A DNA stretch of 64,000 nt from Streptomyces sp. P9-A4 (GTDB taxonomy: Bacteria; Actinomycetota; Actinomycetes; Streptomycetales; Streptomycetaceae). The stretch spans positions 372,001-436,000 of the forward strand of contig NZ_JAZIFY010000001.1 in NCBI RefSeq assembly GCF_036634195.1, in the 5' to 3' direction. Of the stretch, positions 1 to 64,000 are shown in pieces. Positions within the stretch are counted from its first letter, which is position 1, and every line of letters begins with the position of its first letter. Both the position numbers and the translations under genes were made by a program. The notes under the pieces are model-generated. The model had not been told where the DNA came from, ran no database searches, and worked only from the letters and a program-made list of their open reading frames with translations.

Positions 1-151
1 GACGTGGCATCGTCGCGGCGTAAGCGGCAGCCGCGTCTCGTGGGGGGAGGGGCCGAGCACGCAGGCATTGTCCTGCCCCGATGCTCCATGGCGGCCCGTG
101 ACCCTCATAGCCGATGCTGCCGAACAGTCGTAGAGATCGGCAGACATAGAA

Positions 152-3100
152 GTGCCATGGGTTCGAGGCGTCGGCAGACGCAGACATCGCTTCAGAAGCC
201 TGGTGGCCCGAACCACCAGCGCCACAGCCCTCCTCACCGCCTCGGCCGTACTGACCGGCCTGGTCCAGGCCGTACCGGCAGCGGCCGACACGGTGCCGGA
301 GGAGGACACCGGCTGGATGCGCAGCAGCGTCGGCTACCAACGGCGGGTCGATCGCTGTCTGGCCGGGGAGGCGCTGCACTACGGCGGTCCGCTGCAGAAG
401 GCACGCGCCATCCAGGGGTTGACCGGCACGCAGGAGGAGCTCCGCGCGACCGTCATCAGCGCGGACACGATCGGGTACGGGCCGCTCGGCCAGGCTTTCG
501 GCGAGGACGGCCGCGCCGCCCAGGCGTACAGCGACATGGTCGTGGGCCGGGGCCTCGCGCTGCAGAGCGCCAATGACCCCTACGTCCGGTCGGCGTGGGA
601 GAGCGACGCCATGGAGTGGCACGTGCCGGCGTTCGGCGCCGACGTCACGCGCTTCACCCTCGAGACCCAGGCCAGGATGTCGAATCTGGGCTCGGACGAG
701 CACAGCGTCGCCAGCCCCGAGGCGATAGCCAAGGCCAAGGAGGTGGCCAAGGAGAACGAGGGCAAGGACGCCTTCCACGACATGACGTCGGGCTGGATGC
801 TCTCGGACGACCAGATCAACGTCAGGGGCTACGCGTACGGGACGACCGCCACCGACGTCGCCGCCTACCTGAAGCGCGGCGGATTCCCGGCCCTGGCCCC
901 CCTCAAGGACTCCGCCGAATACCGCGTCGAGGTCGAGGACCAGAAGCAGGCCTGGTCCGCCTGTGACAGCCAGAACCCGTTCGACCCGCGCCGCGTGCTC
1001 AACGAGCCCGTGATGACCGCCATGGTGGAGTGGGAGCTGGAGTACGCCGGCCAGTCCGGCCAGCGCGCGAAGATCATGCACGCGGACGCGGATGCCGCTG
1101 CGGCGACCCGCGAGGCCACCGACGACATGATCGAGGCGATCGGCCAGGCATGGGCGGTCGACCAGATCCTGACCTGGCGCAAGTACTGGACGGACAAGCT
1201 CGCCCGGGACCCGAACACGATCTTCGAGAAGCCCGACCAGGCCTTCTACGACAAGGCCGACGCCGACCTCGCGCGCTACCGGTCGAACATCGCCGCCCTC
1301 GTCACGTCGGCACAGGCCCACGCGGGCACGGCGGCCACGGCCGCGCAGACGGCCGTGACCGCGCAGCAGGAGGCCTGGGCCGTCGCTGACACGACCCATG
1401 TGCCGCGTGGCCGCGGTCTGATGTACGCCCAGCAGTCGGTGCAGGTCGCCCGCGCTTCCGCGGCCGCCGCCACGGCCGCCGCGAAGGCGACCGAGACCGC
1501 GCTCGCCGCGGCCAACGCGTCCGTCGCCACCAGTGACGCGCTGCTCGCCAAGGCACAGACCGAGTCGCACGCGGTCGGCGCCGAGTTCCGGCGGGTGGCG
1601 GCTCAGGAGGCCGCCGCGCAGGCGAAGGCCGCCGCGGACAGCGCCGAGGCCAACGCCACGGCCGCCGCCGAGAGCGCGCGGACCGCGAAGGCCGCCCGTA
1701 CGACGGCCGAGCAGAAGCGCGACAAGGCCGCCACCGCCGCCTCTTCGGCCGCCACCGAGCGGGCCAAGGCCCAGACGGAGCAGGCCACGGCCGTCGCCGC
1801 GCGGGCGAAGGCCGCGACCGAGCGTGCCAAGGCGCGGGAGGCCGAGGAGCGGGCCGCGGCCGAGCAGGCCTCGGCCAAGAGCGCCGACACGGCCGCTGGG
1901 ACCGCCGCCACCGAGGCGGCGACGAAGCGGAAGCTCGCGAGCGAGAAGGCGAAGGCCGCCCAGGTCGATCGGGAGAGGGCCGTCGCCGCGGCGCAGGCGA
2001 AGCAGGCCACAGCGGCCCGTGCGGCGGCGCTGGAGGCCGCTGCCGCGGCTGCCGAGGGCACGGCAGCCGCCGCGGAGACCCGTGCGGCCGCGACCGCGGC
2101 CCGTACGGCAGCCACCGAGGCCGCACAGGCCGCCACCGCCGCGCAGACCGCCGCCGACCAGGCCACCGCCGCCGCCGTCAGCGCCCGTTCAGCCGCCACC
2201 ACCGCGGAGGGCGCGGCCAAGCGGGCCGAGGCCGCCGCGAGCAAGGCGTGGTCGGCGTACTACGCCTCCATCAGCGCGGCGTCCACCGCGTGTGCGGCGG
2301 CCGCCACCGCGCTCGACGCGTCCCAGGACGCGGCGATCCGTGCGGGCAACGCCGCCACGGCGTCGAAGAACGCCGACGAGCTCGCCAAGAGGGCCCAGCA
2401 GGAAGCCGCCGCCGCCGAGAGCGACGCCACGGAAGCGGTGAAGTCGGCGGGCGTCGTGGTGGGCCGTGCCCATGCGGCCGGCCAGGCGGCACTCGCTGCC
2501 CGAGACGCCGCCACGAGCGCGGTCGCCGCCGCCGACGAGGTCCTCGCCATCGGTTCCCCGTACAAGGAGAAGGACTCCTCGGCGGCGTTCGCGATGCTGG
2601 TCGGCCAGTCGTCGAGGACGATCGCGGAGCAGCAGGCCACCGCGGCCGAGGCCAAGGCCACCGAGGCGGCCAAGGCCGCGGAGTCCGCACAGCGGACCGC
2701 CGCCCAAGCGACGGGCGACGCGAAGCTCGCCGCCGAGGCCGCCGCCGCGGCGGCGACCGATTCGGTGCGCGCGGTCGAGGCCGTGACGCGCGCCCAGGCA
2801 TCCGCGGCCGAGGCCTCCGAGGCGCGGAAGGGCGCCACCGCCGCCTCCGAAGCCGCCGCGGGCCACGCCGAACAGGCAGGGGCCGACGCGGTGAGCGCCG
2901 GCCTCATCGCGAACGCGACGAGCAGCACCGCCGCCGAAGCAGACCGTGAGGCCACGGACGCCGAGCGGCACGCGGCCGAGGCGGACGAGAAGTCCGGGCG
3001 GGCGGGCGAGGCCGCCGAGGAGGCCGCGAACAAGGCGGCCGGGTCCGAACGGGCGGCCCAGGACGCCGAGTCGAAGGCATCCGACGCCACCGGCGACAGC

Positions 3101-6100
3101 ACGGCCGCCGAAGAAGCCGCCGCACAGGCGGAACAGGCGCAGCGGACGCGGAACGAGGCGGCACACAAGGAAGCGCTCGCCGAGGGCATCACGCCCATCA
3201 AGGGCGGCGCCTCCAACTGGCCGGTGCTCGGGCAGCGCGAGGAGCAGATCCTCCTCGACGCCTGCGGCCAGACCTGTGTCGACGACTACCGGAAGGGCCT
3301 CGCGGCCGTTTCCGTGAACGTCGTCGAGTGGGCGACCGTCAACGGCGGGCAGATCCTCTTCGAGCAGCTCGACCCCGTCAAGGTGAAGGAGTGCCTGCCG
3401 GCCTCGGGCATCGAGCAGTGCCTCTGGTCGCTGGTGGACGTACCGTCGTCCTCCGTGATCGTGGGCCGTATCCCCGCGCTCGCGCAGGCGATCGAGAAGG
3501 TCTCCGACGGCATGCGGACGATCTTCCGCGACGCCGACAACGCGCTGCGCCGGCTCAACGAGCTGACGGCCGTCATCCGTGACGTCCGCAGCACCCCGCG
3601 TCTCAACCGGTGCCTCGTGGGTGTCGCCCTGCACGCGGGCGGCGCGAACATGAAGGCCAGGGCCATCGAAGCCCTGACCGGTACGAACGACGACCTGCAG
3701 GCGGTCGTCGGCGATGTCGACTGGATCGGGTTCTTCCCCTTGGGGCAGGCCTACGACCAGGACCGGCGGGCCGGTTACGCCTACCGGGACGCCTTCGCGG
3801 CACGTGAGGCCCTTCTGGAGGACGCCAACCGGCCGTACGCGATGAGCTCGTTCGACGACGGGATCACGCTGCACGCACCGCGGTTCGGCGCCGATGTCCT
3901 TGAGTTCACGCTCTCCACTCAGCCGAGGGTCTCCGCACAGCTCGGCTGGGACGGTCACACCAACGCGAGCCCCGAGGCGGTCGCCAGGGCCCGGGAGATC
4001 ACCGAGCAGAACCGCGGCAAGGACCCCTGGCGCGACTTCGCCGCGGACTTCATGCTGCTGGATTCCAGTGTGACCAGGACCCAGCACGCGGGCGGCACCA
4101 CAGCCAGCACCGTCGCGTCCTACCTGCGGCACGGTGGCTTCCTCGACAAGAAACCCGTCGAGGGGACGCCTGAATTCCGTGTCGAGGTGGAGGACCTCAA
4201 GCAGGCGTGGTCCGCGTGTGACCACGCGGACCCGGTCGACCCGCGCAACGCCCTGAGCGAGGCCGTCTCCCAGGCCTCGGCCGAGTGGGAGGCGGAGTAC
4301 GCGGGCCAGGCCGCGTCGCGCGCCGTCATCATGCGGGCGGAGGCCGACGCCGCCGCCGCGACCCGGTCCGCCACCGATGCCATGGTCGAGGCCATCGGCC
4401 AGGCCTGGTTCGCCGACCAGATCCTGCGCTGGCAGAAGTACTGGCACGATCAGCTGGAGGCCGATCCGGACAACATCTTCAAGCCGGAGCAGGCTCTCTT
4501 CGACAAGGCGAAGACGGACCTGGCGAAGGCCCGGGGCAAGGTCCAGGCGCTGGTCACGGCCGCCAAGGAGCAGGCCACCGCTGCCAACGCCGCCGCGCAG
4601 CGCGCGGTGTCGGCCCAGCAGCAGGCCTGGACGATCGCGGACGCGGCCCAGGTGCCGCGCGGCCGGGGTCTGATGTACGCCCAGCAGTCGGTGCAGGTCG
4701 CCCGTGCTTCGGGTGCCGCCGCGACGGCCGCTTCCAAGGCGACCGAGACGGCGCTGAACGCGGCGAACGCGACCGTGTCGACGTCGGAGGCGCTGCTCGC
4801 CCTGGCGCAGACCGAGACGCACGCGGTGAACACCGAGTTCCGCCGTATCGCCGCTCAGGAGGCCGCCGCGCAGGCGAAGGCCGCCGCGGACAGCGCCGAC
4901 GCCTACGCGGCCTCGGCGGCGGCGAACGCCGCCACCGCGAAGAAGGCCAAGGAGACGGCCCTCGCGGAGGAGCAGGAGGCGAAGAAGGCGGCGGCCGACG
5001 CGCATGCGTCGCGTGCTGTCGCCGAGCTGGAGCGCGCCAACGCGGCGGCCTACCGGGCCACCGCGGAGCGCGAGCGGGACAAGGCGGCGGGTCATGAGGC
5101 CGACGCCGTCGCGCAGGGCCGGATCGCGAGTGAGGCCCGTACCTCGGCCGAGGCGGCGGGATCCACGGCCGCCTCCAAGCGGGCCGTCGCCGAGCAGTCG
5201 GAGCGCGACGCGGTCGCCGCCCGCGACAAGGCCCTGGAGGCCGAGCAGCGGCGGGACTCGCTGAACGCGAAGGCGGCGGCCCTGGAGGCCGACGCCGCGG
5301 CCGACGAGGGTACGGACGCGGCCGTCGCGTCCCGTGCCGCGGCGACCACCGCCCGTTCCGCCGCGAACGAGGCGACCACGGCGGCCACCAACGCGCGCGC
5401 GTCGGCGAACGCGGCCACGGCCGCCGCCACCAACGCCCGTGAGGCGGCCACCAAGGCGCAGGGCTCCGCGTCCCGCGCCAAGGCGGCGGCCGACAGCGCC
5501 TGGGCGTCGTACTGGATCGCGGCCGGTTCGGCCGCAGCGGCCCACGCGGCGGCGGCCGAGGCGATCGACGCCTCGCAGGCGGCGGCGGCCGACGCGAAGG
5601 GTGCCAAGGAGCAGTCGGAGAAGGCGACCGCGGCGGCCAAGGTCGCCAAGACGGAGGCGGCAGCCGCCCGTTCCGAGGCGACGCAGACCGCCGCCTGGGC
5701 GGCGACCACCGCGGGCAAGGCGCTCGCGGCCGTACGGTCCTCCCTCGCGGCCCGTGACTCCGCCGCCGCGGTGACCAAGCCGGCGAACGAGGCGATCTCG
5801 CTCGGCGGCCCGTACCAGGAGGTCGACAGCTCCGCCGCGTTCGCGGTGCTCACCGGCCAGCAGTCACTGACGATCGCACAGCAGCAGGCCGCCGCAGCGG
5901 CAGCCACCGCGAACCAGGCCGAAGGGTTCTCCGCCGAAGCGAAGGCCTTGGCCGAACAGGCCGCCGCGGACATGAAGCTCGCCGCGCAGTCCTCCGCCGC
6001 CGCCGCTGCCGACGCGTCCCGCGCGGCCAAGGCGTACCTGCGGGCCCAGGAGTCGGCCGCCCAGGCGACGAAGGAGGCCCAGGAGGCCCAGGCGGCGGCG

Positions 6101-7567
6101 GGCCGTGCCGACGGCTACGCGATGGCGGCCGGCACGGCCGCCCTCAAGGCATCGTCGGCCGCGTCGGACGCCGAGGCGGACGCCAACGCGGCGGACGCGG
6201 CGGCGACCGAGGCGGAGAAGGACGCCGCCAACGCCCGCACCGTGGCCACCAAGGCCGAGAAGGACGCCGCCGGCGCCCGTGCCACCGCCACCCAGGCGGA
6301 GACGGACGCGACGGCAGCCGAAACGGCCGCCGCCGGCGCCAGGGAAGCGGCGGAGGAGGCCCAGGCCGCCGCCGACCGCACCGAGACAACTGGCAACAAC
6401 GAGCAGATCTCGCAGGGTGTCACCACCGGCATCGGCGGCGTGTGGGCGGTCCTCGACCACATCGAGTACATCGGTGAGCCGAAGAACGTCGTCAAGAACA
6501 ACTGCAACCCGATCATCCACATCGGGGACTGCAAGATCACGGCCGACATCACCTACAAGTCGCACGTCGACCTGTACATGTGTGGGGCCCTGCCGGACAG
6601 CTACGTGGCCACCTGCCCGCAGGCGGACACGGTCTACCTCGGCCCCGAGGTGTCGGATCCCAAGACGGAGCGGCTCACCATCACGCTGTCGATGGTCGAG
6701 TTCAACTCGGGCATCGACCCGGTCGACATCCTGCTCGGCGACTTCATCGGCTGCGCCAAGCTGATCACCCCGGGTGTGTCGGGCGGCAGCTGGGGCGACT
6801 GCGCCTGGGCGGCCAGCTGGTTCGTCGCGGGCCCGCTCTTCAGGGCGGGCAAGGCCGCGGTGACCGCGCTCGACGCTGCCATGAGGACGGGCATCGGGTT
6901 CATGGACGCCTTCAAGGCGCTCCGCACCGTCGGCCTGACCGAGGCCGCCGTCCAGGGCATCATCAGCCGGATCTTCCGGAAGGTCGGCGAGGCGTGCGAG
7001 CTCGCGGACACCGCGCCCCTCAAGCTCGCGGCGTTCTCCACCGCGTCGGCCGACGAAGACGTCGTCAAGAAATGCCAGGAGGTCCTCAAGGACATAGCCA
7101 AGGACGGCGATCACGTCGTCCTCGGAGTCAACCCCTACTCCGACGAACTGGCCAAGTCCATCGGCGGCGCCGCGGACACATTCAACAACAAGGTGTTCGG
7201 CACCGAAATGCCGGCCAGCATGGGGATGGGGACTCGTGCCCTGTGGACGGTGGGAGTGGAGCGAGCAGTGGTCAATCCCAACGTGAAGATCTCGGTGTCT
7301 CTGGACGGTGTCGCGGGCGCCAAGGACGCCGACGAGGCGCTGAACCTGCTTCTGCAGCGAGGGGAAGGGATAACGCCCGGCGACTGGGACGCGATTCAGA
7401 AGGGTGGCTTCGGAACGGCATGGGAGATGACCAGACTCCGCGCGGCCACCCGGATGGAGTACCGCACCTGGGACTCCATCGAGTGGTGGATGACCAACGC
7501 GGAGGGCGAGGTCGTGCGCGTCTACCCGAAGCGCTTCACGTACGCCAACGGAACGCCGGTCGACTGA
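152..7567 (+). CDS. giant secreted Ala-rich coiled-coil protein, tandemly duplicated, with toxin-like C-terminus
   Basis: A GTG at 152 opens a 2471-aa protein. Residues 1-45 form an export signal: Arg-rich start, hydrophobic core around TALLTASAVLTGL, and an Ala-x-Ala cleavage site near residue 45. The body is two homologous copies in tandem. RVDRCLAGEALH (about residue 66) matches RLNRCLVGVALH (about 1150), and MYAQQSVQVARAS recurs exactly 1084 codons later. Each copy has a globular head followed by hundreds of Ala/Glu/Lys-rich residues that should form long coiled coils. A Cys-containing globular part follows (from about residue 2120). The last ~150 residues (from HVVLGVNPYSDELAKS) look like a polymorphic-toxin tip; from memory it is closest to the 'polymorphic toxin type 27' group, which is tentative. 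No immunity gene is recognisable downstream. The role (surface stalk, contact-dependent effector) is inferred. Confidence 0.85.
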   Translation: MPWVRGVGRRRHRFRSLVARTTSATALLTASAVLTGLVQAVPAAADTVPEEDTGWMRSSVGYQRRVDRCLAGEALHYGGPLQKARAIQGLTGTQEELRATVISADTIGYGPLGQAFGEDGRAAQAYSDMVVGRGLALQSANDPYVRSAWESDAMEWHVPAFGADVTRFTLETQARMSNLGSDEHSVASPEAIAKAKEVAKENEGKDAFHDMTSGWMLSDDQINVRGYAYGTTATDVAAYLKRGGFPALAPLKDSAEYRVEVEDQKQAWSACDSQNPFDPRRVLNEPVMTAMVEWELEYAGQSGQRAKIMHADADAAAATREATDDMIEAIGQAWAVDQILTWRKYWTDKLARDPNTIFEKPDQAFYDKADADLARYRSNIAALVTSAQAHAGTAATAAQTAVTAQQEAWAVADTTHVPRGRGLMYAQQSVQVARASAAAATAAAKATETALAAANASVATSDALLAKAQTESHAVGAEFRRVAAQEAAAQAKAAADSAEANATAAAESARTAKAARTTAEQKRDKAATAASSAATERAKAQTEQATAVAARAKAATERAKAREAEERAAAEQASAKSADTAAGTAATEAATKRKLASEKAKAAQVDRERAVAAAQAKQATAARAAALEAAAAAAEGTAAAAETRAAATAARTAATEAAQAATAAQTAADQATAAAVSARSAATTAEGAAKRAEAAASKAWSAYYASISAASTACAAAATALDASQDAAIRAGNAATASKNADELAKRAQQEAAAAESDATEAVKSAGVVVGRAHAAGQAALAARDAATSAVAAADEVLAIGSPYKEKDSSAAFAMLVGQSSRTIAEQQATAAEAKATEAAKAAESAQRTAAQATGDAKLAAEAAAAAATDSVRAVEAVTRAQASAAEASEARKGATAASEAAAGHAEQAGADAVSAGLIANATSSTAAEADREATDAERHAAEADEKSGRAGEAAEEAANKAAGSERAAQDAESKASDATGDSTAAEEAAAQAEQAQRTRNEAAHKEALAEGITPIKGGASNWPVLGQREEQILLDACGQTCVDDYRKGLAAVSVNVVEWATVNGGQILFEQLDPVKVKECLPASGIEQCLWSLVDVPSSSVIVGRIPALAQAIEKVSDGMRTIFRDADNALRRLNELTAVIRDVRSTPRLNRCLVGVALHAGGANMKARAIEALTGTNDDLQAVVGDVDWIGFFPLGQAYDQDRRAGYAYRDAFAAREALLEDANRPYAMSSFDDGITLHAPRFGADVLEFTLSTQPRVSAQLGWDGHTNASPEAVARAREITEQNRGKDPWRDFAADFMLLDSSVTRTQHAGGTTASTVASYLRHGGFLDKKPVEGTPEFRVEVEDLKQAWSACDHADPVDPRNALSEAVSQASAEWEAEYAGQAASRAVIMRAEADAAAATRSATDAMVEAIGQAWFADQILRWQKYWHDQLEADPDNIFKPEQALFDKAKTDLAKARGKVQALVTAAKEQATAANAAAQRAVSAQQQAWTIADAAQVPRGRGLMYAQQSVQVARASGAAATAASKATETALNAANATVSTSEALLALAQTETHAVNTEFRRIAAQEAAAQAKAAADSADAYAASAAANAATAKKAKETALAEEQEAKKAAADAHASRAVAELERANAAAYRATAERERDKAAGHEADAVAQGRIASEARTSAEAAGSTAASKRAVAEQSERDAVAARDKALEAEQRRDSLNAKAAALEADAAADEGTDAAVASRAAATTARSAANEATTAATNARASANAATAAATNAREAATKAQGSASRAKAAADSAWASYWIAAGSAAAAHAAAAEAIDASQAAAADAKGAKEQSEKATAAAKVAKTEAAAARSEATQTAAWAATTAGKALAAVRSSLAARDSAAAVTKPANEAISLGGPYQEVDSSAAFAVLTGQQSLTIAQQQAAAAAATANQAEGFSAEAKALAEQAAADMKLAAQSSAAAAADASRAAKAYLRAQESAAQATKEAQEAQAAAGRADGYAMAAGTAALKASSAASDAEADANAADAAATEAEKDAANARTVATKAEKDAAGARATATQAETDATAAETAAAGAREAAEEAQAAADRTETTGNNEQISQGVTTGIGGVWAVLDHIEYIGEPKNVVKNNCNPIIHIGDCKITADITYKSHVDLYMCGALPDSYVATCPQADTVYLGPEVSDPKTERLTITLSMVEFNSGIDPVDILLGDFIGCAKLITPGVSGGSWGDCAWAASWFVAGPLFRAGKAAVTALDAAMRTGIGFMDAFKALRTVGLTEAAVQGIISRIFRKVGEACELADTAPLKLAAFSTASADEDVVKKCQEVLKDIAKDGDHVVLGVNPYSDELAKSIGGAADTFNNKVFGTEMPASMGMGTRALWTVGVERAVVNPNVKISVSLDGVAGAKDADEALNLLLQRGEGITPGDWDAIQKGGFGTAWEMTRLRAATRMEYRTWDSIEWWMTNAEGEVVRVYPKRFTYANGTPVD
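347..6400 (+). repeat. two tandem ~3-kb copies inside the giant protein gene
   Basis: Homologous segments start at 347 and 3599, and matching anchors at 1421 and 4673 give the same offset of 3252 bp (1084 codons). Identity is high at DNA level around the second anchor and much lower in the Ala-rich stalks. This suggests an old duplication with local conservation or gene conversion. The second copy ends near 6400, where the unique C-terminal part begins. Confidence 0.85.
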
Positions 7568-7641
7568 TGGGGAGATGCCGGAGATGAAGCCCGGCGGAAT
7601 CGGGACACGTCAGCTGACCGTCTGCCGCCTGAGTGAATGAG

Positions 7642-7686
7642 GAAGGGGGCCTTCCTGGTGCACCGCGCACCGGGAAGGCCCCCTTC
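7642..7686 (+). terminator. strong hairpin terminator after the giant gene
   Basis: A 14-bp arm at 7642-7655 pairs perfectly with 7673-7686. Inside it, 7657-7661 pairs with 7667-7671, leaving a 5-nt loop. A short run of T follows at once. The hairpin starts 74 bp after the stop codon, so there is no room for a co-transcribed gene between them. Confidence 0.85.
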
Positions 7687-7724
7687 TTTCCGTGTACGGT
7701 CCTTCGCCCGTCGGCTCAGAGCCG

Positions 7725-7986
7725 GCCTCGACCACCGCCTTGGTTTGATGCCGCGCCTCCACACAAGACCGCGGTACTTGTCGAAGTCGTCACCGCGGTC
7801 GGCGTACAGACGCCGGGGCTTGCGGCGGGGGCGGCCGCGCAGGCCCCGGATCGGCGGGATGGCGTCCGACAACGGGAGAAGCTGCGTGACGTCGTGACGG
7901 TTGCCGCCGGTGACCGTGACGACGAGCGGGGTGCCATGGCGGTCGACGATCAGACGGTGCGAGCCGTGGATCTCCGGCACACCCAC
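7725..7986 (-). pseudogene. IS5-family transposase fragment
   Basis: The minus strand reads LIVDRHGTPLVVTVTGGNRH, then DVTQLLPLSDAIPP, then RRKPRRLYADRGDDFDKYRG. These are typical of the middle of IS5-family DDE transposases common in Streptomyces. The N-terminal part is missing before GSHRLI, and the similarity stops after RGIKP. The usual tail with the third catalytic Glu is replaced by unrelated sequence that runs through the neighbouring terminator. It is therefore a dead remnant. No inverted terminal repeats were found at its edges. Confidence 0.8.
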
Positions 7987-8010
7987 GTGATGGGGTCGCC
8001 GTTCGGGCGG

Positions 8011-8041
8011 GGCGGGCCCGGGCTTTCGCCGCGGGCCCGCC
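8011..8041 (-). terminator. hairpin terminator of the propeller-protein gene
   Basis: Arms 8011-8020 and 8032-8041 pair over 10 bp, and GGC/GCC inside continue the stem around a TTTC loop with one bulge. It lies just past the stop of the minus-strand gene ending at 8054. Confidence 0.65.
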
Positions 8042-8053
8042 CTTGGACGGCGT

Positions 8054-11000
8054 CTAGGACTTGGCGTCCGAGGCGCCCTTGCCGCCCTGGTTCAGCATGC
8101 CGCCGAGAGCGCTGAGGTTGCTGGCACCTCCGGCGCCACCGGTCACGAGCGGTGCCGCCTTGCCGGCGGCGTCGACGGCGATCTGGGCCATCTTCTGCAG
8201 GTGCTCGGTGGCGGTCTTCAGGGCCTCCTGGGCGCGTTCGCCAGCGGCCTTGTCGTTGCCGGCGGCGGATTCGATGCCCTTGGTGAGCACCTGGCTCATG
8301 TTGCTGAGGCCGCTCATGTCGCGGAACAGGTTCGCGGTGGCGATGGCCTGCGCCGCCTGCAGGGCCGTCGGGTCGGGCATCGCCGCGAGCGGCGTGAACT
8401 TCGCCTGGGAAGCTCCCATGCCGGCCGCTGTGACGTCGAGGTTCTGCGCCCGCGTTCCGGTGGAGACCGGTGCGATGTCGGCCGGCGTGATCTGAATGGG
8501 CGAGTCCTTCCAGTTCCAGAAGCGGGTGAGGTCGATCTTCTCCGCCGAGTTGGCCCGGCCCAGTACGGCCTCGGCGAAGACCCCCTTGGTGGCGATGGCG
8601 ATGGTGTTGGTCACCGGCGCCCCGAACGTGGCATCGCCCGGCTGACGGGCCTTGGTCCACGCCTCTCGTTCCTGCTCGCTGCTGAAGTTCCACCGGAAGC
8701 CGAGGTAGTTGCCGGTGGCGGCGATCGGCTTCGGATCCAGCAGCGTGCCGAGGAGAACCGGCGCGGCGTTCGAGCCCGCCGGCGTGTACGAGTAGTTGGC
8801 AAGGATACGACTGAGCGTCAACTCGTCGGCGTTGGCCCACACGGCCTGGCTGTAGTGGCGGCGGTTGTCGTTCAGGTGGTCCAGGACCGCCTGCGGCACG
8901 TTCCCACCACGCACGTGGAAACCGAGCGACGCGAGGTAGGAGCGGGTGCCGGACTTCACCGTCGAGCCGAACAGCCCGCAGATAGCCGCACCGCCGGCGT
9001 CCTCGGTCAGGTCCGGCGCGACGGTGGTGGTCGCGGCGATCCCGAAGTTGACCACGCCCGAGGTCATCGTCAGGCGCAGCCCGGCGAGGCTGCCGCGGGC
9101 GGCCGTGCCGGACCAGGCGTCGACGGAGAGCAGTTTGTCGGCGCCTGCGAACGTGTGGGACGCGCGCTGCTGCACGCCGGAGCCGCCGGTGTCGCCGCAG
9201 CGGAAGGTGTGGCCCGGGAAGACCACCTGGATGCTGCGGATCCCGAACTCGTCGTACCAGACGTCGATCTTGGACGCGTAGGGGGAGTCGGCCTTCGAGG
9301 GGACGTCGAAGGGTATCGGCGTCTCCCGCACCGCGGTGAGCAGCCGGAGGACGTGCCCGGTGTTCACGAGCGCCCAATAGTCCCCACCGACGGAGGAGAC
9401 GACATCCACGATCCCGGGGACCCCGGAGAAGTACTTGGGAGCAGTCCAGGTCGTCGCGCCGGCCTCCACCACCAGGGCCTTGCCGTCGGCGGTGACGCCC
9501 CAGAGCGTGCCGTCGAGGCCGGCGGACAGGCGCTTTACGTTCGGCGCCGGGGTCCGCTCCGTCCAGGTGGTGCCGGTGCGCTCGAAGGTCCGGCCCTCCC
9601 GGCAGTGCCAGAGCTTGTCCCGGCCGACGGCGGCGACGTCGTCGGCCTTGGCGTTCAGGCTGTGGATTGTGCCGTCCGGAGAGCGTTGCCCGAGTGAGTT
9701 GTCCCCACCGACGAGGTAGAGCGTGCCGTCCTGGCCGCATGCGAGGGCAAGGGCCCGCCAGGTGTGGGGGTGGCTTCGCCAGGTGGTCCCGTCGAACTGC
9801 ATGAGCATGTTGTCGGTCCTGAGCGCCCAGACGATGTCCTTGCCCGGTGCGATGCGGGTCAGGTCTCCGTCCAGTCCGGTGGTGGGCAGAGGATTCCACT
9901 GCCGGCCCACCGGATCGAAGCGGACCGGGGTGCCGTCGTACCTGCGCACCCCGTACACACCCATGGCCGAAGCGGCGATGTCGGCCAGATCCACACCGTC
10001 GAAGACCTGGGGGATCGACGGTGCCTCCGGCGCGGTGCACGCGTCGAGCTTGCGCACGGCGGTGTCGAAAGGGTTCGCAGACCGGATCTTCGCCGCCCAG
10101 TCGGCCGGCGCCACCGACGCGAGCACCTCCTTGTACCGCTGCAGGCTGGTGTAGTTGAAGTTGAGCTCCTGCAGCGGGATGAACAGGCAGCGCTCCAGCT
10201 TGGTCGGTTTGGTCGTCACGTTGTAGACTTGGACGACCTCGTAGTACTGCACCGACATCGCGTGCATGTGGTTGTAGTTGGTGACGACCCGGGTGACGAC
10301 CTGGTCCTTCTCCGACTGCGTCGTCTCACGCACGACCGTCATGTTCCGGCTGCGGGCCGCGGTCGCCAGCTGCTGGGTCCGCGCGCTGATACGCTGCGCC
10401 GCCTCCTCCGCGACCGACTTCACGCCGGTGGAACGCGACACCGCGGTCGTGAAGCCCGTGTTCGACGACTCGCCCCAGTTGCCGCCGGCCCCCATACCGA
10501 ATAACGCGACGCCGATGCTGCCGCCGGAGCTGGACGACTTGCTCACCTGGGACGCCTGGGACGTGCCGAACTGCTCCTCGCGGGCGATCGCGTTCGCGAC
10601 CTCACTGATCGACCGGTTCTGGTCGGTGGTGCCGGACAGCGCTTCGGCTTCGGAAGCCGTCTCGGAGCCGGTGGCCTTGGTGCTGCGCTGCCAGTCGACG
10701 ACCGCCACCTTGGTGCTCTCGCCGGGTGCAAGCGCGAGGCTGTGCAGCAGCCGGCCGAGCGTGACGCCCTGGGCCGACCAGCTCTGCTCCGTCGTGACGA
10801 TCATGCCCTCGGCCGGCCGGTCGTAGAACGGCAGGTTCTCCTCACCGAGGTCGATGGCACCGGTCAGCTTGCGGGCGGCTTTCGCTCCGGGGATGTCGGT
10901 GAGCACCACCGAGCGGTACCGGACGATCTCCACCGGGTAGTTGCCGGTGGTCGGAAGCAGGTCCTTCGGCGTCGGACCGTCGAGCATCGCCTTGTCCACC

Positions 11001-11092
11001 GCGAACTGCGGCGGCGTACTCGCCGGGGCCGTCGCGCTCGCGGGAGACGTCGCTGGTGCGGTGGCAGGTGTTCCGGTGCTCGGGGTGGTCAT
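8054..11092 (-). CDS. large protein with Tectonin-like propeller repeats, function unknown
   Basis: About 1012 aa from the ATG at 11092. The frame is open for 40 more codons upstream, but the extension is unlike the rest and MTTPSTGTP is the natural start. It opens with a Pro/Ala/Thr-rich stretch (1-35). A conserved region follows (about 40-340) containing SLALAPGESTKVAVVDWQR. Next come repeats of the type DNMLMQFDGTTWR, GTLYLVGGDNSLGQR, LWHCREGRTFERT and GTLWGVTADGKAL (about 380-590), which resemble Tectonin or beta-propeller blades. A segment with GIRSIQVVF and SLAGLRLTMTSG may be jacalin-like (tentative). The C-terminus is Ala/Gly-rich and helical. There is no signal peptide. The function is unknown; binding of carbohydrate or another ligand is only a guess from the folds. 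Confidence 0.8.
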   Translation of the reverse strand: MTTPSTGTPATAPATSPASATAPASTPPQFAVDKAMLDGPTPKDLLPTTGNYPVEIVRYRSVVLTDIPGAKAARKLTGAIDLGEENLPFYDRPAEGMIVTTEQSWSAQGVTLGRLLHSLALAPGESTKVAVVDWQRSTKATGSETASEAEALSGTTDQNRSISEVANAIAREEQFGTSQASQVSKSSSSGGSIGVALFGMGAGGNWGESSNTGFTTAVSRSTGVKSVAEEAAQRISARTQQLATAARSRNMTVVRETTQSEKDQVVTRVVTNYNHMHAMSVQYYEVVQVYNVTTKPTKLERCLFIPLQELNFNYTSLQRYKEVLASVAPADWAAKIRSANPFDTAVRKLDACTAPEAPSIPQVFDGVDLADIAASAMGVYGVRRYDGTPVRFDPVGRQWNPLPTTGLDGDLTRIAPGKDIVWALRTDNMLMQFDGTTWRSHPHTWRALALACGQDGTLYLVGGDNSLGQRSPDGTIHSLNAKADDVAAVGRDKLWHCREGRTFERTGTTWTERTPAPNVKRLSAGLDGTLWGVTADGKALVVEAGATTWTAPKYFSGVPGIVDVVSSVGGDYWALVNTGHVLRLLTAVRETPIPFDVPSKADSPYASKIDVWYDEFGIRSIQVVFPGHTFRCGDTGGSGVQQRASHTFAGADKLLSVDAWSGTAARGSLAGLRLTMTSGVVNFGIAATTTVAPDLTEDAGGAAICGLFGSTVKSGTRSYLASLGFHVRGGNVPQAVLDHLNDNRRHYSQAVWANADELTLSRILANYSYTPAGSNAAPVLLGTLLDPKPIAATGNYLGFRWNFSSEQEREAWTKARQPGDATFGAPVTNTIAIATKGVFAEAVLGRANSAEKIDLTRFWNWKDSPIQITPADIAPVSTGTRAQNLDVTAAGMGASQAKFTPLAAMPDPTALQAAQAIATANLFRDMSGLSNMSQVLTKGIESAAGNDKAAGERAQEALKTATEHLQKMAQIAVDAAGKAAPLVTGGAGGASNLSALGGMLNQGGKGASDAKS

Positions 11093-11594
11093 CGCGATTC
11101 CCGTCTGCGAAGAAGATGAGGGAGACGCTGGTATGGCCACCAGGACGCGGAGCGCCTGGCCCACAGCCGGATGACGCCCCCCGGATCGCTCGAATCTACA
11201 CAGATCGAACACAACAGCGTCACACTTCGAAGAACTTGGCCAGAATCAGCGCCCCTCCCGGCCGCCCTCCCGCATCGCCCGCTGCAGGGTGCCGTTCACC
11301 CGAGCACCCGGGTGCCGAACCTTCGCTGAGAAGACCACCTGCCCGCCGAAGTCACGGCGAGGCAAGATGAGCGGCCCGGCGTCCTCCAGGACCAACAGGA
11401 CCGCGCCGTGGTCGCACGTCACAACGCCTTGCCGTCCGGAACAGAGCCCGCGCGGCCATCAGGTCCCGCTCGGTCGGGGCGGCAGCACCTGCCCTTCGGA
11501 AGCCCCGATTCTCTTTCTGAAACGATCAGCAAGTCGGCGACACGGCCGGTGGCGACGGCCTTCTCCAGGGCGGGCGTGTCGAGGGTGGAAGCGG
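11093..11594 (-). other. gene-free stretch with two possible decayed coding fragments
   Basis: No intact gene. On the minus strand two short stretches look coding but lie in different frames and have no start. One is at 11515-11594, reading TPALEKAVATGRVADLLIV. The other is at 11246-11460, containing GAVLLVLEDAGPLILPRRDF and ending in TGA. Both have GC-rich third positions. They may be remnants of a gene that once followed the ATP-grasp gene. I do not recognise the family. Confidence 0.3.
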
Positions 11595-12857
11595 TCAGTC
11601 GGTCAGGGGGCGCGACCGCAGTTCGACCAGGGTGGGCGCGGCCTCCACGTCTGCCGTCACCTGCTCGTGGTCCTCGCCAACGGCGATGACGTAGCCGTAC
11701 CGGTTCATGTACGCCCGGGGCGGGAGGGCAAGCCGGGTTCCCGGGCCGGCCGTCGCGACCGCGCTGTGCACCGTGGGCCCGAAGAGGTCGGTCCGCACGG
11801 TCACGTCGACGACCTCGCAGTCGCTCTCCGGGTAGAGGAACCTGATGGCGGCGGTCTTCCGTGCCTTCGGCGCGGTGTCCGGGGCGAGTCCGGCGGCCAC
11901 GTGGGCGGCGGCGACGGCCGGATCGGTGCCGGTGGCGAGCATCCCGATGAGGGGGATGAAGTCGCCTCCCAGGCGCGCGTTGATCTCGACGAGGCGGGGC
12001 CCCTTGGGCGTGAGCTTGAACTCGGTGTGCGTGGCGCCGTGTTCGAAGCCGAGCGCCTTGTGGATGCGGTCCAGCTGGTCGAGGAGCTCGGGGTCGCCGA
12101 GGAGGAGGTCGGAGGCGTCCACGGTGTGGCCGGTCTCCTCGAAGTACGGGTCCATGCCGACCTGCTTGCGCGCCACGGTCATGGGGGTGCACACAGCGTC
12201 GGCCACGACCGCGTCGACGCTGATCTCGGGGCCGGTGAGGTACTCCTCCACCAGGACGTCCGCTTCGTAGCGGGGCACTCCGGGCCAGTTGGCGGAGCTG
12301 GCCGCCTCGAAGGCCGCTTCGACGGCGTCACCGTGGTCGGCCCTGACGACACCGAGGCTGCCGGCGAGGCCTCGGGCCTTGACCACCACGGGGTATCCGG
12401 TCGCGTCGGCCGCGCTGCGGGCCTCGGCAGCCGTGGAGACCGGGGTGCACGTCGGCTGCGGTACGTCGGCGGCCGTCAGCCGCGCCCGGGTGGTCGCCTT
12501 GTCGCGGCAGGCGAGCACCGCGTCGGGCGCGCTTCCGGGCAGGCCGAGGGCTTCGGCCAGCCGCGCGGCGGCGTGCACGAGGGACTCGTCGTAGGTGAAG
12601 ACCCCCGCGACGGGGAGCTGTTGCATGACCTTCTTCGCCTCGGCGAGGAGTTCGTCGAGGTTCTTGGTGTCGAGGAGCGAGGTCCCCTCCACGTACGGCA
12701 GTTGCCAGCTCGGCTCGTGTGCGTCGAGGAGCCACAGCCGGAAGTGACGGGCGACCGCCGCCACGATGTACTCCCGGTAGCGGCGGTCACCGCTGCCCAT
12801 GAGGAGCAGGACCGGTGCCTCGGTGGTGGACGAGTGAGGGTGGGACGTGGCGGCCAT
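11595..12857 (-). CDS. ATP-grasp domain carboxylate-amine ligase
   Basis: 420 aa. The N-terminal third is a Rossmann-like pre-ATP-grasp domain (VLLLMGSGDRRYREYIV). The ATP-grasp fold follows: YPVVVKARGLAGSLGVV with Lys160, the adenine-contact stretch VLVEEYLTGPEISVD (about 202-214), and the metal-binding LVEINARLGGDF with Glu291 and Asn293. Such enzymes activate a carboxylate as acyl phosphate and join it to an amine. The closest group by eye is the amino-acid/dipeptide ligase-like class (BacD-type), but the substrate cannot be read from sequence. The gene stands alone, with a 480-bp leader upstream and no biosynthetic neighbour. Confidence 0.85.
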   Translation of the reverse strand: MAATSHPHSSTTEAPVLLLMGSGDRRYREYIVAAVARHFRLWLLDAHEPSWQLPYVEGTSLLDTKNLDELLAEAKKVMQQLPVAGVFTYDESLVHAAARLAEALGLPGSAPDAVLACRDKATTRARLTAADVPQPTCTPVSTAAEARSAADATGYPVVVKARGLAGSLGVVRADHGDAVEAAFEAASSANWPGVPRYEADVLVEEYLTGPEISVDAVVADAVCTPMTVARKQVGMDPYFEETGHTVDASDLLLGDPELLDQLDRIHKALGFEHGATHTEFKLTPKGPRLVEINARLGGDFIPLIGMLATGTDPAVAAAHVAAGLAPDTAPKARKTAAIRFLYPESDCEVVDVTVRTDLFGPTVHSAVATAGPGTRLALPPRAYMNRYGYVIAVGEDHEQVTADVEAAPTLVELRSRPLTD

Positions 12858-13339
12858 GGTGGGAACCTTCGTGTTGACGTGTGGTCGGCGCCGGGGCCGG
12901 CCGACGGAGCGGGGTCAGAGCCCAGGTCGGCAGCAACGCGCTGTCGGCCAACGGCCGGAACCCTGCCAGCGTCAAGCGACGTATGTCAATGGATCGATGA
13001 ACGGCCGAGGGTCGACCTTCGCCGGCCGCCATCGCGGTCCGCCCCCGCCGCCCCGATTCGCCCATCTCCGGGCGCTCACACAAAGACCCGCCAGGCCGTG
13101 TGCATATGGCTTCGACCAGATGAGCCCAGGAATGCCAACAGACCCACCGACCCCAGCGGGCTCCGTCACCACAACCACGGCATGCCGCCGGGCCCGCGTG
13201 ACGCCCGAACGGAAGTCAATCGGCACTCATCGATGCTCTCAGAGAGGCAGGGCGCGGGCGAGTGGACTTCGGGGCGGGCGGGCTCTCCGCGTCGGCATGT
13301 CCGCGGAGGTCACCAAGATCCCCACTTGGACCGGAGCGG
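12858..13339. other. intergenic region upstream of the ATP-grasp gene
   Basis: 482 bp between the ATP-grasp start and the stop of the neighbouring arsR. Short open frames exist here on both strands, but none has a ribosome-binding site or a recognisable product. No clear hairpin or operator was found. It presumably carries the promoter of the ATP-grasp gene. Confidence 0.4.
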
Positions 13340-13720
13340 TCAGAACGGTGAGCAGTCGACGCCTCGGGGGAAGGCATGTTCCCTGAGCCCCTGAAGAGCG
13401 TCCCAGCGGATCGAGAACCAGGCCCAGGTGCCCCGCTGTTCGCGGCGCAGCAGGCCTGCCGTGGTGAGGATCTTCAGGTGACGGCTCACCGTGGGCTGCG
13501 CCAGGTCGAGTGACACCGTCAGGTCACAGACGCAGAGCTCTCCGGCAGGCGCCTGGTCGATGAGGTGGATGATCTGCAGACGGTTCTGGTCGGCCATCGC
13601 CTTCAACTGGGCGGTCAGCGTCTCGATCTCGTCGCGGTCGATCAGGCGCCCCGGGGCGCAGGGCGCACAGTGCGCCTCGTTCACGTCCTCGATCGGTATG
13701 CCCGCCAACGGAGTTGCCAT
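13340..13720 (-). CDS. arsR: ArsR-family metalloregulator (second of three)
   Basis: 126 aa from ATG 13720; upstream codons in frame are not protein-like. A winged-helix ArsR fold is clear: LKAMADQNRLQIIHLI, then ELCVCDLTVSL with the Cys63-x-Cys65 motif used by classic ArsR to bind As(III), then the recognition helix AQPTVSRHLKIL. A further CAPC pair sits at Cys18/Cys21. It is the last gene of the minus-strand ars cluster, about 90 bp after the arsO-like gene, so it probably has its own promoter there. Expected role: arsenite-released repressor. Confidence 0.88.
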   Translation of the reverse strand: MATPLAGIPIEDVNEAHCAPCAPGRLIDRDEIETLTAQLKAMADQNRLQIIHLIDQAPAGELCVCDLTVSLDLAQPTVSRHLKILTTAGLLRREQRGTWAWFSIRWDALQGLREHAFPRGVDCSPF

Positions 13721-13781
13721 CCGGACACCATACGAGCCGACAAGATCGCACGGCGAATCGCGGGGACCATATCCGTCACGC

Positions 13782-13799
13782 ATTCACCATCCGTTCACC
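13782..13799 (+). promoter_or_regulatory. PHO-box-like direct repeat
   Basis: ATTCACC at 13782 and GTTCACC at 13793 lie exactly 11 nt apart. That is the spacing and core of PhoP-binding direct repeats in Streptomyces. It lies in the gap between the arsO-like stop and the second arsR, in reverse orientation to them. Two units only, so chance is possible. Confidence 0.3.
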
Positions 13800-13809
13800 C
13801 GCGGCCGCC

Positions 13810-14868
13810 TCATCGCAGAAGGGCCCCGATACTCCGGGCGGCCTCGCGAGCGGGACGGCCGACGCCGACGAGAGTGGCCGAAGCCGGGCCGGTCCAGTCG
13901 CCGTACCCGAGCAGATGGAGACGGGGCTCTCCGACGGCTTCCGTGCCCCGGGTGGGAATGTGTCCGTGCGTCCCCCGGAGCCCGAGCGGAGCGAGATGGG
14001 CGAGCGCGGGGCGGAAGCCCGTGCACCAGATGATCGCGTCGGCGTCGGCGCGCGTACCGTCGGCCCATTCGACGCCGGTCCTCGTCAGCCGCGTGAACAT
14101 CGGTTGCGCCTTCAGGAGTCCGGCGTCACGGGCTTCACGCACGGGCGGTACGGCGACGATGTCGCCGAGCGAGGCCACACCCCCCGCGTCCGCGCGGCCC
14201 TCGTCGAGGGCACGACGGCGGGCGGTGGCATGGTCGAAGAGGGCACGGCCGTCGATGTCGTCGGCGAGGAACCGCGCGGGTCGTCGGGTGACCCAGGTGA
14301 GGTCGGTGGCGTACGCGAGATCGGCGGCTATCTGCGCTCCGGAGTTCCCGCCTCCGGCGACGACGATCCGCATTCCGGCGAACTCGCCGGGAGTGCGGTA
14401 CTCGACGGTGTGGAGCTGCCGCCCCTGGAAGGCGCCGCGGCCCGGGACGGAGGGAAGGAACGGCCGTGACCACGTTCCGGTGGCGCTGACGACGGCACGG
14501 GCCCGCCAGGTACCGGCGTCGGTCTCGACGCGAAGGTGCTCGCCGTCGCGGCGGACCGCCTGAACTCGAACGGGCCGATGAACGGGAAGCTCGTAGCGCT
14601 GCTCGTAGTCGGTCAGGTACTCGACGACGTGGGCGGCGTCGGGGTAGGTCTCCCCCTGCCGCGGCGGCATGAGGCGACCGGGCAGAGACGAGTAGGCGGC
14701 CGGCGAGAAGAGGTGCAGCGAGTCCCATGTGTGCTGCCAGGCCCCGCCCGGCGTGGGCTGAGCGTCCAGGACGGCGAAATCGAGGCCGCCGAGGCGCCGC
14801 AGGTGATAGCCGGCGGCAAGTCCCGCCTGACCGCCACCGATCACGACGATGTCGAGTGCCTTGCTCAT
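13810..14868 (-). CDS. arsO: ArsO-like NAD(P)H/FAD-dependent monooxygenase
   Basis: 352 aa. Two dinucleotide-binding motifs are present: the FAD site VVIGGGQAGLAAG at residues 8-20, and the NAD(P)H site IVVAGGGNSGAQIA in the middle. Between them lies the ATGTWSRPF stretch, and near the end IIWCTGFRP, all typical of flavin-containing monooxygenases. Proteins of this size next to acr3 and arsR in actinobacteria are annotated ArsO. Their chemistry on arsenicals is not firmly known. The gene follows acr3 by 75 bp in the same direction, so it is probably part of the arsR-acr3 transcript. Confidence 0.85.
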   Translation of the reverse strand: MSKALDIVVIGGGQAGLAAGYHLRRLGGLDFAVLDAQPTPGGAWQHTWDSLHLFSPAAYSSLPGRLMPPRQGETYPDAAHVVEYLTDYEQRYELPVHRPVRVQAVRRDGEHLRVETDAGTWRARAVVSATGTWSRPFLPSVPGRGAFQGRQLHTVEYRTPGEFAGMRIVVAGGGNSGAQIAADLAYATDLTWVTRRPARFLADDIDGRALFDHATARRRALDEGRADAGGVASLGDIVAVPPVREARDAGLLKAQPMFTRLTRTGVEWADGTRADADAIIWCTGFRPALAHLAPLGLRGTHGHIPTRGTEAVGEPRLHLLGYGDWTGPASATLVGVGRPAREAARSIGALLR

Positions 14869-14943
14869 CTCCTTGGCTTCCCTTCATACGGCCGCGCCCC
14901 GCCCTGCCGGAGGGGCGTGGCGCGGAGTGGCGACACGGCGGGG

Positions 14944-16029
14944 CTACTGCTGGGCAGGGGCGAACTTCTTGCGCCAGAGCAGCGACACGTACACGAGTGC
15001 GACCAGGACCGGGACCTCGATGAGGGGGCCGACGACTCCGGAGAGCGCCTGTCCGCTGGTCACTCCGAAGGTGGCGATGGCGACGGCGATGGCGAGTTCG
15101 AAGTTGTTGCCGGCGGCGGTGAAGGCGAGGGTGGCGGTGCGGTCGTAGCGCAGGCCGATGGCCTTGCCCAGTGCGAAGGTGCCGAACCACATGACCGCGA
15201 AGTAGACGAGAAGCGGCAGCGCGATCCGCGCGACGTCCAGCGGCTGCGAGGTGATCGTCTTCCCCTGGAGGGCGAAGAGGATGACGATCGTGAAGAGCAG
15301 CCCGTAGAGCGCCCACGGTCCGATCTTCGGCAGGAACGTCGCTTCGTACGACTCCCGGCCCAGGCGCTTCTCACCGATCCGGCGGGTGAGGAACCCGGCC
15401 ACCAGCGGGACGCCGAGGAAGACGACGACGTTCAGGGCGATCTTCCCCATGGAGATGTCGAGCGTCTCGCCCTCGCCGAGGCCCAGCCACCCGGGGAGCA
15501 GGTCGAGGTAGAACCAGCCCAGGACGCCGAAGGCGAGGACCTGGAAGACCGAGTTCAGGGCGACGAGCACCGCGGCGGCCTCGTGGTCGCCGCAGGCCAG
15601 GTCGTTCCAGATGATCACCATGGCGATGCAGCGCGCCAGGCCCACGATGATCAGGCCCGTGCGGTACTCGGGAAGGTCCGGCAGGAAGGTCCACGCGAGG
15701 GCGAACATGAGCGCCGGGCCGACGACCCAGTTGATGACGAGCGACGAGACCATGAGCCTCCGGTCTCCGGTGACGGCGTCGAGGCGGTCGTACCGGACCT
15801 TGGCGAGGACCGGGTACATCATGACCAGCAGACCGACGGCGATCGGCAGCGAGATGCCGCCGATCTCGACCTCGGCCAGCCCGTCGTTCAAGCCCGGGAT
15901 CAGCCGCCCGAGCCCGAGGCCGAGGCCCATGGCGAGGAGGATCCAGACGGCGAGGAAGCGGTCGAGCGTCGACAGCTTCGCGACGACCGAGGAATTCGCC
16001 GCCGGAGCGGGCGTTTGGGTCGAGCTCAC
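14944..16029 (-). CDS. acr3: ACR3-family arsenite efflux transporter
   Basis: 361 aa with about ten hydrophobic segments, the usual ACR3 length. Diagnostic stretches are LARCIAMVIIWNDLACGD, with the conserved Cys134 of ACR3 pumps, and AAGNNFELAIAVAIATFG near the C-terminus. It exports As(III) across the membrane using the proton-motive force. The start ATG overlaps the end of the upstream arsR by 4 bp, so the two are translationally coupled. Expression should be released when ArsR binds arsenite. Confidence 0.95.
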   Translation of the reverse strand: MSSTQTPAPAANSSVVAKLSTLDRFLAVWILLAMGLGLGLGRLIPGLNDGLAEVEIGGISLPIAVGLLVMMYPVLAKVRYDRLDAVTGDRRLMVSSLVINWVVGPALMFALAWTFLPDLPEYRTGLIIVGLARCIAMVIIWNDLACGDHEAAAVLVALNSVFQVLAFGVLGWFYLDLLPGWLGLGEGETLDISMGKIALNVVVFLGVPLVAGFLTRRIGEKRLGRESYEATFLPKIGPWALYGLLFTIVILFALQGKTITSQPLDVARIALPLLVYFAVMWFGTFALGKAIGLRYDRTATLAFTAAGNNFELAIAVAIATFGVTSGQALSGVVGPLIEVPVLVALVYVSLLWRKKFAPAQQ

Positions 16030-16334
16030 GGACAGGCCCTCTTGTTCTCGGCAGCGGTACGGGCGGAATCGGCCAGGTCGGCGAACTGACCGGCGAGCTG
16101 GGCGATGACGTCCGGCTTCAAGCGGTAGTACGTGAAACGTCCGCAGGGCTCGGTCTCCACCACGCCGGCCTCACGCAGCACCCGCAGGTGGTTGGAGAGG
16201 TTGGTCTGCTTGGCGCCCGTCTCCTCGACGAGGTGGGTGGTGCAGAGGGTCTCGCGGGCGAGCAGGGTCACGATCCGGAGCCTGAGCGGATCGGCCAGAA
16301 CCCTGATCAGATCAGTATCGACTGACGTCATCAT
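16026..16334 (-). CDS. arsR: ArsR-family repressor heading the acr3 operon
   Basis: 102 aa from the first of two adjacent ATGs. The fold reads LIRVLADPLRLRIVTLL, then the recognition helix AKQTNLSNHLRVLREAG, then the wing RFTYYRLKP. It lacks the CVC motif. Cys31 (ETLCTTHL), Cys64 and Cys101 could form the As(III) site, as in the CGB-type and other atypical ArsR proteins. It is coupled to acr3 by a 4-bp overlap and is divergent from arsC, with only 71 bp between the two starts. It therefore probably controls both. Confidence 0.92.
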   Translation of the reverse strand: MMTSVDTDLIRVLADPLRLRIVTLLARETLCTTHLVEETGAKQTNLSNHLRVLREAGVVETEPCGRFTYYRLKPDVIAQLAGQFADLADSARTAAENKRACP

Positions 16335-16368
16335 GGGCTGATACTGTCACATCACTCGCTGCTGATAC
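16311..16368. promoter_or_regulatory. candidate ArsR operator between arsR and arsC
   Basis: GCTGATAC occurs at 16337-16344 and 16361-16368. A related half-site in opposite orientation, CAGTATC, is at 16313-16319 inside the start of arsR. The repeats occupy the divergent promoter gap, where the repressor must act. Assignment is by position and symmetry only. Confidence 0.4.
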
Positions 16369-16405
16369 CAGCCGGGGCTGACCTCTCGCCGGCAAGGAAG
16401 AACCG

Positions 16406-16825
16406 ATGACCACCGCTCCGCTCGCCACCGTCCTCTTCGTCTGCGTCCACAACGCCGGCCGCTCCCAGATGGCCGCCGGATTCCTCGGCCACCTGGCCGG
16501 CGACCGCGTCGAGGTCAGCTCCGCGGGTTCGATTCCGGGCGACCAGGTCAACCCGGCCGCGGTCGAGGCGATGCGGGAGGTCGGTATCGACATCTCCGAC
16601 CGGAAGCCGAAGGTCCTGACCACCGAGGCCGTTCAGGCGTCCGACTACGTCATCACCATGGGCTGCGGCGACGCCTGTCCGGTCTTTCCTGGCAAGACGT
16701 ACCTCGACTGGGCCCTGGAGGACCCGGCCGGCCAGGGTGTCGAGGCCGTCCGTCCGATCCGCGACGAGATCAAGGTCCTGATCGAGGGCCTCATCGCCGA
16801 GATCGAGGCGAAGCGGGAGGCGTGA
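16406..16825 (+). CDS. arsC: arsenate reductase, low-molecular-weight phosphatase fold
   Basis: 139 aa. The phosphate/arsenate-binding loop is CVHNAGR (Cys13 to Arg19) right at the N-terminus, as in LMW protein tyrosine phosphatases and ArsC. The acid is Asp101 in TYLDW. Cys87 and Cys91 (GCGDAC) are the likely resolving cysteines. It reduces As(V) to As(III) for export by Acr3. Actinobacterial relatives use either thioredoxin or mycothiol/mycoredoxin; the sequence alone does not decide. A GGAAGAA ribosome-binding site precedes the ATG. It is transcribed away from arsR-acr3. Confidence 0.94.
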   Translation: MTTAPLATVLFVCVHNAGRSQMAAGFLGHLAGDRVEVSSAGSIPGDQVNPAAVEAMREVGIDISDRKPKVLTTEAVQASDYVITMGCGDACPVFPGKTYLDWALEDPAGQGVEAVRPIRDEIKVLIEGLIAEIEAKREA

Positions 16826-17114
16826 CTCCTTGACCGGCTCCGGCGGCCGCAACCGCCCATGAACACCAGCTTCTGTCCGTCACGTTGGCGGACCTGCCGG
16901 GCAGGAGCTGGCCCCTCTACGGCTGCCGCGCGGCCGGGCCGGCCGACCGGTTCGCCCTCCCTGACGGACTCCGCAGGCCGCGGGCGCGACCAACGGACTC
17001 AAGAGCCCACGCCGCACTCCGGCACGGAGTTTGAAGCTGTTCAAGTCTGAGCTCGCACGCGACGCGATACGGGGTCCACCGCTCAGAGCAGCGGATCGCC
17101 CACGGTGGGCACTC

Positions 17115-17444
17115 CTACGCGGAGGCCGCCGGGCGGCCCATGACGGCGTCTGCGGCGCTGGGGAAGCAGGCCACGCAAGCGACGTTGATCGTGTACAGCA
17201 TCGAGGTGCCCTGACGTTCACGCAGTACGAACCGGACATCCGCGAGCAGCTTCAGATGGTGCGACACAGTGGACTGCCCGATGTTCATCCGGTCCACGAT
17301 CTCCCCGACGCTCATGGGCTCGGAGGCCAGCGCCAGAAGGTTCAGGATCTGCACACGGGTGGGATCGGAGAGGGCTTTGAACCAGGTCGCATAGGACTCG
17401 GCTGCCGCTCGGTCGATCAGCTGGGCATTCATCGTACCGCTCAT
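17115..17444 (-). CDS. ArsR-family metalloregulator (third)
   Basis: 109 aa from the ATG at 17444. An in-frame extension to 17483 runs through the putative operator and is less likely. The fold is ArsR-like: WFKALSDPTRVQILNLL, then the recognition helix GQSTVSHHLKLL, then the wing RQGTSMLYTINV. A C-terminal Cys90-x-x-Cys93 pair (VACVACFP) is a plausible metal(loid) site, unlike the CVC type of the second arsR. It stands between arsC and the pst-like genes. Palindromes at its own start and upstream of pst share a core, so it may control both. Confidence 0.87.
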   Translation of the reverse strand: MSGTMNAQLIDRAAAESYATWFKALSDPTRVQILNLLALASEPMSVGEIVDRMNIGQSTVSHHLKLLADVRFVLRERQGTSMLYTINVACVACFPSAADAVMGRPAASA

Positions 17445-17447
17445 GGT

Positions 17448-17467
17448 CCATCGATGGTATTCGATGG
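17448..17467. promoter_or_regulatory. palindrome at the third arsR start, likely auto-operator
   Basis: CCATCGATGG is a perfect 10-bp palindrome 4 bp upstream of the start codon. TCGATGG is repeated 10 bp further on, at 17461. This geometry suits an ArsR dimer acting on its own gene. Confidence 0.45.
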
Positions 17468-17702
17468 CAGCGTCATACAGCAAGGCTCTTGAAGATCTCC
17501 CGTACGCACGCTACGGGGAGTCCCTGAAGGCGGACGACGCCCGGGGCGATCCAGCCCCCCCTTCACCCGCACCCATTCGATGGTGAGGCGCTTTCCCTCA
17601 CCTCACCCGACGCGCCCCTCGCACCGGAGGCCCGGACATGGCTCCAGGGCCGCCCCTCCCTGAAGGGGCGACCTACAGGATCAGGCCATTGCGGCGCCGC
17701 AA

Positions 17703-17746
17703 ATCGATCGCCAATCATCGATATCCATCGCCGATCATCGATGATT
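17703..17746. promoter_or_regulatory. cluster of ATCGAT palindromes upstream of pst-like genes
   Basis: ATCGAT at 17703, AATCATCGAT at 17713 and the perfect 12-bp palindrome ATCATCGATGAT at 17734-17745 lie within 44 bp. The core CATCGAT is shared with the palindrome at the third arsR. The rest of the 675-bp gap (17445-18119) holds no convincing gene, only this cluster and a hairpin nearer pstS. Confidence 0.4.
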
Positions 17747-18054
17747 TCGGGCAGTCCAAGATGTCGCCAGGGCGACGCGGAGGCGATAGCGTTCGGCCAC
17801 GGCATCGCGCTCCGCACCTGGGGTCAGCAGGCGAACGGGAACCGATGCCCGATACATGAGTCCCTCAAAGGGACAGGGCATCCGGCTGAAAGCCGTTAGC
17901 GGCCGTCATCCGCCCGCCCGGTGCCCGCCGCACCGCCCTCCCGTAGCACCCTCGGGCTCGCCCGGCGTCCGCCCATCCCGTCCACGCGGCAGGGGTGCCA
18001 CCGGCGGTCACGGCCGGACCCCTTCTCAGTCCCGCCCCCAGACCTGCTTGCCGT

Positions 18055-18077
18055 ACGGGCGGCGACCCGCCGCCCGT
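18055..18077 (+). promoter_or_regulatory. hairpin in the pstS leader
   Basis: A perfect 10-bp stem (18055-18064 with 18068-18077) closes on a 3-nt loop, 42 bp before the pstS start. It could be an attenuator or a 5' stabiliser. There is no T-run, so a simple terminator is unlikely. Confidence 0.35.
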
Positions 18078-18119
18078 GTTCCCCGATTCCCACCCCTCCC
18101 TCACCGCAAAGGCACCGCC

Positions 18120-19040
18120 ATGTCTTTCATGTCCACCGAAACCCGCGGCACATCAGCGCGCCTCACCGGACGGCGTGTCCGCCAGGGCACCTCCGCCGCC
18201 TCCGCCGCTCTCCTCCTCTCCGCCGCCCTGACCGGCTGCGCCGGCTCCGCGAAGGCCGGCTCGGACGCCATCCAGGCCAGCGGCTCCACCACCGTCGCCC
18301 CGGTCGCCTCCGACGCCGCCGAGGCGCTGAAGGCCAAGGGCCTGAACATCACCGTCGCCACCCAGGGCGGCTCCGCCGGCGGCATCTCCCAGCTCGGCAC
18401 CGGCCAGATCAACATCGCCCTCAGCTCCAAGCCCCTGTCCGACTAGGATCAAAAGGCCTACCCCGGCACGGACTTCGTCACCACGCAGATCGGTGCGGAC
18501 GCCGTCGGCGTCATCATCACCAAGGAGGTGGCCGACGGCGGGGTCAAGGGTCTGTCCAAGGCACAGGTCGCGGGCCTCTTCGAGGGCAGGATCACCAACT
18601 GGAAGGAGGTCGGTGGCCCCGACCTCCCGGTCTTCGTGTACGACAAGGAGCCCGGCCGCGGCACCCGTGAGGTGCTCGACAAGTTCATCTACGGCAAGGG
18701 CGAGCCGCCGGCCCCGCCCAAGTCCGCGAACTACGCCATCGTCGGCGGCAACCTGGAGACCCGCAACAAGCTGAAGTCCACCCGCGGTTCCATCGCCCCG
18801 CTGTCGACCGGCTTCATCGACGGTCACTCCGACCTGGTCGCCGTACCCCTGGAGGGCGTCGCCCCCACCCTGGCGAACGTGGCGTCCGGGAAGTACCCGA
18901 TGACCCGTCCGCTGTTCATGATCACCAACGGCGAGCCTAAGGGCACCGTCAAGCAGTACATCGACTACATACTCTCGCCCGAGGGCCAGAAGCTGCTGCC
19001 CGAGCACGGCTACCTCACGCGCGAGCAGATGGGCCTCTGA
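18120..19040 (+). pseudogene. pstS: PstS-like phosphate-binding lipoprotein with an in-frame amber codon
   Basis: The frame from ATG 18120 encodes a lipoprotein signal with lipobox LTGC, then GSTTVAPVASDAAEAL and GGSAGGISQLGTGQINIALS, as in PstS. Codon 109 is TAG (18444-18446). The same frame continues without another stop through GADAVGVIITKEV, RITNWKEVGGPDLPVFVYD and ILSPEGQKLLPEHGYL to a TGA at 19040, giving about 306 codons. CAG to TAG, one transition, would explain the break (SD-Q-DQKAYPG). Either the gene is inactivated, the base is a sequencing error, or the codon is read through. It is followed at once by the pstC/pstA gene. Confidence 0.85.
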
Positions 19041-19042
19041 CC

Positions 19043-20876
19043 ATGGGTCTCACTCTGGAGCGCCCCACCCTGGCGCCCGGACCCGCCACGTCGCGGCCCT
19101 CCCCCGGGAGCGGCCGCGGCAAGCCGGGCGAGATGGGTCTGGGGTTGGGCCTACAGCGGCATCCTGTCCGTGCTGCTCATCCTCACGGTCCTGCTCGGCT
19201 ACCTGGTCACGGGCATCGCGAGCGGAACCGTCGACTGGGCGGCGCTGCTCACGTCGTCCACCTGGAGTCCGGGGAACCTCGCCTTCGGCGGACTGGCCAT
19301 GATCTACGGATCGGCGGTCGTGTGCGTCCTGGCCCTGGTGCTCGCCGTCCCGGTCGGCTGGGCGGCGGCCGTCGCCCTGTCCGAGTACCTGCCTCCCCGG
19401 ATCGCCAAGCCGCTGCGCCTGAGCATCGAACTCCTGGCAGCGGTCCCCTCCATCGTCTACGGCCTGATCGGCATCATGGTGATCCGGCCGTTCGTGGCGG
19501 ACCTCGGTGACGTGCCGGGCGGCGACAGCCTGCTCGCCGCCGGCATCGTCCTCGCCGTGATGATCATGCCGACGATCGTGGCGGTCAGCGTGGACGCGCT
19601 GGCCGCCGTACCCGGCCGGTACCGGGAGGCCGCGTACTCGCTCGGCCTGACCCGCCGCGAGGTCGTCCGGTCCGCCGTCCTGCCCCGGGCCCGTCCGGGC
19701 ATGCGGGCCGGCGTCCTCCTCGGTCTGGCCCGGGCACTGGGTGAGGCCATCGCGGTCTTCATGGTCATCGGCCGCGCCGACGACCGGCTCCCCGAGTCGC
19801 TCGGGGACGTCTTCTCCTTCCTCGTGCGCCCCGGCCAGACGCTCACCACCAAGCTGGCCGGCCCCGAGCCGATGCTCGCGGGTACCTCCGGCCCGTACTT
19901 CGCGGCGCTGTGCGGGCTCGGCATCATCCTGCTGACCCTGGTCGCCGTCGCCACCGTGTGGGGCACACGCGGCTCCACGGGACGTACGGCACGCGCCGTA
20001 CGTGTCCGGCGGCCCTCCGCGTGGCTGCGCACTCCGAAGGACCGGCTCACCACCGTGGTCCGGCTCGGGGCTCTGCTGCTGCCGGGAGCCCTCCTCCTCG
20101 GCATGCTCGGCATCCTGCTGGCCCGCGGCGGCGCGGCACTCAACCCGGTCTTCTGGTTCACGGCCTCCGAGGGCGCGGCGGGGGGCGGCATACGCGACCA
20201 GATCCTCGGCACCCTCCTGCTCCTCGCGACCACGGCGCTGATCGCACTGCCGCTCGGCTACGGAGCGGGCATCGTGATCGGCACGCGTGCCTCCGCGAAA
20301 TCCGCCCGCGTGCTGGAGACGCTGACCGTGGCGGTCGGCGGAACTCCCACCATCCTGCTGGGCCTCGCCGGGTACGTCCTCTTCTGCACGACCATGGGCT
20401 GGGGTCGTTCCTGGCTGGCCGGCGCCGTGGTACTGGTGCCCGTGGTGATCCCGGTGGTCGCCCTCACCACAGCGGGCCGGATCCGGAGCATGCCGGCGGA
20501 GATCACCGAGGCCGCACTCGCACTGGGCCTCACCGGCTCCCAGTACGTCCGCTCCGTGGTCATCCCGTACACCTGGCCGGCCACGCTCACCGGCCTGCTG
20601 CTCGGCCTGGCGCGCGCGGCGGGAGAGACGGCCCCCCTGATCTTCACCGCCACGGTGTTCTTCGGGGCCCCCGCTCTCCCGACCGGCGTCGTCAACGCTC
20701 CGGTCCAGGCCCTGCCCACGCACATCTTCACCCTGTCTCAGGACTCGGGCGCCCCCGAGGCGATCGCCCAGGCGTGGGGCAGCGCCCTCGTCCTGGTCCT
20801 GATCACCGCGGGCCTGCTCAGCCTGGCGGTCCTCCTGCGCAACCGCTTCGAAGGAGCACGACGATGGACGACGTGA
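19043..20876 (+). pseudogene. fused PstC-PstA phosphate permease with a +1 shift near its start
   Basis: ATG 19043 lies 2 bp after pstS. It begins MGLTLERPTLAPGP, then loses frame near 19133. Dropping one base there gives GEWVWGWAYSGILSVLLIL, which joins the first transmembrane helix to a long open frame ending at 20876. That frame has two permease halves. The PstC-like half has LLAAVPSIVYGLIGIMVI and EAAYSLGLTRREV. The PstA-like half has VGGTPTILLGLAGYVLF, EAALALGLTGSQYV and GETAPLIFTATVFF. They are separate proteins in most bacteria, so the fusion is unusual. If the shift is real, translation might still start at GTG 19170, losing part of the first helix. Confidence 0.82.
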
Positions 20877-21597
20877 CAACCGGTGCCACGGCCACGGACG
20901 ACACGGTCGACAGGACCGTCATCGCGGTCCGCGACCTGCAGATCCTCGACGGCACGAAGCGCCTGGTCGGACCGGTCGCCTTCGAGCTGGCACGCGGGTC
21001 CACCACCGGTCTGTGCGGTCCGTCGGGCGCCGGCAAGTCCACGGTGCTGCGCGCCCTGGTCGACCTCCTGCCCCACGGGCTCCGCCGTCAGGGTGAGGTG
21101 AAGGTGCTCGGCCGTCCCGTCCGGTACGGAAAGGGCGACGCCGGCCTGCGCAGCACCGTCGTCCTGGTCCCGCAGACCCCCGTGGTCTTCGGGGCAGCAT
21201 CCTGGACAACGGCCTGTTCGGTCTCCGTCACCTGGTGCGGGCGTCCCGGACGGAACTGCACGACCGCGTGGAGCAGGCACTGCGCGAGGCAGGCCTGTGG
21301 AGCGAGGTCTCCGACCGGCTGGACACGCCTGCCCAGACGCTCTCCAACGGGCAGCGTCAGCGGCTGTGCCTGGCCCGGGCCCTGGCCCTCGAACCGGCGG
21401 CCCTGCTGCTCGACGAGCCGACCAGCGCCCTGGACGAGCGAAGCCGCGACACGGTCGAGGAGTCCGTGGCGGCGCTGCGGGGCAACCGGACGGTCCTGCT
21501 CGTCTCCCACGACCCCGCGCAGGTGGAACGGCTCTGCGACCGGACGGTCCGGATCGACCTGCCGAACGCCTGCGAGCCCTCCCCGGCAGCGGTCTGA
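20864..21597 (+). pseudogene. pstB: PstB-like ABC ATPase with a -1 frameshift
   Basis: Starts at ATG 20864 behind AAGGAG, overlapping the permease by 13 bp. Walker A is GPSGAGKST and the Q-loop region LVPQTPVVFG. There the frame breaks: the run GGGG at 21191-21194 needs one more G to give VVFGGSILDNGLFGLRH. The other frame then carries the signature LSNGQRQRLCLARALAL, Walker B ALLLDEPTSALDE and the switch His (LLVSHDP), ending at 21597. As written, no complete ATPase is made. The family powers phosphate import with PstS/PstC/PstA. Confidence 0.84.
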
Positions 21598-21624
21598 GCA
21601 CTCGCCCACTCCGCACCCGTGCCC

Positions 21625-22020
21625 GCTGGGACCCGGGCGGTCGAGCGAGGTGAGCGAAGACCCAGCGGTTGGCGGCCAGGGCGTCGTCGGGCTCCGGGAG
21701 GGGACCGCAGCCATGTCGCCGGGAGTAGTCGTACGGGGTGCGGACGGCCACCGTCCAGCCCCGTTCGGCGAGTTCACCCGCCGTGTCGGGGCGTGGTTCG
21801 CCGCTGAACAGGGCGAGCAGGTCGATGCCGATCTGCTCTCTCGCCCGGGTGTAGACCGGATTGGCCCGCACCCGGGGTGACTCGGAGATCTCCTTGATCT
21901 CGTACGCCAGTGAGCTGCCCGGCGCACTCAGCCGGTCGATCGTGGCCACCAGTCGCCGCTCGGCCGACGCCGGGAGGTAGAGCAGCAGCCCCTCGGCGAG
22001 CCACGCGGTGTCTGCAGGCC
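21625..22020 (-). pseudogene. fragment of a SAM-dependent methyltransferase
   Basis: The minus strand reads TAWLAEGLLLYLPASAERRL, SLAYEIKEISESPRVRANP, QIGIDLLALFSGEPRPDTAG and AANRWVFAHLA. This is the C-terminal half of the leucine-carboxyl-methyltransferase-like class I SAM methyltransferases that are abundant in Streptomyces. The SAM-binding N-terminal half is absent: the similarity stops near 22020, 30 bp from the next gene. No normal stop is present at the other end, so it is broken on both sides. It abuts the damaged pst operon and marks a rearrangement boundary. Confidence 0.78.
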
Positions 22021-22050
22021 TTTGCGCGAAGGGGCACGAACCTGGAAGGG

Positions 22051-23229
22051 CTATCGGCGGACCCTCGGCATGCCCAGGCCGATCCAGGAGATGATCTCGC
22101 GCTGGATCTCGTTGTTGCCGCCGCCGAAGGTGAAGATGACGGCCGAGCGGTAGCCGCGTTCGAGTTCGCCGTGGAGGACCGCGCCCGCCGAGCCCTCCTT
22201 CAGCGCGCCCGCGGCGGCCACGACCTCCATCAGGGCCGCGTACGCGTCACGGCGGGCCTCGGAGCCATAGACCTTGACGGCCGAGGCGTCCTGGGGGGTG
22301 AGGGTGCCGTTCTGGACGGCGTTCACCATCTGCCAGTTCAGGAGCTTCATCGCGTCGAGCCGGACGTGGGTGCGGGCCAGGGCACGGCGGACCCAGGGGA
22401 GGTCGATCACGCGCCGGCCGTCGGTGAGCGGGGTCGCGGCGGCCCAGCGCTGCACGTCGTGGAAGGCGCGTATCGCCATCGTGCCGTGGGCCGCGAGGGT
22501 GACGCGTTCGTGGTTGAGCTGGTTGGTGATGAGCCGCCAGCCCTTGTTCTCCTCGCCCACCCGGTGGGACTCGGGGACCCGGACGTCGTCGTAGTAGCTC
22601 GCGGTGGTGTCGTGCGAGGCAAGCGTGTTGATGATGGTGCAGGAGTAGCCGGGGTCGCTCGTGGGGACGAGGAGCATGGTGATGCCCTTGTGGGGTGCGG
22701 CCTCGGGGTCCGTGCGGACGGCGAGCCAGACCCAGTCGGCGGTGTCGCCGTTCGTCGTCCAGATCTTCTGGCCGTTGACGACGTACGTGTCCCCTTCCCG
22801 CACCGCGCGGGTCTTCAGGGCGGCCAGGTCGGTGCCCGCGTCGGGTTCGCTGTACCCGATGGCGAAGTCGATCTCGCCGGAGAGGATGCGCGGCAGGAAG
22901 CACGCCTTCTGCTCGTCGGTGCCGTACCGCATGATCGTCGGGCCGACCGTGTTCAGCGCCATCAGGGGCAGCGGTACGCCGGCCTGCGCCGCCTCGTCGA
23001 AGAAGATGAACTGCTCCATCGGGGTCAGTCCGCGACCCCCGTACTCGGTGGGCCAGCCCACCCCGAGCCAGCGGTCGGCGCCGAGCCGGCGCACGGTCTC
23101 GCGGTAGAAGCGCTTCTGGGCGGCCGGGTCCGCGTACCGGCTGTGGACGTCGTCCGGGACCAGTTCGGCGAAGTAGGCGCGCAGCTCGGTGCGCAGGCTG
23201 TTCTGGGCGGGCGTGTACTCGAGGTGCAT
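22051..23229 (-). CDS. acyl-CoA dehydrogenase family protein
   Basis: 392 aa, full length for the family. Family stretches in order: GVGWPTEYGGRGLTPMEQ (N-terminal helical domain), AIGYSEPDAGTDLAALKT and VNGQKIWTTNGDTADW (middle beta domain and FAD/substrate contacts), LNHERVTLAAHG, and the C-terminal FGGGNNEIQREIISWIGLGM. It should oxidise an acyl-CoA at the alpha-beta bond in fatty-acid or steroid-type catabolism; the substrate is unknown. It stands alone without the small heterodimer partner seen in some steroid-degrading pairs. AACACGTTCT upstream could be an operator half-site. Confidence 0.9.
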   Translation of the reverse strand: MHLEYTPAQNSLRTELRAYFAELVPDDVHSRYADPAAQKRFYRETVRRLGADRWLGVGWPTEYGGRGLTPMEQFIFFDEAAQAGVPLPLMALNTVGPTIMRYGTDEQKACFLPRILSGEIDFAIGYSEPDAGTDLAALKTRAVREGDTYVVNGQKIWTTNGDTADWVWLAVRTDPEAAPHKGITMLLVPTSDPGYSCTIINTLASHDTTASYYDDVRVPESHRVGEENKGWRLITNQLNHERVTLAAHGTMAIRAFHDVQRWAAATPLTDGRRVIDLPWVRRALARTHVRLDAMKLLNWQMVNAVQNGTLTPQDASAVKVYGSEARRDAYAALMEVVAAAGALKEGSAGAVLHGELERGYRSAVIFTFGGGNNEIQREIISWIGLGMPRVRR

Positions 23230-23343
23230 GGGGGCCTCCCGTGGCGGCGGTCCTACGGCGTCCTCGGTGCGGGGCGACGCGCGACGGCGGCCACGGTAGA
23301 ACGTGTTCCATAAATGCGGAAGCCTCGGGGCGGGGCGGGACGG

Positions 23344-23476
23344 CCGGAGACCCCGTTACGGGCGCACCGGAAACCCCGTTACGGGCACACCGGAGGCTCT
23401 GTCCGGGCGCGCCGGAGACCTTCTTACGGACGCACCGAGGCCCCGACGGACGCGGCGAAGCCCCGGTCCGGACGCG
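23344..23476. repeat. six degenerate tandem repeats of ~22 bp
   Basis: Units such as CCGGAGACCCCGTTACGGGC and CCGGAAACCCCGTTACGGGC, each completed by CA-type ends, repeat with a 20-23 bp period between the acyl-CoA dehydrogenase and the 66-aa gene. The first two are nearly identical; later ones decay. The gap 23230-23577 holds nothing else recognisable. Confidence 0.65.
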
Positions 23477-23577
23477 CCGGACCGGGGCCGATGGCTCTCC
23501 TGCCAGACCGGCAGGCAGGCCCGAGCCGGTCGCGTCCGTCCCGGGCAGGCGGGACAGGCAGGACCGGCGGGTCAGGC

Positions 23578-23778
23578 CTAAGGCAGCAGCTCGTCCATGG
23601 AGGCGCGACCCTTCTCCGCCATACGGCGTTCCGCCCAGGCGAGATTCTTCGGATTCACGTCACGGCCGGAGGCGAGTACCAGGTCCTCCGCCGTGAACTC
23701 GCCCTCCGACCCGGCGTGCAGCAACCGGTCGGGCGTCGGGAAGTCCCCCAGGGACGTCTTGTCGGGCTCAGCGTTCAT
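23578..23778 (-). CDS. small conserved protein coupled to the SARP regulator
   Basis: 66 aa (MNAEPDKTSLGDFPTPD... to SMDELLP). A strong GGAGG sits just before the ATG. The start is 8 bp downstream of the regulator's stop codon and the GGAGG overlaps that stop, so the two are almost certainly co-translated. Acidic, soluble, no Cys and no membrane segment. I do not recognise the family. Position suggests a partner or modulator of the regulator, which is inference only. Confidence 0.75.
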   Translation of the reverse strand: MNAEPDKTSLGDFPTPDRLLHAGSEGEFTAEDLVLASGRDVNPKNLAWAERRMAEKGRASMDELLP

Positions 23779-23786
23779 GCCGCCTC

Positions 23787-26700
23787 CTACGTGTTCTTCC
23801 GGCACTCGCCATTCTCGTGTCCGGCCACCCGCACCGCATCCGGTACCGCCTCCGGTACCGCTCCCGCCGAGTGGCGTACGAGCCTCGCGGCCGATCTGAG
23901 GGTGAGCGCCGCGCCCTCGGCGTACCGCCGGGCGTACTCCCCGGGAGAGAGGGCCGCCCGGAGGCTCTTCTCGGCCCGCCCCCGGATCAGGGCCTCCGTC
24001 CGCGGGGCGAAGGGGCGGAAGCCGCCTCCGGTGTCGTCCCCGGCGTGGGTGTCGTACGCCCCGAGGAGGCCGGCGCCCGTACCGGCGTCGCCCGGCCCGC
24101 CGCGCCCGCCGAGGGCCCACGCGGCCGTCGCGAACTGGACGACGACGAGGTGCGGGGCGACCAGGTGGGCCAGGGTCTCCACGTCGTCGACGGCCCGTCC
24201 GAGCCGCTCCACGGCCCGGTCGTACGCGCCGTCCAGGCAGTCCAGCCAGGCCCACGCCCCACCGACGAGCCCCCAGAAGAGCGCGGGCGTGACCTCGCCG
24301 AACTCTCCTTCGAGGAGGGTGAGCTGTTTCCTGGCGAGGTCGGTACGACCGGTGTGGCCGTAGTGCTGGGCGAGCAGCAGACGGGCGGAGCCGGCCGACT
24401 CGGCGCCCCACTCCCCCGCCCCGTCGGCCGCCTCGGCCAGGAGTCGTTCGGCGGCCTCGTCCCCGTCCGGGCGGAGCCGGAGCCGTACGGCCGCCAGGCG
24501 GGCCGTGAAGACGGGAACCTGGGAGCGCGCGCCGATCCGGGCGGCGGCGACCGCGGCCCGCTCGAAGTCGGCTGCGGCCTCCTCCAGCCGGCCCGCGCGC
24601 TCGTAGGCCTCGCCCCGGGCGGCGAGGGATTCCGCGGTCCCCCAGGAGTCGCCCGCGGCCTCGAAGAGGGCGAGCGCCTCGGCGGCGTCGGGGGCCTGAC
24701 CGGCGAGTTTGGCGCGGATGAGGAGGCCGAAGGCCAGGTCCCAGCCGGGGGCGTGGTCGCGGCAGACCCGGACGATCGCCGTGAGGGTCTCGTCGAGCCC
24801 GGCGAGTTCCCCCGTCATGAGGCGGGCGAAGTGCCACATCGTGCCCGGCTGCCGGCAGGTCTGCGGAAGTCCCGGACGGTACGCCGCGACGACCGCGGCG
24901 AGCCGGGCGCGGGTCTCGGGGCGTTCGAGCGCGGTGGCGCCCTCGGCTTCCTGGGTCGCCAGCGCGTACAGGTGTCCGCCGCGGCGCGCCTCCCGGAGCC
25001 GTTCGCCGCTCCACGGCGGGGGCACGTCCGTGACCCGGCCGTCCAGCGGCCCGGCGGGGCGGACGGGCTCCTCGAACGGGTCGGGGCCGAGCCGGCCCGC
25101 CTCGACCGCCCAGGTCCTGGCGTCGACCTGGTGGTTGCGCAGTTGCCAGAACCAGCTGAGCGAGTGGACGAGACAGAGCACCTCCTGCTCGTCGCCGAGG
25201 GCGACGGCCGTCCGCAGGGCGCCGCGCAGATTGCCGTGCTCGCGCTCGAGGCGGGCGATGGCGGCGACCTGTCCCGGGCCCCGCAGCTCCGGTTCGGTAC
25301 GCCTGGCCAGTTCCCGGTGGTACGTGAGATGGCGCCGTTCCACCGCCGTCCGTTCCCCGGACTCCGCCAGTCGTTCCGCCGCGTACTCCGCCACGGTCTC
25401 AAGGAGCCGGAACCGCGTGCCTTCACCGTCCCGGCCGGGCTCGGCCACGACCAACGACTTGTCGACAAGGGCACCCAGAACGTCCAGGACATCCATGGCG
25501 TCCATGGCGTCCATGGCGTCCAAGGTGTCCACGGCGTCCGTCGCGTCCACCGCGTCCGAGACCGCCTGCGGGCCCGGGGCCTCGGACACGCCCCCGGCGC
25601 CCTCCCCCGCGCACACGGCCTCCGCCGCCGCCAGCTCCGTACCCCCCGTGAACACCGCGAGCCGCCGCAACACCGCCCGCTCCGCCGCGTCGAGCAGCTC
25701 CCACGACCAGTCCACCACCGCCCGCAGGGTCTGCTGGCGCGGCAGCGCCGTCCGCGCCCCCGTCGTCAGCAACCGGAACCGGTCGTCCAGCCGGTCCGCG
25801 ATCTGCCGCACCGACAGCACCCGCAACCGCGCCGCCGCCAGCTCGATCGCCAGGGGCAGCCCGTCGAGACGACGGCACACCTCCTCGGCCGCGCTCCGGT
25901 CCTCCCCCACGGTGAAGCCCTGCCGCGCCGCCGCACCCCGCTCCCCCAGCAGGCGCAACGCCATGTCCATGGGCAACGGCCCCAGCGGCCGCACCACCTC
26001 CCCCGGCACCCCCAGCGCCTCCCGGCTCGTCGCGAGCACGGTCACTCCCGGGCAGCGCGTCAGCAGGGCCTGGACGAGCGCGGCAGCCGCGTCGACCACG
26101 TGCTCGCAGTTGTCGAGGACGAGCAGCAGACGCCGCACCGCGCAGTGCTCCACGAGTTCGGCGAACGGGTCCTCGGGGCCGCTGTCGGGGACGGAGGGGC
26201 TGCGCCAGAGCCGGGTGCCGCGCCCGCCGAGCGCGGTGAGGACGGCGGCGGCGACGGTGGACTCCTCGCGCACGGAGGCGAGTTCGGCGAGATGGACCCG
26301 CCCTTCGTACGTCCCGGCCGCCTCCAGGGCCAGCCGGGTCTTGCCCACACCGCCGGGGCCGGTGAGCGTGACGAGCCGACGCTCGCCCCACCCCGCGGCG
26401 AGCGCGTCCAGCTCGCGACCGCGCCCGACGAACGAGGTCAGCCGGGCGGGGAGGACACCGGCCGTGGGGTACGGGGCCGGGGCAGGCGTCTCGGGAGCGG
26501 GCGCCGGCCCCGCGGCGGCGTACGGGGGTACGGGCGGCCGGGGAACGGGCGCGTCCCCGAGCAGTTCCGCGTACAGCGCCCGCAGTTCCGGCCCCGGTTC
26601 CGTGCCCAGTCGGTCCGCGAGGCCCACGCGTACCTCCTCGTACGCCGCGAGGGCCTCCGCCGGGCGCCCGGACGCCCGCAGGGCGCGGATACGCAGCGCC

Positions 26701-27302
26701 TGGAGGGGTTCGTCGAGCGGCTGCCCGGCCGCGAGGGCGGCCAGCGGCGGAAGGACCTCGGTGGCCCGGCCGAGGGCCAGGTCGGCGGCGAACCGGTCGC
26801 GTCGGGCCTGGTGATGCCGTTGCTCGATCCCTACGACGAGGGGGTCGGTGTCCCGGCCGGGCAGGTCGGCGAGGGCGGGCCCGCGCCACAGCCCCAGGGC
26901 CTCGTCGAGGAGGACCGCCGCACGCCCGGCGTGCCCGTCGGCGAGGGCGGCGGCTCCCTCGGCGGCGAGCCGTTCGAAGCGGTGGAGGTCGATGTCGTCC
27001 GGCCCGGCGGCCAGCCGGTAGCCGCCACCGGGCACGGAGACCACCGCATCGCGGCCCACGGCCCGGCGCAGGCGTCCGACGAGGGCCTGGAGTGCTTCCG
27101 TACGGTCCTGGCCGGGAGCGTCGGCCGGGTCCGTGTCGGCCCACACCTGGTCGATCAACGCGCGCGTACCCACGGCCCGGCCGCCCGTCGCGGCGAGCGC
27201 GGAGAGCAAGGCGCGGAGCCGGGCACCGCCGAGAACCGCCTCCGTCCCGTCGTCGGTACGGAAAGCCTGACAGGGACCGAGGACACGGTAGGACGGCTGC
27301 AC
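23787..27302 (-). CDS. AfsR/SARP-family regulator with BTAD and NB-ARC-type ATPase domains
   Basis: About 1171 aa from the GTG at 27302 (QPSYRVLGPCQAF is where homologous proteins begin; the frame is open further upstream). Order: OmpR-type winged helix (about 5-95, RLRALLSALAATGGRAV), BTAD bacterial activation domain (about 100-245, HHQARRDRFAADLALG and ALRALRASGRPAEALAAYEEV-like helices), linker rich in Pro/Ala, P-loop GPGGVGKTRLAL at about 310, LLVLDNCEHV (Walker B), and LDGLPLAIELAAARL. A TPR-like helical C-terminus of about 500 residues completes it. Such proteins activate secondary-metabolite or developmental genes. No biosynthetic cluster lies nearby, so it may act on distant targets. 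Confidence 0.9.
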   Translation of the reverse strand: MQPSYRVLGPCQAFRTDDGTEAVLGGARLRALLSALAATGGRAVGTRALIDQVWADTDPADAPGQDRTEALQALVGRLRRAVGRDAVVSVPGGGYRLAAGPDDIDLHRFERLAAEGAAALADGHAGRAAVLLDEALGLWRGPALADLPGRDTDPLVVGIEQRHHQARRDRFAADLALGRATEVLPPLAALAAGQPLDEPLQALRIRALRASGRPAEALAAYEEVRVGLADRLGTEPGPELRALYAELLGDAPVPRPPVPPYAAAGPAPAPETPAPAPYPTAGVLPARLTSFVGRGRELDALAAGWGERRLVTLTGPGGVGKTRLALEAAGTYEGRVHLAELASVREESTVAAAVLTALGGRGTRLWRSPSVPDSGPEDPFAELVEHCAVRRLLLVLDNCEHVVDAAAALVQALLTRCPGVTVLATSREALGVPGEVVRPLGPLPMDMALRLLGERGAAARQGFTVGEDRSAAEEVCRRLDGLPLAIELAAARLRVLSVRQIADRLDDRFRLLTTGARTALPRQQTLRAVVDWSWELLDAAERAVLRRLAVFTGGTELAAAEAVCAGEGAGGVSEAPGPQAVSDAVDATDAVDTLDAMDAMDAMDVLDVLGALVDKSLVVAEPGRDGEGTRFRLLETVAEYAAERLAESGERTAVERRHLTYHRELARRTEPELRGPGQVAAIARLEREHGNLRGALRTAVALGDEQEVLCLVHSLSWFWQLRNHQVDARTWAVEAGRLGPDPFEEPVRPAGPLDGRVTDVPPPWSGERLREARRGGHLYALATQEAEGATALERPETRARLAAVVAAYRPGLPQTCRQPGTMWHFARLMTGELAGLDETLTAIVRVCRDHAPGWDLAFGLLIRAKLAGQAPDAAEALALFEAAGDSWGTAESLAARGEAYERAGRLEEAAADFERAAVAAARIGARSQVPVFTARLAAVRLRLRPDGDEAAERLLAEAADGAGEWGAESAGSARLLLAQHYGHTGRTDLARKQLTLLEGEFGEVTPALFWGLVGGAWAWLDCLDGAYDRAVERLGRAVDDVETLAHLVAPHLVVVQFATAAWALGGRGGPGDAGTGAGLLGAYDTHAGDDTGGGFRPFAPRTEALIRGRAEKSLRAALSPGEYARRYAEGAALTLRSAARLVRHSAGAVPEAVPDAVRVAGHENGECRKNT
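25482..25562. repeat. nine 9-bp tandem units inside the SARP gene
   Basis: Units of the type GTCCATGGC repeat nine times without interruption; three are identical or differ by one base. On the coding strand they give DAVDTLDAMDAMDAMDVLDV, an Asp/Ala/Met-rich insert within the ATPase-to-TPR linker. Gain or loss of units keeps the frame. Confidence 0.85.
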
Positions 27303-27452
27303 CGGCCCATTCTGCCCCGTGGGCGGCGGGCCGTCGTCGGCGATACGGGCCGCCCCGCGGGACCCCGGGCGGTACGGCCCGCCGCGGCGAACCCGCGCCA
27401 CACCGTGTCACCGCCATGGCGTCGGAGGGGTGCGGGTTCGACAATGGGCAGG

Positions 27453-29528
27453 ATGACCGATGAAGACCGGCGTACGCGCAATGGCGAGATCGGGCCCGCC
27501 GAGTGGCTCGCCATGAACCGGACCGGCAGCTTCGACTGGAATCTCGACACGGGCACCCTCGATGTCGACGAGTCGGGCCTGCTGGTCTTCGGGCTGGCCC
27601 CGGAGGCCTACGACGGCCGTCCGGCCTCGCTCGTCGCACGGCTCTCGCCCGAGGAGCGGGGCCGGCTGGAGGGCGTCGTACGCGAGGCCGTCAAGAGCGG
27701 CGAGGTCTCGTACACGGCGCACTTCCCCATTCCGCAGAGCGACGGAACACCCCACTGGACGCATGTGCAGGCACGGATCCTGCGCTCGCCCGACGGGCGG
27801 GCCCGGCGGATCGTCGGCGTCGTGCGGGACACGACCGCCGAGGTCACCCGTTTCGCGTTCGTCCAGGAGCTGGAGAAGCGGCGCGAGGTCCAGACGAGCA
27901 TCGTCGAGCGGACGACGAACGCACTGTCCCGGGCGGTGACGGTGGACGACGTGACGGCAGCCCTGACGGGGCCCGGCGGGCTCGCCCGGCTCGGCGCGGA
28001 CGGGCTCGCGCTGGGCCTCGTGGAGAACGGTTCCCTCAACATCATCGCGCTGAGCGGCGAATCCCTCGACGTGCTCGACAACCTCCGGAACCGCCGCCTG
28101 GACCGGGGGCTGCCGCTGGCCGAGGCCGTACTGAGCGGGCGGCCCCGGTTCGTGTCCTCGTTCCCGTCACTGGGGCGGGACTTCCCCGAACTCGCGCCGT
28201 ACCTGGCCCGGCTGGACTTCCGCGCGGCCTGCTATCTGCCGCTGGTGGCCCAGGCCAGGTCGCTCGGCGGCATGGCCCTGTTCTACCGGGGCCGTACCTC
28301 CTTCAACGCCGACGAGCGCAACCTCGCGCTGGGTCTCGCGGCGATCGTCGCCCAGTCGCTCCAGCGGGCCATCCTCTTCGACGAGGAACGGGAGCTGGCG
28401 ACCGGCCTCCAGGAGACGATGCTGCCGCGCCGCATCCCGGAGATCACCGGCGGCGAGATCGCGGTGCGCTACCACGCGGCGTGGAGCGGGCGGCAGGTCG
28501 GCGGCGACTGGTACGACGTGATCGCGCTGCCCCGCGGCCGGGTCGGGATCGTCGTGGGCGACGTCCAGGGCCACGACACGCACGCCGCCGCCATCATGGG
28601 GCAGCTGCGGATCGCCCTGCGCGCGTACGCGGGTGAGGGCCACGCCCCGTCGACGGTCCTCGCGCGCGCCTCCCGGTTCCTCGCCGAACTGGACACCAAC
28701 CGCTTCGCGACCTGCACGTACGCGCAGGTGGACCTGGCGAGCGGCACCCTGCGCGCGGTACGGGCCGGGCATCTCGGGCCGCTGATCCGGCACACCGACG
28801 GGCGGGTCGGGCAGCCCAAACTGCGGGGCGGGCTGCCGCTGGGTATCGCGACCGTGTTCGGGGACGAGGAGTTCCCGGAGACCCGGCTCGACCTGGTCCC
28901 CGGGGAGACGCTCGTGCTGTGCACGGACGGTCTCGTCGAGCAGCCGGGTTCGGACATCGAGACCGGTCTCACCGCGCTGTCGGAGGCGATCAGCAGCGGG
29001 CCGCCGCAGGCGGAGGCCCTCGCCGACCATCTGTCCGAGCGACTGTGGGAGCGCTGGGGCTCGGGCGACGACGTGGCGCTGCTCGTCCTGCGGCGCAGCC
29101 CGGACCCGGGCACGCACCGGGCGCCGCGGATCCACCAGTACATCCACCAGGCCGATCCGCAGGGCCTCTCCGACGCGCGTGCGGCGGTCGGGCAGGCGCT
29201 CCGCGACTGGGGGATGCCGGAGCTGGCGGACGACGCCGAGCTGCTGACCGGCGAACTGCTCGTCAACGTGCTGCTGCACACCGAGGGGGGCGCCGTACTG
29301 ACCCTGGAGGTGCTGCCCGAGCCGGTGCGGCGCGTCCGGCTGTCGGTGCAGGACCGGTCGAGCGCCTGGCCCCGGCGGCGCACCCCGGGCGAGGCGGCCA
29401 CCTCGGGCCGGGGGCTGTTGCTGCTGGACGCGCTGGCCTCGCGGTGGGGCGTTGAGCCGCGCGGCGAGGGCAAGGCGGTGTGGTGCGAGATCGGCCCGGC
29501 GCCGGTGCCGCAGCCGGGAACTGCCTGA
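27453..29528 (+). CDS. PAS-GAF-SpoIIE phosphatase with HATPase_c domain
   Basis: 691 aa. PAS-like sensor at about 15-135 (FDWNLDTGTLDVDESG, then HWTHVQARILRSPDG). GAF at about 150-305 (ACYLPLVAQARSLGGMALFY). PP2C-type SpoIIE phosphatase at about 325-550, with GGDWYDVIALPRGRVGIVVG and the metal-ligand stretch VGDVQGHD. C-terminal anti-sigma-type ATPase domain at about 565-680 (LLTGELLVNVLLHT, then SGRGLLLLDALASRWGV). These proteins control anti-anti-sigma phosphorylation in partner-switching cascades, so this is a likely stress or development signal integrator. The ATG 9 codons after the SARP-divergent gap is chosen; an in-frame ATG at 27444 is possible. Confidence 0.92.
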   Translation: MTDEDRRTRNGEIGPAEWLAMNRTGSFDWNLDTGTLDVDESGLLVFGLAPEAYDGRPASLVARLSPEERGRLEGVVREAVKSGEVSYTAHFPIPQSDGTPHWTHVQARILRSPDGRARRIVGVVRDTTAEVTRFAFVQELEKRREVQTSIVERTTNALSRAVTVDDVTAALTGPGGLARLGADGLALGLVENGSLNIIALSGESLDVLDNLRNRRLDRGLPLAEAVLSGRPRFVSSFPSLGRDFPELAPYLARLDFRAACYLPLVAQARSLGGMALFYRGRTSFNADERNLALGLAAIVAQSLQRAILFDEERELATGLQETMLPRRIPEITGGEIAVRYHAAWSGRQVGGDWYDVIALPRGRVGIVVGDVQGHDTHAAAIMGQLRIALRAYAGEGHAPSTVLARASRFLAELDTNRFATCTYAQVDLASGTLRAVRAGHLGPLIRHTDGRVGQPKLRGGLPLGIATVFGDEEFPETRLDLVPGETLVLCTDGLVEQPGSDIETGLTALSEAISSGPPQAEALADHLSERLWERWGSGDDVALLVLRRSPDPGTHRAPRIHQYIHQADPQGLSDARAAVGQALRDWGMPELADDAELLTGELLVNVLLHTEGGAVLTLEVLPEPVRRVRLSVQDRSSAWPRRRTPGEAATSGRGLLLLDALASRWGVEPRGEGKAVWCEIGPAPVPQPGTA

Positions 29529-29539
29529 GGAGGTACGAC

Positions 29540-30565
29540 GTGGACCCCGTGGCCGCACTGAACCGCATCGCGTTCCTGCTCGAACGCGCCCAGGCGCCGA
29601 CGTACCGCGCGCGAGCATTCCGTACCGCCGCCGTCGCGGTCGCCGCCCTGCCGGCCGGCGAGGTGGAGCGGCGCGCGGCGGCCGGCACCCTGGAGGCCGT
29701 GAAGGGCCTCGGGCCGAAGACGGCGGCGGTGGTACGGGAGGCGCTCGACGGGCGGGTCCCGGAGTATCTGGCGGGGCTTGAGGCGGAGCTCGAGGAGTCC
29801 CTGCGGACGGCCGAACCCACCAGCGGGGGCGAGGCGTTGCGGGCGGCGCTGCGGGGCGACTGTCACCTCCATTCGGACTGGTCGGACGGAGGAGCCTCGA
29901 TCGAGGACATGGGCCGCGCGGCGGCGGCGATCGGCCACGCGTGGGCGGTGCTCACCGACCACTCGCCCCGGCTGACCGTGGCACGGGGCCTGTCACCGGA
30001 GCGGCTGCGGGAGCAGCTGGACGTGGTGGCGCGGCTGAACGAGGAGTGGGCGCCGTTCCGGCTGCTGACCGGCATCGAGTGCGACATCCTGGACGACGGT
30101 TCGCTCGACCAGGAGCCCGAGCTGCTCGACCGTCTCGATCTGGTGGTCGGTTCGGTCCACTCGAAGCTCCGGATGGAGGCGGGGGCGATGACCCGCCGGC
30201 TCGAACGGGCGGTGCGCAACCCTTTGATGGACGTGCTCGGGCACTGCACCGGCCGGCTGGTGGCGGGCGGACGGCTGCGGCCGGAGTCGGAGTTCGACGC
30301 GGAGCGGGTGTTCGCCGCGTGCGCCGAATCGGGGACGGCCGTCGAGATCAACAGCCGCCCGGAGCGGCTCGATCCGCCTCGGCGGCTGCTCCGGCTGGCG
30401 GTGGCGGCGGGGACGTACATCGCGGTGGACACGGACGCCCACGCCCCCGGCCAGCTGGAGTGGCAGATCCTCGGCTGCGCGCGGGCGGAGGAGTGCGGGG
30501 TGCCGGAGGACCGGGTGATCAACACCTGGACCGCGGAACGGCTGTTGGAGTGGGCGCGGAGGTAG
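29540..30565 (+). CDS. PHP-domain phosphoesterase with HhH module (PolX-like without polymerase)
   Basis: 341 aa from the GTG behind GAGGAGG. The N-terminal ~90 residues hold a helix-hairpin-helix motif (LEAVKGLGPKTAAVVREAL), as in DNA polymerase beta/X enzymes. The PHP domain follows: GDCHLHSDWSDGG (His109, His111), VLTDHS, GIECDIL, VGSVHSKL, DVLGHCTG and DTDAHAPGQLEWQ supply the metal ligands. Bacterial PolX proteins have the same modules plus a nucleotidyltransferase core, which is absent here. It is probably a nuclease or phosphatase acting on DNA ends. It lies 11 bp after the SpoIIE gene, so it is probably co-transcribed. Confidence 0.87.
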   Translation: MDPVAALNRIAFLLERAQAPTYRARAFRTAAVAVAALPAGEVERRAAAGTLEAVKGLGPKTAAVVREALDGRVPEYLAGLEAELEESLRTAEPTSGGEALRAALRGDCHLHSDWSDGGASIEDMGRAAAAIGHAWAVLTDHSPRLTVARGLSPERLREQLDVVARLNEEWAPFRLLTGIECDILDDGSLDQEPELLDRLDLVVGSVHSKLRMEAGAMTRRLERAVRNPLMDVLGHCTGRLVAGGRLRPESEFDAERVFAACAESGTAVEINSRPERLDPPRRLLRLAVAAGTYIAVDTDAHAPGQLEWQILGCARAEECGVPEDRVINTWTAERLLEWARR

Positions 30566-30573
30566 GAGGGCGT

Positions 30574-30638
30574 CTGGGGGTACCTGGGGGTGCTGGGGGT
30601 GCCTGGGGGTGCCTGGGGTGCTGGGGGTGCCTGGGGTG
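30574..30638 (+). repeat. G-run tandem repeat between convergent genes
   Basis: CTGGGGGTGC-type units repeat seven or so times with G4-G5 runs spaced 4-7 nt apart. The strand can form G-quadruplexes. It occupies the 85-bp gap between the PHP gene and the convergent aldehyde dehydrogenase and may act as a transcription stop. Confidence 0.7.
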
Positions 30639-30650
30639 TCTTTGGGCGTG

Positions 30651-32048
30651 TCAGGCGCGCTGCCAGACCGTGGTCGCGTTGCAGAACTCGCGGATGCCGT
30701 GGCCGGACAGCTCACGCCCGTACCCGGAGCGCTTGATCCCGCCGAAGGGGAGCGCGGGGTGGGAGGCGGTCATGCCGTTGACGAAGACGCCGCCGGCCTC
30801 CAGGTCGCGGACGAAGAAGGCGACGTCCTCGGGGGACCGGGTCCACACGTTGGAACTGAGGCCGAACGGGGAGTCGTTGGCGACGGTGACGGCCTCCTCG
30901 ATGTCGCTCACGGGGTAGACGGTGGCGACCGGGCCGAAGGTCTCCTCCTGGTGGATCCGCATCCGGGGGGTGATGCCGGTGAGGACGGTGGGCCGGTAGT
31001 ACCAGCCGTCCCGGAGGCCGGGTTCCTCGGGCCGGTGGCCGCCGCAGAGGACGGTGGCGCCGAGCCGTACCGCGTCGTCGACGAGCGCCTCCAGCTCGGC
31101 CCTGCCCTGTTCGGTGGCGAGGGGGCCGACGTCGGTGGACTCGTCGAGGGGGTTGCCGACGGTGAGGGCGTTCATGGCGGCGGTGAAGCGCTCGGAGAAG
31201 TCGTCGTAGACGTCCTGGTGGACGATGAACCGCTTGGCGGCGATGCACGACTGCCCGTTGTTCTGGACGCGGGCGGTGACGGCGGTCTTGACGGCCGCGA
31301 CGATGTCGGCGGAGGGCATGACGACGAACGGGTCGCTGCCGCCGAGCTCCAGGACGGTCTTCTTCACCTCGTCGCCGGCGACGGCGGCGACGGCCCGGCC
31401 GGCCGGCTCGCTGCCGGTGAGGGTGGCGGCGACGACCCTGGGGTCCCGCAGAACACCTTCTACGTCGCGCGCGCCGATCAGCAGGGCCTGGAAGCAGCCC
31501 TCGGGGTATCCGGCGCGGCGGAAGAGGTCCCCGAGGTAGAGCGCGGTCCTCGGGACGTTGGAGGCGTGCTTGAGGAGGCCTGTGTTGCCGGCCATGAGCG
31601 CGGGCGCGGCGAAGCGGATCACCTGCCAGAGCGGGAAGTTCCAGGGCATGACGGCGAGGATGGGGCCGAGGGGCCGGTAGTGGACGCGGGCGATGTCCGC
31701 GCCGGAGTCCTGGACGTCGCTCTCGGCGGGGTGCTCGTCGGCGAGCAGCTCCTCGGCGTTACGGGCGTACCAGCGCATGGCCTTGGCGCACTTGGCGGCC
31801 TCGGCGCGGGCCGCGACGAGGGGTTTGCCCATCTCGACGGTCATGGTGCGGGCGATGTCGTCGGTGTCCTCGTCGAGGAGCGTGGCGGCGGCGCGCATGA
31901 GGCGGGCGCGCTCGGCGAAGGACGTGGTGCGGTACTGGCGGTACGCCTCGTGCGCGGCGGCGATCCGCCGCTCGACCTCCTCGGGCGAGTGGGCCTCGTA
32001 CGTACGCAGTGTCTCGCCGGTCGCGGGGTTCACGGTGGCGATGCCCAT
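30651..32048 (-). CDS. NAD(P)-dependent aldehyde dehydrogenase (succinate-semialdehyde type)
   Basis: 465 aa from ATG 32048 with AGGAGG upstream. Catalytic Cys268 sits in [11 protein letters not shown] and the general base Glu234 in LELGGSDPF. The substrate-pocket and cofactor stretch is [17 protein letters not shown], and the C-terminal stretch is [13 protein letters not shown]. Length and the [13 protein letters not shown] region match the GabD-like succinate-semialdehyde dehydrogenases of Streptomyces, converting succinate semialdehyde to succinate in GABA-shunt catabolism. No GABA transaminase lies beside it, so the substrate is uncertain. Confidence 0.92.
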
Positions 32049-32151
32049 GACGCGTCTCCTCCTGCCATCGGCCCCCGCATGCAACTTCGCGCGAAGCGGG
32101 GCGGGGCGCAACAGGGACGGGGCGGCGGGGTGACTTGAGGGGGGCCGGGGT

Positions 32152-32189
32152 GGAGGTGCTGGGCGGGGCCGGGGGGAGGTGCTGGGCGG
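32152..32189 (+). repeat. G-rich direct repeat
   Basis: GGAGGTGCTGGGCGG occurs at 32152-32166 and 32175-32189 within a G-rich leader stretch between the aldehyde dehydrogenase and the VOC gene. The two lie in the divergent promoter gap. Confidence 0.6.
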
Positions 32190-32270
32190 AGACGGGGAGC
32201 TGGGCTCGGGCCGGCGGGCCGCCGGGCAACGACCGCCCCCGCGAGTGCTCGCCTCCGTACACTCACGACC

Positions 32271-32654
32271 ATGGCATGCCGCATCAGCGAGTTGATCATC
32301 GACGCCGCCGACCCCGAGAAGCTGGCGGTGTTCTGGAGCGAGGTCCTCGGTTACGTCGAGCTGGGCCGGGAGGACGACGGGAGCATCGAGATCGGTCCGC
32401 CCGAGGTGGGTTTCGGCGGCCCGCAGCCGACCCTCGTCCTGAGCCCGAGCAGCACTCCTCGCACCGGGAAGCTCCGCCTGCACATCGACGTGAATCCCAC
32501 CGACCGTGACCAGGACGCCGAGCTGGAGCGGCTGCTCGCACTCGGCGCGAGGCGGGCCGACGTGGGCCAGACGGGCACGGAGAGCTGGCACGTGCTGGCG
32601 GACCCGGAAGGCAACGAGTTCTGCCTCCTGCGCACCCGGATCCGACCGATGTGA
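32271..32654 (+). CDS. VOC-superfamily (glyoxalase-like) protein
   Basis: 127 aa. Reads as the paired beta-alpha-beta-beta-beta fold: ISELIIDAADPEKLAVFWSE, VLGYVELGREDDGSIEIGPP, then KLRLHIDVNPTDRDQDAELE and SWHVLADPEGNEFCLL. The end DPEGNEFCLL is a hallmark of this superfamily, with the Glu usually a metal ligand. Members include glyoxalases, dioxygenases and resistance proteins; the substrate cannot be assigned. Single gene, divergent from the aldehyde dehydrogenase. Confidence 0.85.
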   Translation: MACRISELIIDAADPEKLAVFWSEVLGYVELGREDDGSIEIGPPEVGFGGPQPTLVLSPSSTPRTGKLRLHIDVNPTDRDQDAELERLLALGARRADVGQTGTESWHVLADPEGNEFCLLRTRIRPM

Positions 32655-32727
32655 CGACGGCTGTCACCGGAACCTGCTGCCGGACGGGGGCCTGACAGCT
32701 GCGGGTCCCCGTGTGTAGCGTCGCCCC

Positions 32728-33051
32728 ATGACCGAGGAGACCACGGCCAGGGCAGGCAGAGAGTTCTACACGTTCGACGGCCGGATCCTGGAGGTCTTCG
32801 GCAGCTATCCGAAGCGGTTCCACATCCGGAACATGGACCTGCAGGTGACGGGCCCCGACCGAAAGGGTCGGCGGACCGTCGTGATCACCGAAGGTACGCC
32901 CGAAGCCCGGGCGACACAGCACACATGGCACCACTCGGCCGAGGAATGGCAGCGGGCGCAGGGCCTGGAGGCCTTGCTGGAAGCGGTACGGGCGGGTATC
33001 GCGACGGCCCGGGAGTACGGGCCTCAAGAGGTTTCCCGTAACTGTGACTGA
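32728..33051 (+). CDS. hypothetical protein of 107 aa preceding the oxygenase pair
   Basis: Not recognised. It begins MTEETTARAGREFYTFDGRI and has FHIRNMDLQVTGPDRKGRR followed by an Ala/Glu-rich helical end, suggesting a small beta domain plus a helix. No signal, membrane segment or Cys pair apart from the final residues. It ends 33 bp before the first oxygenase-like gene and points the same way, so it may belong to that operon. Confidence 0.6.
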   Translation: MTEETTARAGREFYTFDGRILEVFGSYPKRFHIRNMDLQVTGPDRKGRRTVVITEGTPEARATQHTWHHSAEEWQRAQGLEALLEAVRAGIATAREYGPQEVSRNCD

Positions 33052-33084
33052 CGACGTCCACACCCCTGTCAGGGACTCGATTTG

Positions 33085-34317
33085 ATGCACACAACAGAGC
33101 CGGCGGAAGCCTCCATCGAGGATGATGCGAGCAACATCTTGGTTGCGCCTTCGACGATGCAGGACAATGACTTGATCAGGGAGTTCTTCGGGAGTGCCAT
33201 CACGCCGGAGGACCTTGCTTCCGGTTCGCACAACCTCGCGCAGAAGACCGTCTACCTGTGTGGCGACGTATCCGGGATCAGCGTCCACCAACTACGTACG
33301 GCTGACCGGGTATTCGCCATCCGGGAACTGTCACACGGTTACCACGAGGGCGCCGAAGAACCCTGGACTCTCGTCGGTCTCGGCCAGGTTCCCCTCCGCG
33401 TACATGGCGTAGGCGTGTACTACCGCCGCTTCTTCGGACTCGACGCCGATCACTTCGGACGGATCCGTACGGAGCACACCTTCCAGTCCCTGACGGAGTC
33501 CACCAAACCCGGAACGGCCCACCGCAGCGGAATCTATCTGACGCCCGTCACACAGAACGATGACGAACTGCATTTCCGCCTGCTCCGTTGCTCCACGAAT
33601 CTCTCGGGGCCGACCGAGAGCTTCCGCCCGACCGACACGGCCATCGTCGAGGCCCTGAACCGCGAGGCCGCGGCCGTCTTCCGGAACCAGGCACCGCTGA
33701 ATCACGTTCTCGCCCAGATCTACCACAACACCCTTGCCACGACGGAGCGCAAACAGTCCAAGGCCAAGATCTCGGCCCACGCCGACAAGACCAAGGATAT
33801 GCCCGCCAACGGCATCATGGCCTTCTGCACCTTCTACGACCGGCTCGAAAAGCTGCGCCCCCTGACTGAAGACGCCTTCGACTACGGCGTGAAGAGCGCC
33901 AGCGGTCTGACCCGACTCCACTTCCGCCTCAAGGAGTCGACCCAAGAACGCGACGGGGCCGCGCTCCCCTCGCATTTCACCCTGACCCTCTACCCCGGCT
34001 CCGTCTTCTTCATGCCGTTGTCCACCAACCGCCTGTATACGCACGAAATCAGGCCCTCGACGTTGGACGCCGAGTTGCTTCCGACCCGCCTGGGATACGT
34101 GGTGCGCTGTTCGAGCGCGGAAGCCGTCCACAAGAACGGCCACACGTTCCTCAAAACGGGCGGAGATCTGGTGAAGCTGGGGCCACCCACCCCCGACGGC
34201 ATGAACGAGCTGCGCAGACTGTACGCCGAGGAGAACAGAACCTCGTCCTTCGTCGAATACGGCGACAAGTTTTCCTTCAGCATGAACACGGGAGACTACG
34301 TTGCCCCGCGAATCTAG
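33085..34317 (+). CDS. putative 2OG/Fe(II) AlkB-like oxygenase, long form
   Basis: 410 aa from ATG 33085 (a TTG is one codon earlier). The N-terminal ~200 residues are unlike anything I recognise. The C-terminal half shows a double-stranded beta-helix ligand set: His232-x-Asp234 (ISAHADKTKDMP), a distal His320 in VFFMPLSTNRLYTHEI and Arg341 in RLGYVVRCSS. This order matches AlkB-type 2-oxoglutarate/Fe(II) dioxygenases. Its neighbour carries the same set, so the two are likely paralogues acting together. The region is lower in GC than its surroundings, which suggests acquisition. Substrate unknown (nucleic acid, protein or small molecule). Confidence 0.7.
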   Translation: MHTTEPAEASIEDDASNILVAPSTMQDNDLIREFFGSAITPEDLASGSHNLAQKTVYLCGDVSGISVHQLRTADRVFAIRELSHGYHEGAEEPWTLVGLGQVPLRVHGVGVYYRRFFGLDADHFGRIRTEHTFQSLTESTKPGTAHRSGIYLTPVTQNDDELHFRLLRCSTNLSGPTESFRPTDTAIVEALNREAAAVFRNQAPLNHVLAQIYHNTLATTERKQSKAKISAHADKTKDMPANGIMAFCTFYDRLEKLRPLTEDAFDYGVKSASGLTRLHFRLKESTQERDGAALPSHFTLTLYPGSVFFMPLSTNRLYTHEIRPSTLDAELLPTRLGYVVRCSSAEAVHKNGHTFLKTGGDLVKLGPPTPDGMNELRRLYAEENRTSSFVEYGDKFSFSMNTGDYVAPRI

Positions 34318-35071
34318 GATCTCGGACGAGATCATCTCCTACGTTCTGCGAACCGAGGAGAATCTCTTCGCGGAGCTTTCCGCGTCGGCTCGACTGGAAG
34401 ACGTAGGCAAAGGCCGACGAGGCGCCGTCCTGGCCAAGGCCGACGAGGCGGGTGGCGTGCCTCTAGTACGTACTACCGCCCAATACACCAACCCGGCGCA
34501 GCGTTTCCGTGCGGTGCACGAGCGGCTCGGCCAACAGATCCAAGAACGTGCGGCGCTCCCGGTCGGCTTCAACAACGCCCTCATCGAGAGCTACACGAAC
34601 GCCTATACAACCATGGGCAGCCACTCCGACCAAGCCCTCGATCTGGCCATGGAATCATTCATCGCCGTACTCTCCTGCTACGAACACCCCGAAGCGGGCC
34701 CACCGAGGAAGCTCGTCTTCGAATCGAAGGGGCCCGATGGCGAGAAGTTCGAGATCCCCCTCACCCACAACGGTTTCGTAGCTTTCTCTGTCGCCTCGAA
34801 CAGGCGGCTCAGGCACAAAATAATATTGGACGCATCGGCCAGGACGACGGAGAACCAATGGCTGGGTGTCACCTTCCGAACATCAAACACCTTCGTCCGA
34901 TATCACGACGGACACGCATACCTCCCACAGCGCACGCGCCTCACGCCGGCCGACGATGAGCAGAGACGCGAGTTCTACCGACTCCGGCGCCGCGAGAACA
35001 ACGAAACGGACTTCACCTACCCCCCGCTGACGTACACGATCAGCGAGAGCGACCTCATGCCACCCGTCTGA
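34301..35071 (+). CDS. putative 2OG/Fe(II) AlkB-like oxygenase, short form
   Basis: 256 aa from a TTG start 7 nt after GGAG, overlapping the previous gene by 17 bp, so translation is coupled. The ligand set is complete: His108-x-Asp110 (TTMGSHSDQALDL), then SFIAVLSCYE, then His172 in NRRLRHKIIL and Arg193 in QWLGVTFRTS. FNNALIESYTNAYTTMG before the HxD matches the loop that precedes this motif in AlkB proteins. It lacks the 200-residue N-terminus of its partner. The AT-rich patch around 34815 (AAAATAATATT) is unusual for this chromosome. No substrate can be assigned. Confidence 0.72.
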   Translation: MPRESRISDEIISYVLRTEENLFAELSASARLEDVGKGRRGAVLAKADEAGGVPLVRTTAQYTNPAQRFRAVHERLGQQIQERAALPVGFNNALIESYTNAYTTMGSHSDQALDLAMESFIAVLSCYEHPEAGPPRKLVFESKGPDGEKFEIPLTHNGFVAFSVASNRRLRHKIILDASARTTENQWLGVTFRTSNTFVRYHDGHAYLPQRTRLTPADDEQRREFYRLRRRENNETDFTYPPLTYTISESDLMPPV

Positions 35072-35310
35072 CCGACATTCGGGCCGCTGACGGCATGGCG
35101 CTAGGGCATCGTGCAGCCCGGTCACAGAGCCCCCGAAAACCCGCTTGGCGGACCAATGCGGCCACTGCTACGTTTCCGGAGGCCGTGTGAGAGAACGAGG
35201 AGGTGGTACCCGTGAACGCAGTATCGACATGGGTGCTCCCCTCCGGGGTCACGGTCGGGCGGTAGGTCGTCCGGGAGCGCCGTACATGAGCTCTCCCGAA
35301 AGGCACGACC

Positions 35311-36054
35311 ATGCACCTCACTTCTGAACGGCGCCTCGACGACGGCGTCCTCGAGCGCGAGTTCACCCTCGGGGAGATCCCCGGCATCCTGTGGACGCCC
35401 GCGTCCGCCGCCTCGTCCGAACCCGTGCCGCTGATCCTGATCGGCCACCCCCCTCTCGGACTGAGCCGGATGTACCCGCGGCTGGCCGGGCGGGCCCGGT
35501 ACTACGCGGCGGAGTACGGCTTCGCCTCGGCCACCATCGAGCTTCCCGGGAGCGGTGACCGGCCGCGTTGGGCCGCCGCCGAGGAGGCTCGCGCCGACCT
35601 GCGCCGGGCGATGGAGGCCGGTGGGCCCGTCAGCGACGAGATCATCGACGCCCTCGTCCTCCCGCTCGTCGACAAGGCGGTCCCGGAATGGCAGGCCGCC
35701 CTGGACGCCCTCCTCGCGCTGCCCGAGATCGGCGGCCCGGTCGGGTACGAGGGAGGCGTGATCTCCATCGGCCTCCGCCTCGCGGTGGTCGAGCCGCGGA
35801 TCGTGGCCGCCGGGTTCTTTGCCGGGAGTCTCGTACCCGCCGTCATGTTCGAGGAGGCCCGCCAGGTCACCATTCCGCTGCACGTCCTGCTGCAGTGGGA
35901 CGACGAAGGGAACGACCGGCAGGCCGCCCTGGACCTGTTCGACGCCTTCGGCTCCAAGGAGAAGACGCTGCACGCCAACATGGGCGGGCACACCGGCGTC
36001 CCGCAGTTCGAACTCGACCCCGGCGCCCGGTTCTTCGCCCGGCACCTGAGGTGA
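35311..36054 (+). CDS. alpha/beta hydrolase family protein
   Basis: 247 aa. The fold is visible: PLILIGHPPLG (oxyanion strand), FASATIELPGSGDRP (strand plus turn), then the nucleophile region GPVGYEGGVISIGLRLAVVEPRI. Here Ser152 sits in VISIG rather than the usual GxSxG. Asp197/198 (LLQWDDEG) and His227 (MGGHTG) could complete the triad. Homologues usually carry a clean GxSxG elbow, so activity may differ. Single gene behind a 240-bp gap. Confidence 0.8.
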   Translation: MHLTSERRLDDGVLEREFTLGEIPGILWTPASAASSEPVPLILIGHPPLGLSRMYPRLAGRARYYAAEYGFASATIELPGSGDRPRWAAAEEARADLRRAMEAGGPVSDEIIDALVLPLVDKAVPEWQAALDALLALPEIGGPVGYEGGVISIGLRLAVVEPRIVAAGFFAGSLVPAVMFEEARQVTIPLHVLLQWDDEGNDRQAALDLFDAFGSKEKTLHANMGGHTGVPQFELDPGARFFARHLR

Positions 36055-36144
36055 GACCGGGCCGTCGGGCCGGCAGCAGCCGGTAAGGGGCACCGTCCAG
36101 GATGCTGATCGTCCAGGACGGGCCCCGGCTCTCCTCGGCGCTGG

Positions 36145-36185
36145 GCAGCACGGGCCCTTGCCACCTCGGCAGGGGCCCGTGCTGC
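36145..36185 (+). terminator. hairpin after the hydrolase gene
   Basis: A 13-bp arm at 36145-36157 pairs with 36173-36185, and TGCC/GGCA inside extends the stem. There is no T-run, as usual for Streptomyces terminators. Confidence 0.65.
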
Positions 36186-36281
36186 GCGCAAGTGACCTAG
36201 TGCTGTGACCGCGTAGGTTCGCCGGGTTGGTGGTCGTGACGGTTGGATGTGCGGTGACGTCCAGTCGACCGCTGGAGGCGC

Positions 36282-37038
36282 GGTGGCTGAGCCTGTCCGT
36301 GTACGCAGCTTGACCGACAAGGAGGGGCAGAAGCTGAAGCAGATCGTGCGCCGGGGCAGCACGGGTTCGGTGCGTTACCGGCGGGCGATGATGCTGCTCG
36401 CTTCGGCGGGCGGAAACCGGGTGGCCGGTGATCGCCCAACTGGTCCAGGCCCATGAGGACACCGTGCGCGACGTGATCCACCGGTTCAACGAGATCGGCC
36501 TGGTCTGCCTGGACCCTCAGTGGGCGGGAGGCCGTCCCCGCCTGCTCACCCCTGACGACGAGGACTTCGTCATCCGGACGGCCACCACCCGCCCCACCAG
36601 GCTCGGCCAGCCCTTCACCCACTGGTCGATCCGCAAACTCGCCGCCTACCTGCGGGAAGTGCACGGACGTGTCATCCGCATCGGCCGTGAAGCCTTCACG
36701 GTGCCTGCTCCGGCGCCGCGGCATCACCTTCCAACGCACCAAGACATGGAAGGAATCACCCGACCCTCATCGCGACGCCAGGCTCGACCGGATCGAGCAG
36801 GTTCTGGACCGCTTCCCGGACCGGGTCTTCGCCTTCGACGAGTTCGGGCCGTTGGGGATCCGGCCCACCGCAGGCTCCTGCTGGGCGAAGCAGGGCAAGC
36901 CAGACCGGCTGCCGGCGACCTACCGCCGCACCCACCGCGTCACCAGGCGTACTTGCCGCCCAACGCAAGGAACGCGCCCGCATCCGCAGCGAGAAGGGCA
37001 TCCGCTGGGGCGGTCGCCCCCTCAACGCCGCAGCCTGA
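36282..37038 (+). mobile_element. IS630-family transposase relic
   Basis: Four pieces lie in different frames: VRSLTDKEGQKLKQIVRRGS; VIAQLVQAHEDTVRDVIHRF with FTHWSIRKLAAYLREVHGRV; GITFQRTKTWKESPDPHRDA with RVFAFDEFGPLGIRP (first catalytic Asp region); and the family tail ERARIRSEKGIRWGGRPLN before TGA 37038. Frameshifts fall near 36420 and 36705, and an internal deletion near 36950 removes the rest of the DDE core. The left end near 36197 (TAGTGCTGTGACCGCG) resembles an IS630 terminus. Dead element. Confidence 0.85.
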
Positions 37039-37110
37039 CCGAGCGCGAACCGCAGCCGCGGAGTGCCGAAAGGGACAAGTTCACGAGAAGGACAGCGACA
37101 GAAGGACGAC

Positions 37111-37488
37111 TCAGGAGGCGGACGGCTCGATCTCCCCCGCAAAGACGATGACCTGGTCGATGAGGCTCCGCCGCAGATGGACGACGTCCGTTCCCGTCAG
37201 GCGGGGGCCGCCATCCGGCGTGGTGAAGACCCACTGGTACCGGGCCCACTCGTCAGGCATGTCCACCGCTGAGCAGCGCACCATCGTGCCGGTCCCCGCC
37301 GGGTGACGCCGGATGTCCAGCACGAACCGCTCGACCGCCGCGATTCCTTCGCTGCGACCCAACGGCCCCCAGAAGACCACGTCTGAGGTCAGGGCCTGGG
37401 AGAGCAGGGCAGTCACATAGCTGTCGTCCGAGGCGTTGAACGCGGAGATGAACGTGTCGATCGCGGAGCGTGCCGTCTCTTCCTGCAT
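37111..37488 (-). CDS. SnoaL-like / NTF2-fold protein
   Basis: 125 aa. Opens with a helix (ETARSAIDTFISAFNASDD), followed by SDVVFWGPLGRSEGIAAVERF and a C-terminal sheet (CSAVDMPDEWARYQWVF, DVVHLRRSLIDQVIVFAGEI). This is the cone-shaped NTF2 layout used by SnoaL cyclases, isomerases and many uncharacterised proteins. No diagnostic catalytic pair can be singled out. It follows the IS630 relic tail to tail. Confidence 0.78.
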   Translation of the reverse strand: MQEETARSAIDTFISAFNASDDSYVTALLSQALTSDVVFWGPLGRSEGIAAVERFVLDIRRHPAGTGTMVRCSAVDMPDEWARYQWVFTTPDGGPRLTGTDVVHLRRSLIDQVIVFAGEIEPSAS

Positions 37489-37569
37489 GCCCCAGTAATA
37501 CCAGCCGTTGCGCGTGCGCTCGTCCCCCGAGCCGCCTTCCGGTCACGGTGGACCATCCCGGTCATAGCG

Positions 37570-38238
37570 CTAGGTCGTCAGCCAGGTCAGGGCGCCCTTC
37601 AAGTGGGCTCGGAAGAGTGGGGTTCGGTAGGTTTCCGGGGCGTGGCCCAGGGCCGTGAAGAAGACGCGGCCCCGGTCCAGTCGCCGGCACCAGACGAGTG
37701 GGTGGTCCTCGCCGTGGGTGCCGCCCCGGTAGGTGGTCTCGTCGGCTCGGGCGAGGACCCGTACGCCCGGGACTTCGCCCTCCCTGGGGTCGGACGTGAA
37801 GTTGTACCACTCGTCCGTCCAGGTCCAGCGTTCCGGGAGCGGGGCTGTCGCCGGGTGGTCGTGGGCGTCGACCAGTACCGTTGCGCGCTGGATCTCCGGG
37901 TGGCCGGCGAAGCGGGTGCCAAGGAGTCGGCCGTAGAAGGGCCAGTCCGGCTCGGCGTTGGCCGCCGCGTGCACGGCGAGCAGCGCGCCGCCGCCCCTCA
38001 GGTACGACTCGAACGCGGTACGCCCTTCGGCGGTCAGGACGTTCCCGGTCGTGGACAGCAGCACGACGACCGCGCACCGGGCCAGTCGCCCCGGGGTGAA
38101 GGCGCCCGGGTCCTCGGTGATCTCGGCCGGGTGTCCGAGTTCCCGCGCCAGCTCCGTGAGCGCGACGGCGCCGTCCGGGATCGAGTCGTGGCGGTAGCCG
38201 GCGGTGCGGGTGTAGATCAGGACGTCAGGTGTGGGCAC
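37570..38238 (-). CDS. ThuA-like domain protein
   Basis: 222 aa from the GTG at 38238, where GGAG stands 7 nt upstream and homologues begin (PTPDVLIYTRTAGYRHDSI). Upstream in-frame codons are not protein-like. Further family stretches are VVVLLSTTGNVL, GGGALLAVHAAANAEPDW, RWTWTDEWYNFTSDPR and HPLVWCRRLDRGRVFFTALGH. ThuA-like proteins share a glutamine-amidotransferase-like fold and are linked to trehalose or other sugar use. No sugar operon lies beside it, so the role is open. Confidence 0.88.
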   Translation of the reverse strand: MPTPDVLIYTRTAGYRHDSIPDGAVALTELARELGHPAEITEDPGAFTPGRLARCAVVVLLSTTGNVLTAEGRTAFESYLRGGGALLAVHAAANAEPDWPFYGRLLGTRFAGHPEIQRATVLVDAHDHPATAPLPERWTWTDEWYNFTSDPREGEVPGVRVLARADETTYRGGTHGEDHPLVWCRRLDRGRVFFTALGHAPETYRTPLFRAHLKGALTWLTT

Positions 38239-38360
38239 GCGGTGCACTCCAAGCTGGGGCGGGACAGTGAGGAGCAGTTGGACAGTAAGCGCTTGCCCCC
38301 GCGTGACCGTAGCCACCGAAATCGCTGGGCCGCAAGCCCCGCCGTCCGGCACACTGCCCC

Positions 38361-39233
38361 ATGACGTCGAAGCCACCCGGGACACCGCGGCACGACCCGG
38401 CGGACACTCCGTCCCGTACCCATACCCACGCCCACGCGCGACGCGCCCTCGCCCATGTGGCCGCGCGCGCCGACGGTGATCCGCTCGATCCGTCCCTGCG
38501 GGTCACCCTCAACTTCCACCCGTACTTCCTCCCCCTGCTCGCCGACGACGGGGTCTACCGTTCCCAGTTCGTCACCGGCACCAGCAACGGCGGCCTCACC
38601 GCCCACCCCGGCGGCGACCGCCACCGCTGGGAGAGCCGCATCTTCGGTGCGGCCTACGACCGTGCCGCCGCCGACTCCCGTCCCGTCTACGGCGCCCTCG
38701 ACTTCCGCCGCCGGCCCGTCGGCGCCGCTCCCCGCTTCGGCTCCGCCCATCTGCGCCTGGCCGCCGCCACCCTCCAGCGGGCGACCTTCTGCTACCCCGA
38801 CAGCTACCTCGAGCCCACCCACTTCGGCGTCGCCTCCCGGATGAACCTGATCGCGCTCGCGGAGGCCGCCGACCAGGACCCGCTCGACGACTACATCGAG
38901 GCGCAGATCCACGGCCCCGTCGTGATCGGGCGCGACGTGGAGGCCCTGGTGCTCGATCCGAGCCACCGGGGTACGGAGGTGGAGGAGGCCGCGCGTCGAC
39001 TGCCCTGCCCCGTCGAGTGGCACCGCGGCTTTCGCGTGTCCGTCGACGTGCTGCGGCAGCACCCCGGGTTCCGCGGTCGGCGGTACGTGGAACTCGCCGC
39101 CCGCATCTCCGTCGACGGGTGGCTCGACCCCCGGATCGTGCAGGAGGCGGCCGGGTCCGGGCGGTACGACCCCCAGGACGTGAAGCGGGTCTGGCACTGC
39201 CTGGCCCGGTTCGGGGCGCCGGCCGTCGGCTGA
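38361..39233 (+). CDS. DUF3626-domain protein
   Basis: 290 aa. RVTLNFHPYFLPLLADDGVY, FVTGTSNGGLTAHPGGDRHR, GALDFRRRPVGAAPRFGSAH and RATFCYPDSYLEPTHFG are the conserved blocks of DUF3626 as I recall it. The family is of unknown function and widespread in bacteria. No signal peptide. It is divergent from the ThuA-like gene across about 120 bp. Confidence 0.82.
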   Translation: MTSKPPGTPRHDPADTPSRTHTHAHARRALAHVAARADGDPLDPSLRVTLNFHPYFLPLLADDGVYRSQFVTGTSNGGLTAHPGGDRHRWESRIFGAAYDRAAADSRPVYGALDFRRRPVGAAPRFGSAHLRLAAATLQRATFCYPDSYLEPTHFGVASRMNLIALAEAADQDPLDDYIEAQIHGPVVIGRDVEALVLDPSHRGTEVEEAARRLPCPVEWHRGFRVSVDVLRQHPGFRGRRYVELAARISVDGWLDPRIVQEAAGSGRYDPQDVKRVWHCLARFGAPAVG

Positions 39234-39445
39234 CCGACCGCTTGTCAGTTCCTCGATCCGGAGTCGTATCGGATATGTCTCTGTAATCTTTTTTGCGCGC
39301 CGTACCCACTGCCCCCGTCATGTCCCTGCACGGCAAGGCGTCCTCCAGCCTCGGCATCCCCTCGACCCGATCACCCAGGACGCCTGCGCGTTCTTCGGAT
39401 CGGCGGCCATCTGGCCGGCTGGTTCCGGGCGCGCCCCCTGTGGGA

Positions 39446-40111
39446 TCAGATCACCGCGTCCGACCCGGATCTGTTCGGCTGACCCTTCGGGGTCGGGCCG
39501 CCCGGGACCTCCCTCGTGGACGCTTCGAGGAGCGGCGCGAGGAACTGCCGTTCCAGACTGCCGGGTGGCAGCTCCTCCGGTTCCACATAGCTCTGCGCGA
39601 GTCCGCCCTCCCGCAGGGCGATCAGGAGCCGCGCGAACCGGTCGGCGTCCACGGTCAGTTCGCGTCCGGCCCGGCGCAGGACGAGGGTGAGGCCGCGGGC
39701 GATCTCGGCCCGCAGCCGCTCGTCGTGGCGCGCCAGCACCCACGCGGCCTGCGGGTCACGGATCGCGTGCAGGGTGAACTCCGTGGTGACCAGGTACCAG
39801 TCCCGCTCGTCCGGTTCGACGCGGGCGGCGAGTTCCGCGAGCCGGGTCAGGGTGTACTCCTCCGCCGTCAGCCCGTCGATCGACTCCGCGAGCCTCCGCA
39901 CCGTCCGGTCGCTGTGCTCGTCGAACAGGGCGAGGAAGAGCTCTTCCTTGCTCGCGAAGTTCGAGTAGTACGCGCCCCGCGTGTATCCGGCGCGCTCGCA
40001 GATCTGCTCGATCGTCGTCGCGTGGAAGCCGTGCTCGGCGAAGGTCTCCAGGGCGGCCTTCAGAAGCGCCGCGCGGGTCCGGGGCCGCCGCCTGGTGACA
40101 CCTTTCGGCAC
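39446..40111 (-). CDS. TetR-family transcriptional regulator
   Basis: 221 aa. N-terminal helix-turn-helix: LLKAALETFAEHGFHATTIE, QICERAGYTRGAYYSNFASK, EELFLALFDEH. The C-terminal ligand domain is helical and unassigned. It is divergent from the FHA-ABC gene 102 bp away, so it may regulate that operon as well as itself. The 210-bp gap downstream (39234-39445) holds nothing clear. Confidence 0.9.
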   Translation of the reverse strand: MPKGVTRRRPRTRAALLKAALETFAEHGFHATTIEQICERAGYTRGAYYSNFASKEELFLALFDEHSDRTVRRLAESIDGLTAEEYTLTRLAELAARVEPDERDWYLVTTEFTLHAIRDPQAAWVLARHDERLRAEIARGLTLVLRRAGRELTVDADRFARLLIALREGGLAQSYVEPEELPPGSLERQFLAPLLEASTREVPGGPTPKGQPNRSGSDAVI

Positions 40112-40213
40112 GGGTGCCTCCTCCTTCGTCCGGGCCGCGTCCCGCGGCGGACGCCCACCCTACCGGCGCTCCCATCCCGGGCAGGGACGAGCACCGGCGG
40201 ATAAAATTCACGC

Positions 40214-42880
40214 ATGGGAGAGCGACCCGTCGCGCCCGCGGCGCCTCATCTGGTCCTCGAGATCGACGGGGACGCGACGCGCATGAACCCGAGCCGCGTC
40301 TATCGCATCGGGCGCGACCCCACCAGCGACGTCGTACTGTCGGACGCCCGGGCGTCCTGGCACCACGCGGTGCTCGGCGCCGTGGGCGCCCGCTGGACCC
40401 TGACCGACGAGGGCAGCACGAACGGCACGTTCACGGACGGTACGCGGGTGGCCGGGGCGCGGGAGGTCGGTCCCGGGACGGTCGTACGGTTCGGGCATCC
40501 GGCGGACGGCCCCCGCGCGGTGCTTTCGGCGAGCGCGCCCGCGGAACCCGAGGTCAGGGGAGCGCGGGCGGAACCCGAGGGCGGGGAAGCGCCTGTGGAA
40601 CCCGAGGCCCGGCAAGCGTCGGCAGAGCCCGTGGCAAGGCCGGCGCCGGCAGAGCCCGAGGCAAACAGCTCCCCGGCGGGACCCGATGCCCGGCGCGCGT
40701 CCGCGGAGCCCGAGGCCCCCAGCGCCCCGGCGGAGCCTGAAATCCAGCCACCCCCAGTCGCCCCCGACCTACAGCCTCCCGAGCCCCCCGCCCCCGCCGT
40801 ACCCCGCGAACGCGAACCCGCCCCACCCCCCTCCGTCGCCCACCCCGCCGCCACCGGCACCTTCCGGCGGCCGACCTCCGTGCGGCCGTTGCCGGCCCAC
40901 AGCATCCGTATCGGACGTGCCTCCGACAACGACCTCGTCGTCTCCGACCTGGTCGTCTCCCGGCGCCACGCCGAGCTCCGCGCGCACCCGGATGGCACGT
41001 ACTGGATCCACGACCTCGGCAGCCACAACGGCACCTTCCTCAACGGCCGCCCCGTCGTCGACGCCCGGGTGACGGCGGACGACATCGTCGGCATCGGGCG
41101 CTCCGCGTTCTGTCTGATCGGCGGACAGCTCGTCGAGTTCACCGACACCGGCGAGGTGTCCCTCGACGTGCGGTCGCTCGCCGTCACCGTCGACCACGGT
41201 CGCCGCACGCTCCTCGACGAGGTGTCGTTCCCGGTGGGCGAGAAGTGCCTGCTCGCCGTCGTCGGGCCGTCCGGCGCCGGAAAGTCGACGCTCCTCGGCG
41301 CGCTCACCGGCCAGCGTCCCGCCGACCGGGGCACCGTGCTCTACGACGGCCGTGACCTGTACCAGGACTACGCCGAGCTGCGGCAGCGCATCGGGCTCGT
41401 CCCGCAGGACGACATCCTGCACCTCCAGCTCACCGTGCGCCGCGCCCTCGGCTACGCCGCCGAGCTGCGCTTCCCCGAGGACACCGTGCGCGCCGAGCGG
41501 CAGGCGCGGGTGGACGAGGTGATCCGCGAGCTGGGTCTCGTGGAGCGTGCGGACCAGCCGATCCACAGCCTCTCCGGCGGCCAGCGCAAGCGGGTGAGCG
41601 TCGCCCTCGAACTGCTCACCAAGCCGTCGCTCCTCTTCCTCGACGAGCCGACCTCCGGCCTCGACCCGGGCATGGACCGGTCCGTGATGCACATGCTGCG
41701 CGGGCTCGCGGACGACGGGCGGACGGTCGTCGTGGTCACCCACAGCGTGCTCAGTCTGGACGTGTGCGACCGGCTGCTCGTACTCGCCCCGGGCGGCCGG
41801 ATCGCCTACTACGGGCCGCCCGAGGACGCCCTCGGCTTCTTCGGTTTCGCGCAGTGGCCGGAGGCCTTCGAGGCCTTCGAGAACGACCGGGACCGCGACT
41901 GGGCCGGGCAGTTCCGGTCGTCCCTCTTCCACCGCCGGTACGTCACGGACGCGACGGCCCGTCCGGACGTTCCCGTCCCCACCAACACCGCATCCCCCGT
42001 CTCCCCCGGCAGTCCCGTGTCCCCCGGCAGTCCCGCCGGCCACGAGCCCGCGCCCCCTCCCAAGGCGCAGAGCTGGTCCTCCCAGCTGCGGACCCTCGTA
42101 CGGCGATACGCGGCGGCGCTCTCCGCCGACCGCACCTTCCTCGTCATCATGATCGCGCTGCCGTTCGTGATGGGCGCGATGGCCAGGGCCCTGTCCGAGG
42201 GCAGTTTCAACCCCGAGTCGACGTTGAACGTCCTGCTGATCCTCTGTGTGGGCGGGGTCCTCACGGGCGCGGCGAACGCCGTGCGCGAGCTGGTCAAGGA
42301 ACGCACGATCTACCGGCGCGAGAGAGCCGTCGGGCTGTCCCGCTCCGCGTACCTCGCCTCCAAGGTGGTGGTCCTCGGGCTGATCACGGTCGTGCAGTCG
42401 GTGGTCCTGACCCTGGTGGCCCTGATCGGCGTTCCGCTGAACGTGCCCGACGGCAAGGGCGTCCTGATGCCCCCGCTCATCGAGATCACCCTCGCCGTCG
42501 CCCTCCTCGCCTTCACCGCGATGATGCTCGGCCTGTTCGTGTCGGCGCTCGTGCGCAAGGAGGAGGTGACGATGCCGCTGCTCGTCCTCCTCGCCATCGT
42601 GCAGGTGGTGTTCTGCGGCGCCCTCCTGACGGTACGGGGCACCCCCGTCCTGGAGCAGCTGGCCTGGCTGGTGCCCTCGCGCTGGGCGTTCGCGGCGATG
42701 GGCGCGACGATCGACATCGGGAAGGTCGCACCGAGCGAGAAGACGGCGGATCCGCTGATGCATCACACGGCGGAGGCCTGGTTGTTCGACATGGGCATGC
42801 TGGTCGTGCTCTGTCTCGCCCTCGGTCTGGTCGTGGCGCGGCTCCTGCGGCGCCACGAGCCGGTCGTGATGCGGAGGTAG
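40214..42880 (+). CDS. FHA-FHA-ABC exporter (ATPase fused to ABC-2 permease)
   Basis: 888 aa. FHA domain 1 at about 15-105 (YRIGRDPTSDVVLSDARASW, GSTNGTF). A low-complexity linker of AEPE repeats and Pro follows at about 110-215. FHA domain 2 is at about 228-310 (IRIGRASDNDLVVSD, SRRHAEL, GSHNGTFLNG). The ABC ATPase has Walker A GPSGAGKSTLLG (about 350), LSGGQRKRVSVAL (about 452) and Walker B LLFLDEPTSGLD (about 473). An ABC-2 permease with six helices spans about 632-885. The layout is that of mycobacterial Rv1747, an exporter controlled by Ser/Thr phosphorylation. The kinase encoded two genes downstream is the obvious partner. Confidence 0.93.
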   Translation: MGERPVAPAAPHLVLEIDGDATRMNPSRVYRIGRDPTSDVVLSDARASWHHAVLGAVGARWTLTDEGSTNGTFTDGTRVAGAREVGPGTVVRFGHPADGPRAVLSASAPAEPEVRGARAEPEGGEAPVEPEARQASAEPVARPAPAEPEANSSPAGPDARRASAEPEAPSAPAEPEIQPPPVAPDLQPPEPPAPAVPREREPAPPPSVAHPAATGTFRRPTSVRPLPAHSIRIGRASDNDLVVSDLVVSRRHAELRAHPDGTYWIHDLGSHNGTFLNGRPVVDARVTADDIVGIGRSAFCLIGGQLVEFTDTGEVSLDVRSLAVTVDHGRRTLLDEVSFPVGEKCLLAVVGPSGAGKSTLLGALTGQRPADRGTVLYDGRDLYQDYAELRQRIGLVPQDDILHLQLTVRRALGYAAELRFPEDTVRAERQARVDEVIRELGLVERADQPIHSLSGGQRKRVSVALELLTKPSLLFLDEPTSGLDPGMDRSVMHMLRGLADDGRTVVVVTHSVLSLDVCDRLLVLAPGGRIAYYGPPEDALGFFGFAQWPEAFEAFENDRDRDWAGQFRSSLFHRRYVTDATARPDVPVPTNTASPVSPGSPVSPGSPAGHEPAPPPKAQSWSSQLRTLVRRYAAALSADRTFLVIMIALPFVMGAMARALSEGSFNPESTLNVLLILCVGGVLTGAANAVRELVKERTIYRRERAVGLSRSAYLASKVVVLGLITVVQSVVLTLVALIGVPLNVPDGKGVLMPPLIEITLAVALLAFTAMMLGLFVSALVRKEEVTMPLLVLLAIVQVVFCGALLTVRGTPVLEQLAWLVPSRWAFAAMGATIDIGKVAPSEKTADPLMHHTAEAWLFDMGMLVVLCLALGLVVARLLRRHEPVVMRR

Positions 42881-42885
42881 GCCCC

Positions 42886-43698
42886 GTGAGCGTCCCCGTA
42901 CCCGAGTACGTGCCGGATTTCCGGCCCACCCACGTCGTGCCGCGCGACGGACTCTCCGCCTGGGAGGCGCCGGACCCGGGGCTGCCCACGACGCCGCTCG
43001 ACGCGTTCCTGCCGGTGCGCCTGGAGGAGCGGGCGGGCGACTGGGGGCGGATCCAGTGCGCCAACGGGTGGACGGCATGGGTGGACGCGCGGCTGCTCGT
43101 CTCCATGCCCGAGGACCCGCCGGCGGCGGGCCGGCCACTCACGAGGACCGCTGATCCGCGCCCGCTGATCGCCCGCGCCGAAGGCGCGCTCGCCCGCTAC
43201 CGGCGCGCCGCGGAGGAGCTGGGCGCACAGCGGCTGGACGGCGAGCAGTTCCGGCTGCGGACCCGGGGCCTGCGGGTCGGCATGGTCGTCGACGGCGAGT
43301 CGGTGTGGCTGTACGACGCCGAGCACGAGCGCTGGGTGTACTGCGACGGCGTGGGCCTCAGTACGTACGTCGCCTCCGCCGCGCCCTCGATCGCCGCCAC
43401 GCCCTCGCCCTCTCCCGGCCCTTCGTCCTCACCCTCACCTTCGGATTCGGACTCCCCCGTGCCCACTGCCGCCGCCGGATTCACCGACACCGACCCCGAT
43501 ACCGACGCCGGAGCCGACACCGCAGTGTCCGGGCCGCCCGGCGAAGCCGACGAGAACGAGGACGAGCGGACCCGCGCCGTGCCCGTGGCGCACGAGCCGA
43601 CGCAGGTGGTCGCTCAGGTGGATGCCGAGGTGCCGGCCGGACCACCGCCGCCGACGCAGGTCGTGGAGACGCCGCCCGCCCCGTCCGGTGAGGAATGA
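42886..43698 (+). CDS. SH3-like protein with Pro/Ser/Thr-rich tail
   Basis: 270 aa from GTG 42886, 8 nt after GGAGG, only 5 bp after the exporter. Residues ~20-75 look like an SH3-like beta barrel (AFLPVRLEERAGDWGRIQCA, NGWTAWVDARLLV). A second small domain follows (VGMVVDGESVWLYDAEHERW). The last ~110 residues are low-complexity Pro/Ser/Asp/Glu. No signal peptide. Sandwiched between the FHA exporter and the kinase, it is likely an adaptor or substrate of the kinase (inference). Confidence 0.78.
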   Translation: MSVPVPEYVPDFRPTHVVPRDGLSAWEAPDPGLPTTPLDAFLPVRLEERAGDWGRIQCANGWTAWVDARLLVSMPEDPPAAGRPLTRTADPRPLIARAEGALARYRRAAEELGAQRLDGEQFRLRTRGLRVGMVVDGESVWLYDAEHERWVYCDGVGLSTYVASAAPSIAATPSPSPGPSSSPSPSDSDSPVPTAAAGFTDTDPDTDAGADTAVSGPPGEADENEDERTRAVPVAHEPTQVVAQVDAEVPAGPPPPTQVVETPPAPSGEE

Positions 43699-44684
43699 TG
43701 GCCGGCGGACCGCGCGACGACGACCCGGAACTCCTCGCGGGGCGCCCCTCGGGCCTCCTCGGGAAGGAGATCGCGGGCTACCGCGTGGAGGGCGAGATCG
43801 GTCGCGGCGGCATGGCGGTCGTCTACCGGGCGCGTGACCTGCGGCTCGACCGTACGGTGGCGCTCAAGCTGCTCGCCCCCGAGCTGGCCCGCAACGACAC
43901 CTTCCGCAAGCGCTTCGCGCACGAGTCACGGGTCGCCGCCTCCATCGACCACCCGCACATCGTGCCGGTCTTCGAGGCGGGCGAGACGGAGGGCGTGCTG
44001 TACATCGCCATGCGGTACGTGGCCGGGCAGGACCTGGCGGCCCTGCTCGACCGGGAGGGGCCGCTGCCCCCCGTGAAGGCCGGGCGGATCGCCGTACAGG
44101 TGGCGTCGGCCCTGGACGCGGCACACGCGCACAACCTGGTGCACCGGGACGTGAAGCCCGGCAACATCCTGGTCGCCGAAGGCACCGACGGCGACCACCC
44201 CGAGCACGTCTACCTCACGGACTTCGGCCTGACGAAGAAGTCGCTCTCGCTGACCGGGTTCACGACCGTGGGCGAGTTCGTCGGCACCCTGGACTACGTG
44301 GCGCCCGAGCAGATCTCGGGCAAGCCGGTGGACGGCCGCTGCGACGTGTACGGGCTCGCGTGCGTGGTCTTCGAGACCCTGACGGGGGCGCCGCCGTTCC
44401 GCCGCGACACGGACTGGGCGGTGTTGTGGGCGCAGCAGTACGACCCTCCTCCGCCGCTCTCCGAGGTCCGTCCGGGGCTGCCGGCCGCGGCGGACGCGGT
44501 GTTCGCGAGGGCGCTGGCGAAGACTCCCGAGGAGCGGTACGGGACCTGTCTGGAATTCGTCGCGGAGCTGCGCGCCGCCCTCTCCTCGGGGGAAGCGGGA
44601 TCGGTCACGGGGAAGCGGGTCGAGCCGGTCGGTCCACCGCGCGACCCGCCCGCGTGGGCACGGCCGGTGTTCCGGGAGCTGTAG
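43695..44684 (+). CDS. Ser/Thr protein kinase (PknB-like, soluble)
   Basis: 329 aa, overlapping the previous gene by 4 bp. A full Hanks kinase: glycine loop GRGGMAVVY (37-45), Lys58 in VALKLL, HRDVKPGN (His150, Asp152, Asn157), DFG at 176-178, and activation-loop Thr/Ser in SLSLTGFTTVGEFVGTLDY followed by VAPEQ. It ends soon after the catalytic domain with no membrane helix or PASTA domain, so it is cytosolic. Operon position implies it phosphorylates the exporter's FHA-binding partners, as PknF does for Rv1747. Confidence 0.94.
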   Translation: MMAGGPRDDDPELLAGRPSGLLGKEIAGYRVEGEIGRGGMAVVYRARDLRLDRTVALKLLAPELARNDTFRKRFAHESRVAASIDHPHIVPVFEAGETEGVLYIAMRYVAGQDLAALLDREGPLPPVKAGRIAVQVASALDAAHAHNLVHRDVKPGNILVAEGTDGDHPEHVYLTDFGLTKKSLSLTGFTTVGEFVGTLDYVAPEQISGKPVDGRCDVYGLACVVFETLTGAPPFRRDTDWAVLWAQQYDPPPPLSEVRPGLPAAADAVFARALAKTPEERYGTCLEFVAELRAALSSGEAGSVTGKRVEPVGPPRDPPAWARPVFREL

Positions 44685-44722
44685 CGCCGTTCCGGGAGCG
44701 CGGTCTTGCCGAGCTCTCGTCC

Positions 44723-46063
44723 CTACTTCCCGCCTCCGCCGCTCTCCACCTCGCCCTTACGGCGCACCCGCGAGGCCAGCAGGCTGCCCACGAAGCCGAA
44801 GGCGAGGCCCCAGAGAAGGGCGAAACCGGCCGTCTTCCACACGTGCGGGCGCAGCACCACCTCCCCGCCGAGCGATTCGAGTTCGCCGATGCCGAGCACC
44901 GAGAGTCCGAAGTGCGCCTCGACCAGGGTGAGCGGGGTGACGACCAGCATGGTCAGCGCGAATGCGATGCCGAGGTGCAGCGCGTGCTGCCACGGCCGGA
45001 CCCGGGCCGGGGAGCGTACGGCCGCCACGAAGGCCACGGCGAGGACGAGGACGGCGGCGACGGGGAGCAGCCACCAGGCCCGGCCGTCCTGCGCGGCCAG
45101 TGAGCCGAGGTCGACGGTCGAGAGGTCGGGGTTCTCACGCGTGCCGCCGCCCTGCCGCAGGACGGCGTCGAGGATCTGGGGCATGGGCAGCCCGAAGGGG
45201 CCGTTGACCGTGCCCTCCCAGGAGCCGCCGATGCCGACGCCGAGGGCGAGCCAGGAGACGTTGGGCAGTCCGAGCAGGAGGACGGCGAAGGTCTCCGCGG
45301 TGTGCCCCTTGGTCGCCGCGACGACCAGGCCGATGACCAGGCCCACGGCCACGTACGCGAGGACCAGGAGAAGCATCGCGTGGGCGGCGGGCCGGACGGG
45401 TTCCTGGTAACGGACGAGCCGGGCCGGCAGCGGGGTGCTGCGCGAGACCAGCAGGGCGATGACGAGGACGCCGAGGATCCACAGGAGCCCGTAGAACAGG
45501 GTGGGTCCGAGGTCGGTGCGGAAGCCGACGGTGGGGTTCACGGCGTCGAGGAGCTTGCCGAAGAGGTCCATGAGGGCCCCCTGCGTGTCGCCGCCGGGCA
45601 GGGTGATCGGGAAGTCGTGCCGGGCGAACGCGGAGAGGCCCGCGAGGCCCGCCAGCCAGAGGACGACAGTGCTCGCGGCGCGGAAGCCGAGTTCGCGGGA
45701 GGTCGTGACGGCGTGGTGGCGCAGGGGGCGCAGGAAGCAGAATCCGGTGACCAGTGCGCCCACCAGGGTGACGGTGAGGGGCATGGCGGTCAGCGCGGCC
45801 TGGGCTCCGGCGAGGGACCCGGCGTCGCCGGCGAGTTCGACCTTGCCGCCCGAGGCCAGGACGACGACCGCGGCCAGGATCGCGGTGAAGCCGCCGGGCA
45901 GGTCACCGGCGCCCGCGGCCCAGAGGCCGAGGGCCGCGACGACGCCCATGGCGAGATAGCCGGCGACCACCGCCGCCAGGGCCTGGAGGCCGATGCGGGC
46001 GAGTTGGCCGCCGGTGGTCGCGGCGGGCGGTGGGGAGCTGGGGGTGGAGGGCCGACTGCTCAC
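44723..46063 (-). CDS. streptophobe-family polytopic membrane protein
   Basis: 446 aa from the GTG at 46063; the longer open frame upstream is Arg-rich noise. At least nine to ten hydrophobic helices (LAAVVAGYLAMGVVAALGLW, AMPLTVTLVGALVTGFCFL, YGLLWILGVLVIALLV, AGFALLWGLAFGFVGSLLAS). Extracytoplasmic loops include PNVSWLALGVGIGGSWEGTV. It looks like the Streptomyces-specific 'streptophobe' family, whose role is unknown. Convergent with the kinase gene across 38 bp. Confidence 0.85.
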   Translation of the reverse strand: MSSRPSTPSSPPPAATTGGQLARIGLQALAAVVAGYLAMGVVAALGLWAAGAGDLPGGFTAILAAVVVLASGGKVELAGDAGSLAGAQAALTAMPLTVTLVGALVTGFCFLRPLRHHAVTTSRELGFRAASTVVLWLAGLAGLSAFARHDFPITLPGGDTQGALMDLFGKLLDAVNPTVGFRTDLGPTLFYGLLWILGVLVIALLVSRSTPLPARLVRYQEPVRPAAHAMLLLVLAYVAVGLVIGLVVAATKGHTAETFAVLLLGLPNVSWLALGVGIGGSWEGTVNGPFGLPMPQILDAVLRQGGGTRENPDLSTVDLGSLAAQDGRAWWLLPVAAVLVLAVAFVAAVRSPARVRPWQHALHLGIAFALTMLVVTPLTLVEAHFGLSVLGIGELESLGGEVVLRPHVWKTAGFALLWGLAFGFVGSLLASRVRRKGEVESGGGGK

Positions 46064-46278
46064 CCTGCCCACGCTAGTACCGGTGGGGTCGGGCCGCTTG
46101 GCGGACGGGACGGGCGGGGAGGGGGCTCCGTTGCGCGTCCGGAGGCGCCTGCGCCGGGCGCGGAGTCGGCTGCGCCCGCGTACCGAGTCGGCCGCGCAGG
46201 CGTTCGGAGTCGCCTCCGCTTGCGGACCGGTGCGATCCGGCGCACACAATGGGCCCGGAACGGAAGAAAGGGAAAAAC

Positions 46279-47715
46279 GTGACTTCCCACCCGCCGTCCG
46301 GCCCACCGTCGGTCCCGCCCACAGGTCCCCCCTCCGGCCCTCTCTCGGGCCCGAGTACACGCCCCGGGACCGCCGGTCCCCCACCGCCCCCCGGACCACC
46401 CCACGACGGTTCGGGGGGCGGCGACGGCTCGGGCGGCGGCTCGTCAGGTGGCGGCCCCGGAAGTGGCGGCGGCACCCCCGGCGGTCCCGGCGGCGCGGAC
46501 GGCAACGGTCCCGGCGCCGGCGGGAACGGCGGCCACGGCAAGGGCCCCTGGTGGCGCTCCGTCCCCAAGGTCGCCTCGGTCACCGCCGTCCTGGTCGCGG
46601 TCGCGGCGCTCGCCGTCGTCCTCGCCAACCGCCCCGACCACAAGGGCGACACGGCGGGTGGTTCCGGCGGCGGCGAGGTCTTCCTCCAGAACGCCGCCGC
46701 CTCCGGTCCCGACCCGTTCACCAAGTCGACGGCCCGCACCGAGGGCGCCTCCGCCTCACCGGCCTCGCTGCCGCCCCGTACCGCTTCGGCCACCACCGAG
46801 GTCTCGGGGTCGACCCCCGGCCTCTACGGGGGGACCAAGTCGGTGAGCAGCTGCGACGTGGAGCAGCAGGTGCGCTACCTCTCGGGCGAGCCCGCGAAGA
46901 ACGCGGCCTTCGCCTCGGTCATCGGCATCTCCGCCGCCGACGTGCCGGGCTATCTGCGCTCGCTGACCCCGCTTCAGCTCCGCGCCGACACCCGGGTGAC
47001 GAACCACGGCTTCAAGGACGGCTCCGCCACCACCTATCAGGCGGTTCTCCAGTCCGGCACCGCGGTGATGGTCGACGGACGCGGGGTGACCCGGGTGCGC
47101 TGCGCCTGCGGGAATCCGCTGACCAATCCGGTGGCGCAGAAGTCGCCCAGGACGACGGGCACCCCGTGGCAGGGCTTCCAGTCCAGCCAGGTGGTCGTGG
47201 TGGCGCCGTCGGTGACGGTCGTGAACGTCTTCGTGGTGTACGACCCGCAGGACGACAGCTGGTTCGCACGGCAGCACGGCGACCACGGCAAGCACGACAA
47301 GCCGACTACGCCGCCTCCCCCGCCGACCACGTCCCCGTCGGCGTCGCCGTCCACCTCGGCCTCGACGTCCACCTCTCCGTCCACCTCTCCGTCCGTCTCG
47401 CCGTCCTCGCCGTCGACCTCCCCCTCGGACACCTCGCCGCCGTCGAGCCTGACCCCGCCGTCGACCGCCTCGTCACCGTCGACGCAGTCCTCGGCCGCGA
47501 CGAAGTCGTCGACCGAGTCCCCGGGTCCGCAGTCCGGGCCCGTGACGAACAGTTCGGCGGCGGACCTGACGACCACCGGCCAGCCGGCCGCCGCCCGTCC
47601 GGCCCCGGTGAGTTCCCCGGTGACCTCCCCGTCCGGTTCCGTCTCGGCTTCGCGGTCCGTCTCCGCTTCACGGTCCGTCACCGTGCCGACGCCCGGACCC
47701 GCGCCCTGGATCTGA
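46279..47715 (+). CDS. membrane-anchored protein with Gly/Pro-rich head and Ser/Pro-rich tail
   Basis: 478 aa from the GTG at 46279, where GAAAGGG lies at good spacing (ATG 46249 in the same frame lacks one). N-terminal ~95 residues are Pro/Gly-rich cytoplasmic sequence. One membrane helix follows (VASVTAVLVAVAALAVVLAN). The extracytoplasmic domain of about 190 residues has conserved-looking Cys (SVSSCDVEQQVRYL, VRCACGNPL) and VVVVAPSVTVVNVFVVYDP. A long Ser/Thr/Pro tail ends the protein. It resembles what is called DUF6777 in Streptomyces (from memory). Likely a wall-spanning surface protein. Confidence 0.8.
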   Translation: MTSHPPSGPPSVPPTGPPSGPLSGPSTRPGTAGPPPPPGPPHDGSGGGDGSGGGSSGGGPGSGGGTPGGPGGADGNGPGAGGNGGHGKGPWWRSVPKVASVTAVLVAVAALAVVLANRPDHKGDTAGGSGGGEVFLQNAAASGPDPFTKSTARTEGASASPASLPPRTASATTEVSGSTPGLYGGTKSVSSCDVEQQVRYLSGEPAKNAAFASVIGISAADVPGYLRSLTPLQLRADTRVTNHGFKDGSATTYQAVLQSGTAVMVDGRGVTRVRCACGNPLTNPVAQKSPRTTGTPWQGFQSSQVVVVAPSVTVVNVFVVYDPQDDSWFARQHGDHGKHDKPTTPPPPPTTSPSASPSTSASTSTSPSTSPSVSPSSPSTSPSDTSPPSSLTPPSTASSPSTQSSAATKSSTESPGPQSGPVTNSSAADLTTTGQPAAARPAPVSSPVTSPSGSVSASRSVSASRSVTVPTPGPAPWI

Positions 47716-47754
47716 GCCGCAGGCAGCAGGCCCCCGCCGTCGGCCCACTCCCCG

Positions 47755-48324
47755 TCAGCCCACTCCCCCGTCCACCCGTACTCCCGTACCGGTCGGCCGG
47801 CTCCGACCGGATTCGGGGGTACGGGCGTTCCTGCGCAGCACGCGGGCCTCGCCGGGCAGCAGGGCCGGACCGGGCACGGTCAGCACGGGGCGCTCCGCCC
47901 GCCGTACGACCGCCCGCAGGACCGGGCGGCGGCGCAGCCGCCCCCACCGGGCCCGGCCCGGTGCGGAGCCGAGGACCAGCAGGTCGCCGGGGCGGTCGGC
48001 CGTCGCGCACAGCGCCGCCGCCGGGGCGCCCCTGACCACCCGGCCCTCCAGGACCACATCCGCGGGGAGGTCGCCGAGACCCTCGACGAAGGCGTCCTCC
48101 AGACGGCGGTGGGCATCCTCGGCCCAGGTGCGCGCCCAGGCCCGGTCGGGCATCCGGGCGTACAGCGCCTCACCCTCCGGGGGTTCCCAGGCGAGGACCG
48201 CGAGGACGGGGACGCCGTCACGCCGGGCGAGGGCGGTCGCGTACCGCAGGGCGGCGAGCGAGGCGAGCGAACCGGTCACCCCGACGACGACCCGGCCGAC
48301 GGGGCCCGCCGGAGCCCCGTTCAC
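47755..48324 (-). CDS. universal stress protein (UspA-like)
   Basis: 189 aa from the GTG at 48324, which overlaps the preceding stop as GTGA. The fold reads VGRVVVGVTGSLASLAALRY (strand 1 and helix), GVPVLAVLAWEPPEG, VVRGAPAAALCATADRPGD, LLVLGSAPGRARWGRLRRRP and RAERPVLTVPGP. The ATP-binding loop G-2x-G-9x-G-S/T is approximated by GSAPGRARWGRLRR, so nucleotide binding is uncertain. The last ~30 residues are Arg/Gly-rich. Translation is coupled to the small gene upstream. Confidence 0.82.
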   Translation of the reverse strand: MNGAPAGPVGRVVVGVTGSLASLAALRYATALARRDGVPVLAVLAWEPPEGEALYARMPDRAWARTWAEDAHRRLEDAFVEGLGDLPADVVLEGRVVRGAPAAALCATADRPGDLLVLGSAPGRARWGRLRRRPVLRAVVRRAERPVLTVPGPALLPGEARVLRRNARTPESGRSRPTGTGVRVDGGVG

Positions 48325-48554
48325 GCCTGTTCTGCGGGACGGGGGCGGGCGGGCACGGGCGTCCGCCCGGAGGACCGGACCCGGGGCGAGCCGGGGGCCC
48401 GTTCCGGCCACTCCGGCCGGACGGCCCGGGGCGGCCCGGGACGCGGGGTGCGCAGTGCTTTCAGCCAGGCTCCGATCGGCAGGGGCCGCGCCGCCCTCTC
48501 CTCGGCCTGTCGCTGCCACATCCGCTCGTCACGGTCGGTGAAGTGTCCGGACAT
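48321..48554 (-). CDS. small basic protein coupled to the stress protein
   Basis: 77 aa: MSGHFTDRDERMWQRQAEER, then PIGAWLKALRTPRPGPPRA and a Pro/Arg-rich end. AGGAG lies at good spacing before the ATG. Its TGA overlaps the GTG of the universal stress gene. I do not recognise the family. Divergent from the MocR regulator, whose operator lies between them, so it may be one of that regulator's targets. Confidence 0.7.
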   Translation of the reverse strand: MSGHFTDRDERMWQRQAEERAARPLPIGAWLKALRTPRPGPPRAVRPEWPERAPGSPRVRSSGRTPVPARPRPAEQA

Positions 48555-48610
48555 CGATTTGTCTCCTTTCCTGAATGCGGCCACCAGGCCACTGAAAGGA
48601 GTCTGTAACC

Positions 48611-48650
48611 TGATTGGCCCGGACAGCAGAGCCAATGAGGAGTGATTGGC
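48611..48650. promoter_or_regulatory. candidate MocR operator
   Basis: TGATTGGC occurs at 48611-48618 and again at 48643-48650, ending one base before the regulator's ATG. GCCAAT at 48631-48636 is the inverted half-site. Two direct plus one inverted copy in the divergent gap is the classic layout for MocR/GntR autoregulators. Confidence 0.6.
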
Positions 48651-50120
48651 ATGGCAATGGCACGCGTGGTCCGCACCGTGGACCGCACTCTTACGGGCCG
48701 CCAGCTCGCGTCGCTGCTCACCCCGCCCCCCGACGGCCGCTTCGGCTACCGGGAGCTCGCACGGGCGGTGCGCGAGGCGCTGCTCGACGGGCGCGTGGCG
48801 CTGGGCCTGCGACTGCCCGCCGAGCGGGAACTCGCCACCGTGCTCGCTGTCAGCAGGACGACGGTGACCGGCGCGTACGACCTGCTCCGGGAGAGCGGTT
48901 ACGCGCACAGCCGGCGCGGCGCGGGTACCTGGACCGCGCTCCCCGACGGGCAGGCGCCGACCGCGCTCCGCGCCTTCCACGACGACACCGGAACCACCGT
49001 CGACCTCGCCCTGGCCGCGCCCGAGGCCCCGGCGGACGAGCTGTCCACCGCGCTCACCGCCGCCGCGGCCGAGCTGCCCCGCTACGCGGGCTCGCAGGGC
49101 TACCACCCGTACGGGCTGCCCGCGCTGCGCGCCGCCGTCGCCGAGCGCTACACCGCGCGCGGGCTGCCGACCCTGCCGGAACAGATCCTCGTCACCACGG
49201 GCGCCCAGCAGGCGCTCTCGCTGGTGCTCACGCTGCTGGGCCGGCCCGGCGACCGGGTGCTCGCCGAGAACCCCTCGTACACCAACGCCCTCGACGCGAT
49301 GCGGAGCCGAATGCTCCGCATCACCCCGGTGCCGGTCACGGAGGCCGGCTGGGACACCGGGCTCGTGGACGCCGCGCTCCGGCAGACCGCGCCGCGCCTG
49401 GCCTATCTGATCCCGGACTTCCACAATCCGACCGGGCACCTGATGCCGCAGGAACAGCGCCGCGACCTGGCGCGCGCCGCGCGGTCCACCGGGACCTGGC
49501 TGGTGGTGGACGAGACGCTGACGGACATCGCCCTGGACGTGCCCGCGCCGCTGCCCTTCGCGGCGACCGCCGCCGGCGGGGACGGCGAGCAGATCGTCTC
49601 CGTCGGCTCACTGAGCAAGAGCTGCTGGGGCGGACTCCGGGTCGGCTGGGTACGGGCCGCGTCCCGGGTCGTGACCGAGCTGGCCAGGGTACGGATCACC
49701 GCCGACCTGTCCGGTTCGGTACTCGACCAGCTGGTGGCCGTCGCCCTGATGGACCGGCTCGACGTGATCCTGCCGCGCCGCGTCGAGGAGCTGCGGCTGC
49801 GCCGCGACGCCCTGACCTCGGCCCTGGCCCGCCATGTGCCGGAATGGCGCTGGACGGTGCCGCCGGGCGGGATGTGCCTGTGGATCGACCTGGGCCGGCC
49901 GGTCGCCTCGGGCCTCGCCACGCGCGCGCTACGGCACGGGGTGCGGGTCGAGGGCGGCGCCCGGTTCGGTGTGGACCCCGGTACGCACGAGCACCGGCTC
50001 CGCCTCCCGTACACGCTGCCGGCGGAGGTGTACGAACCGGCGGCGGAACGGCTCGCGTCGGCCCTCGACGGCGCCCCGGGCCGCTTCGCCGCCCCCGCGC
50101 TCCCGGACTGGGTGGCCTGA
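48651..50120 (+). CDS. MocR-family regulator (GntR DNA-binding plus aminotransferase-like domain)
   Basis: 489 aa from ATG 48651, GAGGAG upstream. GntR winged helix at about 25-95 (FGYRELARAVREALLDGRVA, LPAERELATVLAVSRTTVTG, YDLLRESGYAHSRRGAGTW). Fold-type I aminotransferase domain from about 120: TTGAQQALSLVLTLL, NPSYTNALDAMRS, PDFHNPTGHLMP, DETLTDIALD, and the PLP lysine 323 in VGSLSKSCWGGLRVGW. Members bind PLP and usually control vitamin B6, taurine or amino-acid genes. It may regulate itself and the divergent small protein/stress pair. Confidence 0.92.
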   Translation: MAMARVVRTVDRTLTGRQLASLLTPPPDGRFGYRELARAVREALLDGRVALGLRLPAERELATVLAVSRTTVTGAYDLLRESGYAHSRRGAGTWTALPDGQAPTALRAFHDDTGTTVDLALAAPEAPADELSTALTAAAAELPRYAGSQGYHPYGLPALRAAVAERYTARGLPTLPEQILVTTGAQQALSLVLTLLGRPGDRVLAENPSYTNALDAMRSRMLRITPVPVTEAGWDTGLVDAALRQTAPRLAYLIPDFHNPTGHLMPQEQRRDLARAARSTGTWLVVDETLTDIALDVPAPLPFAATAAGGDGEQIVSVGSLSKSCWGGLRVGWVRAASRVVTELARVRITADLSGSVLDQLVAVALMDRLDVILPRRVEELRLRRDALTSALARHVPEWRWTVPPGGMCLWIDLGRPVASGLATRALRHGVRVEGGARFGVDPGTHEHRLRLPYTLPAEVYEPAAERLASALDGAPGRFAAPALPDWVA

Positions 50121-50195
50121 CGGACGCGGCATCCGAAGGGGCAGGCAGGCGGACGCGGGCAGCCCGGGGCGGCCGTATTTCGGATGCCGCGTCCG
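50121..50195. terminator. long perfect inverted repeat after the MocR gene
   Basis: 17 bp at 50121-50137 are the exact reverse complement of 50179-50195, with 41 nt between. The first arm begins right after the MocR stop, and the second ends 26 bp before the FBP gene. Could be a terminator, or an operator for the downstream gene. Confidence 0.6.
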
Positions 50196-50220
50196 CAGGG
50201 GCCCGTGTACGGTCCACCGA

Positions 50221-50724
50221 GTGGAACCATTGACCGACAAGCAGATCCGCGCGTCCTTCGTGAACAGCACCAAGGGCGAGGCGGCCCGCCTCAAGCTGCC
50301 GCTCGACTTCGCCGAACTCCCCTGGGACGACCTGGACTTCCTCGGCTGGATCGACCCGGGCGCGCCGCTCCGGGCACATCTGGTCGTACCCCGTCCGGAC
50401 GGCCCGGTCGGGGTGAGCCTGCGGGTCCCTGCGGCCGGCCGGACCAGCGCGGTGAAGTCGAGCATGTGCCAGGTGTGTCTGACCGGGCACGCCTCCTCCG
50501 GCGTCACGCTGCTCGTGGCGCCGCTCGCCGGCCCCCGCGGCCGCGAGGGGAACACGGTCGGGATCTACCTCTGCTCCGACCTGGCCTGCTCCCTCTACGT
50601 CCGGGGCAAGCGGCAGCCGAAGCTGCGCCACCGGCGCCACGAGGAGTCCCTGACCCTCGACGAGCAGGTCGCCCGTCTCACGGGCAACCTGGACGCCTTC
50701 CTCGGCCGTGTGACGGCGGGCTGA
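50221..50724 (+). CDS. FBP-domain protein with treble-clef zinc finger (EF-G-binding type)
   Basis: 167 aa from GTG 50221. The C-terminal half carries Cys83-x-x-Cys86 (SMCQVC) and Cys118...Cys123 (IYLCSDLACSLYV), a four-cysteine zinc site. It ends ESLTLDEQVARLTGNLDAFL. This is the C-terminal domain shared with fibronectin-binding/FusB-like proteins that bind elongation factor G. The N-terminus is short. Function in Streptomyces is not established; a ribosome-related role is an inference. Confidence 0.82.
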   Translation: MEPLTDKQIRASFVNSTKGEAARLKLPLDFAELPWDDLDFLGWIDPGAPLRAHLVVPRPDGPVGVSLRVPAAGRTSAVKSSMCQVCLTGHASSGVTLLVAPLAGPRGREGNTVGIYLCSDLACSLYVRGKRQPKLRHRRHEESLTLDEQVARLTGNLDAFLGRVTAG

Positions 50725-50739
50725 GCGGACGCGTCGGCT

Positions 50740-50776
50740 CCCCCGGCCGAGCGCGCGCGCTCCGCCCGGCCGGGGG
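50740..50776 (+). terminator. GC-rich hairpin after the FBP gene
   Basis: CCCCCGGCCG at 50740-50749 pairs with CGGCCGGGGG at 50767-50776, with a 17-nt loop that is itself alternating CG. Lies 16 bp after the stop. Confidence 0.7.
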
Positions 50777-50847
50777 CCGCTTCGGCTCGGTTTAGCCGGG
50801 ACCGCTTCAGCCCGTTCTAGCCGGGGCCGCTTCGGCCCGGTTCGACC
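50773..50847. repeat. three tandem 25-bp repeats
   Basis: Units start at 50773, 50798 and 50823. All share GGG-CCGCTTC-G-C and end in (T/C)-A-(G/C)CC. A decayed fourth unit follows. They sit between two convergent genes. Confidence 0.75.
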
Positions 50848-50869
50848 TTGGGGGCCGTTCCGGTCTCGC

Positions 50870-52069
50870 TCAGCGGAAGGCCTGTTCGCCCGTGAGCGCC
50901 TTGCCGATGACCAGGGAGTGGACCTCGCTCGTGCCCTCGTAGGTGAGCACCGACTCCAGGTTGTTGGCGTGCCGCAGCACCGGGTACTCCAGGGTGATGC
51001 CGTTGGCGCCCAGGATCGTGCGGCACTCGCGGGCGATGGCGATGGCCTCGCGCACGTTGTTCAGCTTGCCCACGCTCACCTGCTCGGCTGTGAGCGTCCC
51101 CGCGTCCTTGAGGCGGCCGAGGTGGAGGGCGAGCAGCATGCCCTTGCCCAGTTCGACGGACATGTCCGCGAGCTTCTGCTGCGTCAGCTGGTACGAGGCG
51201 AGGGAGCGGGCGAAGACGATCCGGTCGCGGGCGTAGGAGATCGCCGTCTCCAGGCAGTCGCGGGCGGCGCCGAGCGCGCCGAAGACGATGCCGAACCGGG
51301 CCTCGTTGAGGCAGCCGAGCGGGCCGGAGAGGCCGCGGGCGTCGGGAAGCATCGCGTCGGCCGGGAGACGCACGTCCTCCAGGACCAGTTCGCTGGTGAC
51401 GCTGGCCCGCAGCGACAGCTTCATCTTGATCTCCGGGGCGCTGAATCCGGGCGTGCCGGCCGGGACGAGGAATCCGCGCACGCCGTCCTCGGTACGGGCC
51501 CAGACGACGGCGACATCGGCCACGGAGCCGTTGGTGATCCACATCTTGGTGCCGTTGAGCACCCAGTCGGAGCCGTCGCGCTTGGCGTGGGTGCGCATGG
51601 CGCCGGGGTCCGAACCGGCGTCGGGCTCGGTGAGGCCGAAGCAGCCGATGTACTCGCCCGCCGCCATCTTCGGCAGCCAGCGCTGCTTCTGCTCCTCGGA
51701 GCCGTACTTCCAGATCGCGTACATGGCGAGGGAGCCCTGCACGGAGACCAGGGAGCGCAGTCCGGAGTCCACGGCCTCCAGTTCCAGACAGGCGAGGCCG
51801 TACGCGACGGAGTTGGTGCCCGCGCAGCCGTAGCCCTCCAGGTGCATGCCGAGCACGCCGATGCCGCCGAGGGTGCGGGCGAGTTCGCGGGCGGGGATCT
51901 CGCCCTTCTCGAACCAGCCGGCTACGTGCGGCCGCAGCTCGCGGTCGGCGACGGCGCGGACGGTGCGGCGGATCTCGCGCTCCTCGTCGGTCAGCAGTCC
52001 GTCGACGGCGAGCAGGTCGAAGGGGTGGACGGGAGCGGAGCTGGACTGCGACGACGACTGCGACTTCAC
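50870..52069 (-). CDS. glutaryl-CoA dehydrogenase-like acyl-CoA dehydrogenase
   Basis: 399 aa. Blocks in order: ELRPHVAGWFEKGEIPARE, GLRSLVSVQGSLAMYAIWKY, CFGLTEPDAGSDPGAMRT, LNGTKMWITNGSVADVAVVW and RFGIVFGALGAARDCLE. The catalytic Glu is in LTYEGTSEVHSLVIGKALTG. These fit the decarboxylating glutaryl-CoA dehydrogenase (GcdH) class, which converts glutaryl-CoA to crotonyl-CoA in lysine and tryptophan breakdown. The divergent CoA transferase and a GntR regulator beside it support a small acyl-CoA catabolic module, perhaps glutarate use. Confidence 0.88.
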   Translation of the reverse strand: MKSQSSSQSSSAPVHPFDLLAVDGLLTDEEREIRRTVRAVADRELRPHVAGWFEKGEIPARELARTLGGIGVLGMHLEGYGCAGTNSVAYGLACLELEAVDSGLRSLVSVQGSLAMYAIWKYGSEEQKQRWLPKMAAGEYIGCFGLTEPDAGSDPGAMRTHAKRDGSDWVLNGTKMWITNGSVADVAVVWARTEDGVRGFLVPAGTPGFSAPEIKMKLSLRASVTSELVLEDVRLPADAMLPDARGLSGPLGCLNEARFGIVFGALGAARDCLETAISYARDRIVFARSLASYQLTQQKLADMSVELGKGMLLALHLGRLKDAGTLTAEQVSVGKLNNVREAIAIARECRTILGANGITLEYPVLRHANNLESVLTYEGTSEVHSLVIGKALTGEQAFR

Positions 52070-52120
52070 GGACGGCCTCCTGGCGGCTGTGGCGACTCGG
52101 CGAGCCGAAGCGTAGCCCTA

Positions 52121-52186
52121 GATCGGATATTGGATCCAGTATTGAAAATCCGATGTCCGAACCGTACGGTCCGATGGGATCCGATC
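52121..52186. promoter_or_regulatory. operator-like palindromes between gcdH-like and CoA-transferase genes
   Basis: ATATTGGATCCAGTAT at 52127-52142 is a 16-bp palindrome with one mismatched pair. GATCGGAT at 52121 and ATCCGATC at 52179 are an inverted pair around the whole promoter gap. The likely binder is the GntR regulator encoded after the CoA transferase. Confidence 0.5.
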
Positions 52187-52205
52187 GCCAGTGAGGGAGA
52201 ACGGC

Positions 52206-53399
52206 ATGCGCGCAGATCAGCCGGGTCCGACGGAGCCGGGCGCTCTGTCGGGGATCGTCGTCGCCGACTTCGGGCGCGTGCTGGCTGGGCCGTACATGAC
52301 GATGCTCCTCGCCGACCTCGGCGCCGACGTGATCAAGATCGAGCGGCCCGGTTCCGGCGACGACACGCGCGCGTGGGGCCCGCCGTTCGCCGACGGGGAG
52401 GCGACGTACTTCCTCGGGGTGAACCGGAACAAGCGTTCCGTCGCGCTCGACCTCGCGGACCCCGAGGGTCTGGCGGCGGCGCGCGCGATCGTGGACCGCG
52501 CGGACGTGCTCGTGGAGAACTTCCGCCCCGGCACGATGGACCGGCTCGGTCTCGGGTACGAGGACGTGCGGGCGAGCAATCCGGGGCTGGTCTACTGCTC
52601 GGTGACCGGCTTCGGCACCGCGGAGGGCGCCCGGCTGCCCGGCTACGACCTGCTCGTCCAGGCCATGGGCGGCCTGATGAGCGTGACCGGCGAACCGGAC
52701 GGCCAGGGCACGAAGGCCGGGGTCGCCCTGGTCGACGTCATCACCGGGCTCCACGCGGGCCTCGGCGTCCTCGCCGCCCTCCGGCACCGGGAGCGCACCG
52801 GCGAGGGGCAGCGGGTCGAGGTCTCCCTGCTGTCCTCCCTGCTGTCGGCGCTCACCAACCAGGCGGCGGCCCACCTCGGTGCCGGTGCCGTCCCGCGCGC
52901 GATGGGAAACCGGCACCCGAGCATCGCCCCGTACGAGGTGTTCGAGGCGCTGGACCGGCCGCTGGTCCTCGCCGTCGGCAACGACCGGCAGTTCCGGTCC
53001 CTGTGCGGGGGGCTCGGCCTGCCGGAGCTGGCCGACGATCCCCGTTTCGCCACCAACACCGCCCGGGTCGCCCACCGGGAGGAGCTGGTCGCCGCTCTCG
53101 CCGGGCCGCTGGGGACCCGTACCGCCGACCGGTGGTTCGAGGAGCTGACCGCCGTCGGCGTGCCGTGCGGGCCGATCAACGACCTGGCCGCCGCCTTCGA
53201 CCTCGCCGAACGGCTGGGGCTCGCTCCCAGGGTGCCGGAGTCGGCGGCCGGCCCGGGGCAGGTCGCCCATCCGGTCCGGCTCGGTGCCACCCCGCCCAGC
53301 TACCGCGCCGCTCCCCCGCGCCTGGGCGAGCACACCGAGGACCTGCTGTCCTCCCTGGGCCTGGTGGGGACGAAGGCCGCCGGCGCGCGGAATCCGTAG
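52206..53399 (+). CDS. class III CoA transferase
   Basis: 397 aa from ATG 52206 with GAGGGAGA upstream (an in-frame GTG lies 5 codons before). Family blocks: VADFGRVLAGPYMTMLLADL, GADVIKIERPGSGDDTR, NRNKRSVALDL, VENFRPGTMDRLGLGYEDV, and the catalytic Asp at about 147 in LPGYDLLVQAMGGLMSVTG. It moves CoA between carboxylic acids through a glutamyl/aspartyl-CoA intermediate. Divergent from the gcdH-like gene and followed by its probable regulator, it may supply the CoA ester that the dehydrogenase consumes. Confidence 0.92.
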   Translation: MRADQPGPTEPGALSGIVVADFGRVLAGPYMTMLLADLGADVIKIERPGSGDDTRAWGPPFADGEATYFLGVNRNKRSVALDLADPEGLAAARAIVDRADVLVENFRPGTMDRLGLGYEDVRASNPGLVYCSVTGFGTAEGARLPGYDLLVQAMGGLMSVTGEPDGQGTKAGVALVDVITGLHAGLGVLAALRHRERTGEGQRVEVSLLSSLLSALTNQAAAHLGAGAVPRAMGNRHPSIAPYEVFEALDRPLVLAVGNDRQFRSLCGGLGLPELADDPRFATNTARVAHREELVAALAGPLGTRTADRWFEELTAVGVPCGPINDLAAAFDLAERLGLAPRVPESAAGPGQVAHPVRLGATPPSYRAAPPRLGEHTEDLLSSLGLVGTKAAGARNP

Positions 53400-53482
53400 C
53401 CACGCGCGCGTAGGAAGATGGTCTTGACCGGTGGAGTGATCCGCCGGTGGGCAGAGCGAGGGAACGGAAGGTCACACAGGCG

Positions 53483-54208
53483 ATGAGCAGCGCGGTGCAG
53501 AAGCGGCGGCCGCAGACCGCCCAGCAGTTCGTCCTCGAAGAACTGCGGCGCGCCATCACCAGCGGGGAGCTGAGGCCCGGCGGGCAGATCCGGCAGGACG
53601 CCCTCGCGGCCCGGTACGAGGTGAGCCGGGTGCCGCTGCGCGAGGCCCTCAAGGCCCTGGAGGCCGAGGGTCTGGTCGTCCATCACATCCACCGGGGCTA
53701 CTTCGTCGCGGAGCTCTCCCTCTCCGACCTGGAGGAGATCTACCGGATCCGGGAGCTCCTGGAGACCGAGGCGGTGCGGATGGCCGTGCGGCTGCTGCCG
53801 GACGGCATCGTGGCCGCCCTCGAAGGCATCCAGCGCGAGGTGGAGCGGGCCGCCGAGGAGGGTGACGTGACGGCGATGGCCGCCTCGAACAGGCGCTTCC
53901 ACTTCACGCTGATCGAGGCGTCCGGGATGCCGAGGCTGGTCCGCCTCATCGCGACCCTGTGGGACTCCACCGACGCGTACCGCTCGCTGTACTACACCGA
54001 GGACCCGCACCGTAAGCAGGCCGTGCGCGAACACCGCGCCGTCATCTCCGCGCTCCGGCAGGGCGACGAGGAGGCCACCGTGCGCTGGCTCGACGAACAC
54101 CGCGCGCACGCGGTGGCGGCGCTGCGCGCGGTCCTGGAGCGGGACCGGGTGGCAGACGGGGACTCCCCCGGCGTAAACCGGATGCCGGGGGCTCCCCCGC
54201 CCTCCTAG
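53483..54208 (+). CDS. GntR-family regulator, FCD (FadR-like) subfamily
   Basis: 241 aa from ATG 53483 (a GTG at 53447 in frame gives 12 more residues). Winged helix: FVLEELRRAITSGELRPGGQ, ALAARYEVSRVPLREALKAL, GLVVHHIHRGYFV. All-helical FCD domain: EIYRIRELLETEAVRMAV, NRRFHFTLIEASGMPRLV, HRAVISALRQGDEEATVRW, with His/Asp positions typical of the metal/ligand pocket. Position behind the CoA transferase and palindromes in the shared promoter suggest it represses the acyl-CoA module until an acid ligand binds. Confidence 0.9.
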   Translation: MSSAVQKRRPQTAQQFVLEELRRAITSGELRPGGQIRQDALAARYEVSRVPLREALKALEAEGLVVHHIHRGYFVAELSLSDLEEIYRIRELLETEAVRMAVRLLPDGIVAALEGIQREVERAAEEGDVTAMAASNRRFHFTLIEASGMPRLVRLIATLWDSTDAYRSLYYTEDPHRKQAVREHRAVISALRQGDEEATVRWLDEHRAHAVAALRAVLERDRVADGDSPGVNRMPGAPPPS

Positions 54209-54218
54209 GCTCCCCCGC

Positions 54219-54797
54219 ATGGAGCACGGGAATCTGGTCAACGTCGTCGACGTCGAGGCGACCTGCTGGGAGGGTGAGCGACCGCCCGGGGCGGTCAGCG
54301 AGATCATCGAGATCGGGCTGACGGTCGTCGATCTGGAGGCGCGGGAACGGGTCTCCCGCCACCGCGTGCTGGTCCGGCCGGCCCGCTCGCGGGTCAGCGC
54401 GTTCTGTACCGGGCTGACCGGGCTCACCCAGGCCGAGGTGGACGGCGGCCTGGACTTCGCCGACGCCTGCCGGCTGCTCGCGACGACGTACGGGGCGGGC
54501 GTACGGCCCTGGGCGAGCTGGGGCGACTACGACCGCAACCAGTTCACCCGCCAGTGCCGGGCCACCGGCACCCGGTACCCCTTCGGGTTTCGCCACACCA
54601 ACGCGAAGGTCGTCTTCACCGAGGCGTACGGGCTGGTCAGGCGCCCGGGGATGGCGCAGGCCCTGGAGGTCGCCGGGCTGCCCCTCGAAGGGCGTCACCA
54701 CAGCGGCGAGGACGACGCGTGGAACATCGCGTCGCTGGTCCTGCGGCTCGCGGAGCGCGGCGCCTGGCCGAACCCGCTGCCCCACCGAGCCGGCTGA
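54219..54797 (+). CDS. 3'-5' exonuclease of the DEDDh type
   Basis: 192 aa. The first motif VNVVDVEATCW gives Asp11 and Glu13. WASWGDYDRNQF is the second Asp block, and GRHHSGEDDAWNIASLVLRL carries the His and final Asp. This is the ERI-1/exonuclease-like branch acting on 3' ends of RNA or DNA. It lies 10 bp after the GntR gene but is functionally unrelated to it. Confidence 0.88.
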   Translation: MEHGNLVNVVDVEATCWEGERPPGAVSEIIEIGLTVVDLEARERVSRHRVLVRPARSRVSAFCTGLTGLTQAEVDGGLDFADACRLLATTYGAGVRPWASWGDYDRNQFTRQCRATGTRYPFGFRHTNAKVVFTEAYGLVRRPGMAQALEVAGLPLEGRHHSGEDDAWNIASLVLRLAERGAWPNPLPHRAG

Positions 54798-54867
54798 CCC
54801 CGCGGACCCGGGGTGGCGATTCCGCGCAGCGCTGCGGTTACCCTGACGCCGGACCCGAGGAGGAACC

Positions 54868-55461
54868 ATGGGGCGGATGCCGTCGGCCGTACGACGCAGG
54901 CAGCTGGTCGAGGCCGCGATCAGGGCGATGACCAGGGACGGCGTCGCCAGGACGACCACCCGGTCGATCTGCGCCGAGGCCGGTGTGTCGCTGAGCGTGT
55001 TCCACTACTGCTTCGAGTCCAAGCAGGCCCTCCTGGAGGCCGCGATCGAGACGATCACGGGCAACTACGTGGTGCGGGTGATGTCGGCGGTCGAACCGGG
55101 CTCCACCCTGCGGGAGACGGTACGGGGCGCGCTCCAGACGTACTGGGACCATGTCACGGCCCACCCGGGCGAGCACATGCTGACATACGACCTCACCCAG
55201 TACGCACTGCGGGAACCGGGGTTCGAGCATCTGGCGCGCGCGCAGTACGACCAGTACGTGGTGTCGGCGGACGCCCTGCTCGCTCAGGTCCGTGAGGTGC
55301 GGGGGGTGGAGTTCCGGATGCCGGCCGAGACGCTCGCACGCTATCTGGCGGCGGTGATCGACGGTCTGACGCTCCAGTATCTGGTCCTCGGTGACGAGCG
55401 GACCGCCTCTGACCAGCTGGATCTGACGGCCGATCAACTGGTGCTGCTGATCGAGGGATGA
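54868..55461 (+). CDS. TetR-family transcriptional regulator
   Basis: 197 aa with GAGGAGG upstream. Helix-turn-helix: LVEAAIRAMTRDGVARTTTR, SICAEAGVSLSVFHYCFESK, QALLEAAIETI. The helical ligand domain ends with AVIDGLTLQYLVLGDERTAS. Next gene downstream is the secreted hydrolase, 158 bp away, a possible target. Confidence 0.9.
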   Translation: MGRMPSAVRRRQLVEAAIRAMTRDGVARTTTRSICAEAGVSLSVFHYCFESKQALLEAAIETITGNYVVRVMSAVEPGSTLRETVRGALQTYWDHVTAHPGEHMLTYDLTQYALREPGFEHLARAQYDQYVVSADALLAQVREVRGVEFRMPAETLARYLAAVIDGLTLQYLVLGDERTASDQLDLTADQLVLLIEG

Positions 55462-55619
55462 CGCCCGGTCCCGCCGAACGCCCGCGTGCAGCACCACCGG
55501 TCCGGCGGGACCCACGCATCCCTCAACAGGTCATCTGTCCCGGACTCTTGACTCACTCCGCCAACACCGCGATCCTCGGGGCGCCCGGTACACCCCACCG
55601 ACCGGAGGGCATCGCACAC

Positions 55620-57689
55620 ATGACACGACCCATCACGCGCGGAACGGGCGGCAGATCCGCTCTTCTCGCGTTGTTCCTGGCCCTGGCCGCCGTCCTCTTC
55701 GGCTCCGGTCCCGTCCCCGCGGCCGCCGCGGGCGGTTCGTGGTGGGAGCCCACCTCCCGCCCCGCGGCCGACTCACAGATCAACGTCACGGGCGCCCCGC
55801 TCACCGGCACGGACGCCCAGGGAAGGGTGCGCGGCTTCGTCGACGCACACAACCACCTGATGTCCAACGAGGGCTTCGGCGGCCGGATGATCTGCGGCAA
55901 GACGTTCTCCACCGCAGGCATCGCCGACGCGCTCAAGGACTGTCCGGAGCACTACCCGGACGGCACTGGCGCCCTCTTCGAGCACCTCACAGGAGGTGAC
56001 AACGGCAAGCACGACCCCGTCGGCTGGCCCACGTTCAAGGACTGGCCCGCCAACAACTCCCTGAGCCACCAGCAGAACTACTACGCCTGGGTCGAGCGTG
56101 CCTGGCGCGGCGGCCAGCGCGTGCTGGTCAACGACCTCGTCAGCAACGGCCTGATCTGCTCGCTCCTGCCCCGCGACCGCGGCTGCGACGAGATGGACGC
56201 GATCCGGCTCGAGGCCCGCAAGACGTACGAGATGCAGGACTACATCGACGGGATGTTCGGCGGCCCCGGCAAGGGCTGGTTCCGGATCGTCACCAGTGCC
56301 GACCAGGCCCGCTCGGTGATCCAGCAGGGCAAGCTCGCGGTCGTCCTCGGCGTGGAGGCCTCGGAGCCCTTCGGCTGCAAGCAGATCCTCGACGTCGCCC
56401 AGTGCGGCCAGGCGGACATCGACAAGGGGCTGGACGAGCTGTACGCGCTCGGCGTGCGCAGCATGTTCCTCTGCCACAAGTTCGACAACGCGCTGTGCGG
56501 TGTCCGGTTCGACACCGGGACCACGGGCGTGGCCGTCAACATCGGCCAGTTCCTGTCCACGGGCACCTTCTGGGCCACCGAGAAGTGCGCGGGGCCCCAG
56601 CACGACAACCCGATCGGGCTGGCCGCCGCGCCCCCCGCGATGGCGGAGAAGCTGCCGGCGGGGGTGAGCGTCCCCTCGTACGCCTCCGACGCCCAGTGCA
56701 ACACGCGCGGACTCACCCGGCTCGGGGAGTACGCCGTGAAGGGCATGATCCAGCGCGGCATGATGCTTGAGCTGGACCACATGAGCGTCAAGGCCGCCGG
56801 CCGCGCGCTCGACATGCTGGAGGCCGAGGAGTACCCGGGCGTGCTCTCCAGCCACAGCTGGATGGACCTGGACTGGACCGAGCGGCTCTACCGGCTGGGC
56901 GGGTTCCTCGGCCAGTACATGAGCGGCGCGCAGGGCTTCATCGGCGAGGCCGGCCAGAAGGCCGCGCTCCGCGCGAAGTACAAGGTCGGCCTGGGCTACG
57001 GCACCGACATGAACGGGGTCGGCGGCTGGCCGGCACCGGGCGGGGCCGACGCTCCCAACGCCGTGAAGTACCCCTTCCGCAGCTTCGACGGCGGTTCGGT
57101 GATCGACCGGCAGGTGACCGGTGAGCGCACCTGGGACTTCAACACCGACGGCGGTGCGCACAACGGCATGGTCCCGGACTGGATCGAGCAGATCCGGCTG
57201 TCCGGCGGCGGTCAGGGCGTCGTGGACGAGCTGTCCCGCGGCGCGGAGTCGTACCTCACCACGTGGAAGGCGACCGAGAACCACGAGGTGGGCGTCAACC
57301 TCGCCGCGGGCGCGCCGGCTTCGGCGAGCTCCGCGGAGTGGAACCCGTTCACGAGCTTCGCCCCGGACCGGGCCGTCGACGGTGACGTCGGCTCCCGCTG
57401 GGCCAGCGACTGGTCGGACGACCAGTGGCTGGGCGTGGACCTGGGCGCCGTCCGCCGGATCGGCCGGGTGACCCTCGACTGGGAGCGCGCGTACCCACGC
57501 CAGTACCGGATCGAGGTGTCCGAGAACGGTACGGACTGGCGGACGGTGTGGTCGACGGAAGCCGGGGACGGCGGGTTGGACACGGCGGAGTTCCCGTCGA
57601 CGTCGGCTCGTCACGTCCGGGTCCACGGCCTGCAGCGGGCGACCCAGTGGGGCTACTCGCTCTACGAGGTCTCGGTCCGCAGGGCCTGA
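55620..57689 (+). CDS. secreted metal-dependent hydrolase with C-terminal discoidin domain
   Basis: 689 aa from ATG 55620; the frame is open further upstream, but the signal peptide starts here (SALLALFLALAAVLFGSG, cleavage near PAAAAGG at 37). His77 and His79 in FVDAHNHLM are the usual first metal ligands of amidohydrolase/dipeptidase-like barrels. ELDHMSVKAAGRALDMLE, SSHSWMD and YGTDMNG supply later ones. The last ~130 residues are an F5/8 type C (discoidin) carbohydrate-binding domain: FAPDRAVDGDVGSRWASDW, QWLGVDLGAVRRIGRVTLDW. Probably a secreted peptidase or amidohydrolase targeted to a polymer; substrate unknown. Confidence 0.88.
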   Translation: MTRPITRGTGGRSALLALFLALAAVLFGSGPVPAAAAGGSWWEPTSRPAADSQINVTGAPLTGTDAQGRVRGFVDAHNHLMSNEGFGGRMICGKTFSTAGIADALKDCPEHYPDGTGALFEHLTGGDNGKHDPVGWPTFKDWPANNSLSHQQNYYAWVERAWRGGQRVLVNDLVSNGLICSLLPRDRGCDEMDAIRLEARKTYEMQDYIDGMFGGPGKGWFRIVTSADQARSVIQQGKLAVVLGVEASEPFGCKQILDVAQCGQADIDKGLDELYALGVRSMFLCHKFDNALCGVRFDTGTTGVAVNIGQFLSTGTFWATEKCAGPQHDNPIGLAAAPPAMAEKLPAGVSVPSYASDAQCNTRGLTRLGEYAVKGMIQRGMMLELDHMSVKAAGRALDMLEAEEYPGVLSSHSWMDLDWTERLYRLGGFLGQYMSGAQGFIGEAGQKAALRAKYKVGLGYGTDMNGVGGWPAPGGADAPNAVKYPFRSFDGGSVIDRQVTGERTWDFNTDGGAHNGMVPDWIEQIRLSGGGQGVVDELSRGAESYLTTWKATENHEVGVNLAAGAPASASSAEWNPFTSFAPDRAVDGDVGSRWASDWSDDQWLGVDLGAVRRIGRVTLDWERAYPRQYRIEVSENGTDWRTVWSTEAGDGGLDTAEFPSTSARHVRVHGLQRATQWGYSLYEVSVRRA

Positions 57690-57698
57690 ACGCACGAA

Positions 57699-57740
57699 GG
57701 CGGGGCCTGCCGGATCCGACTGGATCCGGCAGGCCCCGCC
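57699..57740. terminator. perfect 19-bp stem, bidirectional terminator
   Basis: 57699-57717 pairs exactly with 57722-57740 around a 4-nt GACT loop. It fills the gap between two convergent genes and should stop both. Confidence 0.9.
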
Positions 57741-57748
57741 CGCGTCCC

Positions 57749-59029
57749 TCAACTCCCGCTGGGTCCGGTCCAGTCCGCGGGGATACGGGCGAGCCGCACG
57801 CGCTGCGGATGGTCGCCCACGTCCACGGAGGCCACACGCCGGCCGGTGGCGAAGTCGATCGCGCTCACCCGGTCGGCGCCGCTCTCGGAGACGACGCAGG
57901 AGCGTCCGTCGCCGCTCACGGTCGCCCAGTAGGGCTTGGAGGCCGCGACGAGCGGGCCCTCCTGGAGGGTGGCGCGGTCGACGACGGTGGCGTAGTCGTC
58001 CATCGTCCCCGCGACGCAGAGCTTGGTGCCGTCGGGGCTCATCGAGAGGCCGTGGTGCCGGGAGTCGTTGACCCAGGTGGTGCGGTCGGGGTCGGTCGCC
58101 GGGTTGCCGGGGAGCTCCTTGACCCGGGTGATCCGGTCCGTGGCGATGTCGTACTCCAGGAAGCCGTTGAAGAAGGAGACCTGGAAGTAGAGCTTCTTCT
58201 CGTCCGGGGTGAGGACGAGGGGGCGTACGGCGTCGGAGAGGTCACCGCGCCCGAAGGCGTCGAGGCGTTCGCGCATGTCGATGACGCGGACGGTCCGGAA
58301 GGTCTCGGCGTCGACGACGGTGATGCGGCGGTCGCCCTTGGTCCAGTCGAGCCAGGGGGCGTCGAGCGCGGTGGTGACCTCGCCGATGGCCATGTTCCAG
58401 AGCATTCCGTCGGAGGTGAAGACGTTCTCGTGCGGTTTGTCGCCCGTCGCGAAGGAGCCGAGTTGACGGCCGGTGGAGATGTCGAGGACGTGCACGGTGT
58501 TGGCGGTGGAGGCGGAGACCGCGACACGGGTGCCGTCGGGCGACACGGCCATGTGGTCGGCGCGGTAACCGGCCACGGGGAAGCGCCAGTTGATCCGTCC
58601 GGTCCGCAGGTCGAGGGAGACGACATCGGCGAAGCTCGGCCGGGAGACGACCATGGAGGCGCCGTCCGGGGTGGCGTACATGTCGTCCACGAACTGGTCG
58701 TGGCCCTCACCCGGTCCGGTCCGGACGCCGAGGAAGAACGCGAGCTTGATGGGGTTCAGATAGATCTCGCGGAGGCGTTCCGCCTTGTCGGGAATGACGT
58801 TCAGCCGGCCGATGCGGTGGAAGTCGCCTCGCGAGGCGATCACGTCGGCCGTGCCGTCCCAGTTGTTGCCGACGAACATCGCCTCTCGGAGCGCGGCGGG
58901 CGGCGGGTCCTCGGGGGCCACGGCCAATCCGGTGCCGCCGGCGGTGGCGACGAGGGCGACGGCGGCGGCGAGGGCCGCCGCGAAGCGCGTGGAACGGGGG
59001 CGGGGGCTCGACGTACGTGCAGGGGGCAT
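57749..59029 (-). CDS. secreted YncE-like beta-propeller protein
   Basis: 426 aa with a Sec-type signal (RFAAALAAAVALVATAGGTG). Repeated blades of the form DGASMVVSRPSFADVVSLDL, DGTRVAVSASTANTVHVLDI, DEKKLYFQVSFFNGFLEYDI, DGTKLCVAGTMDDYATVVD and DGRSCVVSESGADRVSAIDF indicate a seven-bladed propeller of the YncE family. No catalytic residues are evident; it probably binds a ligand or partner outside the cell. Convergent with the discoidin hydrolase. Confidence 0.87.
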   Translation of the reverse strand: MPPARTSSPRPRSTRFAAALAAAVALVATAGGTGLAVAPEDPPPAALREAMFVGNNWDGTADVIASRGDFHRIGRLNVIPDKAERLREIYLNPIKLAFFLGVRTGPGEGHDQFVDDMYATPDGASMVVSRPSFADVVSLDLRTGRINWRFPVAGYRADHMAVSPDGTRVAVSASTANTVHVLDISTGRQLGSFATGDKPHENVFTSDGMLWNMAIGEVTTALDAPWLDWTKGDRRITVVDAETFRTVRVIDMRERLDAFGRGDLSDAVRPLVLTPDEKKLYFQVSFFNGFLEYDIATDRITRVKELPGNPATDPDRTTWVNDSRHHGLSMSPDGTKLCVAGTMDDYATVVDRATLQEGPLVAASKPYWATVSGDGRSCVVSESGADRVSAIDFATGRRVASVDVGDHPQRVRLARIPADWTGPSGS

Positions 59030-59239
59030 GCGGGGGTCCTTCTTCCGGCTCGCGGGGGTGAGTTACCCGAAGTAACCATGCACATGACAGCACAGGCAAG
59101 CCCTTGTCGCCCCCCTCTTCACGCCCTTCACGCTCCGGTTCACGCGCTCGCCGTCCATCCCCGGATCCGACCCGGCATCCCGTTCCCGCCCATGGTGCGA
59201 GATCATGGAATCCGGAACCCAGAAGGGACGGAACGGACG

Positions 59240-59845
59240 ATGAGGCACCGCAGTGTCGCCGACCTGATGACACCGGCCGCGGTGGCGGTGCAGCCAGGGA
59301 CGTCGTTCAAGGAGATCGCACGGCTCCTCGACGAGTACGGCATCACCGCGGTCCCGGTGGTCGACGACGAGAACCGGCCGGTGGGCGTCGTGTCCGAGGC
59401 GGACCTGCTGCGGCGCCACACGGCGAAGGACGGGCCCAGCACCGCCGAGGCCATGATGTCGAGCCCGGTCGTCACCGCCCGCCCCTCGTGGACGGCGGTG
59501 GAGGCGGCCCGCCTCATGGAACGGCACCGGGTGAAGCGGCTCCCGGTGGTGGACGCGGACGGACGCCTGATCGGGGTGCTGAGCCGCAGCGACCTGCTCC
59601 AGCTGTTCCTGCGCAGGGACCGGTCGATCCAGGAGGAGATCCGGGAGGACGTGGTCGTCCGCATCCTGCGCCTGTCCCCCTCCGCCGTGCACATCGACGT
59701 CGACGAGGGCCGGGTGACGCTGAGCGGCACCCTGGACCGCCCGGGCCTCGGCCCGGTCATCGTCCGGCTGTGCGAGACGGTCGACGGGGTGGTCGAGGTC
59801 GCCGACCGGCTGAGGTACGAGGGGGACGGGGACTCGGACGGCTAG
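59240..59845 (+). CDS. CBS-pair protein with BON domain
   Basis: 201 aa. Two CBS motifs: MTPAAVAVQPGTSFKEIARL with GITAVPVVDDENRPVGVVSE, and MSSPVVTARPSWTAVEAARL with VKRLPVVDADGRLIGVLSRS. A BON domain ends the protein (SAVHIDVDEGRVTLSGTLDR). CBS pairs bind adenosine nucleotides. Such two-module proteins are common in Streptomyces and thought to sense energy state. Single gene. Confidence 0.9.
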   Translation: MRHRSVADLMTPAAVAVQPGTSFKEIARLLDEYGITAVPVVDDENRPVGVVSEADLLRRHTAKDGPSTAEAMMSSPVVTARPSWTAVEAARLMERHRVKRLPVVDADGRLIGVLSRSDLLQLFLRRDRSIQEEIREDVVVRILRLSPSAVHIDVDEGRVTLSGTLDRPGLGPVIVRLCETVDGVVEVADRLRYEGDGDSDG

Positions 59846-59921
59846 GGCCTGTCGTCGAACTCCCGTCGTCGCCCGAAGGGCGGCCCCGCGGCGGGGCAGG
59901 CGGGAGTTCGACGACAGGCCC
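59845..59921. repeat. 21-bp perfect inverted repeat after the CBS gene
   Basis: 59845-59865 is the exact reverse complement of 59901-59921. The 35-nt loop contains GGGCGGCCCCGCGGCGGGGC, which folds on itself. It begins at the last base of the stop codon. It works as a terminator and looks like a dispersed palindromic element of Streptomyces genomes. Confidence 0.75.
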
Positions 59922-59925
59922 CAGA

Positions 59926-59970
59926 GGGCACGGTCGTACGGCCCGACGGGCCGCTCGGGCGACCGTGCCC
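59926..59970 (-). terminator. second hairpin, for the DUF1876 gene
   Basis: GGGCACGGTCG at 59926-59936 pairs with 59960-59970, and CGGCCC/GGGCCG inside makes a nested stem. It lies 17 bp past the stop of the convergent minus-strand gene. Confidence 0.7.
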
Positions 59971-59986
59971 CGGCGTGGCGGTTCCG

Positions 59987-60286
59987 TCAGGAGACCGCCT
60001 CCGGCCAGCCGTATCCGGGTCCGGTGTGCTGGGGTACGGTCCCCGCGCCCACCGCCTCCATCTCCCGGCTGGCCTCCCGCATGAGCTTGCCCGCCAGGTC
60101 CTTCATCGCCCGGCTCGCGGCGAGCTCGTCACCGATCGCCGGCACGTCCGCGTCCGCCGGATTGCACCGTGCGGAACCGTGGCCGGTGATGGTGGAGGTT
60201 CCGGTGCTCAACCGGGCCTCGGCATGGGTCCTGCCGGCGTCCTCGACCAGTTCCACGCCTACCGTCCACTCCAGGGTGCGGGTCAT
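59987..60286 (-). CDS. DUF1876-domain protein
   Basis: 99 aa from ATG 60286, chosen because GAGGAGG stands right before it. MTRTLEWTVGVELVEDAGRT, then AEARLSTGTSTITGHGSARC, IGDELAASRAMKDLAGKLM and REASREMEAVG match DUF1876, small alpha/beta proteins of actinobacteria with unknown function (dsRNA-binding-like topology has been proposed for the fold). Often several copies occur per genome. Single gene. Confidence 0.87.
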   Translation of the reverse strand: MTRTLEWTVGVELVEDAGRTHAEARLSTGTSTITGHGSARCNPADADVPAIGDELAASRAMKDLAGKLMREASREMEAVGAGTVPQHTGPGYGWPEAVS

Positions 60287-60409
60287 GGTCTGCCTCCTCG
60301 CGCGCGGGACCGCGCGGAAGCGCGCGGCGCGGCCCCTTCCGATACCTCCAGGATCCATCGGCAGCGGCCCGGGCGCACGGGGGAGCCGCGAAGGCGGCGG
60401 TGCGGCGGC

Positions 60410-61312
60410 TCAGGGGGCCCTGAAGAGCCGCGGGAACCGCGGCGCCAGCCAGGGCTTGCGTCCCCAGCCGAGGGCCTTGCCCCGGGCGATCACGGGCCAG
60501 GGGTCGACCCGGCCCAGACCGAGCAGCAGGAAGACGACCGGGTCGGTGAGGATCGTGCAGTCCGGCCGGCCGGGCGGCTCCTGGGTCACCTCGACGGCGC
60601 CGTCCGTGACGACGACGCCGAAGCTCGCGCCGCCGCGGAGCCGTACCGCGAAGCGCGCGGTCAGACCCGCGACGGCGGCCGGGTCGGTCACCCGGGGCAT
60701 CACCTGGAGCATGAACGGCAGGGTCAGCCCGACCCGGTGCGCGTCGAGCATGTGGGGGCGGCCGAGGGCGAGGGCCAGGTCGTATCCGTGCCCGAGCATG
60801 TGCGTCAGGAGGTACGAGCCGAGGACGGCCGGGCGCATGCTGCCGAGCGGGGTGGAGAGGAGCGCGTCCGGGTCGCGGTCCTCGACGGCCGCGAGGAAGT
60901 CGGCGGCGCGGTCGGCGATGAGCGTGGCGAGCGGGCCGGGGGCGCGCTCCGTGAATCCGGCGAGGTCGATCTCGTTGGCCTCGGCGAGGCTGCCGGGGGT
61001 GCCGTCGCCGTAGGGGCGCTCGCGGCCTGCGGCGAGGTCGGCCATCAGGGCGTTGGCCTGGGCCAGGTGGGCGGCGGCCTCCCCGACGGTCCAGGTGGAA
61101 CGGGGCACGGGGAGACCGGCGACATCGCCGGAACCGCTTCGTCCGCCGTCGGCCCGCCCTGCTCCGGCCCCACCGCCGGGACCACCGGCCGGGGCGCCGG
61201 CCGCACCCGTGGCCCCGCGCAGCACAGCGGCGATCTCCTCCGCCGTCCCCGATATCGCCTCCGCGAGCCCTCCGGGAAGGACCCCGCCCGCCTGTCGCAC
61301 CACCATCGCCAT
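60410..61312 (-). CDS. maleylpyruvate isomerase-like (DinB/MDMPI) protein with SCP2-type C-terminus
   Basis: 300 aa. The N-terminal part has RSTWTVGEAAAHLAQANALM and, further on, GSYLLTHMLGHGYDLALALG, the two His-bearing helices of the mycothiol-dependent maleylpyruvate isomerase fold. The C-terminal third (FAVRLRGGASFGVVVTDGAV, CTILTDPVVFLLLGLGRVDP) looks like a sterol-carrier-type domain that often accompanies it. The linker at 32-65 is Gly/Ala low complexity. Probably uses mycothiol; substrate unknown. Confidence 0.82.
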   Translation of the reverse strand: MAMVVRQAGGVLPGGLAEAISGTAEEIAAVLRGATGAAGAPAGGPGGGAGAGRADGGRSGSGDVAGLPVPRSTWTVGEAAAHLAQANALMADLAAGRERPYGDGTPGSLAEANEIDLAGFTERAPGPLATLIADRAADFLAAVEDRDPDALLSTPLGSMRPAVLGSYLLTHMLGHGYDLALALGRPHMLDAHRVGLTLPFMLQVMPRVTDPAAVAGLTARFAVRLRGGASFGVVVTDGAVEVTQEPPGRPDCTILTDPVVFLLLGLGRVDPWPVIARGKALGWGRKPWLAPRFPRLFRAP

Positions 61313-61572
61313 GCCTCTCCCCTGCCTCCGGCGACCCCAGACGGAGCACCGGTCGGTGAGGGAACGTACCAGCCAGTAGCCCTTTCGGCACCGGTCGCGC
61401 GGCGACGGCCTGCCGGAGCCGGAAGTCCCCCTCGCGACGGACCCGGCAGGATGATCTTGACGAGTTCCTGACGCGCCCGCCCGGTTGCGTCGTACACACG
61501 TTGCCTACGCTGGCCCGGCCACCCTCGCAAGTGGCGCAAATCCACCCCCAGCAGGACATCAGGAGCACCCTC

Positions 61573-63582
61573 ATGGCCACATCCGACGACTTGGCCACAC
61601 GCCACGGCAGGCCCCCGTCCGACGACGGGGGCGCCTCGGAAGGCCCGCGCACGAGCCGGCTGCGGGCGTGGATGCTGGAGGGTCTTTCCGACATGGGCAA
61701 GGGCAAGCCCTCCCGTCCCGCCGAACCGGCCCCGGACACCGGGCACAGGGGGCAGCGCTGGTGGCGGGTGATGTGCCTGACGGGTGTCGACTACTTCTCG
61801 ACCCTCGGGTACCAGCCGGGCATCGCCGCCCTCGCGGCCGGGCTGCTCTCCCCCGTCGCGACGATCGTGCTGGTCGTCGTCACGCTGGTCGGAGCCCTTC
61901 CGGTGTACCGGCGGGTGGCCGAGGAGAGCCCTCACGGCGAGGGTTCGATAGCGATGCTGGAGCGGCTGCTGTCCTTCTGGAAGGGCAAGCTGTTCGTCCT
62001 CACCCTGCTGGGGTTCGCCGCGACCGACTTCCTCATCACCATCACGCTGTCGGCCGCCGACGCGTCCACGCACCTGGTGGAGAACCCGCATCTGGCGGAG
62101 GCTCTGCAGGACAAGCAGATGATCGTCACGCTGGTCCTGATCGCCCTGCTCGGCGCGGTGTTCCTCAAGGGCTTCCTGGAGGCGATCGGGGTCGCGGTCG
62201 CGCTGGTGGGGACCTATCTGGCGCTCAACGCCGTCGTCGTCGTGACCGGCCTGTGGCATGTGATCACCGAGGGGCACGTGGTGACGGACTGGGCCTCGGC
62301 GCTGACCGCCCAGCACGGAAACGTCTTCGCGATGGTCGGTGTGGCTCTCCTCGTCTTCCCGAAGCTCGCGCTCGGGCTGTCCGGGTTCGAGACGGGCGTG
62401 GCGGTCATGCCGCACGTGGCGGGTGATCCCGGGGACACCGAGAAGAAACCGACCGGCCGCATCCGTGACACGAAGAAGCTGCTCACGACGGCCGCGCTGA
62501 TCATGAGCGTGTTCCTGATCTGCACGAGCTTCATCACCACGGTCCTGATCCCGGCGAAGGAGTTCGAGTCCGGCGGCCAGGCCAACGGCCGCGCGCTCGC
62601 CTATCTGGCACACCAGTACCTGGGCAACACGTTCGGCACGGTCTACGACGTCGCCACGATCGCCATCCTGTGGTTCGCCGGGGCCTCCGCCCTGGCCGGG
62701 CTGCTCAACCTGATGCCCCGCTACCTGCCCCGCTACGGCATGGCCCCGCACTGGGCGCGTGCGGTGCGCCCGATGGTGATCGTCTTCACCCTGGTCGCCT
62801 TCCTGGTGACCTGGATCTTCGACGCCGATGTCGACGCCCAGGGCGGCGCGTACGCCACCGGCGTCCTCGTCCTCATCTGCTCCGCCGCCATCGCCGTGAC
62901 CATCGCCGCGCGCAAGGCCGGCCAGCGCGGCTGGACGATCGGCTTCGCCGTGATCTCCGCCGTGTTCGTCTACACGACGGTCGTCAACGTCATCGAACGC
63001 CCGGACGGCGTCAAGATCGGTGCCTGCTTCATCGCCGGCATCATCCTCATCTCCCTCCTCTCCCGTCTCGGCCGCGCCTTCGAACTGCGTGTCACCCACA
63101 TCGAGCTCGACGAGTTGGCGACGCGCTTCGTGCAGGACATCTCGCGCCGTACGGCCCGCTTCGTCGCCAACGAGCCCGATCGCCGTGACGTGGCCGAGTA
63201 CCGCGAGAAGGTCGAGCAGATCCGCCACGACAACGACATCCCCGTCCACGAGGACCTGGTCTTCGTGGAGGTGACGGTCACCGACCCGTCGGAGTTCGAA
63301 GCGGGGCTACGGGTGCGCGGCGAGGTGCTGCACGGCCGCTACCGCGTCCTCACGGTGGAGAGCTCCTCGATCCCGAACGCGCTGGCGGCCCTCCTGCTGC
63401 ACGTCCGGGACCTGACGGGCACCCGTCCGCACATCTACTTCGAGTGGACGGAGGGCAATCCGTTCGCCAACTTCCTGCGGTTCTTCCTCTTCGGGCAGGG
63501 CGACGTCGCGCCGGTCACCCGGGAGGTGCTGCGCGAGGCTGAGCCCGACCGCGCCCGCCGCCCCTACGTCCACGTGGGCTGA
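61573..63582 (+). CDS. APC-superfamily permease with long cytosolic C-terminus
   Basis: 669 aa from ATG 61573, AGGAG upstream. Twelve or so helices from about residue 65 to 500: [20 protein letters not shown] (unwound first helix), [60 protein letters not shown]. After residue ~505 a soluble domain follows ([60 protein letters not shown]). The layout is like large APC-type amino-acid or potassium importers such as KimA; substrate unproven. The 260-bp leader shows no riboswitch I can identify. Confidence 0.88.
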
Positions 63583-63627
63583 GGGCGCACCCTCCCGGGC
63601 GTCCGGTGACCCGGCACTTCGCGCGCG

Positions 63628-64000
63628 TCACGCGGTGGCGCGCCGCCAGGCCGATTCGCGCAGGAGTCGGAGGCCGTTGAGGCCGACGAGGACGGTGGAG
63701 CCCTCGTGGCCGAGGACGCCGAGGGGCAGCGGCAGGGTGCCCGCGAGGTCCCAGACGACCAGGCCGGTGATGACCGTGCCCGCGATGACGAGGTTCTGCA
63801 CGACCAGGCGCCGGGCGGTACGGGACAGGGCGACGACCGTGGGGACGGTGGCGAGTTCGTCGCGGACGATGACCACGTCGGCGGTCTCCAGAGCCAGGTC
63901 CGATCCGGCGCGGCCCATGGCGACGCCGGTGTGCGCGGCGGCGAGGGCGGGGGCGTCGTTGACGCCGTCCCCGACGACCATGACCTTGCGGCCCGCTCGT
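63628..64000 (-). CDS. P-type metal-transporting ATPase, C-terminal part (runs off the window)
   Basis: The gene continues beyond base 64000; about 124 C-terminal residues are present. The hinge motif [10 protein letters not shown], the [17 protein letters not shown] block, then two hydrophobic helices ([17 protein letters not shown] and the [20 protein letters not shown] region) are typical of heavy-metal P1B ATPases. The metal-selecting helix lies outside the window, so specificity (Cu, Zn, Cd, Co) cannot be told. Confidence 0.9.

Follow-up and report, generated by a model that had tools for sequence, protein, structure and literature searches.

The two overlapping genes P1 and P2, found in a stretch of 64,000 nucleotides from Streptomyces sp. 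P9-A4 (hereafter the window), probably encode a split AlkB-like Fe(II) oxygenase of two subunits, in which P1 would carry a canonical site and P2 a remodelled one, and which would be made together and be mobile. P1 and P2 would then be subunits of one enzyme, i.e. the split version of a two-domain chain of ~660 aa. The first-pass annotation had proposed a heteromeric or two-step modification system, and at the level of sequence that reading is strongly supported by the constant adjacency of the genes, the selected internal start of P2 and the existence of natural fusions. What is new here is the pair as one unit, its unlike sites, the selected start of P2, its mobility without neighbours and, in relatives, a covarying hairpin.

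P1 (33085..34317, forward strand) encodes an AlkB-like oxygenase of 410 aa that has an additional N-terminal part, and P2 (34301..35071, forward strand) encodes a 256-aa protein of the family PF13532 (2OG-FeII_Oxy_2) that starts with TTG. An alternative TTG start of P1 lies at 33082 (forward strand), and the sequence CAGGGA (33070..33075, same strand) may be the ribosome-binding site of P1. The 17-bp overlap (34301..34317, forward strand) includes the TTG of P2 at 34301-34303, and a Shine-Dalgarno-like GGGAG located within P1 (34290..34294, forward strand), six bases 5' of that TTG, would serve P2. The coordinates, the overlap and the TTG start were read in the sequence as they had been annotated initially, and the low-GC patch that had been remarked upon is real as well: the GC content of the pair is 61.7%, versus 72.3% for its flanks in the window, and it is below that of the flanks in 81/81 loci (means of 64.8% and 71.6%). 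A search for promoter and terminator patterns around the pair in the window yielded none. Species-representative genomes were scanned for relatives of P1, which gave 164 loci, the best 80 of which were kept. All 80 align with the window at the DNA level, and the homology usually extends over 33081..35073 (forward strand), that is, over the pair and almost nothing else; it begins between 33072 and 33169 (most commonly at 33081) and ends between 35056 and 35087 (at 35073 in 42/80 loci).

The family placement is more direct for P2 than for P1. P2 passes the curated cut-off of PF13532 (33.5 bits versus 31.2), with a match that starts at profile position 66 of 194, whereas P1 alone has no Pfam match and stays below the PF13532 cut-off. 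At E-values up to 1, PF13532 is matched by 51/64 rows of the P1 alignment (best 1.8e-4) and by 62/63 rows of fused proteins (see below). A profile comparison aligned residues 146-389 of P1 with residues 39-239 of P2 at a probability of 95%; the C-terminal part of P1 and P2 are paralogues, and the first-pass annotation had spoken of divergent paralogues. Against an alignment of 21 canonical AlkB proteins, the profile of P2 reached a probability of 93% (17% identity) and that of P1 a probability of 0.6%, and therefore the place of P1 in the superfamily rests on P2. The AlkB reading of the first-pass annotation thus holds directly for P2 and, for P1, by way of P2 and of the weak Pfam matches. Among solved structures, ALKBH2 was matched best by the P2 profile (E 0.003-0.04), followed by ALKBH3 (0.06-0.4), with unrelated chains appearing from 0.09 on. 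Neither protein had a significant match in NCBIfam, PADLOC or PHROGs; in the latter, P2 hit an alkylated-DNA-repair family at E 0.11. P1 does have an N-terminal part without likeness to P2, yet it comprises about 130-165 residues and not the ~200 aa estimated before: in the profile comparison the likeness to P2 sets in at residue 146, and direct matches start at residues 130-166 (E up to 1e-3, 27/80 loci), and judged by eye the AlkB-like part may begin even earlier, near residue 107. A convincing relative of this N-terminal part was not found in Pfam, NCBIfam or the PDB. For both genes dN/dS lies between 0.17 and 0.51 (12 chosen pairs).

P1 is followed by P2 in 80/80 of the best 80 loci. The overlap measures 17 bp in 98 out of 107 loci (some genomes being represented twice); the others have 29 bp (7 loci) or 8 bp (2 loci). 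P2 is in the +1 frame relative to P1 in 108/108 rows, the window included. Because of this constant frame, the overlap might be a site of programmed frameshifting, but this is made less likely by the NTG start codon of P2, which is selected and kept in 81/81 loci, and by the codon pair GG(A/G)GA(C/T) located 5' of it, likewise in 81/81 loci. The T of this NTG occupies the third position of a P1 codon, which encodes eight different residues, and codons ending on T make up 8.2% of P1 codons overall. The sequences, which come from loci related to one another, thereby provide strong evidence that the start codon of P2 is selected inside P1. P2 would initiate within the last codons of P1, from an internal and probably coupled start, and given this location both proteins would be made together and presumably in similar amounts. 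In 81 loci, the ORFs that lie no further than 6 kb from the pair and are 70 aa or longer were clustered, a procedure in which weakly similar neighbours would escape; no ORF family was recovered in more than 8/81 loci apart from P1, P2 and the frames overlying them.

The gene directly upstream of P1 in the window (32728-33051) encodes a 107-aa protein without a match in Pfam, NCBIfam, PHROGs or PADLOC. The first-pass annotation had raised the question whether it accompanies the pair, but it is not linked to it: a relative occurs in just 1/80 homologous loci, and the gene was rejected as a part of the system. Relatives of it are present in 6/101 Streptomyces genomes (own included), and the sole other genome among these six that carries P1 (G823) has the two on different contigs. 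In Embleya hyalina (L019) a relative lies near the pair, on the other strand. The start of an ORF at 36428-37306, 1.4 kb downstream of P2, matches HTH_32 and HTH_29, after which the frame seems to drift; it may be the remnant of a broken transposase. The segment 36194-36518 resembles another locus (L081, 82%). Some 3.4 kb upstream of the pair, the segment 28001-29719 is 90% identical to DNA of two other Streptomyces loci (L018 and L030, near 11500-13227), where the matching stretch lies ~3.5 kb downstream of the pair; the pair may therefore have entered the same chromosome region repeatedly.

The distribution of the pair is patchy. P1 was found in 25/295 Streptomyces genomes, own included, and in 3/396 genomes of the phylum, namely the own genome, that of a second Streptomyces and a third with a weak match of 55 residues, and P2 in 5/394 genomes of the class, again including the own genome and with one weak partial match among the five. 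In the tree of P1 the genera interleave, with 18 label changes versus a minimum of 6, where the well-supported branches force one change per group only. Among six genomes that were chosen for their close P1 genes, the DNA of P1 is closer than the recA and rpoB pieces in 15/15 pairs and that of P2 in 14/15; for instance, Streptomyces sp. ISL-87 and Embleya scabrispora share 95.3% in P1 and 95.7% in P2, versus 85.0% in recA and 87.4% in rpoB. The boundaries of similarity were compared for 11 chosen loci (55 pairs). In all pairs the similarity stops close to the last aligned codon of P2, at most 4 bases short of it and at most 29 bases past it. At the other end it starts 154-324 bases 5' of P1 in the 36 pairs without L003 or L004 (31 of them at 150-195) and just 19-55 bases before P1 in the 19 pairs that include either. 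The pair is located at most 1 Mb from a contig end in 7 of the 8 positive genomes with a contig of more than 6.8 Mb. The transfer that had been suspected from the base composition is supported by the likeness of P1 and P2 relative to recA and rpoB and by the boundaries of DNA similarity, and by these sequence criteria the unit moves between actinomycete genera without a conserved neighbour. A phage or plasmid was considered as its vehicle: no homologue was found in phage and viral collections, and three large records of a plasmid collection hold the pair, two of them without annotated genes in the stretch concerned; a fourth contains a weak match to P2 alone (25% identity).

The upstream regions of relatives fall into recognizable types. 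A conserved hairpin of 18-28 pairs precedes P1 in 23 of the 80 loci, which were selected by eye (L002, L005-L010, L012, L018, L021, L022, L030, L035, L038, L040, L047, L051, L054, L056, L057, L067, L069 and L072), and is absent upstream of P1 in the window itself. Folded alone, 5/5 hairpin loci gave z-scores between -3.6 and -7.5, and the upstream region of the window a z-score of -0.5. On the structure of L047, 28 cells are changed on both sides, versus 10.2 in shuffles, and 10 pairs versus 5.8; two of the 26 pairs of that structure are unpaired in 17 and 18 of the 23 rows, and an automatic consensus fold contains 17 pairs, 7 of which are changed on both sides. A model built from the 23 hairpins matches the coding strand 5' of P1 in 38/80 loci (15 of these loci are additional to the 23 and match more weakly, in some cases without having the hairpin) and has no match in the window. 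In the 295 Streptomyces genomes the model matched 18, namely 16 of the 25 genomes with P1, at a distance of at most 33 bases from it, and two genomes without P1 in which the matches are weak and partial. As the matches lie near P1 in 16/18 matched genomes, the hairpin goes with the unit and is not a scattered repeat; a dispersed repeat was also rejected in five leader-bearing genomes, where all matches of the 5'-arm pattern outside the locus have three mismatches. Leaders from five sources gave no Rfam match at the gathering score, and we regard the hairpin as a candidate leader RNA without an Rfam family. A conserved block upstream of it (TTGCCC...GAGCAT) resembles a promoter, and in a few loci this promoter-like block lies directly 5' of P1, as if the transcript were leaderless. 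A second type of upstream region, mostly from Actinomadura, carries blocks like TGATAATCT and/or ACCGTCCGG, and the promoter-like block almost abuts P1 in some of these loci (L011, L017, L023, L025, L028, L029, L031, L036, L039, L041 and L076). LexA-type boxes, sought with a simple pattern within 250 bases upstream in 81 loci, were not found.

Outside the split pairs, P1 and P2 occur as a single protein. A search designed to find fusions, for which P1 and P2 were joined into one query and hits were scored on the P2 part, returned 187 proteins at E-values up to 1e-3 out of 4019 candidates, and in 120/120 of the matches listed (of the 187) a P1 part is followed by a P2 part in one chain. Among these 120, 109 are at least 640 aa long and 108 extend back to residue 40 of P1 or earlier; identity ranges from 56 to 71% for P1 and from 56 to 73% for P2. 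The named sources include Nannocystis, Pseudonocardia, MAGs of Nannocystaceae, Polyangiaceae, Planctomycetaceae and Cyanobacteria, and the dinoflagellate Polarella glacialis, the record of which sits on a 155-kb contig; two further listed fusions come from eukaryote transcript collections, and contamination is possible in the MAG and transcript sources. Where the fusions have a name, it is hypothetical protein or AlkB / 2OG-Fe(II) oxygenase. A quick tree was built from 31 split and 52 fused rows. In it, split rows occupy one side of a branch with 100% SH-aLRT support and the three eukaryote rows group in one clade of six; with the root at the midpoint, derivation of the split form from the fused form is the simpler reading. 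Judged from these alignments, the split pair is two halves of one AlkB-like enzyme that is made elsewhere as a single chain of ~660 aa.

The spread bears on the possible substrate. A unit that travels among actinomycete genera without fixed neighbours would probably act on something that every cell has, and the presence in several phyla likewise suggests a substrate common to all cells, as does the fact that no partner genes accompany the pair in the actinomycete loci read. As the weakest step of this reading, we tentatively put forward such a substrate, perhaps a nucleic acid or nucleobase as in other AlkB proteins; the AlkB kinship would favour nucleic acid. The pair might also be a tailoring or small-metabolite enzyme pair, acting on a natural product or stress metabolite, as its hosts are rich in natural products and some other Fe/2OG enzymes tailor metabolites; the lack of a conserved neighbour within 6 kb and AlkB being the best family match nevertheless make this possible rather than probable.

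The residues that constitute the two sites are Q211, Y213, H232, D234, H320, R335 and R341 in P1 and E96, Y98, H108, D110, H172, W187 and R193 in P2; in E. coli AlkB, Asn120, Tyr122, Arg204 and Arg210 have known roles. They were followed in 64 rows each of P1 and P2, the window's own included, picked from 79 loci whose P1 differs by 10% or more, and all seven are invariant per half in 64/64 split rows and 62/62 distinct fused rows, including the iron-binding triad HxD...H of both halves. H232, D234, H320 and R341 of P1 and H108, D110, H172 and R193 of P2, of which the first-pass annotation had made its reading depend on conservation among homologues, are at the positions it gave, and being invariant in 64/64 aligned rows each they are not there by chance. 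It was right about these ligands; what escaped it is that in P2 the AlkB motif RxxxxxR begins with Trp, its first Arg being lost: P1 has R335 and R341, and P2 has W187 and R193, in 64/64 rows each, and in P2 WxxxxxR goes together with Glu at the usual Asn position in 64/64 split and 62/62 fused rows. A control search for PF13532 covered 198 genomes, and 30 of 51 listed places were read; two end before the motif, and the 28 other PF13532 matches that reach it all have both Arg, WxxxxxR being confined to P2. The Asn of N-x-Y is present in at least 90% of the 21 canonical AlkB rows but is not strict in canonical AlkB, as 4/30 PF13532 loci read have Cys there. By text pattern the Trp of P2 was read in 112/120 listed database homologues; the pattern failed to match in the other 8. 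An account of AlkB homologues (PMC544882) gives HxD, a His and RxxxxxR as their common features, with 2-oxoglutarate coordinated by the first Arg. On the basis of its residues, the site of P2 appears to have lost the usual grip on its 2-oxoglutarate cofactor, and the two sites may thereby be paired in an unusual chemistry.

With a complete AlkB-type site (iron triad and RxxxxxR), P1 would most likely be the 2-oxoglutarate-dependent catalyst, and P2 most likely a working iron site that lacks normal 2-oxoglutarate binding and acts on the same substrate. The main alternative for P2 is a silent, substrate-positioning role, in which it would bind the substrate or stabilise P1 like the inactive half of heterodimeric enzymes. 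The remodelled cosubstrate positions of P2 and the likely heteromer are compatible with this role, but in a silent half the triad would be expected to drift, and its invariance (64/64 and 62/62 rows) makes us consider it rather unlikely. We also judge it unlikely that both halves are ordinary 2-oxoglutarate dioxygenases that perform two successive oxidations, with a middle-strand Lys replacing the lost Arg of P2. The invariant iron triad of both halves agrees with such a scheme, and K143 of P2, invariant in 64/64 rows as is its fused counterpart in 62/62, could serve as the 2-oxoglutarate anchor in place of the lost Arg; K283 of P1, however, is equally invariant where the Arg is also kept, so the Lys need not be a replacement, and both Glu for Asn and Trp for Arg are fixed in P2. 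That the pair is a self-contained module for anti-phage defence or nucleic-acid modification, as its patchy occurrence (25/295 Streptomyces genomes), its movement between genera without a fixed neighbour and its AlkB likeness might suggest, is improbable given that none of P1, P2 and the 107-aa protein matched a PADLOC family (E up to 1), that no homologue was found in the phage and viral collections, and that the fused form in a dinoflagellate does not point to phage defence.

Extending the preferred reading of two subunits with a canonical and a remodelled site, one may imagine a new class of AlkB-derived enzymes with two unlike iron sites for one substrate, in which a 2-oxoglutarate-driven site passes its product to a 2-oxoglutarate-independent iron site, and which exists as a bare two-gene unit among actinomycetes, often with a structured leader RNA, and as a single chain in a dinoflagellate, with the unusual, modified dinoflagellate DNA as a conceivable substrate; we regard this extension as doubtful. 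In dinoflagellate DNA much of the thymine is replaced by 5-hydroxymethyluracil, according to a study that also notes AlkB relatives in dinoflagellate transcriptomes (PMC6680887), and a link between the fused protein and this modified DNA is speculation.

In the open literature searched, no paper was recognised as dealing with this pair. It would constitute a family of AlkB-type oxygenases that has a second, non-canonical site as a fixed feature, and in which identities of 56-73% connect this actinomycete to far groups, a dinoflagellate included, under names that at most read hypothetical, AlkB or 2OG-Fe(II) oxygenase. How an Fe/2OG fold loses its hold on the cosubstrate could be tested directly with the help of the natural fusion, the start inside P1 and the replacement of Arg by Trp, which is fixed. 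With the known AlkB/ALKBH proteins (PF13532; E. coli AlkB, human ALKBH2 and ALKBH3) the pair shares the HxD...H triad in P1 and P2 and RxxxxxR in P1. It differs from them in having two paired, unlike sites in one unit, in the Glu and Trp of P2 where AlkB has Asn and the first Arg, in the extra N-terminal part of P1 and in a C-terminal extension past the last Arg that is common to P1 and P2. The own genome carries one ordinary AlkB besides the pair (L112), which belongs to the same superfamily and has N-x-Y, HxD, H and RLNITLR; it has a single site, is encoded elsewhere in the genome, and P2 is distant from its group (17% identity). Closest are the single-chain P1-P2 proteins, whose P1 and P2 parts are 56-71% and 56-73% identical to the pair over the 120 listed and which have identical site residues in 62/62 aligned cases, but form one chain of ~660 aa where the pair has two overlapping genes.
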